Origin: Winslowiella iniecta
Lineage (GTDB): Bacteria; Pseudomonadota; Gammaproteobacteria; Enterobacterales; Enterobacteriaceae
DNA length: 64,000 nucleotides
Assembly (NCBI RefSeq): GCF_001267535.1
Contig: NZ_JRXE01000006.1
Location: 62,001-126,000, forward strand
Reading direction: 5' to 3'
The translations under genes and the position numbers were made by a program. The notes below the pieces were generated by a model that was not told where the DNA came from, did not search any database, and was given only the letters and a program-made list of their open reading frames with translations. Shown here piece after piece: positions 1 through 64,000 of the stretch (positions are counted from its first letter, which is position 1; each line of letters begins with the position of its first letter).

Positions 1-2609
1 GGATAGAAAAAATAATGAAAATAACTCAATCTTTTCACTTCTACATCTATTGCGATGAAACAGGTGTCATCACGATGAATAAAGATAAAGTCATTGACGG
101 GTAAGTTCAAAAATGCCTTATCGACAACTTCGTGGTATAATACATTGTGCTGCTCGCGCATATCTTGATAATGTTGTTCAAATTGCTGATATAATTCAGC
201 TCGGGTAGGATGCTTTTTTAGTGAGAATGATTTTGGATTGTGCTTTATATTATATTCTCGCAAGCTATGGGGTGTTTTTTGCGGTAGATATTGGTGTAAC
301 AGGGTAAAACCATCGTCAAGGTTGCGGATAATATCGCGAAAACTTTTGCAGTCGAGCATTCTGCGGGTTTGATAGTCCATTCTCCCTTGGGTTTTAACCA
401 ATAGTGATAAAGTATTAAAATCCTGGGGGGCGTAGATATCAATGTCGGGATAGGTTTTCTCAATGATATCATCCATAGTGATTATCGGTAGCATTTCAAG
501 TTGAATATCTTTTCTGTGATAGTCATTTGGATTCTTATTGATCGTGTCATATTCCTCTTTCAGGCCACCGACCAACTCAGCTTCTGAGGTATTAACATCG
601 GCATAATTACGAAAACGTGAGAAAACGAATCCATCAATAAATCCTTCCCTGAGTGCAGTGTCGATGTTATCTCTACGGAAATCGCGGTTTGTTGATAATT
701 TTTTGCCAATGTAGTTCCACAAGTAATAGCCATTTTTAGATATTAACGGCTCATGACCTCTGCCATTTTTTTCCATAAAAAGTAAATTTGGTACTATCTG
801 GGATAAAATGAATTCGGTGACCTTGCTCATGCCAAATCGACTGTGAATTCCTCTGGATAAATATTCTTTGGCGCACTCCTTACGTAAGTCGTTAAGGATA
901 TTTTTTATTGCGTCATTCTTCTTCTCCACGACAAACTTATACCAGCTGGAAATATAACCGGCGTGCAGTTTGATAATAATGTTGTCAATCTCTTCTGGGG
1001 AGTTGTTATTTTCATCACTCAACAGGTAAGACAATATAATTATCAGCTGATTATTCATGTTATGATAATCAACGCTTCTGAAGGTCGTAATGTTTAAGCT
1101 ATCCAGCAATCGGTCGCCACGAACGAGATCAAGATTGTTTTTCTCATCAAAGAGCCAGTTAAGCAATTCTGCCGCCAGGGTCGCTCCTGTATTATCTGAA
1201 GCGAGAAAACCTTTGATGGTGCCGATCATGTTGAAACAAATATTCCCCGCTTTATTTGCCCCATCCGCTTCCGGCGGTAGTTTTACTGCTGTCGGAGAGT
1301 GACGAAGATAGCGCACGCCCGCGACGGCTGCCAGCGTGACACCTGTTGCAGCGAGGGATAATGCCGTGCGTCCTTTCCACCATGCTGGAGATGCCGCAGC
1401 GCCAGCGATCGCGACGCCGGAAACCAGCAACGGCACGGATAGCGCAGTCGCTTCCGCCGCTGCGGGTATCATGGCGTTGTCTACCGTGTCCGCTGTGCGG
1501 TATGGGTGCGACAGTGGCCGGATATCTCTTCCGCCCAGTGGGCACACTGCCAGTTGCTGCTGTAAAATTTGCTGCTCTGTCTGCTGATAAGCCTGGTAAA
1601 AATGCGCGCTGTCATGATCTTTCTGTCGCAGAACCGCTTTCGGCAAACAGCGCAACACTGCGCGATTTAACGCCTTCTCCGCCAGATCCTGCCGATAAGC
1701 TTTGCCGTGAGTCTGCTGGTACCAGTTTTGTGTCTGCTGCTGATGGCGTCTGAGGTTATACCGCCGCTGATAATCCTCGCTTCTGGCGGAGAGTGCCCCC
1801 AGGCCCTGGATTATCTTCGCACCATGGGTGAGGACATTCCCCTGCGGAACCTTATCCGCTAACCCGCCGCTCAGGCGCAACATGGCATACAGGCCAACGA
1901 TTAGCGTGATGCCGGTGGCAACCAGCGTCGCAAAGCCACTCTCTGCACAGAGCTGTGTCACTGGCGTGAGTACCTGCTCGTGCAGGCTTAATAGCCAGCT
2001 GGGTTGCGTGATATCTGCCGCTGCGCAAATCGCGAGCCCGGTGCTAAGCAGAATTAAACAGCTGTCAGTCAGGCTTGCGCTGAGAGAAATATGCTGTCGT
2101 TGCAGCCAGACCACCAGCAGTGCTGGCAGGCTGGAGAGAATCGCTGCCGTTGAGGTTGCGCCCGCCACGGTGTGGATCAGCTGGTTAAGCAGTTCCATAC
2201 CGCCGAGATAGCCTGCCAGCGTGAGCAGTTCTTTGCCCGGCTGGCTGCAAATCAGCACGGCGGCCAGCAGTTTACTCAGATCGGGATGGATAACATTCAG
2301 CAAGGTGGTCGCCATGGCGGTCTGGCTAAGTAAATGAAGCTGATGATGGATAGCGTCCTTGACCTGCGAGGCGAGGGCGCTGAGTCGTGGCCACTGTGGC
2401 GATGTCGGCGTGAGCCAGGGCTGGGTATCCAGCGCGTCGAAGAACAGTTCTTCTTCAGCGCCGCCCTCGGTCGCCGTTAATAGCAGCGGAACATTGCAAA
2501 TACTGGCGAGCGGCAGAGAGCATAGGTCGGCGCGAGTGACTTTGACCGGCTCAGGTGTGACAGGGCTACCTACGATAACAGGAAGGTGGTTTATCATAAT
2601 AGTACTCAT
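1..2609 (-). CDS. Large protein of unknown function, C-terminus cut by the window edge
   Basis: An uninterrupted reading frame runs from ATG at 2609 to the left edge (869 codons, no stop), so the gene is partial. I do not recognise the family. Residues 1-100 are soluble. Hydrophobic stretches lie near 113-122, 152-170, 182-200, 225-246 and 388-432. Between them, at 278-360, is a Gln/Arg/Lys-rich, helix-prone part. From about residue 450 (position 1260) the DNA turns markedly AT-rich and the protein becomes hydrophilic, rich in Asn, Asp, Lys and Tyr. No signal peptide is evident. A second in-frame ATG at 2597 is possible; neither has a strong ribosome site. It follows the diflavin reductase gene but is separated from it by a terminator. 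The layout (membrane-interacting N-half, foreign-looking C-half) would suit a secreted or contact-delivered toxin or effector, but no motif proves this. Confidence 0.8.
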   Translation of the reverse strand, partial: MSTIMINHLPVIVGSPVTPEPVKVTRADLCSLPLASICNVPLLLTATEGGAEEELFFDALDTQPWLTPTSPQWPRLSALASQVKDAIHHQLHLLSQTAMATTLLNVIHPDLSKLLAAVLICSQPGKELLTLAGYLGGMELLNQLIHTVAGATSTAAILSSLPALLVVWLQRQHISLSASLTDSCLILLSTGLAICAAADITQPSWLLSLHEQVLTPVTQLCAESGFATLVATGITLIVGLYAMLRLSGGLADKVPQGNVLTHGAKIIQGLGALSARSEDYQRRYNLRRHQQQTQNWYQQTHGKAYRQDLAEKALNRAVLRCLPKAVLRQKDHDSAHFYQAYQQTEQQILQQQLAVCPLGGRDIRPLSHPYRTADTVDNAMIPAAAEATALSVPLLVSGVAIAGAAASPAWWKGRTALSLAATGVTLAAVAGVRYLRHSPTAVKLPPEADGANKAGNICFNMIGTIKGFLASDNTGATLAAELLNWLFDEKNNLDLVRGDRLLDSLNITTFRSVDYHNMNNQLIIILSYLLSDENNNSPEEIDNIIIKLHAGYISSWYKFVVEKKNDAIKNILNDLRKECAKEYLSRGIHSRFGMSKVTEFILSQIVPNLLFMEKNGRGHEPLISKNGYYLWNYIGKKLSTNRDFRRDNIDTALREGFIDGFVFSRFRNYADVNTSEAELVGGLKEEYDTINKNPNDYHRKDIQLEMLPIITMDDIIEKTYPDIDIYAPQDFNTLSLLVKTQGRMDYQTRRMLDCKSFRDIIRNLDDGFTLLHQYLPQKTPHSLREYNIKHNPKSFSLKKHPTRAELYQQFEQHYQDMREQHNVLYHEVVDKAFLNLPVNDFIFIHRDDTCFIAIDVEVKRLSYFHYFFY

Positions 2610-2687
2610 ATCCGTGAGTAAAAAACATCCAATGGGATTATGAGTGTAGCGAGGTTATTGATTAGCGCCAGCCGATAACAGCAGGCA

Positions 2688-2712
2688 ATAAAAAAGGCGG
2701 CATAAAGCCGCC
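2688..2712 (-). terminator. Rho-independent terminator after the diflavin reductase gene
   Basis: On the minus strand a GGCGGC/GCCGCC stem with a five-base loop (2696-2712) is followed by a T-rich run (2688-2695). It lies 18 bases past the reductase stop codon and separates that gene from the unknown gene that starts at 2609. Confidence 0.85.
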
Positions 2713-2730
2713 TCTGGAAGGGATGTCAGA

Positions 2731-4488
2731 TTAGTAGACGTCGCGCAGATAGCGCTTCTCTTTCTTCAGTTTGTCGACATACTCCGCAGCGCCCTCTTCT
2801 GACAGGCCACCAAAGCGGGTAATCACTTCATACAGCGCATGGTCGACGTCTTTAGCCATACGCGAAGCGTCGCCACAGACATAGAAGTAAGCCCCTTGCT
2901 CCAGCCAGGCAAACAGCTCAGCACCTTGCTCCAGCATGCGGTTTTGCACGTAAATTTTTTCTGACTGATCGCGGGAAAATGCCAGGTCCAGCCGTGTCAG
3001 CAGTCCGCTCTGATGCCATGCCACCAGTTCATCCTGATAGATGTAATCATGCTCCTGATGCTGATCGCCAAACAGCAGCCAGTTCTTACCTGACGCGCCG
3101 GTGGCCTGACGCTCCTGTAAGAAGGCGCGGAACGGGGCGATACCGGTGCCGGGACCGACCATGATCATAGGTGCATCATCTTTCGCCGGTACGCGGAAGG
3201 CTTTATTTTGTGAAATAAAGATCGCCGGCTTTTCACCGCGGCCAACACGTTCGGCGAGGTAAGTGGAGCAGACGCCATTACGTGCGCGTCCTGAACTGTG
3301 GTAGCGCACGGAAGCAATGGTCAGATGCACCTGATTAGGATGCGCTTTCTGGCTGGAGGAGATCGAATAAGCACGATGCTGCAACGGACGCAGCAATGCC
3401 ACAAACTCCGGCACGCTCAGTGAACGGGTCAGCTCCAGTTGCAGCAGATCTAACGTGTCTTTGCCCCACAACCAGACGCCCATCGCATCTTTGTCGTCAT
3501 GTTGCAGAACATGGCGCAGTTCCTGGTTGGTGGTGTTCTGGCCGACCCAGTCGATCAACTTACGTGAAGGTTCAGAAATCTCGAACTGGTAAGTCAGCAG
3601 GTCGCCTAAACTGCGGTCGAAGCCAGGAACCGGCATATCGTAGTCGGCTTTCAGCTGCGTCAGCAGTAACTTAACTAACACGGCGTCATTGACCGGGAAC
3701 ACGCCCAGCGCGTCACCGGCTTCGTATTTCAGTCCACTGTCGGTCAGATCAAATTCAAAGTGGCGGATATCTTTGCCGGAGTCCGCGCCAGAAAGGCGTT
3801 TATTGGTAATTAATGCCGCAGCATACGGATTCTGTTTATTGCTGCCCGGAATCACCGGTGCTTCCGGTAAGTTCTCCAGTGCGGTACCGCTGCTGCCAGC
3901 GCTGGCAGCAAACTGTGGCATCGCGCCGCCGATCCAGGCTTCCGAAGGTTCTTCATAATCCACGTCACAGTCAATACGATCGGTCACGCGTTTGGCACCC
4001 AGCTGCTCCAGGCGCATATCGAAGAACTTACCAGCCTGGCAGAAGCCATCGTAGCCGGTATCACCAATCGCCAGCACGGCAAAGTGCATCTGCTCAAGGC
4101 GCGGCGCGGTGCTGGCGGAAATCGCATCCCAGAATAACTGCGCGTTATCCGGCATTTCGCCTTCGCCGTAGGTAGAGGTGATGATCAGCACATGACGCAT
4201 GGTCGCGAACACGTCAATATCAACTTCACCCAGCCCCTGCACCACAGGCACCAGCCCTTTGGCGCGTGCCGCTTTCGCTGCGCTTTGCGCCAGCGCTTCA
4301 GCATTGCCGGTCTGCGAACCAAACAGAATATGCAACTGAGTGGTCGCCGCAGCCGCCGCACCAGCGGTGGTCTGCTGCTTGTCTTCCAGTACCAGCAGGC
4401 GTGAATGTAAGCCAGCGAGGAAGCCCGCCAGCCAATATTTCTGCTCACCATTAAATGGCGCATCTTCAGGAATATAAGGAATCTTCAT
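2731..4488 (-). CDS. CysJ-type diflavin reductase (FMN/FAD/NADPH), probable electron donor to the adjacent glutamate synthase
   Basis: 585 residues from ATG 4488; an in-frame TTG at 4530 would add 14, and neither has a clear ribosome site. Order of domains: flavodoxin/FMN domain (SQTGNAEAL about 58-66), CysJ-like connecting and FAD domain (RAYSISSS about 372-379), NADPH domain (GPGTGIAPFRAF about 445-456; CGDASRMAKDV about 538-548). The C-terminal aromatic DVY end matches E. coli CysJ. Known CysJ proteins pass NADPH electrons through FAD and FMN to the sulfite reductase hemoprotein CysI, but no cysI or cysH is here. The gene instead lies 67 bases downstream of an oversized glutamate synthase chain and shares its strand and terminator. 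I infer that it replaces GltD as the reductase. A paralogous sulfite reductase alpha subunit remains possible. Confidence 0.85.
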   Translation of the reverse strand: MKIPYIPEDAPFNGEQKYWLAGFLAGLHSRLLVLEDKQQTTAGAAAAATTQLHILFGSQTGNAEALAQSAAKAARAKGLVPVVQGLGEVDIDVFATMRHVLIITSTYGEGEMPDNAQLFWDAISASTAPRLEQMHFAVLAIGDTGYDGFCQAGKFFDMRLEQLGAKRVTDRIDCDVDYEEPSEAWIGGAMPQFAASAGSSGTALENLPEAPVIPGSNKQNPYAAALITNKRLSGADSGKDIRHFEFDLTDSGLKYEAGDALGVFPVNDAVLVKLLLTQLKADYDMPVPGFDRSLGDLLTYQFEISEPSRKLIDWVGQNTTNQELRHVLQHDDKDAMGVWLWGKDTLDLLQLELTRSLSVPEFVALLRPLQHRAYSISSSQKAHPNQVHLTIASVRYHSSGRARNGVCSTYLAERVGRGEKPAIFISQNKAFRVPAKDDAPMIMVGPGTGIAPFRAFLQERQATGASGKNWLLFGDQHQEHDYIYQDELVAWHQSGLLTRLDLAFSRDQSEKIYVQNRMLEQGAELFAWLEQGAYFYVCGDASRMAKDVDHALYEVITRFGGLSEEGAAEYVDKLKKEKRYLRDVY

Positions 4489-4555
4489 CGGTTTTCTGTA
4501 CTCAATCCCGTTTTCAACATGTTCAGTCAATATTCACATTCAGTGTTGCTGGCAA

Positions 4556-7500
4556 TCAGGACAATTTCCCGACCGCCGCAGCTAATTCCGGCAATGCTGC
4601 ACGGGCAAACAGTTCTTCAAAGTCAGGCAGTCGTCCCAGAACTTCTCTGTTACGCGCATCCTGATAAATGATCCAGCCGTAAGTGGCCAGACTGTCCATT
4701 GAACGAATATTGCGTTGCGTCAGTGCCGCTTTGTAATCCGCCATACGCTTGGCGGCAATCAGGCACGAAAGTTCTTCATCACTGTAGTTTTCAATCGCCG
4801 AGCGGGCATGGCGTTGCAGCTTACTGATCAGGGCAAAATCTTCCGTCATCAGCAGGTTGCGCACCGCTTTCTCGACCGCCGGATCCTCAACAGAGGTGCC
4901 CTTCGGCAAGCGTGACAGGGCCAGCTGTTGCACGGTACTTAGTACGGTGTAGTTATTGAGCAACACAAACATTTCTGGCGTGTCGGTCGCACCGTAGCTC
5001 GGTACTGCGCCGTTGGCGATGGTAGTGCGGTTACGCCAGGCGTTCTTGAATTTGGTTACCTGATGGCTGGCCAGCGCGGTAGACAGCTCTTCCAGCAGAT
5101 CCTTACGGGTTTTAGCCTTCAGAATTTCAACGCTGTCCTGATACAGCAGCAGGGAACGCGGCATCACGAAGACAAAGTGCTGACACTCGGTCTCCCAGTG
5201 TTCCAGTAACCACGCCGCACGCTCAGAGCCGGTGGCTTCCAGATGCCAGTTCAGCATTGTCAGCACCGCTTGTTTGTGCACTTTTGCCATTTCATCGTCA
5301 TCAGCAATCGAGCCAAACAGCACCGAGTCGCCTGCGGCATGCGCAGCTAATGTGCCATACGGGTCGTACTGATATGCGAAACCGCCGCTCATACCGTTAC
5401 CAAATCCTTTACCGAAAGTACCGAGGTTGAGGATGGCACCGTTGGTCATATATTCGCAGCAGAAATCACCGACGCCTTCGACCACCGCCGTCGCACCGGA
5501 GTTACGCACCGCAAAGCGGTCACCGGCCTGGCCCTGGACGAACAGGCGACCGCCGGTCGCACCAAACAGCGCAAAGTTACCAATCAGCACGTTGCCGTCA
5601 GTATCCTGCGAGCCGCCGCCTGGTGAACGCACAATTATTTCTCCGCCGCACTGGCCTTTACCGACGCCATCGTTACAGGTGCCGCTATGGGTCAGCTGCA
5701 TGCCGTCATTACAGAACACGCCATACGACTGACCCGCAGAGCCGGAAGTGGAGATAGTGACGGTAGCCGGAGCCAGATAACGGCGTCCGCGATCGTCAGA
5801 CAGTGCCGCTGGCATGGTCTGCAACTGCGCGTCATCCAGCTGATGATTAAGCATGCGCTCGATATCAATCGCCAGCTGCCCGCCCACGCTCTTGTGGCGG
5901 TTATTCAGCGTAATGCCATCACCCAACTGGATGTGGGCTGCGCCCTGCGCCACCAGTGAGCCATTTAGCCGCGCTAACCAGCCTTCATCCAGCGCGAAAT
6001 CTTTCTCCAGATAGACCGGATGCGCAATTTTCTGCTCCGGCACCACGGTCAGCATTGCACGCAGGTCGAGTTTGCCGACTTCACGCGGATGATCCATCAG
6101 ATGCAGTAATTCGGAACGACCCCGCGCTTCACGCAGCGAGCGCAGACCCAGTCGCGCCAGCATTTCGCGTACTTCATGGGCGACGTTGATAAAGTACTGC
6201 GCCAGCTGACGCGGATCGCCATCAAAGGCTTCGGCATTGGTGGTCAGACCCGCCGGGCATTTGACGTTACAGTTCTTCGCCATCACACATTTCAGCATCA
6301 TCAGCGCGGTAGTTCCGAACTCAAAGCTGTCGCCGCCGAGCAGGGCGGATTTCACTACGTCGCTACCGGTTTGTTGTGCGCCGGAGCAGCGTAAAATGAC
6401 TTTCTCGCGCAGGCCGTTGGCACACAGCGCCTGATGAACTTCGGCGATGCCGATTTCTGCCACGCGTCCGGTGTATTTCAGACTGGTGACCGAAGCCGCG
6501 CCAGTTCCCCCGGTATTACCCGCGACGTTAATCACATCCGCGCCAGCTTTCGCCACGCCGACCGCGATGGTGCCGATCCCTTCTGAGGAAACCAGTTTGA
6601 CAATCACGCGTACACGCGCAGCTTTACAGTCATGAATCAGCTGAGCCAAATCTTCAATTGAATAGGTATCGTGGTGCGGAGGGGGGGAAACCAGCTCCAC
6701 GCCAGGTGTACCGCCACGCGCTGCCGCGATTTCTACCGTCACTTTTGCTGACGGTAACTGACCACCTTCGCCGGGTTTTGCGCCCTGGCCGATCTTAATC
6801 TCCAGCTCTTCCAGCATCGGGTCGGCCAGATAGGCAGCCCAGACACCGAAGCGGCCGGAAGCCAGCTGTTTGATGCGCGAGGCACGAATGGTGCCGTGAC
6901 GCGAATAGTGCTCGCCGCCTTCACCACAGTTACTCATGCCGCCAACCATATTGGTGCCGTGCGCCACCGCTTCGTGTGCCGGAGCAACCAGCGCACCGTG
7001 GCTCATCGCGCCCGAGGCGAAGGTGCGGGTGATTTCGCTGGCAGGCTGCACTTCACTTAACGGCAGTGAAGGTGAAGTGGTGAAAATACGCGCCAGATAG
7101 TCGGCCGCTTTGCCGTGCGCACTGACTTGCAGGCCACCGGCAACCATTTCCGTATGCGCGATATCTGCGGCAAAACGGTTTTTCAGCGCGGTCGACAGCG
7201 CCGCCAGACGCTCAGCTTCTGGCTTCAGCCCTTCAATGGCGTCAGTCAGGCGCAGAGTGAACAGGCCTGCATTGTCCGCGTGGGTTTCGCAAACCAGTCC
7301 GCGAATGGCGAAACCATTGTTGATTAACGAGTAGCGACTCAGCTTGCGGGAGAATTCCGCCAGGCTATCGACATGGGTCAGATCGGCCGGGAAGGCGAGA
7401 ATATCGCGCAGTGCGGCCGGGCGACGTTTACGTTCTTCATGCATCAGGCTGGAGAACTGACGATAATCCGGCGTGATGGTAAAGTTATCGATCACCTCGT

Positions 7501-10087
7501 CAGGAATACGCTCAAAGCTGCTGTCGGCAAAAGATTTGGCTTTGATATTGAAGGCGTTATCCAGCCTGGCCAGCGTCAGCAGGCGGATAAACTGATCGTC
7601 CTCGCGTGGCTTATCGGCGAAGCGGATCGGCTGCTCAGTCATATCAATAAAGGTTCGCACCGCAATGGTGCCGTAGGAGTGCCCGGCACCTTCTGCGCGC
7701 TCTTTAAACAGACCCAGCAATGGCACTTCAGACTCACCTTTGATCTTCAGCGCGCTCTGATGCCAGTCCACCGCCATCTGGGCGATAGTCGCAAAGCTGG
7801 CGCCGCCGACCGGCGTTTTAATATTCGGGAAGTATTTCTTCAGCACCGCATCGTCGGTATCGAGGAAGTTTGGCTCGAAGAACTCACCACAGCTATAGCT
7901 TTCCACGGTACACAGACCAACTTTACCCATGGTTTTCATCAGCGCTTTTTCCGCTGCTTTGGCATAGCGCTTAAATGCCTTATTGCCTTCTTCGCCTTCG
8001 CCGTATTTCTCTTCAGCGCGCATCTGAACGCCCAGCGGATAAATCGCTGATGCGCCAAAGCCAAGCGTCGCGGCAATATGGTGTGATGAAATGCTCTGGC
8101 CGCTTTCAACCACCAGCGAGACATCAAGACGCAGACCTTCCTGCACTAAGCGCTGGTTGATGGCGGAGACCACCAGCAGCATTGGCATCGCGGCGCGGGT
8201 AGAGGAGATATGACGGTCAGTAATCACCGCGATACCGCCCTGGGCACGCGCAAACTCGACCACTTGCTGCGCCAGATCGTCGATGGCGTTTTCCAGCGCG
8301 CGGGCATTGTCCTGACGGCTTTGCGCGTCAGTGCCGATGATTGGCTGGTACAACATTTCAAAACGCGCATAAGGCGCGACTTTCTGCTCGCGTAATTGCA
8401 GCATATCCAGATGGGTCAGGATCGGCGTCGGTACGATAATCTGCTGTCCCTTGCTGCGTCCCAGATGCGGCTTGGCACCCAGCGCCACGCGCAAGGTCAT
8501 ACCGTCAGCTTCACGGATGGAGTCCAGCGGTGGGTTGGTTACCTGGGCAAAGCGTTGGGAGAAGTAGTGCGCCATGCCGCCTTCATGATCGGATAACCCG
8601 TTGATCGCGTTGCCATAGCCCATAGCTGAAATCTTTTCAGCGCCGGTAGACAACATCGGGTCCATCATAAATTTGAAGCTTTCCTGGTTGTAGTAGTAAG
8701 CCACAAAACGTTGGTAAGCTTTCAGATCGCCGCTGTAGCGCAGTGGCGAGCCCTGTTGCTCGGCAGGTACTACGGGCAAATCGCCTAAGGTTACGCGCGC
8801 TTGCTCCAGCAGTGCCGGGTAATCTTTTTCCGCCGCCAGTTTTTCCAGTGCTTCCAGCGTGGTGTAGCTGCGTTTTTCACTGTGATCGTAATACAGCATG
8901 CCGCCAGCTTCGATACGACCACGGCGTAATACGCTCTCCGGCGGGAAGGCGATCTGACCTGCTTCGGACATCGCGCCGATATACTCAGCCGTTTCCACTG
9001 AGCGCAGCGGACGCAGACCGAGGCGGTCAAGACGTGCGCCGATGATGTCACCATTACCGAAAATCAGCGCCGCCGGGCCATCGTTTTTCTCTTCATATAA
9101 AGAGAAGTATTCCAGCATGGCGCGCACATTGTCAGACAGCGAGTCGTCGTTCTCCCACGCTGGTGGCATCATGGATACCACGGCATTGATCAGGTCGAGA
9201 TTATCTTCCATCAGACGGCTGTGAATACTCTGATCGAGGCGCGAACTGTCAGACTGCCCCTTTGGACGGACGATTTTCTTACCACGCGCCAGTGCCAGTG
9301 CGGCTTCGGCAATACGGTTTTTACGGTCGGTATTCAGCTCACCGTTGTGCGCCATCAGACGGAACGGCTGCGCCATGGTGGTGTGCGGATCGGTGTTGGT
9401 CGAAAAACGCGTATGGAAGAACAGACCGCGCACCTGGTGATCGCTATCGGTCAGATCCTTAAAGTAAGGGATGACTTCATTAGAGTTCAGACGCGCTTTC
9501 AGAACCTGCGTGCGCGAAGAGAGCGACAGCGGATACAGACCGCCAAATTCGCTTTCGGTAAAGGCGCGCGACTCGATATCCAGCAGTGCGCGGTAGATGC
9601 GCTGTTCGAAACCATTCTGATCATCGACATCCTGCGGGGCAGCAAACACCCACTGAACGATCGGTAACTGAAACTGGATTGCAGCAGGACGCAGCACGCT
9701 GGCATCCAGTGGCAGATCACGTTTGACGATTATCGGGAAGCCATACACGGCGAAGGTTTCTTCCACCAGGCGCTCGGCATTGGCACGTAACGCCGGATCT
9801 TTCGGCACAAAGAAGTTACCCACGCCGAAACGGCCGAACTCCAGCGGCTGGCCGGTAATTTTTCTAAAAAAGTGCAACGAGATATCGACGTTAACACCTG
9901 CGCCGTCACCTACGCCTTCAGCAGACATGCCGCCGCGGTGAGGTACGGTGCAAAGCGCACTGTGCGCCATTTGCAGTATCTCATGGGTTTGCTCGCCGTC
10001 CTTACGTGTAATAAAACCCACGCCACAGCTATCACTTTCTTTTGATGGATCATACAAGCCATAGGGATACGGGGTTTGATTGGACAT
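4556..10087 (-). CDS. Oversized glutamate synthase large chain (GltB-like, 1843 aa)
   Basis: Glutamine-dependent glutamate synthase: an N-terminal class II amidotransferase releases ammonia from glutamine, which is channelled to an FMN site that makes glutamate from 2-oxoglutarate. Cys21 in DSCGVGFI is the expected nucleophile exposed after removal of a 20-residue propeptide. Then come the HNGE motif of the amidotransferase, the central and FMN domains (GGTGAASVTSLKYTG near 1195), Cys1267/1273/1277 as probable 3Fe-4S ligands, and the glycine-rich beta-helix (about 1475-1580). E. coli GltB is about 1486 residues. This protein has roughly 190 extra C-terminal residues (after about 1650) plus added length upstream of the FMN domain. 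The ribosome site AAGGAGG precedes ATG 10087. It stands where E. coli has gltBD, but gltD is missing and a diflavin reductase gene follows. The family is certain, the electron donor is inferred. Confidence 0.93.
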   Translation of the reverse strand: MSNQTPYPYGLYDPSKESDSCGVGFITRKDGEQTHEILQMAHSALCTVPHRGGMSAEGVGDGAGVNVDISLHFFRKITGQPLEFGRFGVGNFFVPKDPALRANAERLVEETFAVYGFPIIVKRDLPLDASVLRPAAIQFQLPIVQWVFAAPQDVDDQNGFEQRIYRALLDIESRAFTESEFGGLYPLSLSSRTQVLKARLNSNEVIPYFKDLTDSDHQVRGLFFHTRFSTNTDPHTTMAQPFRLMAHNGELNTDRKNRIAEAALALARGKKIVRPKGQSDSSRLDQSIHSRLMEDNLDLINAVVSMMPPAWENDDSLSDNVRAMLEYFSLYEEKNDGPAALIFGNGDIIGARLDRLGLRPLRSVETAEYIGAMSEAGQIAFPPESVLRRGRIEAGGMLYYDHSEKRSYTTLEALEKLAAEKDYPALLEQARVTLGDLPVVPAEQQGSPLRYSGDLKAYQRFVAYYYNQESFKFMMDPMLSTGAEKISAMGYGNAINGLSDHEGGMAHYFSQRFAQVTNPPLDSIREADGMTLRVALGAKPHLGRSKGQQIIVPTPILTHLDMLQLREQKVAPYARFEMLYQPIIGTDAQSRQDNARALENAIDDLAQQVVEFARAQGGIAVITDRHISSTRAAMPMLLVVSAINQRLVQEGLRLDVSLVVESGQSISSHHIAATLGFGASAIYPLGVQMRAEEKYGEGEEGNKAFKRYAKAAEKALMKTMGKVGLCTVESYSCGEFFEPNFLDTDDAVLKKYFPNIKTPVGGASFATIAQMAVDWHQSALKIKGESEVPLLGLFKERAEGAGHSYGTIAVRTFIDMTEQPIRFADKPREDDQFIRLLTLARLDNAFNIKAKSFADSSFERIPDEVIDNFTITPDYRQFSSLMHEERKRRPAALRDILAFPADLTHVDSLAEFSRKLSRYSLINNGFAIRGLVCETHADNAGLFTLRLTDAIEGLKPEAERLAALSTALKNRFAADIAHTEMVAGGLQVSAHGKAADYLARIFTTSPSLPLSEVQPASEITRTFASGAMSHGALVAPAHEAVAHGTNMVGGMSNCGEGGEHYSRHGTIRASRIKQLASGRFGVWAAYLADPMLEELEIKIGQGAKPGEGGQLPSAKVTVEIAAARGGTPGVELVSPPPHHDTYSIEDLAQLIHDCKAARVRVIVKLVSSEGIGTIAVGVAKAGADVINVAGNTGGTGAASVTSLKYTGRVAEIGIAEVHQALCANGLREKVILRCSGAQQTGSDVVKSALLGGDSFEFGTTALMMLKCVMAKNCNVKCPAGLTTNAEAFDGDPRQLAQYFINVAHEVREMLARLGLRSLREARGRSELLHLMDHPREVGKLDLRAMLTVVPEQKIAHPVYLEKDFALDEGWLARLNGSLVAQGAAHIQLGDGITLNNRHKSVGGQLAIDIERMLNHQLDDAQLQTMPAALSDDRGRRYLAPATVTISTSGSAGQSYGVFCNDGMQLTHSGTCNDGVGKGQCGGEIIVRSPGGGSQDTDGNVLIGNFALFGATGGRLFVQGQAGDRFAVRNSGATAVVEGVGDFCCEYMTNGAILNLGTFGKGFGNGMSGGFAYQYDPYGTLAAHAAGDSVLFGSIADDDEMAKVHKQAVLTMLNWHLEATGSERAAWLLEHWETECQHFVFVMPRSLLLYQDSVEILKAKTRKDLLEELSTALASHQVTKFKNAWRNRTTIANGAVPSYGATDTPEMFVLLNNYTVLSTVQQLALSRLPKGTSVEDPAVEKAVRNLLMTEDFALISKLQRHARSAIENYSDEELSCLIAAKRMADYKAALTQRNIRSMDSLATYGWIIYQDARNREVLGRLPDFEELFARAALPELAAAVGKLS

Positions 10088-10551
10088 CGAGGGCCTCCTT
10101 AAATTACTGCTTTGACATTACTTTTATTGTTTCAAACACAGAGCGCCATCGCGTCAGCCTGAGCGGATTCTGTATCATTTTTTTGAGCGCTAACACGCGG
10201 GCGCCGTCACTCCGAACATTTCACTTAGCGAAAGTCTAAAACGTCCATGAGTGGGGGCTTGCTCTCTACTTTCCGGGTCTCTTAGATGGAGATAACTTGC
10301 ATCATGAGGGAGTCTTCTTGCTGCATAGATATGCCGAGACACTGGCCCGTCAGAAATGCATCCAGCGGATTTCCAACTTATCGGGAAAGCGTACAGAGGT
10401 CAAATAGCGTTCTTACTTATGCCTTTTTAAGTCTTTGTGTGTTTATGTTGTTGAAATTTATGAATTTAATGCTTATTTTTATCGGTATCGGGTAAGCTAA
10501 ATTGACCTGAGAAGTGTGAGCTGACTCACTATAGTGCAGACAGCAAATACC

Positions 10552-10568
10552 TGCACCATGCTGGTGCT
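10552..10568. promoter_or_regulatory. NtrC (GlnG)-binding site, near-perfect consensus
   Basis: TGCACCATGCTGGTGCT is a 7-3-7 palindrome that fits the NtrC operator pattern TGCACCA-N3-TGGTGCA; E. coli glnA site 1 differs only in the three-base spacer. It lies 465 bases upstream of the glutamate synthase start, a distance compatible with an enhancer. Binding is inferred from sequence only. Confidence 0.75.
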
Positions 10569-10895
10569 GACGGTAATTACAGCACGATCTGCTGATAAAA
10601 TCCCCTTTGCCGCAGGATGAAACTGTTTTTGCCTGGTGTGCATATTTGAAGTAAATAGCGACCCATCATTAGTAAAATTAATCACGCCAGAACTGATTAA
10701 AATTTCGCTAAAGATGAATGATTATTCGTTTTGATATGGGGAGGCCGGACGACAGAGCAAGGTCATCGTAATAAGAAGCAAAAATTGCGCAGAAAAGCCC
10801 ATTTACACAGGCGGCTCATCAGATTAGGCGCTTGCAAAAATTAGTCAATAGCTTTCCTGGGGTAATTGCATAAAGCCCGCGCCAGGCGTGGCCTT

Positions 10896-10912
10896 TGCAC
10901 CAATTTGGCGCG
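10896..10912. promoter_or_regulatory. NtrC-like binding site, first of a tandem pair
   Basis: TGCACCAATTTGGCGCG matches the left half-site perfectly and the right half-site at five of seven bases. Its centre is 22 bases (two helical turns) from the next site, as expected for cooperative enhancer sites. Confidence 0.6.
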
Positions 10913-10917
10913 AACAA

Positions 10918-10934
10918 TGCACCAGCCCGGTGCG
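10918..10934. promoter_or_regulatory. NtrC-like binding site, second of a tandem pair
   Basis: TGCACCAGCCCGGTGCG matches the left half-site perfectly and five of seven bases of the right half-site. It lies on the same helical face as the site at 10896-10912. It is 90 bases upstream of arcB and 830 bases upstream of the glutamate synthase gene, so which gene it serves is unclear. Confidence 0.6.
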
Positions 10935-11024
10935 AAAATAGCGTCTGCGCCGCCGATCCGGCAGCGCCACGCGATTACTGAAAGTAAGATATGATTGTGC
11001 CTGTTGACCAGGAAGGAAGCTGTT

Positions 11025-13361
11025 ATGAAGCAAATTCGTTTATTGGCGCAGTACTATGTTGATTTGATGGTGAAACTGGGTCTGGTGCGCTTTTCGCTGT
11101 TACTGGCCTCGGCGCTGGTGGTACTGGCGATGGTGGTGCAGATGGCGGTGACCATGCTGCTGCGCGGCCATGTTGAAAGTATTGATGTGGTGCGATCGGT
11201 GTTCTTCGGTCTGTTGATCACTCCGTGGGCGGTCTATTTCCTTTCGGTGGTGGTTGAACAGCTTGAGGAGTCACGCCAGCGCCTGGCGCGTCTGGTGGAT
11301 AAACTGGAGGAAATGCGTCATCGCGATCTTCAGCTTAATCAGCAGATGAAAGAGAACATCAGTCAGCTGAATCAGGAAATTGCCGACCGTATTAAAGCGG
11401 AAGAAGCGCGTCTGCAAGTGATGGTTAAGCTGAAAGAGGAGATGGCGCGGCGCGAACAGGCGCAAATCGAGCTGGAGCAGCAATCCTCTTTTCTGCGCTC
11501 GTTTCTTGATGCCTCTCCTGACCTGGTGTTCTACCGCAATATCGATCAGCAATTCTCCGGCTGTAACCGTGCGATGGAGCTGCTTACCGGTAAAAGCGAG
11601 AAGCAGCTGATTGGCCTGACGCCAAAAGATGTGTATGACGACGAAGCTTCCACGAAAGTGCTGGAAACTGATGAGAAAGTCTTCCGTCATAACGTCTCGC
11701 TGACCTACGAACAGTGGCTGCAATATCCTGATGGGCGTAAAGCCTGTTTTGAAATTCGTAAAGTGCCGTATTACGACCGGGTCGGTAAACGCAGCGGGCT
11801 GATGGGCTTTGGACGCGATATAACCGAACGGAAGCGCTATCAGGACGCGTTAGAGAATGCCAGCCGGGAGAAGACCACTTTTATCTCGACCATCAGCCAC
11901 GAGCTGCGTACGCCGCTTAATGGCATCGTCGGTCTGAGCCGTATCCTGCTGGATACCGATCTGAATCAGGAGCAGCTGAAATACCTGAAAACCATCCATG
12001 TTTCCGCTATCACCCTCGGCAATATTTTTAACGATGTGATTGAGATGGACAAAATCGAGCGACGCAAAGTACAGCTGGATAATCAACCGCTTGATTTCAC
12101 GGGTTTCCTTGCCGACCTGGAAAATTTGTCCGGGTTGTTAGCGCAGCCAAAAGGGCTGAAGTTTGTTATGGCTCCGCAACTGCCGCTGCCGCATAAAATT
12201 ATTGCCGACGGTACACGTTTGCGGCAGATCCTGTGGAATCTGATTGGCAACGCGGTGAAGTTTACCCAACAGGGCGAGATTGTGGTGCGGGTGCAGTATC
12301 ACGACGATGAGCGCCTGCGTTTTGAGGTGCAGGATTCCGGGATGGGCATCCCGCAGGACGAGCAGGATAAAATTTTTGCCATGTATTATCAGGTGAAGGA
12401 TCAGCACGGCGGCAAGCCTGCGACCGGCACCGGTATCGGGCTGGCGGTATCGCGTCGGCTGGCGCAGAGCATGGGCGGCGATATTACGGTGCACAGTGCG
12501 CCGGGGCAGGGTTCCTGTTTCAGTATGGAGATTAATGCGCCGCGGGTCGCCGAAGAGGTCGAAGACGAGCAGCCTGAAGATGAAATGCCGCTGCCGGCGC
12601 TGCATGTGCTGCTGGTTGAGGATATTGAGCTGAATGTGGTGGTGGCGCGTTCCGTGCTGGAGAAACTGGGTAACAGCGTCGAAGTGGCGATGACCGGCAG
12701 CGAAGCACTGGAGATGTTCCAGCCGGAAGAGTTTGATCTGGTGCTGCTGGATATTCAGCTGCCTGATATGACCGGTCTGGACGTGGCGCGTAAAATTCAT
12801 CAGCGTTTTGCCGGCCAACATCTGCCGCCGCTGGTGGCGCTGACTGCCAACGTACTGAAAGACAAGCGCGAATACCTTGATGCCGGCATGGACGAGGTGC
12901 TGAGTAAGCCATTAGCGGTACCGGCACTGACCGCAATGATCAAGAAATTCTGGGATTGTCAGCAAGCAGACGAGGTAGTGGAAAGCATCATCGTCGATGA
13001 TGAGAAACTGGCATTACTGGATGTACCGATGCTGGAGCAGTATATCGAGCTGGTGGGGCCATCACTGATTCATCAAAGCCTGGCGATGTTTGAACAGATG
13101 ATGCCGGGTTATCTGGCAGTGCTTGACTCCAATATGATGGCGCGTGACCAGAAGGGCATCGCCGAAGAGGGGCACAAAATCAAAGGTGCTGCCGGTTCGG
13201 TAGGTTTACAGCATTTGCAGCAGGTGGCGAAACAGATTCAAAGCCCGGAGTTGCCCGCCTGGTGGGATAACGTGCAGGAATGGATTGATGAGCTGAAACA
13301 GGAGTGGCAGCACGACGTCAATGTGTTGCGCGAATGGGTTCAGAACGCTGAAAAAAAATGA
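11025..13361 (+). CDS. arcB: Aerobic respiration control sensor histidine kinase/phosphatase ArcB
   Basis: Tripartite membrane sensor of the Arc system. It reads quinone redox state and phosphorylates ArcA. 778 residues, the same length as E. coli ArcB, starting MKQIRLLAQYY after the ribosome site AAGGAAG; an upstream in-frame ATG at 10995 is not supported. Visible order: two membrane helices (about 23-77), coiled coil, PAS domain (FLDASPDLVFYRN), histidine kinase with ISHELRTPLNG (His near 292), ATPase domain with GTGIGLAVSRRLA, receiver domain with LLDIQLPDMTG (Asp near 576) and a C-terminal Hpt domain with EEGHKIKGAAGSVG (His near 717). In E. coli yhcC precedes it; here a long spacer does. 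Its 3' end overlaps the terminator of the antisense small RNA arcZ. Confidence 0.98.
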   Translation: MKQIRLLAQYYVDLMVKLGLVRFSLLLASALVVLAMVVQMAVTMLLRGHVESIDVVRSVFFGLLITPWAVYFLSVVVEQLEESRQRLARLVDKLEEMRHRDLQLNQQMKENISQLNQEIADRIKAEEARLQVMVKLKEEMARREQAQIELEQQSSFLRSFLDASPDLVFYRNIDQQFSGCNRAMELLTGKSEKQLIGLTPKDVYDDEASTKVLETDEKVFRHNVSLTYEQWLQYPDGRKACFEIRKVPYYDRVGKRSGLMGFGRDITERKRYQDALENASREKTTFISTISHELRTPLNGIVGLSRILLDTDLNQEQLKYLKTIHVSAITLGNIFNDVIEMDKIERRKVQLDNQPLDFTGFLADLENLSGLLAQPKGLKFVMAPQLPLPHKIIADGTRLRQILWNLIGNAVKFTQQGEIVVRVQYHDDERLRFEVQDSGMGIPQDEQDKIFAMYYQVKDQHGGKPATGTGIGLAVSRRLAQSMGGDITVHSAPGQGSCFSMEINAPRVAEEVEDEQPEDEMPLPALHVLLVEDIELNVVVARSVLEKLGNSVEVAMTGSEALEMFQPEEFDLVLLDIQLPDMTGLDVARKIHQRFAGQHLPPLVALTANVLKDKREYLDAGMDEVLSKPLAVPALTAMIKKFWDCQQADEVVESIIVDDEKLALLDVPMLEQYIELVGPSLIHQSLAMFEQMMPGYLAVLDSNMMARDQKGIAEEGHKIKGAAGSVGLQHLQQVAKQIQSPELPAWWDNVQEWIDELKQEWQHDVNVLREWVQNAEKK

Positions 13362-13465
13362 CCCCGACCGAGGCCGGGGTGCGCGAATACTGCGCCAACA
13401 CCAGGGAAACTCTTGCCTCGGCTATTCTGATAGGAATAATTTCATGCCCAGGCGCGGTATTGGAT
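13351..13465 (-). ncRNA. arcZ: Hfq-dependent small RNA ArcZ
   Basis: The minus strand carries the strongly conserved 3' half of ArcZ, from CCCTGGTGTTGGCGCAGTAT (first base at 13406) through TCGCGCACC. A GC-rich terminator hairpin (13361-13380) and a run of eight T (13358-13351) follow. In E. coli ArcZ activates rpoS translation and represses many mRNAs; it lies opposite and just past arcB, as here. The 5' end is estimated from the E. coli length and a possible -35/-10 pair (TTGCTA/TATCCA, 17 bases apart); the 5' half is poorly conserved. The terminator overlaps the last codons of arcB on the other strand. Confidence 0.93.
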
Positions 13466-13594
13466 AAAACGCTCAAGTCACCTTAGCAAATCTCACAAGA
13501 CTTGTAGGAAGATTCATTAAGATGTGTGATATGGAACAGCGTTTCCACACAGAAAACATTAATTTGCTGACACAGTCAAGTAAGGAATTAATTT

Positions 13595-14248
13595 ATGAAG
13601 TGTATTGGCGTAATTTTAAGCGGTTGTGGTGTTTTTGATGGCAGTGAGATTTACGAAACCGTTTTAACCTTACTGGCCATTGAGCGGGCGGGAGCGAAGG
13701 CGATTTGCTTTGCGCCGGATAAACCGCAACTTCATGTTATTAATCACATTACTGGCGAAGAAATGCCGGAGTCACGTAACGTGTTAGTGGAATCTGCCCG
13801 AATTGTCAGAGGTAAAGTTTTACCTATTAATCAGGCTGATTCCGTTCAGCTTGATGCACTGATCTTACCAGGTGGTTTTGGTGTGGCAAAAAACTTGAGT
13901 CGCTTCGCTGACGCCGGTGCGGACTGTGTCATTGATACAGATCTGCAAAAGCTTACCCAGGAAATTTATAAGCAAAGCAAACCAATTGGTTTCATCTGTA
14001 TTGCACCGGCTATCCTGCCTTTACTGATCGATGCACCGATACGCATCACCATTGGAACCGATTCCATGTACGCGGAAGTGATTGAAGCAATGGGAGGAAT
14101 TCACGTCCCTTGTCCGGTGGATGACATTGTTGTCGACGAAGAACATAAAATTGTCACCACTCCGGCAACCATGCTGGCCGGCTCAATTGATGACGCTGCC
14201 AGCGGAATCGATAAGCTGGTCAAACGCGTGGTGGAAATGATTGCATGA
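13595..14248 (+). CDS. elbB: ElbB, DJ-1/PfpI-family glyoxalase-like isoprenoid biosynthesis protein
   Basis: 217 residues, the same length as E. coli ElbB, with the conserved start [15 protein letters not shown] and the nucleophile-elbow Cys in [10 protein letters not shown] near residue 132. The family has a class I amidotransferase-like fold. E. coli ElbB was linked to isoprenoid synthesis and has weak glyoxalase activity; its physiological role is unsettled. The stop overlaps the mtgA start by four bases (ATGA), so the two are translationally coupled. Confidence 0.95.
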
Positions 14249-14970
14249 AAAAGCGTCGGGGAAGCTGGTTACAACGACTGAAAAGTTGGCTGTTACGCGC
14301 GGTGCTGGCAGTGGCCGCAATATGGATTGCGGGCATCCTGCTGTTTGCTTTTCTGCCGGTGCCTTTTTCGGCGGTAATGGTGGAACGGCAGCTCGGTGCC
14401 TGGCTACAGGGCGATTTTGCTTATGTTGCGCACGCCGACTGGGTGGGCATGGATGAGATCTCGCCGTGGATGCCGCTGGCGGTGATGGCTGCTGAGGATC
14501 AAAAATTTCCGACCCACTGGGGATTTGATATGAACGCGATTGCCTCGGCGCTCGATCATAATGAGCGCTCGACCCGCATCCGTGGTGCTTCAACCCTGAG
14601 TCAGCAAACTGCCAAGAATATGTTTCTCTGGGACGGGCGCAGCTGGCTGCGTAAAGGGCTTGAGGCCGGGCTGACGCTGGGAATTGAGGTGGTCTGGACC
14701 AAGCGCCGCATTTTGACGGTCTATCTTAACGTGGCGGAGTTTGGCGAGGGTATTTTTGGCGTGGAAGCTGCTTCACAGCGCTACTTCCATAAACCGGCCA
14801 GTCGCCTGACGCAATCCGAGGCAGCGCTGTTGGCGGCGGTACTGCCCAGCCCGCGGCGTTATAAGGCGGATGCACCCTCTGGCTACGTGCAGCAGCGGCA
14901 GCAGTGGATTTTGCGCCAGATGCGACAGCTGGGCGGGGAAGGGTTCCTGCAAGAGCATAACCTGAATTAA
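14245..14970 (+). CDS. mtgA: Monofunctional peptidoglycan glycosyltransferase MtgA
   Basis: 241 residues: one N-terminal membrane anchor (about 19-39) and a family GT51 domain facing the periplasm. It polymerises lipid II into glycan strands. The catalytic Glu84 lies in [30 protein letters not shown] and [15 protein letters not shown] are further GT51 motifs. There is no transpeptidase domain, as expected. It overlaps elbB by four bases. E. coli has yrbL after this gene, which is absent here. Confidence 0.97.
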
Positions 14971-15008
14971 GGATGCGAGTAGGGGAAGCCTTTATGAGGG
15001 TGCTAACC

Positions 15009-15042
15009 CCCGTAGGGGCGGCGAGAACGCCGCCCCTACGGG
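15009..15042. repeat. GC-rich palindrome (15-bp perfect stem), possible mtgA/npr convergent terminator
   Basis: CCCGTAGGGGCGGCG and its exact complement flank an AGAA loop. It lies between the convergent ends of mtgA and npr. Its GTAGGGG-CGGCG core resembles the ends of the dispersed elements at 44486-44568 and 62847-62904, so it is probably a member of that repeat family. It lacks a T-run on either strand. Confidence 0.8.
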
Positions 15043-15051
15043 TTTCGAAGG

Positions 15052-15324
15052 TTAATCTTCGTCGAAACCGGCGTTAAACAGATCGATTACCGCTGATAAC
15101 GCTTGTTCTTCCTCGGGGCCGCTGGCTTCAATTTCGATATGACCGCCTTTAGCCGAATCGAGCATCAGCAGCGCAATCACGCTGCTGGCCTCAGCTTCGG
15201 TTCCGGCTTCATTACGCAGCAGTACTTCTGCATCAAAACTCTGTACCAGCTCAAACAGCTTCATCGCCGGTCGTGCATGCATGCCCAGTTTGTTCTGAAT
15301 TTCCACGGTTTGCTTTACGGTCAT
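15052..15324 (-). CDS. ptsO: Nitrogen-PTS phosphocarrier protein NPr
   Basis: 90-residue HPr-like protein. It passes phosphate from EI-Ntr (PtsP) to EIIA-Ntr (PtsN). The phosphorylated residue His16 lies in [15 protein letters not shown] serine sits in [13 protein letters not shown], in the position of the HPr regulatory serine. It is the last gene of the rpoN operon and overlaps rapZ by four bases (ATGA). Also known as npr. Confidence 0.97.
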
Positions 15325-16175
15325 GATTTACGTTTTTCCAGCGTACGATGGCGGGACTGCACGTTTTTACCGCGTGAGCGGAAGTAATCTGCCAGCTGCT
15401 CAGCAATATACACCGAGCGATGTTTACCCCCGGTACAGCCAATCGCCACCGTCAGATAGCTGCGGTTATTGGTTTCCAGCATTGGCAACCATAACTCAAG
15501 GTAGCTACGGGTCTGATAGATAAAGTTATGCACTTCAGTATGACGATCGAGGAACGCCGCAACCGGGCGATCCAGACCGGTCATCGGACGCAGTTTCGGA
15601 TCCCAGTGCGGGTTCGGCAGAAAACGGACGTCAAACACATAATCGGCATCGATCGGAATACCGTGTTTGAAGCCAAAAGATTCAAACACCATGGTCAGCT
15701 CACGCTCGCGTTTGCCCAGCAGACGGGTACGCAGCATTTCCGCCAGCTCGTGCACTGACATTTCCGAGGTGTCGATAATCAGATCGGCACGGGAGCGCAA
15801 CGGCTCCAGCAGGTCACTCTCTTCATCAATGGCACTCTCCAGCGACAGATTCTTGCTGGAAAGCGGATGAAGGCGTCGCGTGTCGCTGTAGCGCCGGATC
15901 AGCGTATTCCGATCGGCGTCAAGAAACAGCAGCTGCGGCGAGAAGCTTTCCGGCAGGCTGGTCAGCGCCTTCTCAAAGATCTCAGGCGACTCTGGCATGT
16001 TGCGCACGTCAATGCTGACCGCCGCAGACATGTTGCGATCGGCCAGTGAGTTCGCTAATTCAGGCAATAACACTACTGGTAGGTTATCGACACAGTAAAA
16101 ACCCATGTCCTCCAGCGCGCGTAGTGCAACAGATTTCCCTGAACCAGAACGACCGCTGACGATCATCAGCACCAT
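15321..16175 (-). CDS. rapZ: RNase adapter protein RapZ
   Basis: 284 residues with a P-loop GRSGSGKS (8-15) and the conserved C-terminal [20 protein letters not shown] that forms the phosphofructokinase-like fold. In E. coli RapZ delivers the small RNA GlmZ to RNase E and so sets glmS expression in response to glucosamine-6-phosphate. It also binds GlmY. Its position between ptsN and npr is the classical one. Confidence 0.97.
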
Positions 16176-16228
16176 TAAATATTCTCCCGATTAATACGAC
16201 CGAACAGCCGTGCCAAAGTCTGGTGGTT

Positions 16229-16705
16229 TTATTCCTGACTCTCAATAATGATCTCGTACAGCTCTTCGTCACTCTGCGCTGAACGTAAACGGCGACAGAC
16301 GGTTTTATCCGCCAGTCGTTTCGCCACCAGAGAGAGCGTGTGTAAATGTGTTTTACACTGATCGGCCGGAACAAGCAGGGCGAACAGCAGATCCACTGGC
16401 TGATTATCAATGGCATCAAAAGCGATTGGCTGATCAAGACGGATAAACACGCCAACGGCGCGCAGCGTATCCTCTTCCAGCTTACCGTGTGGGATGGCGA
16501 TACCGTTACCGATACCCGTACTGCCCATACGCTCACGGGTCAGAATCGCTTCGAAGATAGTCTGGTGCGGAAGATTAAGCTGCTTCGCTGCCAATTCGCT
16601 GATAATTTCCAGCGCCCGCTTTTTGCTCTGGCAGTGTACGCCGCTGCGGGTACAGTCAACGCTAAGGACAGAGCTTAATTCCAGTGTTAGATCATTGTTC
16701 ATCAT
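16229..16705 (-). CDS. ptsN: Nitrogen-PTS enzyme IIA component PtsN (EIIA-Ntr)
   Basis: 158 residues, single EIIA domain with the phosphorylated His73 in NGIAIPHGKLEEDTL. It is the terminal phosphate acceptor of PtsP-NPr-PtsN. In E. coli the unphosphorylated form controls potassium uptake (TrkA, KdpD) and KdpDE output. It lies between hpf and rapZ; the 197-base gap to hpf contains a hairpin (16849-16868). Confidence 0.97.
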   Translation of the reverse strand: MMNNDLTLELSSVLSVDCTRSGVHCQSKKRALEIISELAAKQLNLPHQTIFEAILTRERMGSTGIGNGIAIPHGKLEEDTLRAVGVFIRLDQPIAFDAIDNQPVDLLFALLVPADQCKTHLHTLSLVAKRLADKTVCRRLRSAQSDEELYEIIIESQE

Positions 16706-16848
16706 AGTTTCACTTACGTGTTCACTTATGCTGGCTCATCGGTTTACTTTACTCGCCATTCGGTGAGAAAAGCAGCTAATTATTGACAGCAATCTGCGTC
16801 ATCGGCTGCGAATCGCTGGCACAAAACGTTTGCTGTGCCATATCAAAC

Positions 16849-16868
16849 GGGGCGAATAAATTCGCCCC
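16849..16868 (-). other. Hairpin between hpf and ptsN
   Basis: An eight-bp perfect stem GGGGCGAA/TTCGCCCC with a TAAA loop. On the transcribed (minus) strand only a weak T-rich run follows, so it may be a partial terminator or RNA-processing site that lowers ptsN-rapZ-npr expression relative to rpoN-hpf. Confidence 0.55.
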
Positions 16869-16902
16869 GGCCTGATCCCGCTGCCGATGATACAGGGTGA
16901 AT

Positions 16903-17190
16903 TTAGTGTTGTTTTAACTTGTCTTTATGTTTAGTTAACTGGCGCGCGAGTTTATCAATTAACCCGTCAATCGCCGCGTACATATCCACCGCTTCCGAGG
17001 TTGCGTGCAACTCGCCTCCATTCACATGCAGCGTTGCGTCGGCCACCTGAGTGACCTTCTCCACTTTCAGAACAATATAAACCTGATTTATCTGGCTAAA
17101 ATACTGTTCCAGTTTGGCAAATTTGCTATTAACGAAATCACGTAATGGTTCAGTGATCTCAACATGTTGCCCTGTGATATTTAGCTGCAT
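16903..17190 (-). CDS. hpf: Ribosome hibernation promoting factor HPF (short form)
   Basis: 95 residues with the single HPF/RaiA domain and no long C-terminal extension, so the short gammaproteobacterial type. Starts MQLNITGQHVEITEPLRDF. It binds the 30S decoding region and, with RMF, stabilises 100S ribosomes in stationary phase. It sits 23 bases downstream of rpoN, as in E. coli. Confidence 0.97.
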   Translation of the reverse strand: MQLNITGQHVEITEPLRDFVNSKFAKLEQYFSQINQVYIVLKVEKVTQVADATLHVNGGELHATSEAVDMYAAIDGLIDKLARQLTKHKDKLKQH

Positions 17191-17213
17191 AGTGTCTTCC
17201 TTCTCAGTTCAGA

Positions 17214-18653
17214 TCAAACCAATTGCTTGCGCTGGTTCGATGGCGGGATGGATAAAGACTCTCGGTACTTTGCCACAGTTCGACGCGCTACCATGATGCC
17301 TTGATCTGATAGCATAGTCGTTAACTTACTGTCGCTCAGCGGTTTGGCGGGATTTTCCGCCGAGATAAGTTTCTTCACCAGCGCGCGAATAGCGGTAGAG
17401 GAGGCTTCGCCGCCACCTTCGGTATTGACGTGGCTGGAAAAGAAATACTTAAGCTCAAAAATTCCACGTGGACTGTGCAGATACTTTTGCGTGGTCACAC
17501 GCGAAATGGTTGATTCGTGCATGTCGACGGCAGAGGCGATATCTGCCAGCACCATCGGTCGCATAAATTCTTCGCCCTGCTCGAAAAAAGCCTGCTGCTG
17601 TTCCACGATACAGCGTGACACCTTCAGCAGCGTGTCATTGCGACTTTCCAGGCTTTTAATCAGCCACTTCGCTTCCTGCAGATTACTGCGAATAAACTGG
17701 CTGTCGCTGTCGTTACGGCTGCTGCCGCCCAGTGAGGCGTAGTGCTGATTGATTTTAAGTCGCGGTACGCTGTCTGCATTCAGCTCGACTGCCCAACGGC
17801 CGCCAATTTTGCGCACCAGCACGTCGGGGATCACATACTCAGGTTCACTGGTATTGATCGACTGACCAGGGCGAGGATCAAGCGACTGGATCAGTAACAT
17901 CGCGCCCTTTAGCACATCTTCCTTCAGGCGGGTAACGCGCATCAGGCTGCGAAAATCATGGTTGGCCAGCAGATCAAGATGCTCACTGACGATCAACCTG
18001 GCCTCTTTCAGCCACAGGGTTTCCGTCGGATACTGCGACAGCTGTACCAGTAAGCAATCCCGCAGGTCGCGTGCGCCGACGCCGATCGGATCAAAGCGCT
18101 GAATACGTTTCAGCACCGCTTCCACTTCGTCCATCGCCAGATCCTCGTTACCCATGCTGTCATGGATCTCTTCGAGGGTGACGGTCAGATAGCCCATATC
18201 GTCGATCGCATCAACGATCGAGGTGGCAATGGCGCGGTCGGTATCGGTGAAGGGGGTCAGCTCGACTTGCCACATCAGGTAGTCTTGCAGTGACTGGGTG
18301 GTTTCGCCCTGATAAACCGGCAGTTCATCATCATGATAATCAGTACCGGTCCCGGAAGGGGTACCGGCAGTGTAAATTTCATCCCAGGTTGCATCCAGCG
18401 GCAGCTCTTCCGGCATATCCTTCTGTTCAAGCGCCTCACGGGTATCAAGAGCTTCGTTCTCATTCTCCTGATATTCGCGGGCGTCGATCTCTTCATGGAT
18501 ATCGGTTTGCTCAAGCAGTGGGTTGCTTTCCAGCGCCAGCTGTATTTCCTGCTGCAGTTCAAGCGTGGAAAGTTGCAGCAAACGAATGGCCTGCTGCAAT
18601 TGCGGCGTCATCGCGAGCTGTTGGCTAAGCCTGAGTTGCAAACCTTGCTTCAT
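17214..18653 (-). CDS. rpoN: RNA polymerase sigma-54 factor RpoN
   Basis: 479 residues (E. coli 477). Glutamine-rich N-terminal activator-interaction region ([20 protein letters not shown]), an acidic linker (about 50-120), the core-binding domain, a helix-turn-helix and the C-terminal RpoN box [10 protein letters not shown] that contacts the -24 element. It directs nitrogen-limitation and other enhancer-dependent promoters. The NtrC-like sites at 10552-10934 would act through it. First gene of rpoN-hpf-ptsN-rapZ-npr, downstream of lptB. Confidence 0.98.
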
Positions 18654-18701
18654 ATTCAGGATACAAATTCCTAAGAAATCATGCGTGAAACAAACACCAT
18701 A

Positions 18702-19427
18702 TCAGAGTCTGAACTCTTCACCCAAATAGACGCGCTTAACTTGTTCATCGGCCAGCACTTCTTCCGGCGTACCGTGAGCGATCAGGTGACCCTGGCTGAC
18801 GATATATGCCCGCTCACAAACCGCGAGAGTCTCGCGCACGTTGTGGTCGGTAATCAGCACGCCAAGGCCGCTGTCACGCAGATGTTCAATGATTTTCTTG
18901 ATATCAATCACTGAGATCGGATCAACACCGGCGAAGGGTTCATCCAGCAGGATAAATTTCGGATTGGCGGCCAGCGCACGTGCGATCTCGACGCGACGGC
19001 GTTCACCGCCGGAAAGAGACTGACCAAGGTTGTCACGCAGGTGCTCGATATGAAACTCTTCCATCAGCTCTTTGGCGCGATCCTCACGCTGCTCGGAAGT
19101 CAGATCGTCACGGATCTGCAACACCGCCATCAGGTTGTCATAAACGCTAAGACGGCGGAAGATCGAGGCTTCCTGCGGCAGATAACCGATACCGCGACGC
19201 GCACGCGCGTGCAACGGCAGGATACTGATATCTTCTTCGTCAATCACAATGCGACCGGCATCACGCGGTACAATGCCGACCACCATGTAGAAGGTGGTGG
19301 TCTTACCGGCACCGTTTGGCCCCAGCAGACCAACGATCTCGCCAGATTTCACTTCCAGACTGACATCTTCCACCACACGACGGCCTTTGTAAGCCTTCGC
19401 CAGGTTTTCAGCGATTAAGGTTGCCAT
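18702..19427 (-). CDS. lptB: LPS export ABC transporter ATP-binding protein LptB
   Basis: 241 residues: Walker A GPNGAGKT (36-43), signature [15 protein letters not shown], Walker [14 protein letters not shown], and an H-loop in DHNVRETL. It powers extraction of lipopolysaccharide from the inner membrane with LptFG and feeds LptC. It lies six bases downstream of lptA. Confidence 0.98.
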
Positions 19428-19433
19428 AGCGAA

Positions 19434-19988
19434 TTAGTTACTCTTTTTCTGATTGTTGGACGGTGTGCCTTTGTCCTGCAACTGCGAAGGTACCAGCACA
19501 GTGGTCACGCGTTTGCCGCTGTTGCCAAAGGCCTGCATCTTCTGTTCTTTTACCAGATAAGTAATGCGATCGCCTTTCACGTTGCTGTCGAGCTGCTCAA
19601 GATAAGCGTTACCAGTCAACTCAATGAAATCTTTCGCCAGTTCATAATGCATTTTTTGCGCATGGCCTCTGACCGGCTTGCCATTATCCTGCATCTGGTA
19701 GAAGGTCGCCGGGTTGCCCCAGGCGTCAACCACCGTTTTACTGCTGTCGCCGCCTGGCCGGGTAACCACCACCTTATCAGCGGTAATTTTGATCGAGCCT
19801 TGAGTCACGATGACATTCCCGGTAAAGGTCGCCACGTTGCCCTGCATATCCAGCGACTGGTTTTCCGAGTCGATATTGACCGGCTTTTCCGAGTCACCGG
19901 TCAGCGCGAAAGCCGGCAGGCTGGTGGCGAACAGTGCGCCGATCAGCAGGAGTTTAAGGCTGTGGTTGTTGTGCATTTTGAATTTCAT
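19434..19988 (-). CDS. lptA: LPS periplasmic bridge protein LptA
   Basis: 184 residues from MKFKMHNN at 19988. Signal peptide of about 28 residues ending in PAFA, then the OstA/LptA beta-jellyroll with SLDMQGNVATFTGNVIVTQG. LptA oligomers bridge LptC and LptD and carry lipopolysaccharide across the periplasm. The start lies inside lptC (35-base overlap, as in E. coli), with AAGG about 14 bases upstream. A longer in-frame start at 20042 inside lptC would add a non-conserved 18-residue extension and is rejected. Confidence 0.96.
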   Translation of the reverse strand: MKFKMHNNHSLKLLLIGALFATSLPAFALTGDSEKPVNIDSENQSLDMQGNVATFTGNVIVTQGSIKITADKVVVTRPGGDSSKTVVDAWGNPATFYQMQDNGKPVRGHAQKMHYELAKDFIELTGNAYLEQLDSNVKGDRITYLVKEQKMQAFGNSGKRVTTVLVPSQLQDKGTPSNNQKKSN

Positions 19989-20532
19989 AAGAGGTTTTGA
20001 CCTTTTCAAGCAACTCGGCAGTTTTCGTCCGTAAATTTCCACGCATCTTCATACCGGTAGAGTTAAAGCTGCGGCCATAAATCGTGACCTGATCGTCGGA
20101 CGTCACGTCCTGCGTGACCAGGTTAACCTGAGCATTATCGGTTTTGATACGCTCCAGTTGAGAATCCTGTGTAAGGCTATTAACTTCGACATGACCATAC
20201 AGAAAGAGTTTACGGTCTTTTGTTAGTTTGGCCTTATCCGAGCGTACTGACCAGGTGGGGACTTTGTTTTCGTCATAGGTGGTCATGATCGGATTATCAA
20301 ACCAGCTCACCTCTTGCTCCTGGAAGTAAGTCACTTTGTCGGAGACCAGTTTATAGCTCAGTGCGCCCAATGGGTTATAAACCACGGTGCTGGAGTTGGC
20401 ACTGGTATAGGTCGGTTGCTGATTATTAGTGGCGACCGGCTCCTGGCCATCATCATTGGTCAGGCTCCAGCCCACCAGGATAATGGCAATCAGTGCCAGC
20501 AGTAGCGTAATCCAACGCCTGGTTTTACTCAT
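19954..20532 (-). CDS. lptC: LPS export protein LptC
   Basis: 192 residues: single N-terminal membrane anchor (about 7-24) and a periplasmic OstA-like fold. It accepts lipopolysaccharide from LptB2FG and hands it to LptA. It overlaps kdsC by four bases at its start and lptA by 35 bases at its end, so the kdsC-lptC-lptA-lptB chain is tightly coupled. Confidence 0.96.
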   Translation of the reverse strand: MSKTRRWITLLLALIAIILVGWSLTNDDGQEPVATNNQQPTYTSANSSTVVYNPLGALSYKLVSDKVTYFQEQEVSWFDNPIMTTYDENKVPTWSVRSDKAKLTKDRKLFLYGHVEVNSLTQDSQLERIKTDNAQVNLVTQDVTSDDQVTIYGRSFNSTGMKMRGNLRTKTAELLEKVKTSYEIQNAQQPQP

Positions 20533-21095
20533 ACAGATTGCCCTTTGGCATCATCAAACTTATCCTGCGCGATCAGTATCAGATCGCAGATTTCGCGAAC
20601 GGCGCCGCGCCCCCCTGCAATACGGGTGACATAATTCGCCCGCGGCAGCAGTACCGGATGCGCGTCAGCGACGGCGACGCTTAATCCCACTTTCGCCATC
20701 ACTGGCCAGTCAATTAAATCATCACCGATATAGGCGACCTGCTCCGGGCTGAGTGACAGTTTATCCAGAAGTTCGCCGAAGGCCAAAAGCTTATCCGACT
20801 GTCCCTGATAAAGATGTTGAATTCCCAGCGTCTTGCAGCGATCTTCCAACAGTCTGGCGTTGCGGCCGGTTATAATAGCCACTTCCACCGATGAGGTCAG
20901 CAGACAGCGAATCCCATAGCCATCGCGTACGTTAAACGCTTTCAGCTCTTCGCCGGAATTGCCCATATAAATCACGCCGTCGGACATGACGCCGTCAACA
21001 TCGCAAATTAGCAGGCGGATCTGTTTGGCTCGTGCCATGACTTCCTGGCTGACGGCACCGTAGCAGGTGTCGACCACTGCCTCTGTCTGACTCAT
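20529..21095 (-). CDS. kdsC: 3-deoxy-D-manno-octulosonate-8-phosphate phosphatase KdsC
   Basis: 188 residues, HAD family with no cap domain. The DxD motif is in LLICDVDGVMSDG (Asp32, Asp34). VAIITGRNARLLEDR and YIGDDLIDWPVM supply the other HAD motifs. It removes phosphate from KDO-8-phosphate in the KDO branch of lipid A-core synthesis. It lies between kdsD and lptC. Confidence 0.97.
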   Translation of the reverse strand: MSQTEAVVDTCYGAVSQEVMARAKQIRLLICDVDGVMSDGVIYMGNSGEELKAFNVRDGYGIRCLLTSSVEVAIITGRNARLLEDRCKTLGIQHLYQGQSDKLLAFGELLDKLSLSPEQVAYIGDDLIDWPVMAKVGLSVAVADAHPVLLPRANYVTRIAGGRGAVREICDLILIAQDKFDDAKGQSV

Positions 21096-21112
21096 TATTA
21101 CTGGTTTCCTTT

Positions 21113-22099
21113 TCAGACTACGCCCGCGCGCAGCATGTCATGCATATGTACCACACCCAGCAACTGGTCGCCATCGGCAACCATCACGGCGGTAATATGT
21201 TTGGTTTGCATCAGGTTCAGTGCATCAACCGCCAGCATGGCAGGACGCACGCGAATGCCGCCCGGCGTCATCACGCTGGCGATTGAGGCGTTCTGGAAGT
21301 CGATCCCCATATCAAACACCCGGCGCAGGTCACCGTCGGTGAATACCCCTTCAATCTTCATTAAGTCATTGACGATCACTGTCATACCCAGATTTTTACG
21401 GGTGATCTCCAGCAGTGCATCGCGCAGTGAGGCATCTTTGCTGACATGAGGTATTTCATCGCCGCTGTGCATGATATCACTGACGCGCAGCAATAATTTG
21501 CGCCCCAACGCGCCACCCGGATGAGAAAGGGCAAAATCTTCTGCGGTGAAGCCACGCGCTTTCAGCAGTGCCACCGCCAGCGCGTCGCCCATCACCAGCG
21601 CCGCCGTGGTGCTGGACGTCGGTGCCAGACCGAGCGGGCACGCCTCTTGTGGCACTTTGACGCACAGATGAATATCGGCGGCACGCCCCATGGTGCTGTC
21701 CGGACGGCTGGTCAGGCAAATCAGTGAAACCTGCAACCGCTTTAGTACCGGGATCAACGCCAGAATTTCACCCGATTCGCCGGAATTGGAAACCGCAATC
21801 ACGATATCACTGGCGGTGACCATACCAAGATCGCCATGGCTGGCTTCGCCCGGATGGACAAAAAACGCCGGTGTACCGGTGCTGGCAAAGGTGGCGGCCA
21901 TTTTTTTGCCGATATGGCCGGACTTGCCCATCCCCATCACAATCACTTTGCCCTGGCAATAAAACATCTTTTCACAGGCGCGGCTAAAGTCGTCGTTAAT
22001 ATACTGATCGAGCTCTTCGAGCCCCAGACGTTCGATGCGTAATACATCTTTTCCCGCCTGCTGAAAATCGAAACCGGGTTCAAGGTTGATATGAGACAT
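21113..22099 (-). CDS. kdsD: D-arabinose-5-phosphate isomerase KdsD
   Basis: 328 residues: an N-terminal SIS sugar-isomerase domain (GKSGHIGKKMAATFASTGTP; HPGEASHGDLGMV) and two C-terminal CBS domains (about 205-328). It converts ribulose-5-phosphate to arabinose-5-phosphate, the first step towards KDO. It is followed 17 bases later by kdsC. Confidence 0.97.
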   Translation of the reverse strand: MSHINLEPGFDFQQAGKDVLRIERLGLEELDQYINDDFSRACEKMFYCQGKVIVMGMGKSGHIGKKMAATFASTGTPAFFVHPGEASHGDLGMVTASDIVIAVSNSGESGEILALIPVLKRLQVSLICLTSRPDSTMGRAADIHLCVKVPQEACPLGLAPTSSTTAALVMGDALAVALLKARGFTAEDFALSHPGGALGRKLLLRVSDIMHSGDEIPHVSKDASLRDALLEITRKNLGMTVIVNDLMKIEGVFTDGDLRRVFDMGIDFQNASIASVMTPGGIRVRPAMLAVDALNLMQTKHITAVMVADGDQLLGVVHMHDMLRAGVV

Positions 22100-22118
22100 G
22101 GTTTTTCAGTCCTTTCAA

Positions 22119-23096
22119 TCAGATTGAGCTGTTCGGAAGCAGATAAAGCGTGGCGACCCAGCCAATAAAACCGCACAGTAACAGCGTACCGGCCACACGC
22201 CCGATACGCCGACTGCGCTGCAGGCAGATCAAGGTAAACAGGGCGCTGACGCCCAGCATCACCCAGTAGTCGCGGGCAAATGCACTGACATCAATGGTGC
22301 CGGGATAAATTATCGCCGGAATACCGAGCACAATGGCAATATTATAAATGTTGGAGCCAATCAGGTTACCGATGGCGATATCATCTTCACCTTTCAGCGC
22401 CCCGGCGATCACCGTGGCCAGCTCGGGTAAGCTGGTGCCGACCGAAATAATCGTCAGGCCAATCACCAGTTCGCTGACGCCAAAGTAGTCGGCAATCACC
22501 GTCGCATTGTCAATCACCATACGGGTCGACATCGGCAGCATAATCAATGCCACCGCCAGCCAGAGAAATGCCACGGTGTTACCAGCGTCATCGCGCGGCA
22601 GTTCCGCCAGCTGCTCGCGGGTCAGCGTGTCGTTATTGTCGCGTTCTGCACGGCGGGCAATCTTAATAATAAATGCCAGATAAATGGCGGCGATGGCGAT
22701 CAGTCCGACGCCGTCCAGCCGACTCAGCTGGTTATCAAATAACATAAAACCACACAGCAGCGTGACCAGTAGCATCAGCGGCAGTTCGCGCCGTACCAGA
22801 TTAGAGTGTACCGTTAAGGGATGTAGTAATGCCGCGCCGCCTAAGATCAGCAAAATATTGGTAATATTAGAACCCATCGCGGTGCCGACGGCGATATCCA
22901 TCTGGCCATGGGTTGCGGCAGAGAAAGAGACAATCAGCTCGGGCAGGGAGGTGCCGATACCTACCACCGTCATGCCGATGATTAACGGCGGAATCCCTAA
23001 CGAACGGCATAATATTGCAGCACTAAAAACCAGACGATCTGCACCATAGACCAGTAAAATTAAACCGATAACTAAGAGTGCTGTAGCTAAAAGCAT
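22119..23096 (-). CDS. yrbG: Inner-membrane calcium/sodium antiporter-like protein YrbG
   Basis: 325 residues from MLLATALL with AAAGGAC upstream, matching E. coli YrbG. Around ten membrane helices. The two inverted repeats of the cation/Ca exchanger family show as GTSLPEL twice and as GSNITNI/GSNIYNI. Substrate not proven in E. coli. An upstream in-frame start at 23315 would add 73 unconserved residues and is rejected. First gene of the kds-lpt-rpoN run. Confidence 0.95.
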   Translation of the reverse strand: MLLATALLVIGLILLVYGADRLVFSAAILCRSLGIPPLIIGMTVVGIGTSLPELIVSFSAATHGQMDIAVGTAMGSNITNILLILGGAALLHPLTVHSNLVRRELPLMLLVTLLCGFMLFDNQLSRLDGVGLIAIAAIYLAFIIKIARRAERDNNDTLTREQLAELPRDDAGNTVAFLWLAVALIMLPMSTRMVIDNATVIADYFGVSELVIGLTIISVGTSLPELATVIAGALKGEDDIAIGNLIGSNIYNIAIVLGIPAIIYPGTIDVSAFARDYWVMLGVSALFTLICLQRSRRIGRVAGTLLLCGFIGWVATLYLLPNSSI

Positions 23097-23368
23097 GAAA
23101 AGTCCTTTGATCGGATATAATCGTCGGTTTGCCTGATTCGACGTTAAGGCGGTAAAAACGGAGAATGGCAGTGATTTTGACGGGGTGTGAGGCAAAAGTA
23201 AAACTAAGGCTGCCCTGTAGAGTGATGTGGCGAAAGATAATTGAGGGCAACCAATGCCAGTTATTGCCACAACTTCGCAGTAAGTTTCTGTAAAAGTGTC
23301 CGCTGTCGCCTGCACCAGGCTACCATAGGCGGTAAATTATATGCCTGAAAATTTGGGAAGGGTTAACG

Positions 23369-24181
23369 ATGAGCCAGACGGCAACGAATCTGGTCGATGT
23401 GCGTGGAGTCAGTTTTGCCCGCGGCAATCGGCCTATTTTCGACAACATCTCGCTGACGGTGCCAAAAGGGAAAGTGACCGCGATTATGGGTCCTTCAGGC
23501 ATTGGTAAGACCACACTGCTGCGGTTAATTGGCGGGCAGCTGCAACCTGATGCCGGTGAAATCTGGTTTAATGGCGAGAATATTCCGGCACTCTCACGCT
23601 CGGGCCTTTATGAAGCGCGTAAAAAGATGAGCATGCTGTTTCAGTCCGGGGCGCTGTTTACTGACCTGACGGTCTATGAAAATGTCGCCTGGCCGCTGCG
23701 TGAGCATACCCGCTTGCCGAAGCCGCTGCTGCACAGCACGGTAATGATGAAACTGGAAGCGGTCGGACTGCGCGGCGCGGCTTATCTGAAGCCCTCGGAG
23801 CTTTCCGGCGGCATGGCGCGACGTGCTGCGCTGGCGCGTGCCATTGCGCTCGAACCTGAGCTGATTATGTTTGACGAGCCGTTTGTCGGCCAGGACCCGA
23901 TTACCATGGGGGTGCTGGTAAAACTGATCGATGAACTTAACCATTCGCTGGGCGTAACCTGCATTGTGGTTTCACATGATGTGCCAGAGGTATTGAGCAT
24001 TGCCGACTACGCCTATATTGTTGCGGGGCAAAAAATTATTGCTCAGGGCACCACCCACCAACTGAATGAAAATAAAGATGCGCGGGTGCGCCAGTTTATC
24101 GATGGCATTGCTGACGGACCGGTGCCATTCCGTTTTCCCGCAGGGGATTACCTTACCGATTTAACCGGTTCAGGGAGCTAA
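23369..24181 (+). CDS. mlaF: Phospholipid ABC transporter ATP-binding protein MlaF
   Basis: 270 residues: Walker A GPSGIGKT (41-48), signature [15 protein letters not shown], Walker [14 protein letters not shown] and switch His in [11 protein letters not shown]. It powers MlaFEDB, which moves phospholipids between the inner membrane and MlaC and so keeps outer-membrane lipid asymmetry. First gene of mlaFEDCB, divergent from yrbG. Confidence 0.97.
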
Positions 24182-24188
24182 TCAACCG

Positions 24189-24971
24189 ATGCTAATACGT
24201 GCGCTGGCATCTCTCGGGCGACAGGGAATTAACACATTCGCTTCCTTTGGTCGTGCCGGGCTGATGTTGTTCCATGCCCTTGCGGGTAAACCTGAATTTC
24301 GCAAACATGCGCCGCTACTGATCAAACAGTTGTACAGCGTGGGTGTGTTGTCGCTATTAATTATTGTGGTTTCTGGCCTGTTTATCGGCATGGTATTGGG
24401 TTTGCAGGGTTACCTGGTGCTCACTACCTACAGTGCTGAGAGCAGTCTTGGCATGCTGGTGGCGCTGTCATTGCTGCGCGAACTGGGGCCGGTGGTGACC
24501 GCGCTGTTGTTTGCCGGGCGGGCCGGTTCCGCACTGACCGCTGAAATTGGCCTGATGAAAGCGACAGAGCAGCTCTCCAGTATGGAGATGATGGCGGTCG
24601 ATCCGTTACGCCGGGTAATCTCTCCACGCTTCTGGGCGGGTTTTATCAGTATGCCCCTGCTGGCGCTGATTTTTACCGCCGTTGGCATCTGGGGCGGATC
24701 ACTGGTCGGCGTCAACTGGAAAGGTATCGATAGCGGTTTCTTCTGGTCTGCGATGCAGAGCGCAGTCGATTTCCGTATGGATATCATCAACTGTGTTATT
24801 AAGAGCGCGGTATTTGCCATTACGGTGATGTGGATCGCGCTGTTTAACGGTTACGACGCTATTCCGACTTCGGAAGGTATCAGTCGGGCGACGACGCGCA
24901 CTGTGGTGCATTCATCACTGGCGGTGCTCGGTTTAGATTTTGTGCTCACGGCACTGATGTTTGGGAACTGA
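24189..24971 (+). CDS. mlaE: Phospholipid ABC transporter permease MlaE
   Basis: 260 residues, MlaE permease family with five to six hydrophobic segments and the family motif [20 protein letters not shown]. It forms the membrane core of MlaFEDB. It lies seven bases downstream of mlaF; mlaD follows after four bases. Confidence 0.97.
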
Positions 24972-24975
24972 TTCA

Positions 24976-25524
24976 ATGCAAACCAAGAAAAGTGAAATTT
25001 GGGTAGGCGTGTTTATGTTACTGGCGTTGGGCGCGATAGTGTTTCTGTGCCTGCGTGTGGCGGATGTTCAGTCGCTCGGCACTCAGCCGACCTGGAAGCT
25101 CTATGCTACCTTTGACAATATTGGCGGCCTGAAAAACAGCTCACCGGTAAAAATTGGCGGTGTGGTCATCGGGCGTGTCACCGATATCTCGCTCGACCCG
25201 AAAAACTATTCGCCGCGCGTGACAATGGCTATCGAAGATCAATACAAAGACATTCCTGATACCAGTTCGCTGGCGATTCGTACCTCGGGCCTGTTGGGTG
25301 AGCAATATTTGGCGCTCAATGTCGGCTTTGACGACCCGGAAATGGGTACTGCAATGCTGAAAGATGGCGATACTTTACAGGATACCAAATCCGCGATGGT
25401 GCTTGAGGATCTGATTGGTCAGTTCCTGTATAAGAGCGGCGACAGTGGCGATAAAAAACAGCAAGAGCAGGATGCCCCGGCAACGGGTGCGGCACCGGCT
25501 TCTGCTGCACCTGAACAACCATAA
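24976..25524 (+). CDS. mlaD: MCE-domain phospholipid-binding protein MlaD
   Basis: 182 residues from MQTKKSEIWVG. One N-terminal membrane helix (about 8-26) and an MCE domain (about 39-116) with KIGGVVIGRV and SGLLGEQYLALNVG. Known MlaD forms a hexameric ring that channels phospholipid between MlaE and MlaC. The C-terminal tail is Ala/Pro/Gln-rich and disordered. A start at 24961 would overlap mlaE and is not conserved. Confidence 0.96.
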   Translation: MQTKKSEIWVGVFMLLALGAIVFLCLRVADVQSLGTQPTWKLYATFDNIGGLKNSSPVKIGGVVIGRVTDISLDPKNYSPRVTMAIEDQYKDIPDTSSLAIRTSGLLGEQYLALNVGFDDPEMGTAMLKDGDTLQDTKSAMVLEDLIGQFLYKSGDSGDKKQQEQDAPATGAAPASAAPEQP

Positions 25525-25537
25525 GAGGTAATTACGC

Positions 25538-26170
25538 ATGTTTAAACGTTTACTGATGGTCGCGATGCTGGCGATTGTGCCACTGGCGGCAAGTGCAGCC
25601 GATCAAAGCGATCCTTACAAATTAATGAACGAAGCGGCGGGTAAAACCTTTACTCGTCTGAAAAATGAGCAGCCTAAAATTAAGCAGAACCCTGACTATC
25701 TGCGCCAGGTGGTTCGTGAAGAGTTGCTGCCGTATGTGCAGATCAAATACGCCGGCGCGTTGGTACTGGGTCGCTATTACAAAGACGCCACTCCAGCCCA
25801 GCGTGATGCCTACTTCAAAGCCTTTGGTGCTTATCTTGAGCAGGCTTACGGTCAGGCACTGGCGTTATACAACGGTCAGACCTACCAGATTGCCCCTGCG
25901 CAGCCGCTGGGTGATGCAAATATCATCGCGATCCGTGTGACGATTATTGATCCTAACGGCCGTCCACCGGTACGCCTCGATTTCCAGTGGCGTAAGAACA
26001 GCCGCACTGGCGACTGGCAGGCGTATGATATGATCGCCGAAGGCATCAGCATGATCACCACCAAGCAGAATGAGTGGAGTGATACTCTGCGCCAGAAAGG
26101 CGTTGATGGCCTGACTGAGCAGCTGAAATCCTATGCTGCGCAGCCAATCAAACTGGATCAGCAAAAGTAA
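25538..26170 (+). CDS. mlaC: Periplasmic phospholipid-binding protein MlaC
   Basis: 210 residues with a signal peptide cut after about residue 20 (ASA/ADQ). It shuttles phospholipids between the MlaA-porin complex in the outer membrane and MlaFEDB. Conserved [20 protein letters not shown] and [16 protein letters not shown] are visible. Its stop overlaps the mlaB start (TAATG). Confidence 0.97.
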
Positions 26171-26472
26171 TGACAGAACAACTCAGTTGGCAGGTTGAAG
26201 CGTCAACGCTGCGTCTGCAGGGTGAACTCGATCGTGAAACGTTGCTGTCACTCTGGGAGCAGCGTGAAACCGTGATGAAACAGATCGATACAATCGATGT
26301 CTCGGCGCTGGACAGAGTGGACTCAGCTGGCCTCGCGTTACTGGTTCATCTGCGCCAGATTTTGCAACAGCAGGGTAAGAGTCCGCTTTTTACCGGCGTT
26401 ACCGATAAATTAAGCTCGCTAATTACCCTGTATAATTTGCAGCAAATCATTGTTTCCACGACTGAGTCTTAA
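26170..26472 (+). CDS. mlaB: STAS-domain protein MlaB
   Basis: 100 residues, single STAS domain with the motif VSALDRVDSAGLALLVHL. It binds MlaF at the cytoplasmic face and is needed for assembly and activity of MlaFEDB. Start overlaps the mlaC stop by one base. Last gene of the operon, followed by a terminator. Confidence 0.96.
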   Translation: MTEQLSWQVEASTLRLQGELDRETLLSLWEQRETVMKQIDTIDVSALDRVDSAGLALLVHLRQILQQQGKSPLFTGVTDKLSSLITLYNLQQIIVSTTES

Positions 26473-26493
26473 CGCTCAGCCGGCCAGCACGCA

Positions 26494-26520
26494 AAGCCCC
26501 TGACTATTCAGGGGCTTTTT
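26494..26520 (+). terminator. Rho-independent terminator of mlaFEDCB
   Basis: The ten-bp stem AAGCCCCTGA/TCAGGGGCTT with a CTAT loop is followed by a T-run, 21 bases past the mlaB stop. Confidence 0.92.
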
Positions 26521-26589
26521 GCTTGTTTAAGATAAATTCCGTTTCCACTACTATGTCACCCTGTTTATCATCAAATTAGTTAGAGCATC

Positions 26590-26844
26590 ATGGAAAATAG
26601 TGAAATTCAGTCCGTGCTGATGAGCGCGTTATCGTTAGAAGAAGTTCATGTCACGGGTGATGGCAGCCATTTTCAGGTGGTTGCTGTTGGTGAGATGTTT
26701 GCTGAACTGAGCCGTGTAAAAAAGCAGCAGGCGGTTTATGCTCCGCTGATGGAATACATCGCGGATAATCGCATTCACGCGGTTTCAATCAAGACCTATA
26801 CGCCCGCAGAGTGGGCGCGCGACCGTAAGCTAAACGGTTTTTAA
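26590..26844 (+). CDS. ibaG: BolA-family protein IbaG
   Basis: 84 residues, BolA-like class II KH fold: [18 protein letters not shown], then [14 protein letters not shown], then [13 protein letters not shown]. The family works with monothiol glutaredoxins in iron-sulfur cluster handling; E. coli IbaG (YrbA) is linked to acid stress. It sits between mla and murA as in E. coli. Confidence 0.96.
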
Positions 26845-26900
26845 GCTGATTCAGCGTAGCTTCGTGGTGAAGCTGGCGGACAGCCTGTTTAAGTTTCTGA

Positions 26901-28178
<1,278 letters not shown>

Positions 28179-28209
28179 TCCCACTGCCAGCCGTATGGTA
28201 TAAACATCT

Positions 28210-28238
28210 GGGCCGACATAATGTCGGCCCATTTTTTT
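28210..28238 (+). terminator. Terminator between murA and sfsB
   Basis: GGGCCGACAT and its complement flank a single A, so the real loop is larger. A run of seven T follows. The end of the convergent sfsB gene touches the T-run. Confidence 0.9.
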
Positions 28239-28497
28239 ATGTGCGCATCAGCTTTTTACGGTCGATAAGCTGTTGCGTGACTTTATCATAATAGCGACTG
28301 GGCCAAATCACTGCCGGATGAATGGCAATCGCCTCGGCAATTAACCATTCGCCTTTTGGCCATGGGCGCGTGAGCGCATTGGCTAACGTTGACGAACTCA
28401 GCCCTGCCTCACGGGAAACCGCCGCCAGCGATGTTCCACGCTTGCGTAACGCGGCAATAATATCTGCGGGATGCCAGTCCTTGTTCCTTGCATGCAT
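28237..28497 (-). CDS. sfsB: Ner-like/Nlp DNA-binding protein SfsB
   Basis: 86 residues from ATG 28497, preceded by AAGGAGG. Winged helix of the Ner/Nlp type: WHPADIIAALRKRGTSLAAVSREAGLSSSTLANAL then RPWPKGEWLIAEAI. These relate to the phage Mu Ner repressor. E. coli SfsB was linked to maltose gene expression, with the target unclear. The in-frame start at 28578 is rejected because of the ribosome site and family start. Confidence 0.92.
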   Translation of the reverse strand: MHARNKDWHPADIIAALRKRGTSLAAVSREAGLSSSTLANALTRPWPKGEWLIAEAIAIHPAVIWPSRYYDKVTQQLIDRKKLMRT

Positions 28498-28643
28498 AAC
28501 CTTTCCTCCTTGAGAAAACCTTCCGTTAAAATCAGGTGATTGCCTGATGGCTATTACTGGATAATTTATAGCAATCATTTTCCATAAAGCTCCAGTAATT
28601 TTTCGTAAAGGGGCAGGTTTTGTGTAGGGACGCGCAGAAGGAA

Positions 28644-28657
28644 TGCAACAGGTTGCA
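28644..28657. promoter_or_regulatory. Palindrome upstream of sfsB, possible operator
   Basis: TGCAACAGGTTGCA is a perfect 14-base inverted repeat, about 150 bases upstream of the sfsB start. It may be the binding site of an unidentified regulator or of SfsB itself. Confidence 0.35.
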
Positions 28658-28725
28658 ACAAAGTAACCGCGGGATAAGGGGATAATCAGAAGGGAAGGGG
28701 AACGCGAAGGCGTTCCCCTGAAGCA

Positions 28726-29697
28726 TCAGAATTCGCGCTGTACCGACATATGAGCCAGTGCTTCCAGCGCGCTGCGCCACGGTGATTCTGGCAGTGCCTG
28801 CAACGCGGAAATGGCTTTATCCGCTTCCTGTTCGGCGCGGGCGCGTGTCCATTCCAGTGAACCGTACTGGCGCATGGTTTCCAGAACGGGCTCCAGTAAA
28901 TGACGGCCATTGCCCTCTTCGATGGCTTTACGGATCATCGCGGCTTGTTCAGCATTGCCGTGTTGCATGGCGTGCAGCAGCGGTAGCGTGGGTTTACCTT
29001 CGCTCAGATCGTCACCGACATTTTTGCCGAGGGTTTGACCATCAGCGCTGTAATCCAGCAGATCATCAATCAGCTGAAACGCCGTGCCGATGTAGCGACC
29101 ATAGTCCTGCAACGCTTTTTCCTGCGCCTCGGTCGCATCGGCGAGGATCGCCGACGATTGCGCCGCCGCTTCGAATAATCGCGCCGTCTTACTGTAGATC
29201 ACCCGCATATAACTCTCTTCAGTAATATCGGGATCGTTACAGTTCATCAGTTGAAGGACTTCGCCTTCAGCAATCACGTTCACCGCTTCTGACATCAGCG
29301 CCAGCACCCGCAGTGAGCCGAGGCTGGTCATCATCTGGAAGGCGCGGGTATAAATAAAATCACCGACCAGCACGCTGGCTGCATTGCCGAACGCGGCATT
29401 GGCGGTGGCTTTACCCCGGCGCATATCCGACTCGTCTACCACATCATCATGCAGCAGCGTGGCGGTATGGATAAATTCGATTAGCGCTGCCACGGTGACG
29501 TGCTGCTTGCCAGTGTAGTTGACAGCACGTGCAGCGAGCACCGCAATCATCGGACGAATTCGTTTGCCCCCTCCGCTGATAATGTAATATCCCAACTGAT
29601 TGATGAGAGAAACATCTGAATTCAGTTGCTCGAGGATTGTCTCGTTGACGGCCGCCATATCCTGCGCGGTTAATTCATTTATCTGTTCTAAGTTCAT
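28726..29697 (-). CDS. ispB: Octaprenyl diphosphate synthase IspB
   Basis: 323 residues, trans-prenyltransferase. First aspartate-rich motif LLHDDVVDESD (Asp84, 85, 88), second QLIDDLLDY, plus GGGKRIRP near residue 43. It makes the C40 side chain of ubiquinone and menaquinone. Divergent from rplU, as in E. coli. Quinone-chain supply ties it loosely to ubiUVT further right. Confidence 0.97.
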   Translation of the reverse strand: MNLEQINELTAQDMAAVNETILEQLNSDVSLINQLGYYIISGGGKRIRPMIAVLAARAVNYTGKQHVTVAALIEFIHTATLLHDDVVDESDMRRGKATANAAFGNAASVLVGDFIYTRAFQMMTSLGSLRVLALMSEAVNVIAEGEVLQLMNCNDPDITEESYMRVIYSKTARLFEAAAQSSAILADATEAQEKALQDYGRYIGTAFQLIDDLLDYSADGQTLGKNVGDDLSEGKPTLPLLHAMQHGNAEQAAMIRKAIEEGNGRHLLEPVLETMRQYGSLEWTRARAEQEADKAISALQALPESPWRSALEALAHMSVQREF

Positions 29698-30078
29698 CAG
29701 TCTGTTCAGCTATCGCTCTGTTCACTGCTATCCCCATCCTGCTTTAAGTTGCCTCAGGGCTGGCTACACCCGCTGACCCGGATCGCAAAGTTATCTCTGT
29801 TCACAGGGGCTGCGGCACGGTCATCTTCCTGCAACTCAAATCATTTTGGGTTATGATAAGCGCCTTATTCGTGCTCGCGGCAAGTAATGTATTACAGATT
29901 GTACTTGAAAAACGAGGCGGATGAACGCCAACAATCACGCTGCGTTTTTTTTCTGCAATCCTTTGCATTGGACTCTTGTCAACGCGAGGGAATTTGCGTA
30001 GAATTCGCGCCCTATTGTGAATATTTATAGCGCCGCCTGAAAATTAAAAGAAGGCATGCGCGGAAAGCGGAGTTTTAT
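29698..30078. other. Divergent intergenic region ispB/rplU
   Basis: 381 bases with no coding frame. It holds the rplU promoter (29976-30004), the rplU leader and presumably the ispB promoter, which I could not fix. Confidence 0.7.
29976..30004 (+). promoter_or_regulatory. Sigma-70 promoter of rplU-rpmA
   Basis: -35 TTGTCA (29976-29981), 17-base spacer, -10 TAGAAT (29999-30004), then a GC-rich stretch TCGCGCCC as seen in stringently controlled ribosomal promoters. 75 bases upstream of rplU. Confidence 0.75.
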
Positions 30079-30390
30079 ATGTACGCGGTTTTCCAAAGTG
30101 GTGGTAAACAACACCGAGTTAGCGAAGGTCAGACCGTTCGCCTGGAAAAGCTGGACATCGCAACCGGCGAAACCATCGAGTTCGATCAGGTTCTGATGAT
30201 TGCAAACGGCGAAGATGTTCAGATCGGCGCACCATTAGTTTCTGGCGGCCTGATTAAAGCAGAAATCGTTGCTCACGGTCGTGGCGAGAAAATTAAGATT
30301 GTTAAGTTTCGTCGTCGTAAACACCACCGTAAGCAGCAAGGCCACCGTCAGTGGTTCACTGATGTGAAAATCACTGGCATCAGCGCCTAA
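30079..30390 (+). CDS. rplU: 50S ribosomal protein L21
   Basis: 103 residues, full length for L21: [20 protein letters not shown] and [19 protein letters not shown]. It binds 23S rRNA with L20. Cotranscribed with rpmA (15-base gap). Confidence 0.99.
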
Positions 30391-30402
30391 GAGGAGATCT
30401 GA

Positions 30403-30663
<261 letters not shown>

Positions 30664-30715
30664 GGTTTTCGAGTCTCAGGGCTGCCTGAAAAGGCCGACC
30701 TGAACTGACGAAGAT

Positions 30716-30743
30716 AAGCCCCGCAAATGTTGCGGGGCTTTTT
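30716..30743 (+). terminator. Terminator of rplU-rpmA
   Basis: AAGCCCCGCAA and its complement form an 11-bp stem around ATG, followed by a T-run. Read-through may feed yhbE-obgE. Confidence 0.92.
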
Positions 30744-30779
30744 ACATTCTGGTCTTCTCTGACCGCAGGATGCTAAAAA

Positions 30780-32940
<2,161 letters not shown>

Positions 32941-32945
32941 ACCTC

Positions 32946-32973
32946 ACGGGGCACATTTATGTGCCCCGTTTTA
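32946..32973 (+). terminator. Terminator between obgE and fes
   Basis: The 11-bp stem ACGGGGCACAT/ATGTGCCCCGT with a TT core is followed by TTTTATTT on the plus strand. It separates the convergent genes. Confidence 0.9.
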
Positions 32974-32980
32974 TTTGCGG

Positions 32981-34207
32981 TTAGCGTAAAAACTGCGGCG
33001 CAGACCACAACTGCTGCAAGCCATCGGTCAGCCCACTGCGCCACCACAGCGCATCATGGCCGCCATCAATCTGATGATATTCGACATCATGACCTGCCGC
33101 ATCAAGCTGCTGTGACAGGCGGTCGTTGACCGTGATAATCAGCGGCTCACGTTTCCCGGCTTCAAGCAAAAACCGCATGCTGCTACCGCTTCCTGACGCC
33201 TGCGCAATCTGTTCTGACAACCAACCCGACTTTTCCGCCAGATCACGCTGTGGCCACCAGAAAGAGCCGGACAGACTCAGCGCGCAACCAAAGCGTCGTG
33301 GCCAGTTGAGCACGGCGTATACCGCTGACAATCCACCAAAGCTTTGCCCGGCCACGACTGTGCGTGTCGGATCGCTATCATGCGCTGCCCAGCCTGCGAG
33401 CTGCGGTAAAAGCTCTTCCTGTACCGCCAGCCAAAAATCAGCATGACAGGGCAGCTCCACACTACGCTGCTGCGGGTTGATGCTGTCGATTAACAGATAA
33501 ACCGCTTCCGGCAGTTCACCGGCATCAGTCATTGCCTGCAACGGGCCGCCAACCGGCATGGTCTGCGCCCAGAACTGGCCGTCGAGTAAGATCGCCAGCG
33601 GTCGGCTGGCAGGCGCACGGCTACCGGTGGTGATCAGCCATACCGAACGGCTATTACCGAGACGCGAGCTGCTCCACTGATAACGCTGGCACTGGTGCGG
33701 TGGTTGCTGTGCGGCTGCCTGCCAGTAAGTTTGCGGCGGAGCCAGTGGCATATGCAGCGGTGACGTGGGGTGTCCGCGTCCGCTTTTCCAGCTGCCATGA
33801 TGATTGAGCGGGTCACCGATGGCATCAGCAAACAGGCTGCGCCAACTGTTGCGCTGCATTGTGACATCACTGGTCTGCGCCTGCAGGAACGGATCCTCGG
33901 CGCTATGTGGGATCAGGCTGTAACTGCCGCGCCAGCTGGCATCCAGCTGCGTTTGCCATTGCCAGACATCAGTACCGGCGATCCGTTGTAAGGATTGCGG
34001 CAATCCTTGCTGATGATGATCGCTTATACCAGTAATATTGATCCATACGCGGCGAGTGGCCGAGCGGGATTCATCTCCCTGCGGATCGCGCCAGAGAAAA
34101 GTCACCGTATGGCGTTTATTCACCGCCGGTTCGATAATCGGTGTGCCGAGCTGCACCACCTCCTGCCACCAGGTCTCGCTACCAATATCGTTTCTTAACA
34201 GCATCAT
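32981..34207 (-). CDS. fes: Enterochelin (enterobactin) esterase Fes
   Basis: 408 residues (E. coli about 400). N-terminal Fes domain with an immunoglobulin-like fold (about 1-165), then an alpha/beta hydrolase of the esterase D type: nucleophile Ser289 in AGQSFGGLSA, His384 in DGGHDALWW. It hydrolyses ferric enterobactin in the cytoplasm to release iron. It diverges from fepA with a Fur-box-like site between. No ybdZ or entF follows, so the biosynthetic genes are elsewhere or absent. Start ATG 34207 or 34204; the ribosome site is weak. Confidence 0.93.
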   Translation of the reverse strand: MMLLRNDIGSETWWQEVVQLGTPIIEPAVNKRHTVTFLWRDPQGDESRSATRRVWINITGISDHHQQGLPQSLQRIAGTDVWQWQTQLDASWRGSYSLIPHSAEDPFLQAQTSDVTMQRNSWRSLFADAIGDPLNHHGSWKSGRGHPTSPLHMPLAPPQTYWQAAAQQPPHQCQRYQWSSSRLGNSRSVWLITTGSRAPASRPLAILLDGQFWAQTMPVGGPLQAMTDAGELPEAVYLLIDSINPQQRSVELPCHADFWLAVQEELLPQLAGWAAHDSDPTRTVVAGQSFGGLSAVYAVLNWPRRFGCALSLSGSFWWPQRDLAEKSGWLSEQIAQASGSGSSMRFLLEAGKREPLIITVNDRLSQQLDAAGHDVEYHQIDGGHDALWWRSGLTDGLQQLWSAPQFLR

Positions 34208-34265
34208 AAGTTATCGCCAGGCTCAGTTTACCGTAAATGGATGATTCAATTACGCAATCAATAAT

Positions 34266-34284
34266 GCTATTGATAATTATTTGT
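34266..34284. promoter_or_regulatory. Fur-box-like operator between fes and fepA
   Basis: GCTATTGATAATTATTTGT agrees with the 19-base Fur consensus at 13 positions by eye, in an AT-rich divergent promoter region. Iron repression of both genes is known for E. coli fepA-fes; here it is inferred. Confidence 0.55.
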
Positions 34285-34421
34285 ATTTGCAATAGGGTGT
34301 TTCCGCTCGCACCAGCAGCAGTTGGCTCCTTAAGATTAACGACATTCCAGCATAATTGGTGAGACCCATCGTCATCACTTCGGTGCCGGCGGACGATGCG
34401 GATTTTCCAGGATAAAAAATA

Positions 34422-36647
34422 ATGAACAAGCTTTCACGTTTATCGTTAGCAATTTTGATCGAACTTGGCATGGTGACCACCGCCTTTGCCGCAGGGACAA
34501 CGGATAGTGTTGATGCTGATGACGGTACTCTGGTCGTGACGGCTGCCGAGCAGACATTACAGGCTCCCGGGGTTTCCACCATCACCGCAGATGAAATCAA
34601 AAAAAGGCCCCCTTCACGCGACGTTTCAGAAATTATCCGCACCATGCCGGGCGTTAACCTGACCGGTAACTCCACCAGTGGCCAGCGCGGTAACAATCGA
34701 CAAATCGATATTCGTGGCATGGGGCCGGAAAATACCCTGATCCTGATTGATGGCAGACCGGTTTCCAGCCGCAACTCGGTTCGTCTTGGCTGGCGTGGAG
34801 AGCGTGATACCCGTGGCGACACCAACTGGGTGCCACCTGAAATGATTGACCATATTGAAGTCATTCGTGGTCCGGCGGCGGCACGTTACGGAAACGGTGC
34901 CGCCGGTGGCGTGGTGAATATCATTACCAAAAAGGACACCGGCGAGTGGCATGGTTCCTGGGATAGCTACTTTAATGTGCCGGAGCATAAAGAAGAGGGG
35001 GCGACCAAACGCACCAATTTCAGTCTGACCGGGCCGCTGGGGGATGACGTCAGCTTCCGCCTGTACGGTGGGTTAAGCAAAACTCAGGCTGATGCCCAGT
35101 TTATCAACGAAGGCCATCAGTCACTGCGCACTGGCACCTACGCCGACACAGTACCGGCAGGTCGTGAAGGTTCAATCAATAAAGATATTAATGGTTTACT
35201 GAGCTGGGCCTTTGCGCCAATGCAGGCGCTTGAGTTCGAAGCGGGTTACAGCCGCCAGGGTAATCTGTATGCCGGCGACACGCAAAATACCAATACCAGT
35301 GCGCTGGTACAGGATCACTACGGTGACGAAACTAACCGTATGTATCGAAAGAATTTTGCCGTCACCTGGACCGGTGCCTGGGATAATGGCGTCAGTACTA
35401 AAAACTTCGCCCAGTATGAAAATACCCGTAATTCACGCATGAATGAAGGTCTGGCTGGCGGTACCGAAGGGATCTTCGCGAACGATAACTTCTCAGATAT
35501 TCAGCTTGATGATGTGCTACTGCACAGTGAAGTGAGTATTCCGTTTAATCTGCTGGTGAACCAGACCGCGACCATCGGTACCGAATGGAATCAGCAGCGA
35601 ATGAAGGATAGTTCGTCGAATACCCAGGCGTTGTCCAGTGGCGATATTGCCGGTATCAGCAGCACTAACCGCAGCCCTTACTCCTCAGCCGAGATTTTCT
35701 CGCTGTTTGCTGAAGACAATATGGAGCTGACTGACAGTACCATGTTGGTGCCAGGTCTGCGTTTTGATCATCACACCATTGTTGGCAATAACTGGAGTCC
35801 GTCGCTGAACCTGACGCAAGGCCTGGCGGATGACTTCACGCTGAAGATGGGAATTGCGCGCGCCTATAAAGCACCAAGCCTGTATCAGACCAACCCAAAC
35901 TATGTGCTTTACAGCCGTGGTCAGGGTTGTGCAAATAGCGCCGGTGCCTGTTATCTGGTGGGCAATGAAGACCTGAAAGCGGAAACCAGTATCAATAAAG
36001 AGATAGGTATTGAGTATAAACACGAGGGTTATCAGGCCGGCGTCACCTGGTTCCGTAACGATTACCGCAATAAAATCGACGCGGGCTACCTGCCGACCGG
36101 GACTTCCCTGAGCGGGGCAGCAGATGTCTACAAGTGGCAAAACGTACCGAAAGCGGTGGTTGAGGGGCTGGAAGGGACAGTGAATATTCCGCTGAGCGAT
36201 AGCATCGGCTGGAATAACAACATTACTTATATGTTGCAGAGCAAAAACAAGGAAACCGGCGATCGCCTGTCGATTATCCCGCAGTATACCCTGAACTCGA
36301 CGCTCTCCTGGCAGGCGATGCAGGATCTGTCGCTGCAAACTACCCTGACCTGGTATGGCCGTCAGACGCCGAAGAAGTACAACTACAAGGGAGAAGCGGT
36401 AACGGGTAGCGAGCGGGATGAAGTCAGCCCGTATTCCGTGTTGGGTCTGAGCGGAACGTATGACGTTACTAAGTACGCCAGCGTTACGTTGGGTATCGAT
36501 AACCTGTTTGATAAGCGCCATTTCCGTCAGGGCAATGCGCAAACTACCGGTAACGCCAATACCAATTCGTATATGTATGGCGCAGGTGCCAATACTTATA
36601 ATGAATCAGGCCGCACTTTCTATATGAGTCTGAACACGCAGTTCTGA
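34422..36647 (+). CDS. fepA: TonB-dependent ferric enterobactin receptor FepA
   Basis: 741 residues. Signal peptide cut after about residue 23 (AFA/AG). TonB-box-like GTLVVTAAEQ, plug domain with QIDIRGMGPENTLILIDG, then the 22-strand barrel ending in the aromatic residue Phe (MSLNTQF). The closest match I know is E. coli FepA over its whole length. The two loop cysteines (CANSAGAC) are kept. It imports ferric enterobactin across the outer membrane. In E. coli fepA lies in the ent cluster; here it sits with fes between obgE and dacB. Confidence 0.95.
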   Translation: MNKLSRLSLAILIELGMVTTAFAAGTTDSVDADDGTLVVTAAEQTLQAPGVSTITADEIKKRPPSRDVSEIIRTMPGVNLTGNSTSGQRGNNRQIDIRGMGPENTLILIDGRPVSSRNSVRLGWRGERDTRGDTNWVPPEMIDHIEVIRGPAAARYGNGAAGGVVNIITKKDTGEWHGSWDSYFNVPEHKEEGATKRTNFSLTGPLGDDVSFRLYGGLSKTQADAQFINEGHQSLRTGTYADTVPAGREGSINKDINGLLSWAFAPMQALEFEAGYSRQGNLYAGDTQNTNTSALVQDHYGDETNRMYRKNFAVTWTGAWDNGVSTKNFAQYENTRNSRMNEGLAGGTEGIFANDNFSDIQLDDVLLHSEVSIPFNLLVNQTATIGTEWNQQRMKDSSSNTQALSSGDIAGISSTNRSPYSSAEIFSLFAEDNMELTDSTMLVPGLRFDHHTIVGNNWSPSLNLTQGLADDFTLKMGIARAYKAPSLYQTNPNYVLYSRGQGCANSAGACYLVGNEDLKAETSINKEIGIEYKHEGYQAGVTWFRNDYRNKIDAGYLPTGTSLSGAADVYKWQNVPKAVVEGLEGTVNIPLSDSIGWNNNITYMLQSKNKETGDRLSIIPQYTLNSTLSWQAMQDLSLQTTLTWYGRQTPKKYNYKGEAVTGSERDEVSPYSVLGLSGTYDVTKYASVTLGIDNLFDKRHFRQGNAQTTGNANTNSYMYGAGANTYNESGRTFYMSLNTQF

Positions 36648-36652
36648 TAATA

Positions 36653-36680
36653 AACGGGGAAAGCCGCGGCTTTCCCCGTT
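36653..36680. terminator. Long hairpin between fepA and dacB
   Basis: A 13-bp perfect stem AACGGGGAAAGCC/GGCTTTCCCCGTT with a two-base centre lies between the convergent ends. The T-run is poor, so function as a bidirectional terminator is likely but not certain. Confidence 0.7.
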
Positions 36681-36689
36681 AGTGAGTAC

Positions 36690-38123
36690 TCAGTTATTCT
36701 GATAAATATCTTTGTACAGACGGCTTTCAAAACGCACCAGTGGAATACGGCGCTGACGCTGATCCTGCGGCGGTACGGCATAACCCGACAGGAACTGCAC
36801 AAATGCCACGCGCTGACCGCTGGCAGTGGTCAGGAAGCCTGCAAGGTTATAAACCCCTTGCAGTGAACCGGTTTTCGCCGACAGCTTGCCATCCACTCCC
36901 GCCTCATGCAGACCACCACGATAACGCAGCGTGCCATCGTAACCCGACAGCGGCAGCATCGAGATAAAGTTCAGCTGCTGATCATTCTGGGCAATATATT
37001 GCAGCACCTGCATCATGGTCGCGGGTGAGATCAGGTCATGACGTGACAGACCAGAGCCATCCACCTGAATGCTGTTGCCCATATCGATGTTGGCTTTCTG
37101 ACGCAGGATCTGACGCACTGCATCCTGCCCCGCACGCCAGGTTCCCGGCACATTAAAGCGCTCGCGACCAATGGTGCGGAAAACCGTATCGGCAATCATA
37201 TTGTCGGACTTTTTCAGCATAATCTTCAGCAGATCGTGCAGCGGTGCGGATTGGGTCTGCGCCAGCACGGTTCCGGCAGCATTCTGGCGCTTTTCGCGCA
37301 CCAGATGGCCGGTGTAATCAATACCAGCATCCAGCAATTCACTTTTCAGAATCGCGCCGGCATAACTGGCACCATCCTGCACCGCAAAGGCCAGCGGCAA
37401 CGGTTCAGCACGCTGGGTCAGGCAACCGGTCAGCGTGAAACGGTTTAACTCACCAGGCACCACATCCAGTTCACAGTACTGAGCATCAGAAGAGCCTTTT
37501 GCCAGCGTGCGCACTTCACTGAACATATTGACCGGGTAGTAAGATGCCACGCGAATAAACGCGTTATCACCCGGGTTTGGTGCGCTGTACAGCGAAACCG
37601 AGAAGCAGTTGCGGTCCACAATCGCCGCTCCGGGTGGAGCACTGAAGCATTGGGTCATATCATTCCACGGCCAGCCCGGCGCTTTGTCATGGCTGGAAAA
37701 CACTGAGGTATCAATCACCAGGTTGCCTTCAATATGCTGTACGCCCTGTTTTTTCAACACGGCGACCATATTGCGCAAATGCTGGCGTGTCAGCGTGGGA
37801 TCGCCGCCAAAGCGGGCAATTAAATCGCCACGCAGGGTGCCACCTGAGAGAGCGCCTTTACTCTCCAGCGTGGTCTGAAAACGGTAGTCAGGGCCAAGCT
37901 GCAATAACGCTGCCAGCGCAGTAATCACCTTCATGGTACTGGCGGGTAGCGCCATCTGCTGGCTGTGATAATCGATTATCGGCGTAGTAGCGCCGATTTT
38001 CTGCACCATCAGCGCCAGGTTTGCACCATCTGGCAAATATTGCGCGTACTCTTCTACGGGCGCAGCGTTTGCTTGCAGCATAAACGCGAAGGTTAATCCG
38101 GTAACAAGTCGTGAAAATCGCAT
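36690..38123 (-). CDS. dacB: D-Ala-D-Ala carboxypeptidase/endopeptidase DacB (PBP4)
   Basis: 477 residues (E. coli 477). Signal peptide about 20 residues. Penicillin-binding motifs: Ser62-Thr-Met-Lys65, SDN in LKKSDNMIAD, KTG in LSAKTGS. A low-molecular-mass class C PBP that trims and cleaves peptide cross-links. Ends LYKDIYQNN exactly as in E. coli. Divergent from greA. Confidence 0.97.
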   Translation of the reverse strand: MRFSRLVTGLTFAFMLQANAAPVEEYAQYLPDGANLALMVQKIGATTPIIDYHSQQMALPASTMKVITALAALLQLGPDYRFQTTLESKGALSGGTLRGDLIARFGGDPTLTRQHLRNMVAVLKKQGVQHIEGNLVIDTSVFSSHDKAPGWPWNDMTQCFSAPPGAAIVDRNCFSVSLYSAPNPGDNAFIRVASYYPVNMFSEVRTLAKGSSDAQYCELDVVPGELNRFTLTGCLTQRAEPLPLAFAVQDGASYAGAILKSELLDAGIDYTGHLVREKRQNAAGTVLAQTQSAPLHDLLKIMLKKSDNMIADTVFRTIGRERFNVPGTWRAGQDAVRQILRQKANIDMGNSIQVDGSGLSRHDLISPATMMQVLQYIAQNDQQLNFISMLPLSGYDGTLRYRGGLHEAGVDGKLSAKTGSLQGVYNLAGFLTTASGQRVAFVQFLSGYAVPPQDQRQRRIPLVRFESRLYKDIYQNN

Positions 38124-38240
38124 AATCTCGCGGTAACTGACAGTAAACGAGCTGTCATACTACGGTGCATTGAGGTGCAAAGTAAACGATGACCCATAGG
38201 GAACTCTGGGTTAAAATACGTATCAAAATGCAAAACCGAT

Positions 38241-38280
38241 CCTGACCCTGGGGGAATCTCCGGGTCAGGTTTCTTTTGTT
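38241..38280 (+). ncRNA. Leader terminator of greA, probable 3' end of a GraL-type small RNA
   Basis: The stem CCTGACCC/GGGTCAGG (38241-38269, G-rich inner part) is followed by TTTCTTTTGTTT, about 100 bases upstream of greA. In E. coli the greA leader ends early at such a terminator and yields GraL. The match is by position and structure; a -10-like TAAAAT lies at 38212-38217. Confidence 0.6.
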
Positions 38281-38374
38281 TGCAATTCGGCAGTAAGCGC
38301 GGCAGAACGCAGTTTCTGCAGTCACCCTGTCAGGATGACGACACTTTGAACAGGATAGATTACGAGGTATTGAG

Positions 38375-38851
38375 ATGAACCAGATTCCGATGACGTTAAG
38401 GGGCGCCGAGAGGTTGCGCGAAGAGCTCGAAGAGCTGAAAACCGTTAAACGCCCCAGAATTATTGCCTCAATTGCTGAAGCACGTGAGCATGGTGATTTG
38501 AAAGAAAATGCCGAATATCATGCTGCGCGTGAAGAGCAGGGTTTCTGTGAAGGCCGTATTCAGGAGATTGAAGCTAAACTCTCCAATGCTCAGGTGATCG
38601 ATGTCACCAAAATGAATGCTAATGGTCGCGTTATTTTTGGTGCGACAGTCAGCATTCTGAATGTGGACAGCGAAGAAGAGTTTACTTACCGCATTGTTGG
38701 CGACGATGAAGCGGACTTTAAACACAATCTGATTTCAGTGAATTCACCGATGGCGCGTGGCCTGATCGGTAAAGAAGTGGATGATGTGGTTGTGATTAAA
38801 ACGCCCGGCGGCGATGTTGACTACGAAATTCTGAAGATCGAATACATCTGA
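38375..38851 (+). CDS. greA: Transcript cleavage factor GreA
   Basis: 158 residues. N-terminal coiled coil that enters the RNA polymerase secondary channel, with the acidic tip near residues 41-44 ([18 protein letters not shown]), and a C-terminal globular domain. It rescues backtracked elongation complexes. Leader contains an attenuator-like hairpin. Confidence 0.98.
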
Positions 38852-38982
38852 GTTCGCTCAGAAAAAATCTTACCGCTGGCTGAGCTGACGGCAATTTTAA
38901 TCAGCAGGTGTGACGCTGCACAAAATTTCCGCATATTCGCGTCGGTGGGTCAGATTTTAAAAGGTCGATTGTAAAGAAAGGA

Positions 38983-39005
38983 AAAAGGCCGCATTGCGGC
39001 CTTTT
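38983..39005. terminator. Terminator between greA and yhbY
   Basis: AAAAGGCCGCA/TGCGGCCTTTT palindrome, with A-run and T-run on the two sides, so it can serve both convergent genes. Confidence 0.88.
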
Positions 39006-39093
39006 ATCTGATGCAGGAGCATGGCACTTTTGCCATCAATGAGCCTTGAGCACCGGGGAAATTACCCTTAAAGTGCATCATTCAGGCAGGCCA

Positions 39094-39387
39094 TTAACGC
39101 GGTATTGAAATCTTGCGTTCCTTTGATGGGCGATACAGCACCAGCGTTTTGCCGATTACCTGCACGTTACTTGCACCCGTCTCGCGTACGATCGCTTCGA
39201 CTACCAGCGTTTTGGTTTCACGGTCTTCCGTCGCGATTTTCACCTTGATTAATTCATGGTGTTCAAGTGCTTGTTCGATCTCGGCCAGCACACCTTCGGT
39301 CAGGCCATTGTTGCCCAGCATCACAACAGGCTTCAGTGGATGGGCCAGACCTTTCAGGTGCTGTTTTTGTTTGGGACTCAGATTCAT
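39094..39387 (-). CDS. yhbY: CRM-domain ribosome assembly factor YhbY
   Basis: 97 residues, single CRS1-YhbY domain: LSPKQKQHLKGLAHPLKPVVMLGNNGLTEGV. E. coli YhbY associates with pre-50S particles. Divergent from rlmE. Confidence 0.96.
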   Translation of the reverse strand: MNLSPKQKQHLKGLAHPLKPVVMLGNNGLTEGVLAEIEQALEHHELIKVKIATEDRETKTLVVEAIVRETGASNVQVIGKTLVLYRPSKERKISIPR

Positions 39388-39410
39388 CGTATTTTTTACT
39401 TACATTGGGA

Positions 39411-39438
39411 TTGAAAACGGTACATTCTACCGCCATCT
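39411..39438 (+). promoter_or_regulatory. Sigma-32-like promoter upstream of rlmE-ftsH
   Basis: TTGAAA (39411-39416), 14-base spacer, CGCCATCT (39431-39438), against the heat-shock consensus CTTGAAA/CCCCATNT. The E. coli rlmE-ftsH operon is heat inducible through sigma-32, which fits. Confidence 0.55.
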
Positions 39439-39514
39439 CGAGTGTATCACCAAACGGCAGAACCGTTTTGGGCGGTTTATTTATCGCTTATGATGAAGAA
39501 TAGTTGGAAATTGT

Positions 39515-40144
39515 ATGACAGGTAAAAAGCGTTCGGCCAGTTCCAGCCGCTGGCTGCAGGAACACTTTAGCGATAAATATGTGCTTCAGGCACAGAAAAA
39601 AGGGTTGCGCTCGCGCGCCTGGTTTAAACTTGATGAAATACAGCAGGGTGACAAGCTGTTTAAGCCGGGAATGACTGTGGTCGATCTTGGCGCGGCTCCG
39701 GGCGGCTGGTCGCAATATGTGGTAACACAGATTGGCAACAAAGGCCGTATCATCGCCTGTGACATTTTACCGATGGATCCTATCGTCGGCGTCGATTTCC
39801 TTCAGGGCGATTTTCGTGAAGAATTAGTGCTTAAAGCGCTGCTGGAGCGCGTTGGCGAGCAAAAAGTTCAGGTTGTGATGTCGGATATGGCACCCAACAT
39901 GAGCGGTACACCTGCCGTTGATATTCCCCGGTCGATGTATTTAGTTGAACTGGCGCTGGAGATGTGTCGTGATGTTCTGGCACCTGGCGGCAGTTTTTTA
40001 GTGAAAGTGTTTCAGGGAGATGGCTTTGATGAATACCTCCGGGAAATTCGCTCCCTGTTTACGAAGGTAAAAATTCGTAAGCCGGACGCTTCGCGCTCAC
40101 GTTCGCGCGAAGTGTACATTGTAGCGACAGGGCGAAAACTATAA
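39515..40144 (+). CDS. rlmE: 23S rRNA 2'-O-ribose U2552 methyltransferase RlmE
   Basis: 209 residues, full length for RlmE/FtsJ. Lys38 of the catalytic K-D-K-E set in [14 protein letters not shown] site [29 protein letters not shown] carries the catalytic Asp. It methylates U2552 in the A loop late in 50S assembly. ftsH follows after 102 bases. Confidence 0.97.
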
Positions 40145-40246
40145 CCAAAATAATTGGAATCGTACTCACAACGGCGATTCCAGGTTTGAAGGATATATAG
40201 TACCCTACGCTGTCTGTTAACACAGTTGTAATATGAGGTTAATCCC

Positions 40247-42190
40247 TTGAGTGACATGGCGAAAAACCTGATTCTCTGGTTAGTCATCGCAGTTGTGCTG
40301 ATGTCTGTATTCCAGAGCTTTGGGCCCAGCGAGTCGAATGGCCGTAGGGTTGATTACTCAACCTTCCTGTCGGAAGTGAACCAGGATCAGGTCCGCGAGG
40401 CACGTATTAACGGGCGTGAAATCAACGTAACTAAAAAAGACAGTAATCGATACACGACCTACATCCCTGTCAACGATCCCAAGTTACTCGATAACCTGTT
40501 GACCAAAAATGTAAAAGTTGTCGGTGAACCACCAGAAGAACCAAGCCTGCTGGCTTCAATCTTCATCTCCTGGTTCCCGATGCTGTTGTTGATCGGTGTC
40601 TGGATCTTCTTTATGCGTCAGATGCAAGGCGGTGGCGGTAAGGGCGCGATGTCCTTCGGCAAGAGTAAAGCCCGCATGCTGACTGAAGATCAGATCAAAA
40701 CCACCTTTGCTGATGTTGCAGGTTGTGACGAAGCAAAAGAGGAAGTGGGCGAGCTGGTTGAATACCTGCGCGAGCCGAGCCGCTTCCAGAAACTGGGTGG
40801 TAAAATTCCGAAAGGCGTACTGATGGTGGGGCCACCGGGTACCGGTAAGACCCTGCTGGCAAAAGCGATTGCCGGTGAAGCTAAGGTGCCTTTCTTTACC
40901 ATTTCCGGTTCTGACTTTGTCGAAATGTTTGTTGGTGTGGGTGCATCACGTGTTCGTGACATGTTTGAGCAGGCGAAAAAAGCCGCACCTTGCATCATCT
41001 TTATCGATGAGATCGATGCCGTTGGTCGTCAGCGTGGCGCCGGTTTAGGCGGTGGTCATGACGAGCGTGAGCAGACCCTGAACCAGATGCTGGTTGAGAT
41101 GGATGGTTTTGAAGGCAACGAAGGTATCATCGTAATTGCCGCGACCAACCGTCCAGACGTACTGGACCCTGCATTGCTGCGTCCGGGCCGTTTCGACCGT
41201 CAGGTTGTGGTCGGTCTGCCGGATGTTCGTGGTCGTGAGCAGATTCTGAAAGTGCATATGCGTCGTGTGCCACTGGCAACCGATATTGATGCATCAGTGA
41301 TTGCACGTGGTACGCCGGGCTTCTCCGGTGCGGATCTGGCAAACCTGGTCAACGAAGCTGCCCTGTTTGCTGCGCGCGGTAATCGCCGTGTGGTGTCGAT
41401 GGTTGAGTTTGAAAAAGCCAAAGACAAAATCATGATGGGCGCAGAACGTCGCTCCATGGTGATGACCGAATCGCAGAAAGAGTCGACCGCTTATCACGAA
41501 GCTGGCCACGCGATTATTGGACGCCTGGTTCCGGAACACGATCCGGTGCACAAAGTGACCATTATTCCGCGCGGACGTGCGCTGGGTGTGACTTTCTTCC
41601 TGCCTGAAGGCGACGCGATCAGCGCCAGCCGTCAGAAACTGGAGAGTCAGCTCTCTACGCTGTACGGTGGCCGTCTGGCTGAAGAGATTATCTACGGTGT
41701 GGAGCATGTTTCTACCGGTGCATCGAACGACATTAAAGTCGCAACGAACATCGCACGTAACATGGTCACGCAGTGGGGCTTCTCTGAGAAATTAGGTCCG
41801 TTGCTGTATGCCGAAGAAGACGGTGAGGTATTCCTCGGTCGCTCGGTGGCAAAAGCCAAGCATATGTCCGATGAGACCGCGCGTATTATCGATCAGGAAG
41901 TAAAATCTCTGGTTGAGCAGAACTACCAGCGCGCCCGTCGCCTTCTGAATGAAAACATGGACATCCTTCACGCGATGAAAGACGCGCTGATGAAGTATGA
42001 AACCATTGATGCGCCGCAGATCGACGATTTGATGGCACGCCGCGAAGTGCGTCCGCCAGCAGGTTGGGAAGAAGCAAGCAGCAGCAATAATTCAGATAAC
42101 AACGGCACGCCAAAAGCACCGCGTCCGGTCGATGAACCCCGTACGCCAAACCCAGGCAATACCATGTCTGAGCAGTTAGGCGACAAATAA
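40247..42190 (+). CDS. ftsH: ATP-dependent zinc metalloprotease FtsH
   Basis: 647 residues. Two N-terminal membrane helices flank a periplasmic part; AAA domain with GPPGTGKT and second region of homology; zinc site HEAGH in [13 protein letters not shown]. It degrades LpxC, sigma-32, SecY and damaged membrane proteins; LpxC decay links it to the LPS genes at 19-22 kb. I chose the TTG start at 40247 because GAGG lies eight bases upstream; ATG 40256 (MAKNL) is the alternative. Confidence 0.98.
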
Positions 42191-42220
42191 TTCGGTTTCA
42201 ACGAATCGACTGACACCTCT

Positions 42221-42248
42221 AAAACCCCGGCTCTGACCGGGGTTTTTT
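42221..42248 (+). terminator. Terminator of rlmE-ftsH
   Basis: AAAACCCCGG/CCGGGGTTTT stem with a CTCTGA loop and a T-run, 30 bases past the ftsH stop. Confidence 0.92.
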
Positions 42249-42305
42249 ATTGCTGAACCTTTTTAACGTAAAATGCAGGCCCTCATTGCTTAAGGAAAAA
42301 TCAAA

Positions 42306-43139
42306 ATGAAGTTACACGCCAGAAACTCGGTTTTGGATCTCGCATATCCCCAGGTCATGGGCATTTTGAACGTCACGCCAGACTCCTTTTCCGATGGCGG
42401 TAAGCATAATTCGCTGATTCACGCGCTGACCCACGCCAACGATATGATCAATGCCGGGGCCACGATTATTGATGTCGGCGGCGAATCGACCCGTCCCGGT
42501 GCCGCAGAAGTCAGCGTTGAAGAAGAGCTGGAACGCGTGATTCCAGTGGTTGAGGCGCTGGCGCAGCGTTTTGAAGTATGGATCTCGGTTGATACCTCGA
42601 AGCCTGAAGTGATCCGTGAGTCGGCGCGAGTGGGTGCTCACATTATTAACGATATTCGATCCTTGCAGGAACCGGGCGCGCTGGAAGCCGCAGCGGAAAC
42701 CGGATTACCGGTCTGCCTGATGCATATGCAAGGTGACCCGCAGTCGATGCAGCAATCGCCGCACTATCAGAATGTGCTGGCAGATGTTGATGCCTTTTTT
42801 GTGCAGCATATCGCGCGCTGCGAAGCGGCTGGCATCAAAAAAGAGCAATTGATTCTCGACCCAGGCTTTGGTTTCGGTAAGAATCTCTCTCACAATTATC
42901 AACTGCTGGCGCATCTGGCCGATCTGCACCATTTTGGTTTGCCACTATTAGTCGGCATGTCCCGTAAATCGATGATAGGACAGCTGCTTAATGTCGGACC
43001 AACGCAACGGTTGACCGGCAGTATTGCCTGCGCGGTGATTGCCGCCATGCAGGGCGCACATATTGTGCGAGTACATGACGTTAAAGAAACCGTCGAGGCG
43101 ATGCGAGTCGTCGAAGCGACACGATCAGCGAAGGAATAG
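42306..43139 (+). CDS. folP: Dihydropteroate synthase FolP
   Basis: 277 residues, TIM-barrel. Motifs [24 protein letters not shown] and [10 protein letters not shown] are all present. It condenses p-aminobenzoate with dihydropterin pyrophosphate; target of sulfonamides. glmM follows seven bases later. Confidence 0.98.
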
Positions 43140-43146
43140 TAACGCT

Positions 43147-44481
43147 ATGAGTAATCGTAAGTATTTTGGTACCGATGGCATCCGCGGCAAAGTGGGTGAG
43201 ACTCCAATTACCCCTGATTTCGTGCTGAAACTGGGCTGGGCGGCTGGCAAGGTGCTGGCAAGCCATGGCTCTAAAAAAATCATCATCGGTAAAGATACTC
43301 GTATCTCTGGTTATATGCTGGAGTCGGCGCTGGAAGCCGGACTGGCGGCAGCGGGGCTGTCAGCAGCCTTTACCGGGCCGATGCCAACCCCGGCAGTGGC
43401 TTATCTGACGCGTACCTTCCGCGCAGAAGCTGGCATTGTGATCTCTGCTTCACACAATCCCTTCGACGATAACGGCATTAAATTCTTCTCGATTGATGGC
43501 ACCAAGCTGCCCGATGAAGTGGAAGAGGCGATTGAAGCCGAGATGGAAAAGCCAATCACCTGCGTCGATTCAGCCGAACTTGGCCGTGCCAGCCGCATCG
43601 TTGATGCTGCCGGTCGCTATATCGAATTCTGCAAAGGCACTTTCCCGAGCGAGCTGAGCCTGAGCGGACTGAAAATTGTGGTGGACTGTGCTAATGGTGC
43701 GACCTACCACATTGCGCCGAACGTACTGCGTGAGCTGGGCGCAACGGTGATTGCCATCGGCTGTCAGCCGGACGGTATGAATATCAACAAAGAGTGCGGT
43801 GCGACGGATTTGCGCATGTTGCAGGAACGCGTACTGGCAGAGAAGGCGGATATCGGCCTGGCGTACGATGGCGACGGCGACCGTATCATGATGGTTGACC
43901 ATCTTGGTGCCAAAGTTGATGGCGACCAGATTCTGTATATTATTGCGCGCGAAGGTCTGCGTCAGGGGCAGCTGAAGGGCGGCGTAGTCGGTACGCTGAT
44001 GAGCAATATGGGTCTGGAGCTGGCGCTGAAGCAGCTCGGTATTCCGTTTGTCCGGGCGAAAGTGGGTGACCGCTATGTGCTGGAGAAATTGCAGGAGAAA
44101 GGCTGGCGTATTGGTGCTGAAAACTCTGGCCACGTGATCCTGCTGGATAAAACCACCACTGGTGACGGCATTGTGGCAGGTTTGCAAGTACTTACCGCCA
44201 TGGTGCGCAACCATATGACATTGCACGACCTGTGCAGCGGCATGAAGTTACTGCCGCAGATCCTGGTGAATGTGCGCTTTAGCGGCGCGACCGATCCGCT
44301 GGAAGATGCGACGGTAAAAGCGGTGACGGCGGAAGTCGAGAAAGAGTTGCAGGGTCGTGGACGTGTGCTGCTGCGTAAATCCGGTACTGAGCCATTGATT
44401 CGCGTCATGGTCGAAGGCGAAGATGAAACCCAGGTCACCACGCTGGCACATCGTATTGCCGATGCAGTGAAAGCGGTCTGA
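43147..44481 (+). CDS. glmM: Phosphoglucosamine mutase GlmM
   Basis: 444 residues. Active-site Ser102 in [13 protein letters not shown], metal site YDGDGDRI, sugar loop GAENSGHV and phosphate loop [12 protein letters not shown]. It turns glucosamine-6-phosphate into glucosamine-1-phosphate for peptidoglycan and LPS, the pathway regulated by RapZ. ATG 43147 gives the conserved start [14 protein letters not shown]; an in-frame start within folP is rejected. Confidence 0.98.
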
Positions 44482-44485
44482 TCCT

Positions 44486-44568
44486 GTAGGGGGCGGGGTT
44501 CTCGCCGCCTGTGCCGAGGATTTGCACTCAGCCCGCCATCAGGACGGGAGCCGAAAACGGCTCCCCTA
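44486..44568. repeat. Dispersed composite palindromic repeat, copy B
   Basis: It starts with GTAGGGGGCGGGGTTCTCGC and ends with the palindrome GGGAGCCG-AAAA-CGGCTCCC (44546-44565). Positions 44535-44567 are identical, as reverse complement, to 62846-62878 over 33 bases. Its outer GTAGGGG end resembles the palindrome at 15009-15042. A non-coding mobile or REP-like element in the glmM-secG spacer is likely. Confidence 0.82.
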
Positions 44569-44691
44569 TAAGTTCCTGGATTGCATGAGCCGAAAACGTG
44601 TTCGACTCGCCGGATAACTGCGCGTTTTTTCTGCTGAAATTGTAAATCTGGCGTTTTTTTCCGCAATCAGCTGAAGGCAATGAAATTGCAC

Positions 44692-44720
44692 TTGCGCGGA
44701 CAGGGACCTTTGGTTAGTAT
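44692..44720 (+). promoter_or_regulatory. Putative sigma-70 promoter of secG-leuU
   Basis: TTGCGC (44692-44697), 17-base spacer, TAGTAT (44715-44720), about 93 bases upstream of secG. The remainder of the 331-base glmM-secG gap holds repeat copy B and nothing else I can name. Confidence 0.5.
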
Positions 44721-44812
44721 TCACACCCGCTTCTGGTGGGTGTGACGACAACATCCATTTGACTGGTTTGAAGCTATTTATGTGCGGTTACCGCGCAAGG
44801 AACAGGTTGATT

Positions 44813-45145
44813 ATGTACGAAGCTCTTCTGGTAATTTTCCTTATTGTGGCACTGGGCCTGGTGGGTCTGATCATGCTGCAACAAGGTAAAGGCGCTGATA
44901 TGGGAGCCTCCTTCGGTGCAGGCGCTTCCGGTACTCTGTTTGGTTCAAGCGGTTCAGGTAATTTCATGACCCGTATGACCGCAGTGCTGGCGACCCTGTT
45001 CTTCATTATCAGCCTGGTTCTGGGTAACCTGAACAGCAATAAAACCACGAAAGGTAGCGAGTGGGATAATCTCACGCAGCCAGCACAGTCTGAACAGACT
45101 GCGCCAGCGAAACCGGCAACGCCGAGCAGCGATATCCCGCAGTAA
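44813..45145 (+). CDS. secG: Protein translocase subunit SecG
   Basis: 110 residues: two membrane helices (about 2-22 and 54-74) around a glycine-rich loop, then a Pro/Ala/Thr tail. Accessory subunit of SecYEG. MYEALLVIFLIVA is the conserved start; the in-frame ATG at 44759 is rejected. Confidence 0.97.
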   Translation: MYEALLVIFLIVALGLVGLIMLQQGKGADMGASFGAGASGTLFGSSGSGNFMTRMTAVLATLFFIISLVLGNLNSNKTTKGSEWDNLTQPAQSEQTAPAKPATPSSDIPQ

Positions 45146-45202
45146 GCAGTAAAAAGTTACAATTTCGATGCGACAGAAATAAAAAAGTCGCCGTCTTAAA
45201 GT

Positions 45203-45289
45203 GCCGAGGTGGTGGAATTGGTAGACACGCTACCTTGAGGTGGTAGTGCCCGATTGGGCTTACGGGTTCAAGTCCCGTCCTCGGTACCA
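45203..45289 (+). tRNA. leuU: tRNA-Leu (anticodon GAG)
   Basis: 87 bases including an encoded CCA. Acceptor GCCGAGG pairs with CCTCGGT end; anticodon loop CTTGAGGT; long class II variable arm GCCCGATTGGGC; TPsiC arm GGGTTCAAGTCCC. Follows secG as in E. coli. Confidence 0.98.
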
Positions 45290-45303
45290 AATCTCAGAAT
45301 TGC

Positions 45304-45332
45304 TTGCATTTAGTGCAAGATCGGCGTAATAT
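45304..45332 (+). promoter_or_regulatory. Promoter of tRNA-fMet and the rimP-nusA-infB operon
   Basis: -35 TTGCAT (45304-45309), exact 17-base spacer, -10 TAATAT (45327-45332), then the GC-rich discriminator TCGCCACG typical of stable-RNA promoters under stringent control. Confidence 0.75.
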
Positions 45333-45348
45333 TCGCCACGTTTTCGGA

Positions 45349-45425
<77 letters not shown>

Positions 45426-45559
45426 CTTTCCCTTAGAGTTCTTTTTCAAATATACTGTATGCATCTTACGGCGCATTTTCAGCGAATTTTGAAAAAAATT
45501 CTTTTGGCTTGTGGGCCGAGCCGCAATCATTGCGGCATACAGGGTCCAGTCGCATTAAG

Positions 45560-45581
45560 CCCCGAATTTTCGGGGTTTTTT
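45560..45581 (+). terminator. First terminator between metY and rimP
   Basis: Stem CCCCGAA/TTCGGGG with TT loop and six T. Together with the next hairpin it makes the tandem terminators known downstream of metY, through which only part of transcription continues to rimP-nusA. Confidence 0.9.
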
Positions 45582-45603
45582 GTTATCAGGCTATCAAAAC
45601 ACT

Positions 45604-45624
45604 GGGCTATTAAGCCCTTTTTTT
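45604..45624 (+). terminator. Second terminator between metY and rimP
   Basis: Stem GGGCT/AGCCC with ATTA loop and seven T, 17 bases before the rimP start. Confidence 0.88.
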
Positions 45625-45641
45625 ATGTCTTGGGGGTGGCT

Positions 45642-46094
45642 TTGTCCACATTAGAGCAAAAATTAACAGAGCTGATTTCGGCACCAGTAGAAGCGCTTGG
45701 CTACGAACTGGTCGGTATTGAGTTCGTTCGTGGTCGCACATCCACGCTGCGCATCTATATTGATAGCGAAGACGGTATCAACGTTGACGATTGTGCTGAT
45801 GTCAGCCATCAGGTGAGTGCGGTAATGGATGTTGAAGATCCCATCACTGTCGCCTACAACCTTGAAGTCTCGTCACCGGGCCTTGAGCGCCCCCTGTTTA
45901 CTGCAGCACACTACACGCAATTCATTGGCGAACAAGTTAGCCTGGTTTTGCGTATGGCCGTACAAAACCGCCGCAAATGGCAGGGCATCATTAAATCTGT
46001 TGAAGGTGAAATGATCACTGTTACCGTTGAGGGTAGCGATGAAGTGTTCGCGCTGAGTAATATCCAGAAAGCGAACCTGGTCCCCCACTTTTAA
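45642..46094 (+). CDS. rimP: Ribosome maturation factor RimP
   Basis: 150 residues, needed for 30S subunit maturation. Starts at TTG 45642, which gives the E. coli-like [32 protein letters not shown] lies just upstream. The longer ATG frame from 45459 would run through the terminators and is rejected. First gene of rimP-nusA-infB-rbfA-truB-rpsO-pnp. Confidence 0.95.
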
Positions 46095-46118
46095 ACGTCC
46101 GGATTGAGGCTAACCAGG

Positions 46119-47606
46119 ATGAACAAAGAAATCTTAGCTGTTGTAGAGGCCGTTTCTAACGAAAAAGCCCTCCCGCGTGAGAAAATTTTCGAAGCGCTGG
46201 AGAGCGCGCTGGCCACTGCAACCAAGAAAAAATACGAACAAGAGATCGATGTTCGCGTTAGCATCGATCGGAAAAGCGGCGATTTTGATACTTTCCGTCG
46301 CTGGGTGATTGTGGACGAAGTGACACAACCGACCCGTGAAATTACGCTGGAAGCCGCGCGCTACGAAGATGAAGCGTTTAATCTCGGCGAATTTGTTGAA
46401 GATCAGATTGAATCTGTCACCTTTGACCGCATTACTACTCAGACGGCGAAACAAGTTATCGTACAGAAAGTACGTGAAGCTGAGCGCGCGATGGTGGTGG
46501 ATGCGTTCCGTCAGCACGAAGGTGAGATCATCACTGGTGTGGTGAAGAAAGTGAACCGCGACAACATTACCCTCGATCTGGGTAGCAATGCTGAAGCGGT
46601 CATTATCCGTGAAGATATGTTGCCACGTGAAAACTTCCGTCCGGGTGACCGCATTCGCGGCGTACTGTACGCTGTACGTCCGGAAGCTCGCGGTGCTCAG
46701 CTGTTTGTCAGCCGCTCTAAACCAGAGATGCTGATTGAGCTGTTCCGCATTGAAGTGCCGGAAATCGGTGAAGAAGTTATTGAAATCAAAGCGGCCGCCC
46801 GCGATCCAGGCTCTCGTGCCAAGATTGCAGTGAAGACCAACGACAAGCGTATCGACCCGGTTGGTGCTTGCGTCGGTATGCGCGGTGCGCGTGTTCAGGC
46901 GGTATCCAGCGAATTAGGCGGTGAACGTATTGATATCGTGCTGTGGGACGACAACCCGGCACAGTTTGTTATCAATGCTATGGCCCCTGCTGATGTCGCG
47001 TCTATCGTGGTGGATGAAGATAATCACACCATGGATATCGCTGTTGAAGCCGGAAATCTGGCTCAGGCGATCGGCCGTAACGGCCAAAACGTGCGTCTGG
47101 CTTCTCAGCTGAGTGGCTGGGAGCTGAACGTGATGACGGTCGACGACCTGCAAGCCAAGCACCAGGCTGAAGCACATGCAGCTATCGACGTCTTTACCAA
47201 ATATCTCGACATCGACGAAGATTTCGCCACCGTTCTGGTTGAAGAAGGCTTCTCCTCTCTGGAAGAGCTGGCTTATGTACCAATCAATGAACTGCTGGAA
47301 ATCGACGGCCTTGATGAAGATACGGTAGAAGCGCTGCGCGACCGTGCGAAAAATGCGTTGACCACCCTGGCACTGGCAAAAGAAGAGAGCCTTGGCGATA
47401 GCAAACCTGCAGATGACTTACTGAATCTGGAAGGTCTGGATCGTGCACTGGCGTTCAAACTGGCGGCGAAAGGTGTATGCACGCTGGAAGATCTTGCTGA
47501 GCAGGGTGTTGACGATCTGTCAGATATTGAAGGCCTCAGCGATGAGCGGGCCGGTGAGCTGATTATGGCTGCGCGCAATATCTGTTGGTTCGGTGACGAC
47601 GCGTAA
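46119..47606 (+). CDS. nusA: Transcription termination/antitermination factor NusA
   Basis: 495 residues (E. coli 495). N-terminal RNA-polymerase-binding domain, S1 (about 135-200), two KH domains ([27 protein letters not shown]) and two acidic C-terminal repeats (about 365-425, 440-490) that bind alpha-CTD and lambda N. Pausing, termination and antitermination factor. ATG 46119 with AGG upstream; a start five codons earlier is unconserved. Confidence 0.98.
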
Positions 47607-47623
47607 TAACAGGAAGGAACAGC

Positions 47624-50296
47624 ATGACAGATGTAACCGTAAAATCGCTGGCCGCAGAGATAGAGACCTCGGTAGAACGCCTGGTACAGCAATTTGCTGA
47701 TGCAGGGATCCGTAAGTCTGAAACTGACTCTGTGACCCAGCAGGAAAAAGAAACCTTACTGACGCACCTGAATCGTGAGCACGGCAGCGTGTCAAGTAAG
47801 CTGACCTTGCAGCGCAAAACGCGCAGCACCCTGAATATTCCTGGCACCGGGGGTAAAAGTAAATCGGTGCAAATCGAAGTCCGCAAAAAGCGCACCTATG
47901 TGAAGGGCGAAACTGACGCTGAACAAGCGGAAGCAGAAGCGCAGGCACAGCGTGAAGCGGAAGAACAGGCTCGTGAGGCTGAAGAAAAAGCTAAACGTGA
48001 AGCAGCAGACAAAGCCAAACGTGAAGCCGAAGAGCAAGCCAAACGTGAAGCCGCCGACAAAGCAAGGCGCGAAGCAGCGGAAAAAGATAAAGTGAGCAAT
48101 CAACCAACCGACGAAAAGACCCGGGCCAATCAATCAGATAAAGCCCGTCGCGAAGCCGAAGCCGCAGAGCTGAAGCGTAAAGCTGAAGAAGAAGCGCGCC
48201 GCAAGATTGAAGAAGACGCTAAGCGCGTAGCCGAAGAGGCCCGTAAAATGGCTGAAGAAAAAGGTGAAAGCTGGACCGTCGCGTCCGAAGAGCCGGAAGA
48301 TACCTCGGATTACCACGTCACCACATCCACTCATGCCCGTCAGGCTGAAGATGAAAACGACCGTAAGGTTGAAGGTGAGCGTCGTAGCCGTCCGGTTAAA
48401 GCCGTGCGTCAGAAGAAAGGCAACAAGCATTCTGAATCAAAAGCAGACCGCGAAGAAGCGCGCGCTCAGGTTCGTGGTGGTAAAGGCAAACGTAAGCCTA
48501 GCTCACTGCAGCAGGGCTTTAACAAGCCTGCGCAGGCGGTAAACCGTGATGTGGTTATCGGCGAAACCGTGACCGTTGCCGAACTGGCCAATAAAATGGC
48601 AGTGAAAGGCTCCCTCGTCATCAAAGCGATGATGAAAATGGGCGCTATGGCGACTATCAACCAGGTTATCGACCAGGAAACCGCTCAGATGGTCGCGGAA
48701 GAGATGGGTCACAAAGTGACGCTGCGCCGCGAAAATGAGCTGGAAGAGGCGGTAATGGGTGACCGTGATACTGATGCTGCGCTGGAATCCCGCGCACCAG
48801 TGGTCACCATTATGGGGCACGTTGACCATGGTAAAACTTCCCTGCTGGACTATATCCGTTCCACCAAAATCGCCTCTGGCGAAGCGGGCGGCATTACTCA
48901 GCATATCGGTGCTTACCACGTTGAAACCGACAACGGTATGGTTACTTTCCTTGATACCCCAGGTCACGCCGCGTTTACCGCAATGCGTGCCCGTGGTGCT
49001 CAGGCAACGGATATCGTTATCCTGGTTGTCGCAGCGGATGACGGCGTGATGCCTCAGACCATCGAAGCTATTCAGCATGCGAAAGCAGCGAAAGTGCCGG
49101 TTGTGGTTGCGGTCAACAAAGTTGATAAGCCAGAATCCGATCCGGATCGTGTTAAAAACGAACTGACTCAATACGGTATCATTCCGGAAGAGTGGGGCGG
49201 CGAAAACATGTTTGTTAACGTCTCCGCTAAAGCCGGTACCGGTATTGATGACCTGCTGAACGCTATCCTGCTGCAAGCTGAAGTTCTTGAACTGAAAGCG
49301 GTGCGTCAGGGTATGGCAAGCGGTGTCGTAATCGAATCCTTCCTGGATAAAGGTCGTGGTCCGGTTGCAACCGTGCTGGTGCGTGAAGGTACCCTGAACA
49401 AAGGCGATATCGTACTGTGTGGCTTTGAATATGGCCGTGTCCGTGCGATGCGTGACGAGTTAGGTCGCGAAGTGACCGAAGCCGGCCCGTCAATTCCGGT
49501 TGAGATCCTGGGTCTGTCAGGTGTTCCGGCAGCAGGTGATGAAGCGACCGTAGTACGTGACGAGAAGAAAGCACGTGAAGTTGCGCTGTATCGTCAGGGC
49601 AAATTCCGCGAAGTGAAACTGGCTCGCCAGCAGAAATCTAAGCTGGAAAACATGTTTGCCAACATGACCGAAGGCGAAGTGTCCGAGCTGAACATCGTGC
49701 TGAAAGCCGACGTACAGGGTTCTGTCGAAGCGATTGCCGATTCACTGCTGAAACTCTCCACCGACGAAGTGAAGGTGAAGATTGTTGGCTCCGGCGTAGG
49801 TGGTATCACCGAAACCGACGCGACCCTGGCAGCAGCGTCCAACGCGATTCTGGTTGGCTTCAACGTCCGTGCTGATGCCTCTGCGCGCCGCGTGATTGAT
49901 TCTGAAAGTCTGGATCTGCGTTACTACTCCGTGATCTATAATCTGATCGACGAAGTGAAACAGGCGATGAGCGGTATGCTGGCGCCTGAGTACAAACAGC
50001 AGATCATCGGTCTGGCTGAAGTACGTGACGTATTCAAATCACCGAAATTTGGTGCTATCGCCGGTTGTATGGTCACCGAAGGTAACATCAAGCGTCACAA
50101 CCCGATCCGTGTTCTGCGTGACAACGTGGTTATCTACGAAGGCGAGCTGGAATCTCTGCGCCGCTTCAAAGATGACGTTAACGAAGTTCGTAACGGCATG
50201 GAATGTGGTATCGGCGTGAAGAACTACAACGATGTGCGCACTGGCGATATGATCGAAGTCTTCGAAATTATCGAGATTAAACGCACCATCGATTAA
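47624..50296 (+). CDS. infB: Translation initiation factor IF-2
   Basis: 890 residues. N-terminal IF2N module, then a long Ala/Glu/Lys/Arg-rich helix with imperfect repeats ([19 protein letters not shown] about 47925-48260), a second IF2N, and the G domain with GHVDHGKT (about 398), DTPGHAAF and NKVDKPE, followed by beta-barrel domains. It brings initiator tRNA to the 30S subunit. E. coli uses internal starts to make shorter forms; I could not decide that here. Confidence 0.98.
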
Positions 50297-50372
50297 TGGT
50301 CACGCACGACGAGACTATTTTTTGGGAGGCCGCGTGCCTCCCTTATTATTTGGATTATTTGGAGTATTGATT

Positions 50373-50774
50373 ATGCCAAAAGAATTCGGTCGTCCTCAGC
50401 GTGTCTCCCAGGAGCTGCAAAAAGAGATCGCGATGATTTTACAGCGTGAGATCAAAGATCCGCGTCTGGGCATGATGGTTACCGTGTCGGGCGTCGAGCT
50501 TTCTCGCGACCTGGCCTATGCCAAAGTGTTTGTCACCTTCCTGAATGACAAAGATGAAGAGGCGATTAAAGGCGGCCTGCGTGCGCTGGGTGATGCCGCT
50601 GGCTACATCCGTACCCTGCTGGGCAAAGCGATGCGTCTGCGTATCGTGCCTGAGCTAACCTTCTTCTACGATAACTCGCTGGTAGAAGGGATGCGCATGT
50701 CTAACCTTGTCACTAACGTAGTGAAAAACGACGAACAGCGTCGTTCTTCTGCGGAAGAAGACAAGGAGGATTAA
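50373..50774 (+). CDS. rbfA: 30S ribosome-binding factor RbfA
   Basis: 133 residues, KH-like fold with [20 protein letters not shown] at the start. It matures the 5' end of 16S rRNA and matters in the cold. The stop overlaps the truB start (TAATG). An upstream in-frame ATG at 50322 adds a hydrophobic non-conserved stretch and is rejected; GGAG precedes the chosen start. Confidence 0.97.
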
Positions 50775-51718
50775 TGAGCCGTCCTCGTCGTCGCGGCCGT
50801 GACATTCACGGCGTGCTGCTGCTGGATAAGCCACAGGGTTTGTCATCGAATGATGTGCTGCAGAAAGTAAAGCGCATCTTTAATGCTAACCGTGCCGGGC
50901 ACACTGGTGCGCTGGATCCACTGGCAACCGGTATGTTGCCGATCTGCCTTGGCGAAGCCACCAAGTTTTCCCAGTATCTGCTGGATTCAGACAAGCGTTA
51001 CCGGGTGATCGCTCGCCTTGGGCAGCGTACTGATACTTCCGACGCCGATGGCACGGTAATCAGTGAGCGTCCGCTAAACTTTAGCCAGCAACAGCTGGAT
51101 GAAGCGCTCGACAGCTTCCGTGGCGAAACCCAGCAAGTGCCGTCGATGTATTCGGCGCTGAAATATCAGGGACGCAAGCTGTACGAGTATGCCCGCGAGG
51201 GTATTGAAGTCCCGCGCGAAGCACGCAGCATTGTGGTTTACGAACTGCAGTTTATTCGCTGGGAAGGCGACGAGCTTGAGCTGGAAATCCACTGCTCGAA
51301 AGGCACGTATATTCGTACCATTATTGATGATTTGGGTGAAAAGCTTGGCTGTGGCGCGCATGTGATTATGCTGCGTCGTCTGCAGGTGGCCACTTACCCG
51401 ATCGGCAATATGGTGACGCTGGAGCAATTGAAAGATTTGCTCGAGCAGGCGAATGCGGAAGGTATCGCGCCGGGTGAAAAACTTGATCCGTTACTGATGC
51501 CAATGGACAGCCCGGCATCCGCATTTCCTGAAGTGAACCTGTTAACCCTTGTTGCCGCTTACTTTAAACAAGGGCAGCCGGTGCAGGCTTCAGGCGTACC
51601 GAGCTCTGGTTTAGTGCGCGTGACCGAAGGTGACGAGCGTAAGTTTATCGGTATGGCAGAAATTGATGACGATGGCCGCGTCGCGCCACGTCGTCTGGTC
51701 GTTGAATATTCTGAGTGA
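50774..51718 (+). CDS. truB: tRNA pseudouridine-55 synthase TruB
   Basis: 314 residues. Catalytic Asp48 in [30 protein letters not shown] and [15 protein letters not shown] motifs; C-terminal PUA domain. It makes pseudouridine 55 in the T loop of tRNAs. Confidence 0.98.
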
Positions 51719-51786
51719 GTCATTTGCCATCGCATCTGGCTCAGAGTAGAATGGCGCGGCTTTATACGCTGCATTTCTGATGCAGG

Positions 51787-51792
51787 TATAAT
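51787..51792 (+). promoter_or_regulatory. -10 element of an rpsO promoter
   Basis: A perfect TATAAT lies 61 bases upstream of rpsO in the truB-rpsO gap. The -35 region (around 51764) is poor. E. coli has an rpsO promoter at this place. Confidence 0.5.
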
Positions 51793-51853
51793 CCTGGGTA
51801 GCTGAATTAGAGATCGGCGCCTGTACATTTATCTTATAATTTGGAGTTGTATT

Positions 51854-52123
51854 ATGTCTCTAAGTGTTGAAACTAAAGCACAAATCGTTGCTGATTTCGG
51901 TCGTGGCGCAAACGACAGTGGTTCGACTGAAGTTCAGGTTGCTCTGCTGACTGCACAGATTAACCATCTGCAGGGTCACTTCTCTGAGCACAAAAAAGAC
52001 CACCACAGCCGTCGCGGTCTGCTGCGTATGGTTTCCCAGCGTCGTAAGCTGCTGGATTACCTGAAGCGTAAAGATGTTGCGCGTTACACCAGCCTGATCG
52101 AGCGTCTGGGTCTGCGTCGCTAA
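51854..52123 (+). CDS. rpsO: 30S ribosomal protein S15
   Basis: 89 residues, full length: [33 protein letters not shown] through LIERLGLRR. Primary 16S rRNA binder. In E. coli S15 represses its own translation through a pseudoknot at the start; the leader here (TTGGAG ribosome site) was not folded. Confidence 0.99.
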
Positions 52124-52211
52124 CTCTTAGAATCTGTTCAGAGACGGTCATCAGCGTTAAACTGATGAAAGCACGGCTTAATGAACAGATTCGTGCGAGT
52201 TTCGCTAAAAG

Positions 52212-52234
52212 GGGGCCTTTACGGCCCCTTTTTT
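52212..52234 (+). terminator. Terminator after rpsO
   Basis: GGGGCC/GGCCCC stem with a TTTAC loop and six T, about 90 bases past the rpsO stop. Confidence 0.9.
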
Positions 52235-52306
52235 CGAGCAATCGGCAGCAATATTGCTCAAACTAATGTATTGTTGCTGAGTGTGATCTTCAGTTGCAGA
52301 GGTTCG

Positions 52307-52365
52307 CGCGGCTAATGAGAGGCTTTATCCAACGAGGCGTGGATTAAAGGTTGTCATTAGTCGCG
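52307..52365 (+). promoter_or_regulatory. pnp leader hairpin (RNase III autoregulation site)
   Basis: CGCGGCTAATGA and TCATTAGTCGCG close a long stem (with TTTATCC/GGATTAAA further in), 74 bases before pnp. In E. coli RNase III cuts such a hairpin and PNPase then degrades its own message. Conserved position and shape; one unpaired base on each side of the lower stem. Confidence 0.75.
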
Positions 52366-52438
52366 AGGATGCAGATGAGGATTAAAAATCCACGGCAGAG
52401 CACGATGAAAGTGCCTGCTTTGCGTAAAGGATATTATT

Positions 52439-54559
52439 TTGCTGAACCCGATCGTACGTAAATTCCAATATGGTCAGCATACCGTTACCCTTGAAACCGG
52501 TATGATGGCGCGCCAGGCAACGGCTGCCGTAATGGTAAGCATGGACGACACTGCAGTGTTCGTTACTGTTGTTGGCCGTAAACAAGCTAAACCAGGTCAG
52601 GACTTCTTCCCGCTGACGGTTAACTATCAGGAGCGTACTTACGCTGCTGGTCGTATCCCGGGTAGCTTCTTCCGTCGTGAAGGCCGTCCAAGCGAAGGCG
52701 AAACCCTGATCTCTCGTCTGATTGACCGTCCGGTTCGTCCGCTGTTCCCGGAAGGTTTCGTTAATGAAGTTCAGGTTATTGCCACCGTTGTTTCCGTTAA
52801 CCCACAGGTTAACCCGGATATCGTGGCAATGATTGGTGCCTCTGCGGCACTGAGCCTGTCTGGCCTGCCGTTCAATGGCCCAATCGGTGCGGCACGCGTC
52901 GGTTACATCAATGATCAGTACGTTCTGAACCCAACCAGCGACGAAGTCAAAGAAAGCAAACTGGATCTGGTTGTTGCCGGTACTCAGGGCGCAGTACTGA
53001 TGGTTGAGTCTGAAGCTGATGTACTGAGCGAAGAGCAGATGCTGGGCGCAGTGGTGTTCGGCCACGAGCAGCAGCAGATTGTGATCGACAACATCAATTC
53101 ACTGGTTGCTGAAGCGGGCAAACCACGTTGGGACTGGCAGCCAGAAGCAGTTAACGAAGCGCTGACCTCGCGCATCGCTGCACTGTCTGAATCCCGTCTG
53201 AGCGATGCTTACCGCATCACTGAGAAACAAGAACGCTACGAAAAAGTTGGCGTGATCAAGTCTGAAACCACCGCAGCACTGCTGGCGGAAGACGAGACGC
53301 TGGACGAAGGCGAAATCAGCGACATCCTGCACGCTATCGAGAAAAACGTTGTGCGTAGCCGCGTTCTGAACGGTGAGCCGCGTATCGATGGTCGTGAGAA
53401 AGACATGATCCGTGGTCTGGATGTGCGTACTGGCGTGCTGCCACGTACTCACGGTTCCGCACTGTTCACCCGTGGTGAAACTCAGGCACTGGTTACCGCG
53501 ACTCTGGGTACTGCCCGTGATGCGCAGAACCTGGATGAGCTGATGGGCGAGCGTACTGACAGCTTCCTGTTCCACTACAACTTCCCTCCGTACTCGGTGG
53601 GTGAGACCGGAATGGTCGGTTCTCCTAAGCGTCGTGAAATTGGTCACGGTCGCCTGGCGAAACGCGGCGTGCTGGCGATGATGCCTAAACCAGAAGACTT
53701 CCCGTACACCGTACGTGTGGTTTCTGAAATCACCGAATCTAACGGTTCTTCATCGATGGCTTCCGTTTGTGGTGCTTCACTGGCACTGATGGACGCAGGC
53801 GTACCGATCAAAGCCGCTGTTGCGGGTATCGCAATGGGTCTGGTGAAAGAAGGCGAGAAGTTTGTCGTTCTGTCTGACATCCTGGGTGACGAAGATCACC
53901 TCGGCGACATGGACTTCAAAGTAGCCGGTAGCCGTGAAGGTATCACTGCGCTGCAGATGGATATCAAAATTGAAGGCATCACCCGCGAAATCATGCAGGA
54001 AGCGCTGAATCAGGCCAAAGGTGCACGTCTGCACATTCTGGGTGTGATGGAGCAGGCTATCAGCACGCCGCGTGGCGATATCTCTCAGTTTGCACCACGT
54101 ATCCATACCATCAAGATCAGCCCGGACAAGATCAAAGATGTTATCGGTAAAGGCGGCTCGGTTATCCGTGCGCTGACCGAAGAAACCGGCACCACCATCG
54201 AAATCGAAGATGATGGCACCGTGAAGATCGCAGCAACCGACGGCGAAAAAGCGAAATATGCTATCCGTCGTATTGAAGAGATCACTGCTGAGATCGAAGT
54301 TGGCCGTATCTATAACGGTAAAGTGACCCGTATTGTCGACTTCGGTGCCTTCGTGGCCATCGGTGGCGGTAAAGAAGGTCTGGTGCACATTTCTCAGATC
54401 GCTGATAAGCGTGTTGAGAAAGTGACCGACTACCTGCAGATGGGTCAGGAAGTGCCGGTTAAAGTACTGGAAGTTGATCGTCAGGGCCGTGTGCGCCTGA
54501 GCATCAAAGAAGCGACAGAACAGCAGCCTGAAGCGGCTGCGGCGCCTGAAGCTGAATAA
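52439..54559 (+). CDS. pnp: Polyribonucleotide nucleotidyltransferase (PNPase)
   Basis: 706 residues. Two RNase PH domains (1-about 220; about 310-550) around an alpha-helical linker, then KH ([22 protein letters not shown]) and S1 ([20 protein letters not shown]) domains. Phosphorolytic 3'-5' exoribonuclease and degradosome partner of RNase E. Starts at TTG, as E. coli pnp does, after AAAGGATA. Ends with an Ala/Glu/Pro tail. Confidence 0.98.
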
Positions 54560-54571
54560 CGATCGACCACT

Positions 54572-54600
54572 GAGCTCTCCATGTGCGCATGGAGAGCTGT
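54572..54600 (+). other. Hairpin between pnp and nlpI
   Basis: AGCTCTCCATG and CATGGAGAGCT make an 11-bp stem around TGCG, followed only by GTTTC. Probably an imperfect terminator or a 3'-end stabiliser of pnp mRNA. Confidence 0.6.
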
Positions 54601-54682
54601 TTCATCGCGAGGGCGGGAAACCTCGTGCACGGCAGGCGGATGGCAGGATGTACATCCCAGTGTTTGTTTTCGGGAGTGGGAA

Positions 54683-55567
54683 ATGAAGCCTTTTTTACGC
54701 TGGTGTTTGGTTGCGACAGCTATATCGCTGGCAGGATGCAGCAACTCTGATTGGCGTAAGAACACGGTTCTGGCGGTTCCGCTGCAGCCCACACTGCAAC
54801 AGGAAGTCATCCTGGCGCGCATGGAACAAATACTTGCCAGTCGGGCATTAACAGATGATGAACGCGCACAGCTGTTATATGAGCGCGGAGTGTTGTATGA
54901 TAGTTTAGGTTTGAGAGCATTAGCGCGGAATGATTTTTCACAAGCGTTAGCAATCAGACCGGATATGCCGGAAGTATTCAATTACTTAGGCATATATTTA
55001 ACGCAGGCGGGCAACTTTGATGCCGCCTATGAAGCGTTTGATTCTGTACTTGAGCTTGATCCAACTTACAACTATGCGCATTTAAATCGTGGCATCGCCC
55101 TGTATTACGGTGGTCGATTCCCGCTAGCGCAAGATGATCTGCTGGCGTTTTATCAAGACGATCCTAACGATCCTTTCCGTAGCTTGTGGCTCTTTCTCGC
55201 AGAACGTGAGATGGATGCAGAGAAAGCGAAAGTAACGCTACAACAGCGTTACGACAAATCGGACAAGGAGCAATGGGGATGGAATATTGTCGAGTTCTAC
55301 CTTGGCGACATCAGTGAAAAAACGCTGATGGAACGTCTCAAGGCGGACGCAACGGATAACACCTCGCTCGCTGAACATCTCAGTGAAACCAACTTCTATT
55401 TAGGTAAGTACTACCTAAGTCTGGGGGAGAAGGACAACGCAGAAGCGTTGTTCAAACTGGCGGTCGCTAACAACGTTAATAACTTCGTTGAGCACCGATA
55501 CGCATTGTTGGAGCTGGCGCTACTCGGCCAGACACAAGACGATTTATCAGAATCTGACCAGCAATAG
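54683..55567 (+). CDS. nlpI: Lipoprotein NlpI
   Basis: 294 residues. Lipoprotein signal with lipobox SLAGC (Cys19), then TPR repeats ([19 protein letters not shown] region onwards). Outer-membrane adaptor that, in E. coli, brings the protease Prc to the endopeptidase MepS and scaffolds peptidoglycan hydrolases. ATG 54683 has GGGAGTGGG upstream; an ATG 34 codons earlier lacks a signal peptide and is rejected. Confidence 0.97.
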
Positions 55568-55671
55568 CTGACGAACTTTCTTTGCCTGAATTTCTGAAAT
55601 GTCATCATCTTCGCGGATGAGGGCTTTTTTGTTCGTCGAAACCACTAATTTGAGCCGGTTCACACTTTTTG

Positions 55672-55728
55672 ATGAAAATGATTGAAAATTTTCACGACGA
55701 GTTATGTAGACTGGCCGCCGCAATATAA
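55672..55728 (+). CDS. yrbN: Leader peptide YrbN upstream of deaD
   Basis: A short frame of 18 codons encodes [29 protein letters not shown] is what I recall from E. coli YrbN, a small protein of about 26 residues encoded at this place. It stops 16 bases before the deaD start, so the peptide is shorter than the E. coli one. A second ATG at codon 3 is possible. Its closeness to deaD suggests translational coupling or a leader function; no function is proven. Confidence 0.75.
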
Positions 55729-55744
55729 GAGGCTTGTGTACTAC

Positions 55745-57703
55745 ATGACTACGATCGAAACCACGACTGAAATCGAAACCACTTTTGCTGATTTGGGCCT
55801 GAATGCTGCCCTTCTCGAATCCCTGAACGGTATGGGCTACGTAAAACCATCACCTATCCAGTTAGAGTGTATCCCACACCTGCTGGCTGGCCGTGACGTG
55901 CTGGGTATGGCCCAGACTGGTAGTGGCAAAACAGCTGCATTCTCTCTGCCCCTGCTGAACAATGTTGATAGTAACCTGAAAGCACCACAGATTCTGGTGC
56001 TGGCACCAACTCGCGAGTTGGCGGTTCAGGTTGCTGAAGCTATGACTGAATTCTCTAAGAAAATGAACGGCGTAAACGTTGTTGCCCTGTACGGTGGCCA
56101 GCGTTATGACGTTCAGCTGCGTGCTCTGCGTGCGGGTCCACAGATCGTTGTGGGTACTCCGGGTCGTCTGCTTGACCACCTGAAGCGCGGTACGCTGAAC
56201 CTGTCCAGCCTGCGTGGCCTGGTCCTGGACGAAGCAGATGAAATGCTGCGTATGGGCTTCATCGAAGACGTTGAAACCATCATGGCGCAGATCCCGGACG
56301 GTCATCAGACCGCGCTGTTCTCTGCAACTATGCCAGAAGCGATTCGTCGCATTACCCGTCGCTTTATGAAAGATCCGCAGGAAGTGCGCATCCAGTCCAG
56401 CGTCACGACTCGCCCGGACATCAGCCAGAGCTACTGGACTGCTTTCGGTCGTAAGACTGATGCACTGGTTCGCTTCCTGGAAGCGGAAGATTTTGATGCG
56501 GCGATTATCTTCGTGCGTACCAAAAACGCGACGCTGGAAGTGGCTGAAGCGCTGGAGCGTAGCGGTTACAACAGCGCTGCACTGAACGGTGATATGAACC
56601 AGGCACTGCGTGAGCAGACGCTGGAGCGCCTGAAAGATGGTCGTCTGGACATCCTGATTGCGACCGACGTTGCGGCACGTGGTCTGGACGTTGAGCGTAT
56701 CAGCCTGGTTGTTAACTACGACATTCCAATGGATGCTGAGTCTTACGTTCACCGTATTGGTCGTACCGGTCGTGCGGGTCGTGCTGGCCGTGCGCTGCTG
56801 TTCGTTGAGAACCGCGAGCGTCGTCTGCTGCGCAACATCGAACGCACCATGAAGCTGACCATTCCAGAAGTGGATCTGCCAAATGCAGAACTGCTGAGCG
56901 AGCGTCGTCTGGCTAAGTTTGCGGCTAAAGTTCAGCTGCAGCTGGAAAGCAGCGATCTGGATCAGTACCGTGCGCTGCTGGCTAAAATGCAGCCAGAAGA
57001 AGAACTGGATATGGAAACTCTGGCCGCAGCTCTGCTGAAAATGGCTCAGGGCGAACGTCCACTGATTCTGCCACCTGATGCGCCACAGCGTCCACGTCGT
57101 GAATTCCGTGAGCGTGACGATCGTCGTGATGACCGTCGTGGCGAGCGCGGTGACCGTGCTCCACGTGAAGCGCGTGATGGTGACCGTCCACGTCGTGAAC
57201 GTCGTGAAGTTGGCGATATGGAACTGTACCGCATTGAAGTTGGCCGTGATGATGGTGTTGAAGTTCGTCATATCGTTGGCGCAATTGCTAACGAAGGCGA
57301 TATCAGCAGCCGTTACATTGGTAACATCAAGCTGTTCGGCACCCACTCAACCATCGAGCTGCCGAAAGGCATGCCAGGCGATGTGCTGTCGCATTTCACC
57401 CGCACGCGTATTCTGAACAAACCTATGAATATGCAGCTGCTGGGCGATGCGCAACCGCGCAGCAACGACCGTGGCGATCGTGGTGACCGTGGCGGCGAAC
57501 GTCGTCCGGGCGGCCGTGGTGGTTTCGGTGGCGGTGCAGGCCGTGAAGGCGCTCGTGATGGTGGCGCTCCACGTCGTTTCAGCGATCGTCGTGAAGGTGG
57601 CAATGCCGGTAATGGCGGTCGTGGCGGCTACAGCCGTGACGGCGGCAACCGTGGTCCACGTCAGGACGGCGGTAGCGCACCAACTCGTCGTCGTGATGCA
57701 TAA
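55745..57703 (+). CDS. deaD: Cold-shock DEAD-box RNA helicase DeaD/CsdA
   Basis: 652 residues. Helicase motifs AQTGSGKT (56-63), [24 protein letters not shown] and [13 protein letters not shown], then the RNA-binding domain ([23 protein letters not shown]) and a basic Arg/Gly/Asp-rich tail (about 575-652). It unwinds RNA in 50S assembly and joins the degradosome in the cold. ATG 55745 chosen; a start at 55682 overlaps yrbN in another frame. N-terminus has an extra Thr/Glu stretch compared with E. coli. Confidence 0.97.
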
Positions 57704-57720
57704 TCACTGACGCCAATAAA

Positions 57721-57749
57721 AAAACCAGCCTTCGGGCTGGTTTTTTTTT
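57721..57749 (+). terminator. Terminator of deaD
   Basis: AAAACCAGCC/GGCTGGTTTT stem with a TTCG-type tetraloop and nine T. Confidence 0.95.
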
Positions 57750-57776
57750 GCCTGCACGGCGACGAAAATACCGTTC

Positions 57777-58787
57777 CTAGAGCGTTTGCGCTGCCTGCAT
57801 CGCCAGTTCAAACGAACGCAGTCTCGCCTGAGTATCAAAGATCTGGCCGTTAACCATAATCTCATCCGCTTCGGTTTCCCGCATCAGTGAAGCCAGACCC
57901 GCACGCACTTTATCGCTATCACCGACAATCGACATGCTCAGTGCCTGCTGTACGCCATATTGCTCCGACGGCGACCAGAGGTTATCCATATTGTCCACCG
58001 GCGCAGGAAGCGGGCCAGGCTGACCACGACGCAGGTTGATAAACTGCTGCTGCATGGACGTAAACAGAAAACGGGCATCGCGGTCGCTTTCGGCGGCGAC
58101 GACGTTAACGCACACCATCGCGTAAGGCTTGTCGAGACGCGCAGAGGGTTTAAAGTTCTGGCGATAGATTTGCAGCGCCTGGAACAGTAAATCAGGGGCA
58201 AAGTGTGACGCAAAAGCAAATGGCAGCCCCATTTTTGCCGCCAGCTGAGCGCTGTACAGGCTGGAACCCAGCAGCCATATCGGGATTTTCAGGCCAAGGC
58301 CAGGAACCGGCTGCACCGGCGGCTGTTCATCGCCAGCTGCATCGAACCAGCTTACCAGTTCGGCCACATCTGACGGAAAACTGTCGGCTTGTGCGCCGGA
58401 GAGGTGGCGGCGCAGTGCCATCATGGTGCGCTGGTCAGAGCCCGGCGCACGTCCCAGCCCCAGATCGATACGTCCCGGATAGAGCGATTCAAGGGTGCCA
58501 AACTGTTCCGCAATCATCAGCGGCGCATGATTAGGTAACATCACGCCACCGGAACCCAGCCGCAGGGTGGTGGTGCCCGCCGCCAGATAACCAATTAACA
58601 CCGAGGTGGCGGCACTGGCGATACCGGTCATATTGTGATGTTCAGCCAGCCAGTAGCGATGAAAACCCAGTTTTTCCGCCTGCTGAGCCAGCGCCAGCGA
58701 AGTATGGAAAGCATCCCGCGCCGTGGAGCCTTGCGGGATCGGGGCTAAATCGAGAACCGACAGAGGGACTGTTTTTTTATCAGACAT
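57777..58787 (-). CDS. yhbW: Luciferase-like flavin-dependent monooxygenase YhbW
   Basis: 336 residues, bacterial luciferase-like TIM barrel: [34 protein letters not shown] and [14 protein letters not shown]. Uses reduced flavin from a separate reductase; substrate unknown. In E. coli mtr lies between deaD and yhbW; here they are adjacent and convergent. Confidence 0.93.
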
Positions 58788-58909
58788 AGGAACTCACTTG
58801 TTTATGCACGGCGAACAACTTCGCCTGCTATCAATAAGTATCAGTGTTAGCTGACAGTACCCCTATTAAAACTGCATTTATCGCCAGCGGTTTCACACCC
58901 TGTGCCGTG

Positions 58910-59788
58910 TTAGTTTTCCAGTACCAGCCCGGCCAGATTGCGCCAGTAGCCATTACAGTCATTACGCTGCGCGACCATCAGCGGTGAGCCACCGTTTTCA
59001 TTGGCCCGGAAGCGATCGATCACGGTCAGCGTCTGCTGATCCTCAGGCGATACACGCACAATATCCACCAGCCCGGACATCGACGCCAGATCGTTACCAA
59101 GGTTATAGCAGTAGCCACTCATGGTCTGAATACCATTCAGCACAAACACTTGCTGATTTTCCTGCGACAACACGCGACGGCCTTGTGGATAGTGAAGACA
59201 GCAGGTTTCACACTCATCTTTGGCGCGATTTTCGGAGCGGGCGGTAAAGCAGCGCGCCGACAGCGCCAGCGGCAGATGACCGTAACCCATCACCTCCACT
59301 TCAAATTGCTGACGAATTCCCAGCGCTTCACACTGGCGCAAGACATTGGTCAGCCAGTCGCGTGACAGTTCGACCGGCATACACCAGCGCGTCATGCCTT
59401 GCTTCAGCAGCAGATTCAGGGTAATGGCGTTATAACAGTTTAGTGCGTGACCGGCGACAAACGGCAATTTCTGCTCTGCAGCGAGATTAATCGTGCCTAA
59501 ATCATTGGCTTCAATCAGAAACTCACCGTTATCGACATAACGCTTGATTTCACTCAGTTCGGAAGGCGACTGCACCAGTGCCAGCGTACTGAGTACCACC
59601 TGTTTACCGCTCTGATTAAGCTGTCTGGCGATATCCAGCCAGGCGCTGAATTTGGTGGCGCGGCGCTTACTGCACACGCTCTCGCCGAGATAAATAATCT
59701 CAGCGCTGCTGGCGGCAGCGGCCTGATAAAAGTGTTCCAGTTTTTCAGTTGGCCAGTACCACAGTACCGGCCCGAGGGCATATTTCAT
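58910..59788 (-). CDS. ubiV: O2-independent ubiquinone hydroxylation protein UbiV
   Basis: 292 residues from MKYALGPVLWYWP, U32 peptidase-like fold. Cys39 (GESVCSKRR) and the later Cys cluster CFTARSENRAKDECETCC are the 4Fe-4S ligands known in UbiV. With UbiU and UbiT it hydroxylates the ubiquinone ring without oxygen. It starts eight bases after the ubiU stop. A start six codons upstream is less likely. Confidence 0.96.
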   Translation of the reverse strand: MKYALGPVLWYWPTEKLEHFYQAAAASSAEIIYLGESVCSKRRATKFSAWLDIARQLNQSGKQVVLSTLALVQSPSELSEIKRYVDNGEFLIEANDLGTINLAAEQKLPFVAGHALNCYNAITLNLLLKQGMTRWCMPVELSRDWLTNVLRQCEALGIRQQFEVEVMGYGHLPLALSARCFTARSENRAKDECETCCLHYPQGRRVLSQENQQVFVLNGIQTMSGYCYNLGNDLASMSGLVDIVRVSPEDQQTLTVIDRFRANENGGSPLMVAQRNDCNGYWRNLAGLVLEN

Positions 59789-59796
59789 TGTGCTTC

Positions 59797-60792
59797 CTAC
59801 TGCCATTTACGGTGATATGCGCCGAGCGTGGTTTGCGTACCTTCAGACAACGCGCCTAAGGCACTCATCCAGCGTTGCTCAACCTTAAACTCATCAGGCG
59901 CTGCCTTGCAGCGATCGATTGCCTGACGCCAGATACGCGCCACTTCAGCAACATACGCCGGGCTACGCTGACGCCCCTCAATCTTCACCGAAGCGATATT
60001 GGCCTGTAGCAGTTCCGGTAGCAGCGCCAGCGTGTTCAGGCTGGTGGGCTCTTCCAGCGGGTGATAGCGCATCTCATCGACCTTGTAGCGCCCTTTGCAC
60101 AGCGTGGGATAACCGGCGTGTTCACCGTCGGCGTAGCGGTCAATCAGCACCTCATTCAGACGTGCTTCCAGACCGGAAGCTGTCTGCTGCCAGCGCACAA
60201 AGCGTGCCGGGGAACAGGCACCAACGGTATTGGGGGATTCTCCGGTCAGCCAGGACGAAAGATAGCAGCGGCCTTCGGCCATAATACACAGACTGCCAAA
60301 GGCGAATACCTCCAGCGGAACCGGCGTCACACGCGCCAGCTGGCGCACCTGATGCATCGACAGCACGCGCGGCAATACCACCCGGGAAACGGCAAAATTA
60401 CGCTGATAGAATTTCACTGCTTCGAGATTAGTGGCTGATGCCTGTACCGAAACATGGCGCTCAATATGTGGATAGCGCTCAGCGGCGTATTCCAGTATGG
60501 CCAGATCGGCAAGGATCAGCGCATCGGCACCGAGATCCGCCGCCATATCTACCGCCCGCTGCCAGCGCTGATAATTGTCAGGATGGGCGAAAGTATTAAT
60601 GGCGACATGCAGCTTGCGTCGCCGCTGATGCACAAAGCGCGACGCTTCATGTAAGCGCTTTTCGGTGAAATTCAGCCCGGCGAAGTGACGGGCGTTAGTC
60701 TGATCTTTCAGCCCGATATATACCGCATCGGCACCATTTTCGATGGCGGCTTTCAGGGCCGGAAGGTTCCCGGCCGGACAAAGAAGTTCCAT
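59797..60792 (-). CDS. ubiU: O2-independent ubiquinone hydroxylation protein UbiU
   Basis: 331 residues from MELLCPAGNLPALKAAIENGADAVYIG, U32 family. Cys residues in GSLCIMAEGRCYLS, GACSPAR and near YPTLCKGRYKVDEM fit the four-Cys iron-sulfur site. Partner of UbiV. An upstream in-frame ATG at 60891 is not conserved. Divergent from ubiT. Confidence 0.96.
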   Translation of the reverse strand: MELLCPAGNLPALKAAIENGADAVYIGLKDQTNARHFAGLNFTEKRLHEASRFVHQRRRKLHVAINTFAHPDNYQRWQRAVDMAADLGADALILADLAILEYAAERYPHIERHVSVQASATNLEAVKFYQRNFAVSRVVLPRVLSMHQVRQLARVTPVPLEVFAFGSLCIMAEGRCYLSSWLTGESPNTVGACSPARFVRWQQTASGLEARLNEVLIDRYADGEHAGYPTLCKGRYKVDEMRYHPLEEPTSLNTLALLPELLQANIASVKIEGRQRSPAYVAEVARIWRQAIDRCKAAPDEFKVEQRWMSALGALSEGTQTTLGAYHRKWQ

Positions 60793-60946
60793 GATTATTC
60801 TCTGTAATGAGCGATAACAGCCGACGAGTGTAGATCTGCTGCCGGTGACAAATTTTGATTTAAGGCAGCGAATGGCGTATTGAATGTGCATTGGTAGTTT
60901 AAAAAGATTAAAGTTCGTTCACTTTGTTGATCCCGCTACCTGATGA

Positions 60947-60967
60947 ATTTTGCCGATATGGCAAAAT
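60947..60967. promoter_or_regulatory. Palindrome upstream of ubiT
   Basis: ATTTTGCC and its exact complement GGCAAAAT flank GATAT, 33 bases before the ubiT start. It could be an operator or an RNA hairpin close to the ribosome site. E. coli ubiUV and ubiT respond to oxygen through FNR; I see no full TTGAT-N4-ATCAA site, only half sites (for example TTGAT at 60927). Confidence 0.5.
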
Positions 60968-61000
60968 GGCCGAAATTTTTTTCGTAAGGAGTGACAACTG

Positions 61001-61525
61001 GTGTTGAATCAGCTTCGCGTGCAGTGCGTAGAAAATGGCCCAAAACTTCTGCGTTTTCCGCTACAATTTGCCCCCTTCGCAGTCAAAAAACGGCTGTTTC
61101 AACAACTGCTAAACTGGCAGTTTGCCCATGCTCTGGCCGAAGGTGAGTTAGACTTTCTGCAAGGGCGCTGGTTAGGCATCGAGATCCGCGACCTTGATCT
61201 GCGTTGGGCGACCAGCGTGGTGGACGGCCAGCTTCAGGTTAGCGATGTTCAGCAGATCGATGTATGGTTCCGTGGTGACGCTAATGATTTACTATTGGTA
61301 GCGGCGCGTAAACGCGATCCGGACACGCTGTTTTTCCAGCGCCGGCTGGTAATAGAAGGTGATACCGAGCTTGGACTTGAGGTGAAGAATTTAATGGATG
61401 CTATTGAGCTGGAAATGATGCCGACACCGCTGCGTATCGGGCTAATGCAACTGGCTCAGTTTATTGAGGCTGGACTGACTAAGGACGCGAATTCCCCGGA
61501 GAATCGCGCAGGTGCACCATGTTAA
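61001..61525 (+). CDS. ubiT: SCP2-domain ubiquinone biosynthesis accessory factor UbiT
   Basis: 174 residues, SCP2 lipid-binding domain; conserved KRDPDTLFFQRRLVIEGDTELGL. Organises anaerobic ubiquinone synthesis and binds isoprenoid intermediates. Starts at GTG with AAGGAG upstream, as the E. coli gene uses a non-ATG start. Overlaps yhbS by seven bases. Confidence 0.95.
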   Translation: MLNQLRVQCVENGPKLLRFPLQFAPFAVKKRLFQQLLNWQFAHALAEGELDFLQGRWLGIEIRDLDLRWATSVVDGQLQVSDVQQIDVWFRGDANDLLLVAARKRDPDTLFFQRRLVIEGDTELGLEVKNLMDAIELEMMPTPLRIGLMQLAQFIEAGLTKDANSPENRAGAPC

Positions 61526-62025
61526 TTCGGACAGAAATTGGCGTTGATGCCGCAGGTATCGACAGCCTGCTGCGCCGCTGCTTCCCGACGCAAGCGGAAG
61601 CGGAGCTGGTACAGCAGCTCCGTGAAGACGGCCTGCTGACGCTGGGGGTTGTCGCCACGGATGATGAAGGTCAGGTACTGGGCTATGCGGCCTTCAGCCC
61701 GGTTTCATTGCAGGGCGAAGACCGGCAGTGGGTCGGACTGGCACCGCTGGCGGTGGATGAGAGTGTGCGCCAGCAGGGTATCGGCAAACAGCTGGTCTAT
61801 GAAGGGCTGGATACCTTAAACGAATTCAGTTATGCCGCCGTAGTGGTATTAGGCGATCCGGCGTTTTATGGCCGTTTCGGCTTTGAACCCGCCGCGCGCC
61901 ATCAGTTACAGTGTAAATGGCTGGGGTCCGAAGCGGCATTCCAGGTGTACAAACTGGCAGATGACGCGTTTGTCGGCGCGCAAGGGCAGATTGAGTTTGC
62001 CGAGCCGTTTAATCGTTTCGACTAG
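61519..62025 (+). CDS. yhbS: GNAT-family N-acetyltransferase YhbS
   Basis: 168 residues: acetyl-CoA site [19 protein letters not shown], then [20 protein letters not shown]. Substrate unknown. The stop is 17 bases inside the convergent yhbQ gene. Confidence 0.93.
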
Positions 62026-62311
62026 CCAGCCACTGCGGCAGTGATACAGGCTGGCTTTCCACCAGCCTGATTTTGTCCTGCCTTTTCAACTGCTTCACCT
62101 GATACTCCAGCTTTGACGCGCTGGAGCGATCCCCGGCCTCGCAGTGAAATATCAGCGCCAGCGGGCCTTTACCGCGCAGGGCTTTTGCTCCCTTGCCTTG
62201 CTGATGCTGCAGCAGGCGACGCGCCACATCGTTGGTAATGCCGGTATACAGCATGCCGCTGGCGGTGCGCAGAATATAGAGTTGCCAGACTGGCGTACCA
62301 GGGTTATCCAT
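62009..62311 (-). CDS. yhbQ: GIY-YIG nuclease-superfamily protein YhbQ
   Basis: 100 residues, UPF0213. The GIY-YIG core appears as [18 protein letters not shown], with [20 protein letters not shown] and the catalytic-site Glu in [14 protein letters not shown]. Related E. coli YhbQ is a DNA-acting nuclease of unclear role. It overlaps yhbS tail to tail by 17 bases. Confidence 0.93.
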
Positions 62312-62387
62312 AATGACTCTCAGTTAGCGAAGATCTGTCAGCATTCTAAAGTTATTCAAATCTGGCCGCTATCGCCACTTTCCCTGA

Positions 62388-62837
<450 letters not shown>

Positions 62838-62846
62838 TAAAATGCA

Positions 62847-62904
62847 GGGGAGCCGTTTTCGGCTCCCGTCCTGATGGCACGCGCGATAAGAACGACGCCC
62901 CTAC
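62847..62904. repeat. Dispersed composite palindromic repeat, copy C
   Basis: Palindrome GGGAGCCG-TTTT-CGGCTCCC (62848-62867), then GTCCTGATGGC and an end GACGCCCCTAC complementary to the outer end of copy B. It lies in the short gap between the convergent yhbP and yhbO, in inverted orientation to the copy at 44486-44568, with 33 identical bases. Confidence 0.82.
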
Positions 62905-62916
62905 CATTTACTGGCG

Positions 62917-63435
62917 TCAGAGCGACAGAATACGTAGCGATTCACGATTAAACGCCGGTAAATCATCCGGCGTACGGCTGGTGACCAGCTTGTCGTCGTC
63001 GACCACCACCTCTTTATCGTAGAAATCCGCGCCGGCATTTTTCAGATCGATAGCGATGGCTTTCACCGAGGTCATCTTGCGGCCCCGCACGCCATTAGCG
63101 CTAATCAGCAGCTGTGGGCCGTGACAGATGGCAAACACCGGTTTGCCGCTGGCGACAAAGGCTTTGGTAAACGCGACAAAGCGGTCATCTCCGCGCAGGC
63201 TGTCCGGCGAATGTCCGCCTGGCAACAGCAGTGCATCAAATTCGGCGGCATCAACCTGATCGATACCTTTATCGATCTTAACCTTTGCCTTGCCCTGTTT
63301 GCCGGTTACCGTTTTACCTGCTTCCGTATCGATAGTGACAATCTCATGGCCAGCTTTGGCATAAGCCTCAGCAGGAGAGGTAAATTCTGAGTCTTCAAAT
63401 TCATCGGTAATCAGCACCGCAATCTTCTTGCTCAT
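62917..63435 (-). CDS. yhbO: DJ-1/PfpI-family protein YhbO
   Basis: 172 residues. Nucleophile Cys104 with His105 in PVFAICHGPQLL and the Glu of DEFEDSEF give the PfpI active site. E. coli YhbO protects against oxidative, thermal and carbonyl stress; a deglycase or methylglyoxal-removing activity has been proposed. Divergent from yraR. Confidence 0.95.
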   Translation of the reverse strand: MSKKIAVLITDEFEDSEFTSPAEAYAKAGHEIVTIDTEAGKTVTGKQGKAKVKIDKGIDQVDAAEFDALLLPGGHSPDSLRGDDRFVAFTKAFVASGKPVFAICHGPQLLISANGVRGRKMTSVKAIAIDLKNAGADFYDKEVVVDDDKLVTSRTPDDLPAFNRESLRILSL

Positions 63436-63610
63436 CTTTTCCTCCGTTTATATTAATTACATGATTAAGTCTGGACGACTATGCTGAGTTAGCAACGTTA
63501 AATAAAGGGTTAAACTATAAAATTAATGATTTACAGTGAGTTAGCTTAAAGCAGCGCCAGTAACAAATCGTTTCTGGCAGCCACTATACTGAGAGTAAAG
63601 GGAGAACATC

Positions 63611-64000
63611 ATGAGCCGAGTGCTGTTAACCGGAGCCACGGGATTAGTGGGTGGTTATCTGTTGGATTTACTGATTGCCGACCCGCGCATCAGCGAGATT
63701 ATTGTGCCGACGCGGCGGCCGTTGCCAGCGCGGGATAAAGTTGTCAATCTGGTGGCAGAGGATTTAACTGACGTGCTGCGCCCGCTGGAAACACCGGTGG
63801 ATATTGTGTTTTGTTGCCTTGGCACCACGCGTAAACAAGCTGGCAGCAAACCGGCGTTTATTCATGTCGATTATACGCTGGTGGTGGACAGTGCGCTGAC
63901 CGGGCAGCGGCTGGGTGCGAAACATCTGCTGGTGGTCAGTGCGCACGGTGCCAATGCGCGTTCGCCATTTTTCTATAATCGGGTGAAAGGCGAGATGGAA
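63611..64000 (+). CDS. yraR: NAD(P)-binding Rossmann-fold protein YraR (5' part)
   Basis: 130 codons before the right edge cuts the gene; the E. coli protein is about 211 residues. N-terminal dinucleotide site [12 protein letters not shown], then [27 protein letters not shown] and [11 protein letters not shown], as in the atypical short-chain dehydrogenases related to HTATIP2. Substrate unknown. Start ATG 63611 with GGGAGA upstream. No stop in the visible part. Confidence 0.93.

Follow-up and report, generated by a model that had tools for sequence, protein, structure and literature searches.

A GltB-type gene and a diflavin reductase gene lie side by side in W. iniecta

The window analysed here is a stretch of 64,000 nucleotides of Winslowiella iniecta (contig NZ_JRXE01000006.1, positions 62,001 to 126,000 of the forward strand). 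The following features lie at the locus, listed in the direction of transcription:

10295..10730, minus strand: stretch upstream of the pair, homologous to the upstream region of canonical gltBD in the genus
4556..10087, minus strand: enlarged GltB-type glutamate synthase large subunit (the giant GltB), an ORF of 1843 residues with four GltB Pfam domains
4489..4555, minus strand: gap of 67 bases between the GltB stop and the reductase ATG, read from the sequence
2731..4488, minus strand: CysJ-like diflavin (FMN/FAD/NADPH) reductase of 585 residues, with flavodoxin, FAD_binding_1 and NAD_binding_1 domains (Pfam)
2693..2715, minus strand: terminator-like hairpin just after the reductase (pattern scan and sequence)

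The arrangement given in the preliminary description, a GltB relative of 1843 residues and then a diflavin reductase 67 bases further on the same strand, was confirmed by the ORFs, the Pfam matches and the ATG at 4488. The listed reductase ORF has 599 residues and begins at a TTG at 4530, but the alignment of its relatives starts at about the ATG at 4488, for a length of 585 residues. A pattern scan found no terminator-like hairpin inside the 67-base gap and one after the reductase, in agreement with the earlier claim of a single terminator for the pair; the scan yielded 11 sites in the region where shuffles would give 8.4, and the call at 2693-2715 rests on its position and T tail. Further downstream, a large ORF on the minus strand runs off the window edge (window 1-2609, 869 residues within the window). 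In L079 it can be followed over 2447 residues, as far as that locus was read. It has no Pfam match, and among the loci compared only L078 and L079 showed kin of it.

No gltD or cysI was found beside the pair at the locus, as had been claimed. Whole-genome search revealed no second full GltB, the two other matches being short and weak, and no Fer4_20 (GltD) domain, with a search that detected this domain in 9 of 14 control genomes, among them E. coli. The same genome carries a separate CysJ and CysI pair on contig C18. The search for separate gltBD and cysJI genes that the preliminary description had proposed returned the giant as the only full GltB and a cysJI elsewhere. Two outcomes that would have refuted its reading, namely that the reductase is the only CysJ of the genome with cysI elsewhere, or that the synthase works with a distant GltD, were not what we found: CysJ-CysI is separate, and the genome yielded no GltD domain.

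The reductase is related to CysJ and forms a clade of its own

The reductase has the same FMN-FAD/NADPH domain order as CysJ (SiR-FP), resembles it over most of its length, and has 6efv and 9c91 as its closest solved relatives. However, its identity to the CysJ of the genome is only about 40%, and its partner is GltB rather than CysI. With the TIGR01931 cysJ model it scored 613 bits, under the cut-off of 668, while the genome's own CysJ reached 912 bits; all four relatives scanned were likewise under the cut-off, one of them by 7 bits. In a tree, the reductases (20 rows) formed their own clade beside five CysJ (support 100). The NF004859 / PRK06214 model, 'sulfite reductase subunit alpha', was over its cut-off in the reductase and in three of the four relatives, but its best stretch on the reductase covers only about the C-terminal two thirds, and the sulfite reductase that its name implies is unsupported for this reductase.

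We then compared 89 reductases of 555-660 residues, one genome being counted twice. The R-YSISS and GPGTG-APFR motifs and the FMN loop STYG[ED]G occurred in all 89, CGDA in 88, and the narrower pattern ST-GEGE-P[DE] in 67, while a C-x2-C-x2-4-C motif was found in none.

The giant GltB keeps the catalytic and cluster cysteines and carries two additional regions

All four Pfam domains of the giant GltB were over their cut-offs and in order: GATase_2 (21-423), Glu_syn_central (460-738), Glu_synthase (995-1315) and GXGXG (1427-1599). Its score with the PRK11750 equivalog model was 1060.6 bits, just over the cut-off of 1047, and the Tsukamurella relative scored 986, under that cut-off. The nearest solved structures in a sequence search were glutamate synthase large chains. 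The parts of the protein considered below are:

10025..10027, minus strand: codon of Cys21, which would become the N-terminal nucleophile of the glutaminase domain once the leader is removed
6257..6289, minus strand: iron-sulfur cluster loop C1267-x5-C1273-x3-C1277, its three Cys present in 90 of 90 giants
7088..7675, minus strand: insert of about 200 residues (about aa 805-1000) between the central and FMN domains, from alignments
4559..5155, minus strand: giant-specific C-terminal extension of about 200 residues (about aa 1645-1843), predicted to be all-helical

Cys21 aligns with the first residue of the A. brasilense GltB 1ea0. It and the three cluster cysteines are invariant in the 90 full-length giants, a set in which two genomes are counted twice and ORFs outside 1780-1895 residues are left out. 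The spacing of the cluster cysteines is C-x5-C-x3-C in all 90 giants, whereas it is C-x5-C-x4-C in 13 of 13 canonical GltB taken from the same loci, one genome being counted twice; by alignment, the giant loop is one residue shorter than those of 7mfm, 1ea0, 6s6s, 2vdc and 1llw. The QGAKPGEGGQLP and SPPPHHD-YSIEDL stretches of the giant match solved glutamate synthases, and no counterpart of the 1llw stretch between chain residues of about 914 and 932 was found in the alignment. This stretch of the FMN domain is what we take to be the ferredoxin loop.

The insert is present in the giants and absent from the canonical GltB aligned, and neither it nor the C-terminal extension gave a significant Pfam match or PDB sequence match. 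In a partial predicted model covering residues 739-1843, of middling quality (mean pLDDT 65), the helices of the extension mostly have a pLDDT of 76-90, and the best structural match is to glutamate synthases. In a tree, the giants (19 rows) group in a single clade, separate from seven canonical GltB (support 100, with a long-branch warning).

The giant pair replaced gltBD at its own locus within the genus

Among 36 genomes of the genus, 25 carry the giant pair and no GltD, 10 carry canonical gltBD and no pair, and one has neither; none carries both. The one with neither (G004, 3.4 Mb) also lacks a Fer4_20 match. In the 25 genomes the giant is at least 88% identical to the query GltB (98% in G018), and the reductase is at least 83% identical and, by coordinates, adjacent to the giant in every case. 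In the other 11 genomes, the reductase query finds only a match at the level of a true CysJ (39-43%). In each of the 10 canonical genomes Fer4_20 matches a GltD-sized frame of 475 residues, and no GltD-sized Fer4_20 protein was found in the 25 pair-bearing genomes: 22 of them are without any match above the cut-off, and in G019, G025 and G030 the only frames with Fer4_20 are about 650-660 and 1050-1100 residues long.

Both GltB forms adjoin ArcB in the 17 genus genomes that were read further (11 giant, 6 canonical). The statement that the pair stands at the usual gltBD locus thus holds: of the 10 canonical genomes six were looked at, and in all six gltBD adjoins the same ArcB gene. Moreover, about 435 bases of the upstream region (10295-10730) are homologous between giant-bearing and canonical genomes; blastn matched L089 and L091 at 71-73% along some 450 bases, and gave weaker or shorter matches to L088, L090, L092 and L093. 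Canonical genomes match one another nearly to the start codon, while the matching between giant-bearing and canonical genomes ends about 150-200 bases before it. These results show that the giant pair replaced gltBD at its own locus within the genus, and the simplest reading of the alignment is that the coding pair was swapped in beneath the old upstream region.

The pair occurs in other bacteria and on plasmids of two phyla

The giant was found in 4 of 369 genomes of the class, the source genome included, and in 6 of 398 in the phylum. The reductase lies directly downstream of the giant on the same strand in 7 of 7 genomes (G055, G207, G307, G352, G606, G783 and G800), and in one of these, Vibrio fortis (G055), canonical gltBD stands right beside the pair. 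Scanning named genomes with an alignment of the cluster loop yielded at least 546 relatives, of which 80 were kept; these are mostly methanotrophs by title, with one Methylophaga, and some are titled just gammaproteobacterium, proteobacterium or bacterium. The reductase is adjacent to the giant in 70 of the 80 loci kept of at least 546 (69 by ORF), a count that includes L160, where only the first 39 reductase residues precede the contig end. In four loci (L119, L120, L124 and L138), the contig ends inside the giant or about 110 bases past it. In the remaining six, the giant has no adjacent reductase and no contig end accounts for this: in L153 canonical gltBD stands between giant and reductase, in L166 and L170 a different contig of the genome carries the reductase, after gltD, and in L116, L152 and L157 no reductase was found in the stretches read. 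The preliminary description had regarded its reading as refuted if the pairing were not conserved; it is conserved in 25 of 25 pair-bearing genus genomes, in the 70 of 80 loci above and on plasmids of two phyla.

The plasmid-borne pairs are those of Shinella (two records), Neorhizobium, Sinorhizobium sp. BG8, Ketogulonicigenium vulgare (four records) and the actinomycete Tsukamurella tyrosinosolvens. In four annotated plasmid records, the two genes are 4-16 bases apart or overlap by 4. Annotations on the plasmids read 'glutamate synthase-related protein' or gltB, together with 'sulfite reductase ... alpha' or cysJ.

Several loci depart from the simple pair. Where giant and reductase are apart, canonical gltBD was seen between them or next to the reductase (L153/L201 of Crenothrix sp. 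D3, L166 with L208, and L170 with L202). In two methanotroph contigs (L147 and L171) the ORF of the giant or the reductase is in pieces, from sequencing error or decay. On plasmid p2 of Paracoccus sp. TOH (L204), a diflavin reductase of 49% identity has genes of glutamine-synthetase type in its vicinity; the genes shown there include no GltB, and this reductase may have another partner. G352 carries, besides the giant pair, a GltD that is 60% identical to the canonical Erwinia GltD (L209:7047-8447); the 15 kb read there contain no GltB.

Fer4_20 was above its cut-off in 8 of 26 giant-bearing genomes (V. fortis, G352 and six of 22 from the named-genome scan); in these eight, therefore, a protein other than the reductase could also be the donor. 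The other 18 showed no match above the cut-off, five of them having a weak match below it. No Fer4_20 was found in eight further genomes, five of them of the Methylotuvimicrobium genus and the others G606, G800 and G783. In Methylococcus capsulatus Bath, gltB and gltD are both named in the portion of the source consulted (PMC10623323), and hence not every methanotroph relies on the pair.

The two genes diverged together and were probably exchanged between lineages

Pairwise distances of GltB and reductase across 80 genomes correlated with r = 0.98, of which relatedness alone gives some part. The correlation was 0.91 in the 56 loci of the named-genome scan and 0.97 in the 24 others (permutation p 0.001 in both). 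A clade of gammaproteobacterial giants was rejected (p-AU 6e-5), and the giant studied here shares about 70% identity with the Rhizobiaceae form and 55% with the methanotroph form. Both results fit horizontal transfer, by which the pair would have been acquired in this lineage.

NADPH-dependent glutamate synthase activity is tabulated for a Methylotuvimicrobium strain in which the giant is the only full GltB found

The giant is the only full GltB in 6 of 6 genomes of the Methylotuvimicrobium genus, one of which is 79% complete, and no Fer4_20 was found in any of the six (G307 and five others). One of the genomes with the pair, M. alcaliphilum 20Z (G820), is without another full GltB and without Fer4_20. 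For this strain, Table 3 of PMC5802761, which takes the value from a PhD thesis, gives an NADPH-dependent glutamate synthase activity of 14 +/- 1 nmol/min/mg, and glutamate dehydrogenase values of 4 (NADH) and 3 (NADPH) stand in the same table. Through gene content, this activity is indirectly tied to the pair. The genome announcements of Methylomonas denitrificans and Methylomicrobium album, in the portions consulted, name glnA and gltB and no gltD (PMC5920175, PMC3624686).

A probable glutamate synthase with a diflavin reductase in place of GltD

Taken together, we consider it very probable that the pair works as an NADPH-dependent glutamate synthase whose electrons enter through the diflavin reductase, which stands in for GltD and its two [4Fe-4S] clusters. 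Gene content, adjacency, replacement of gltBD, co-divergence, the conserved catalytic and cluster cysteines and the finding of no GltD are all direct observations. The pairing, the co-divergence and the finding of no GltD domain in this genome support the view of the pair as a glutamate synthase that the preliminary description had put forward; with it we infer, as the most likely route, an NADPH-FAD-FMN electron flow. The reductase would take hydride from NADPH onto its FAD and pass the electrons on to its flavodoxin-like FMN domain, which would dock on the giant GltB and reduce its cluster, presumably [3Fe-4S], and this cluster would in turn reduce the GltB FMN. The giant would split glutamine at Cys21 and channel the ammonia internally to 2-oxoglutarate, and its FMN would reduce the resulting 2-iminoglutarate to glutamate, the expected product of the pair. 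GltD would not be needed, and, by analogy with GltBD (PMC8097209, consulted in part), the FAD and the two [4Fe-4S] clusters of that subunit would fall away.

The giant pair has in common with the GltB/GltD enzymes of E. coli and Azospirillum brasilense (6s6s, 1ea0) the glutaminase, central, FMN and GXGXG domains, the N-terminal Cys, a three-Cys cluster loop, NADPH as presumed donor and the genus locus. Unlike these enzymes, it has a diflavin reductase instead of GltD with its two [4Fe-4S] clusters, and the giant differs from their GltB in its C-x5-C-x3-C spacing, its insert and its C-terminal extension. The ferredoxin-dependent enzyme (Fd-GltS) of Synechocystis (1llw/1ofd) is likewise of GltB type without GltD and receives its electrons from a separate carrier, but the giant is without the 1llw stretch at about 914-932, carries extra domains, and has a co-encoded NADPH diflavin reductase as its presumed donor.

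We weighed three other explanations. It is very unlikely that the giant is a ferredoxin- or free-flavodoxin-dependent synthase whose neighbouring reductase serves another acceptor or only recycles the carrier. Fd-GltS enzymes do function without GltD (PMC8097209, consulted in part), and giant and reductase are apart in a few genomes, but the two genes co-diverge strongly and occur jointly in two phyla, no counterpart of the 1llw stretch was found in the giant, and the tabulated 20Z activity is with NADPH (PMC5802761, consulted in part).

A very small chance is left to the idea that the pair aminates another 2-oxoacid or makes some other product and is not the glutamate synthase. The two extra domains of the giant, which have no assigned role, and the canonical gltBD retained beside the pair in some genomes would suit such a function; however, within the genus the pair substitutes for gltBD on a one-to-one basis, the giant is the only full GltB in all six Methylotuvimicrobium genomes, among them the strain with the tabulated activity, and the giant shares its QGAKPGEGGQLP and SPPPHHD-YSIEDL stretches with solved glutamate synthases. 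That the reductase is an ordinary CysJ serving CysI and stands beside GltB by chance is scarcely credible: despite its CysJ similarity across most of its length, this is contradicted by the separate cysJI of the genome, by scores below the CysJ equivalog cut-off in the reductase and in 4 of 4 relatives, by the clade of its own (20 rows versus 5) and by a GltB linkage that is conserved across phyla.

We think it somewhat more probable than otherwise that the NADPH-dependent pair represents a further class of glutamate synthase, a GltB with docking domains of its own and a dedicated diflavin reductase, beside GltBD, Fd-GltS and the fused NADH enzyme. The electron inputs listed in a review, consulted in part, are GltD for NADPH, ferredoxin, and a fused GltD-type part in the NADH form (PMC8097209). 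Consistent with the earlier statement that no characterised enzyme of this make-up was known, the open literature searched gave no description of a glutamate synthase made of GltB and a diflavin reductase, and the annotated records seen name the two as separate, unrelated genes.

Glutamate synthase has a central place in nitrogen assimilation. If our reading is true, the electron-input half of a complex iron-sulfur flavoenzyme would be exchangeable wholesale, the sulfite reductase annotation of the partner would be corrected, and metabolic models of methanotrophs in biotechnology would be affected. The pair may also explain the methanotroph genome announcements that, in the portions consulted, name gltB without gltD (PMC5920175, PMC3624686). 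As a further class, the enzyme would hold 3 cluster irons per unit instead of 11 and, speculatively, may be iron-sparing and more oxygen-tolerant. A two-gene cassette would then have spread between phyla and replaced gltBD at its own locus, and many gammaproteobacterial methanotrophs, like many species of the Erwinia group, would have the pair as their main glutamate synthase.
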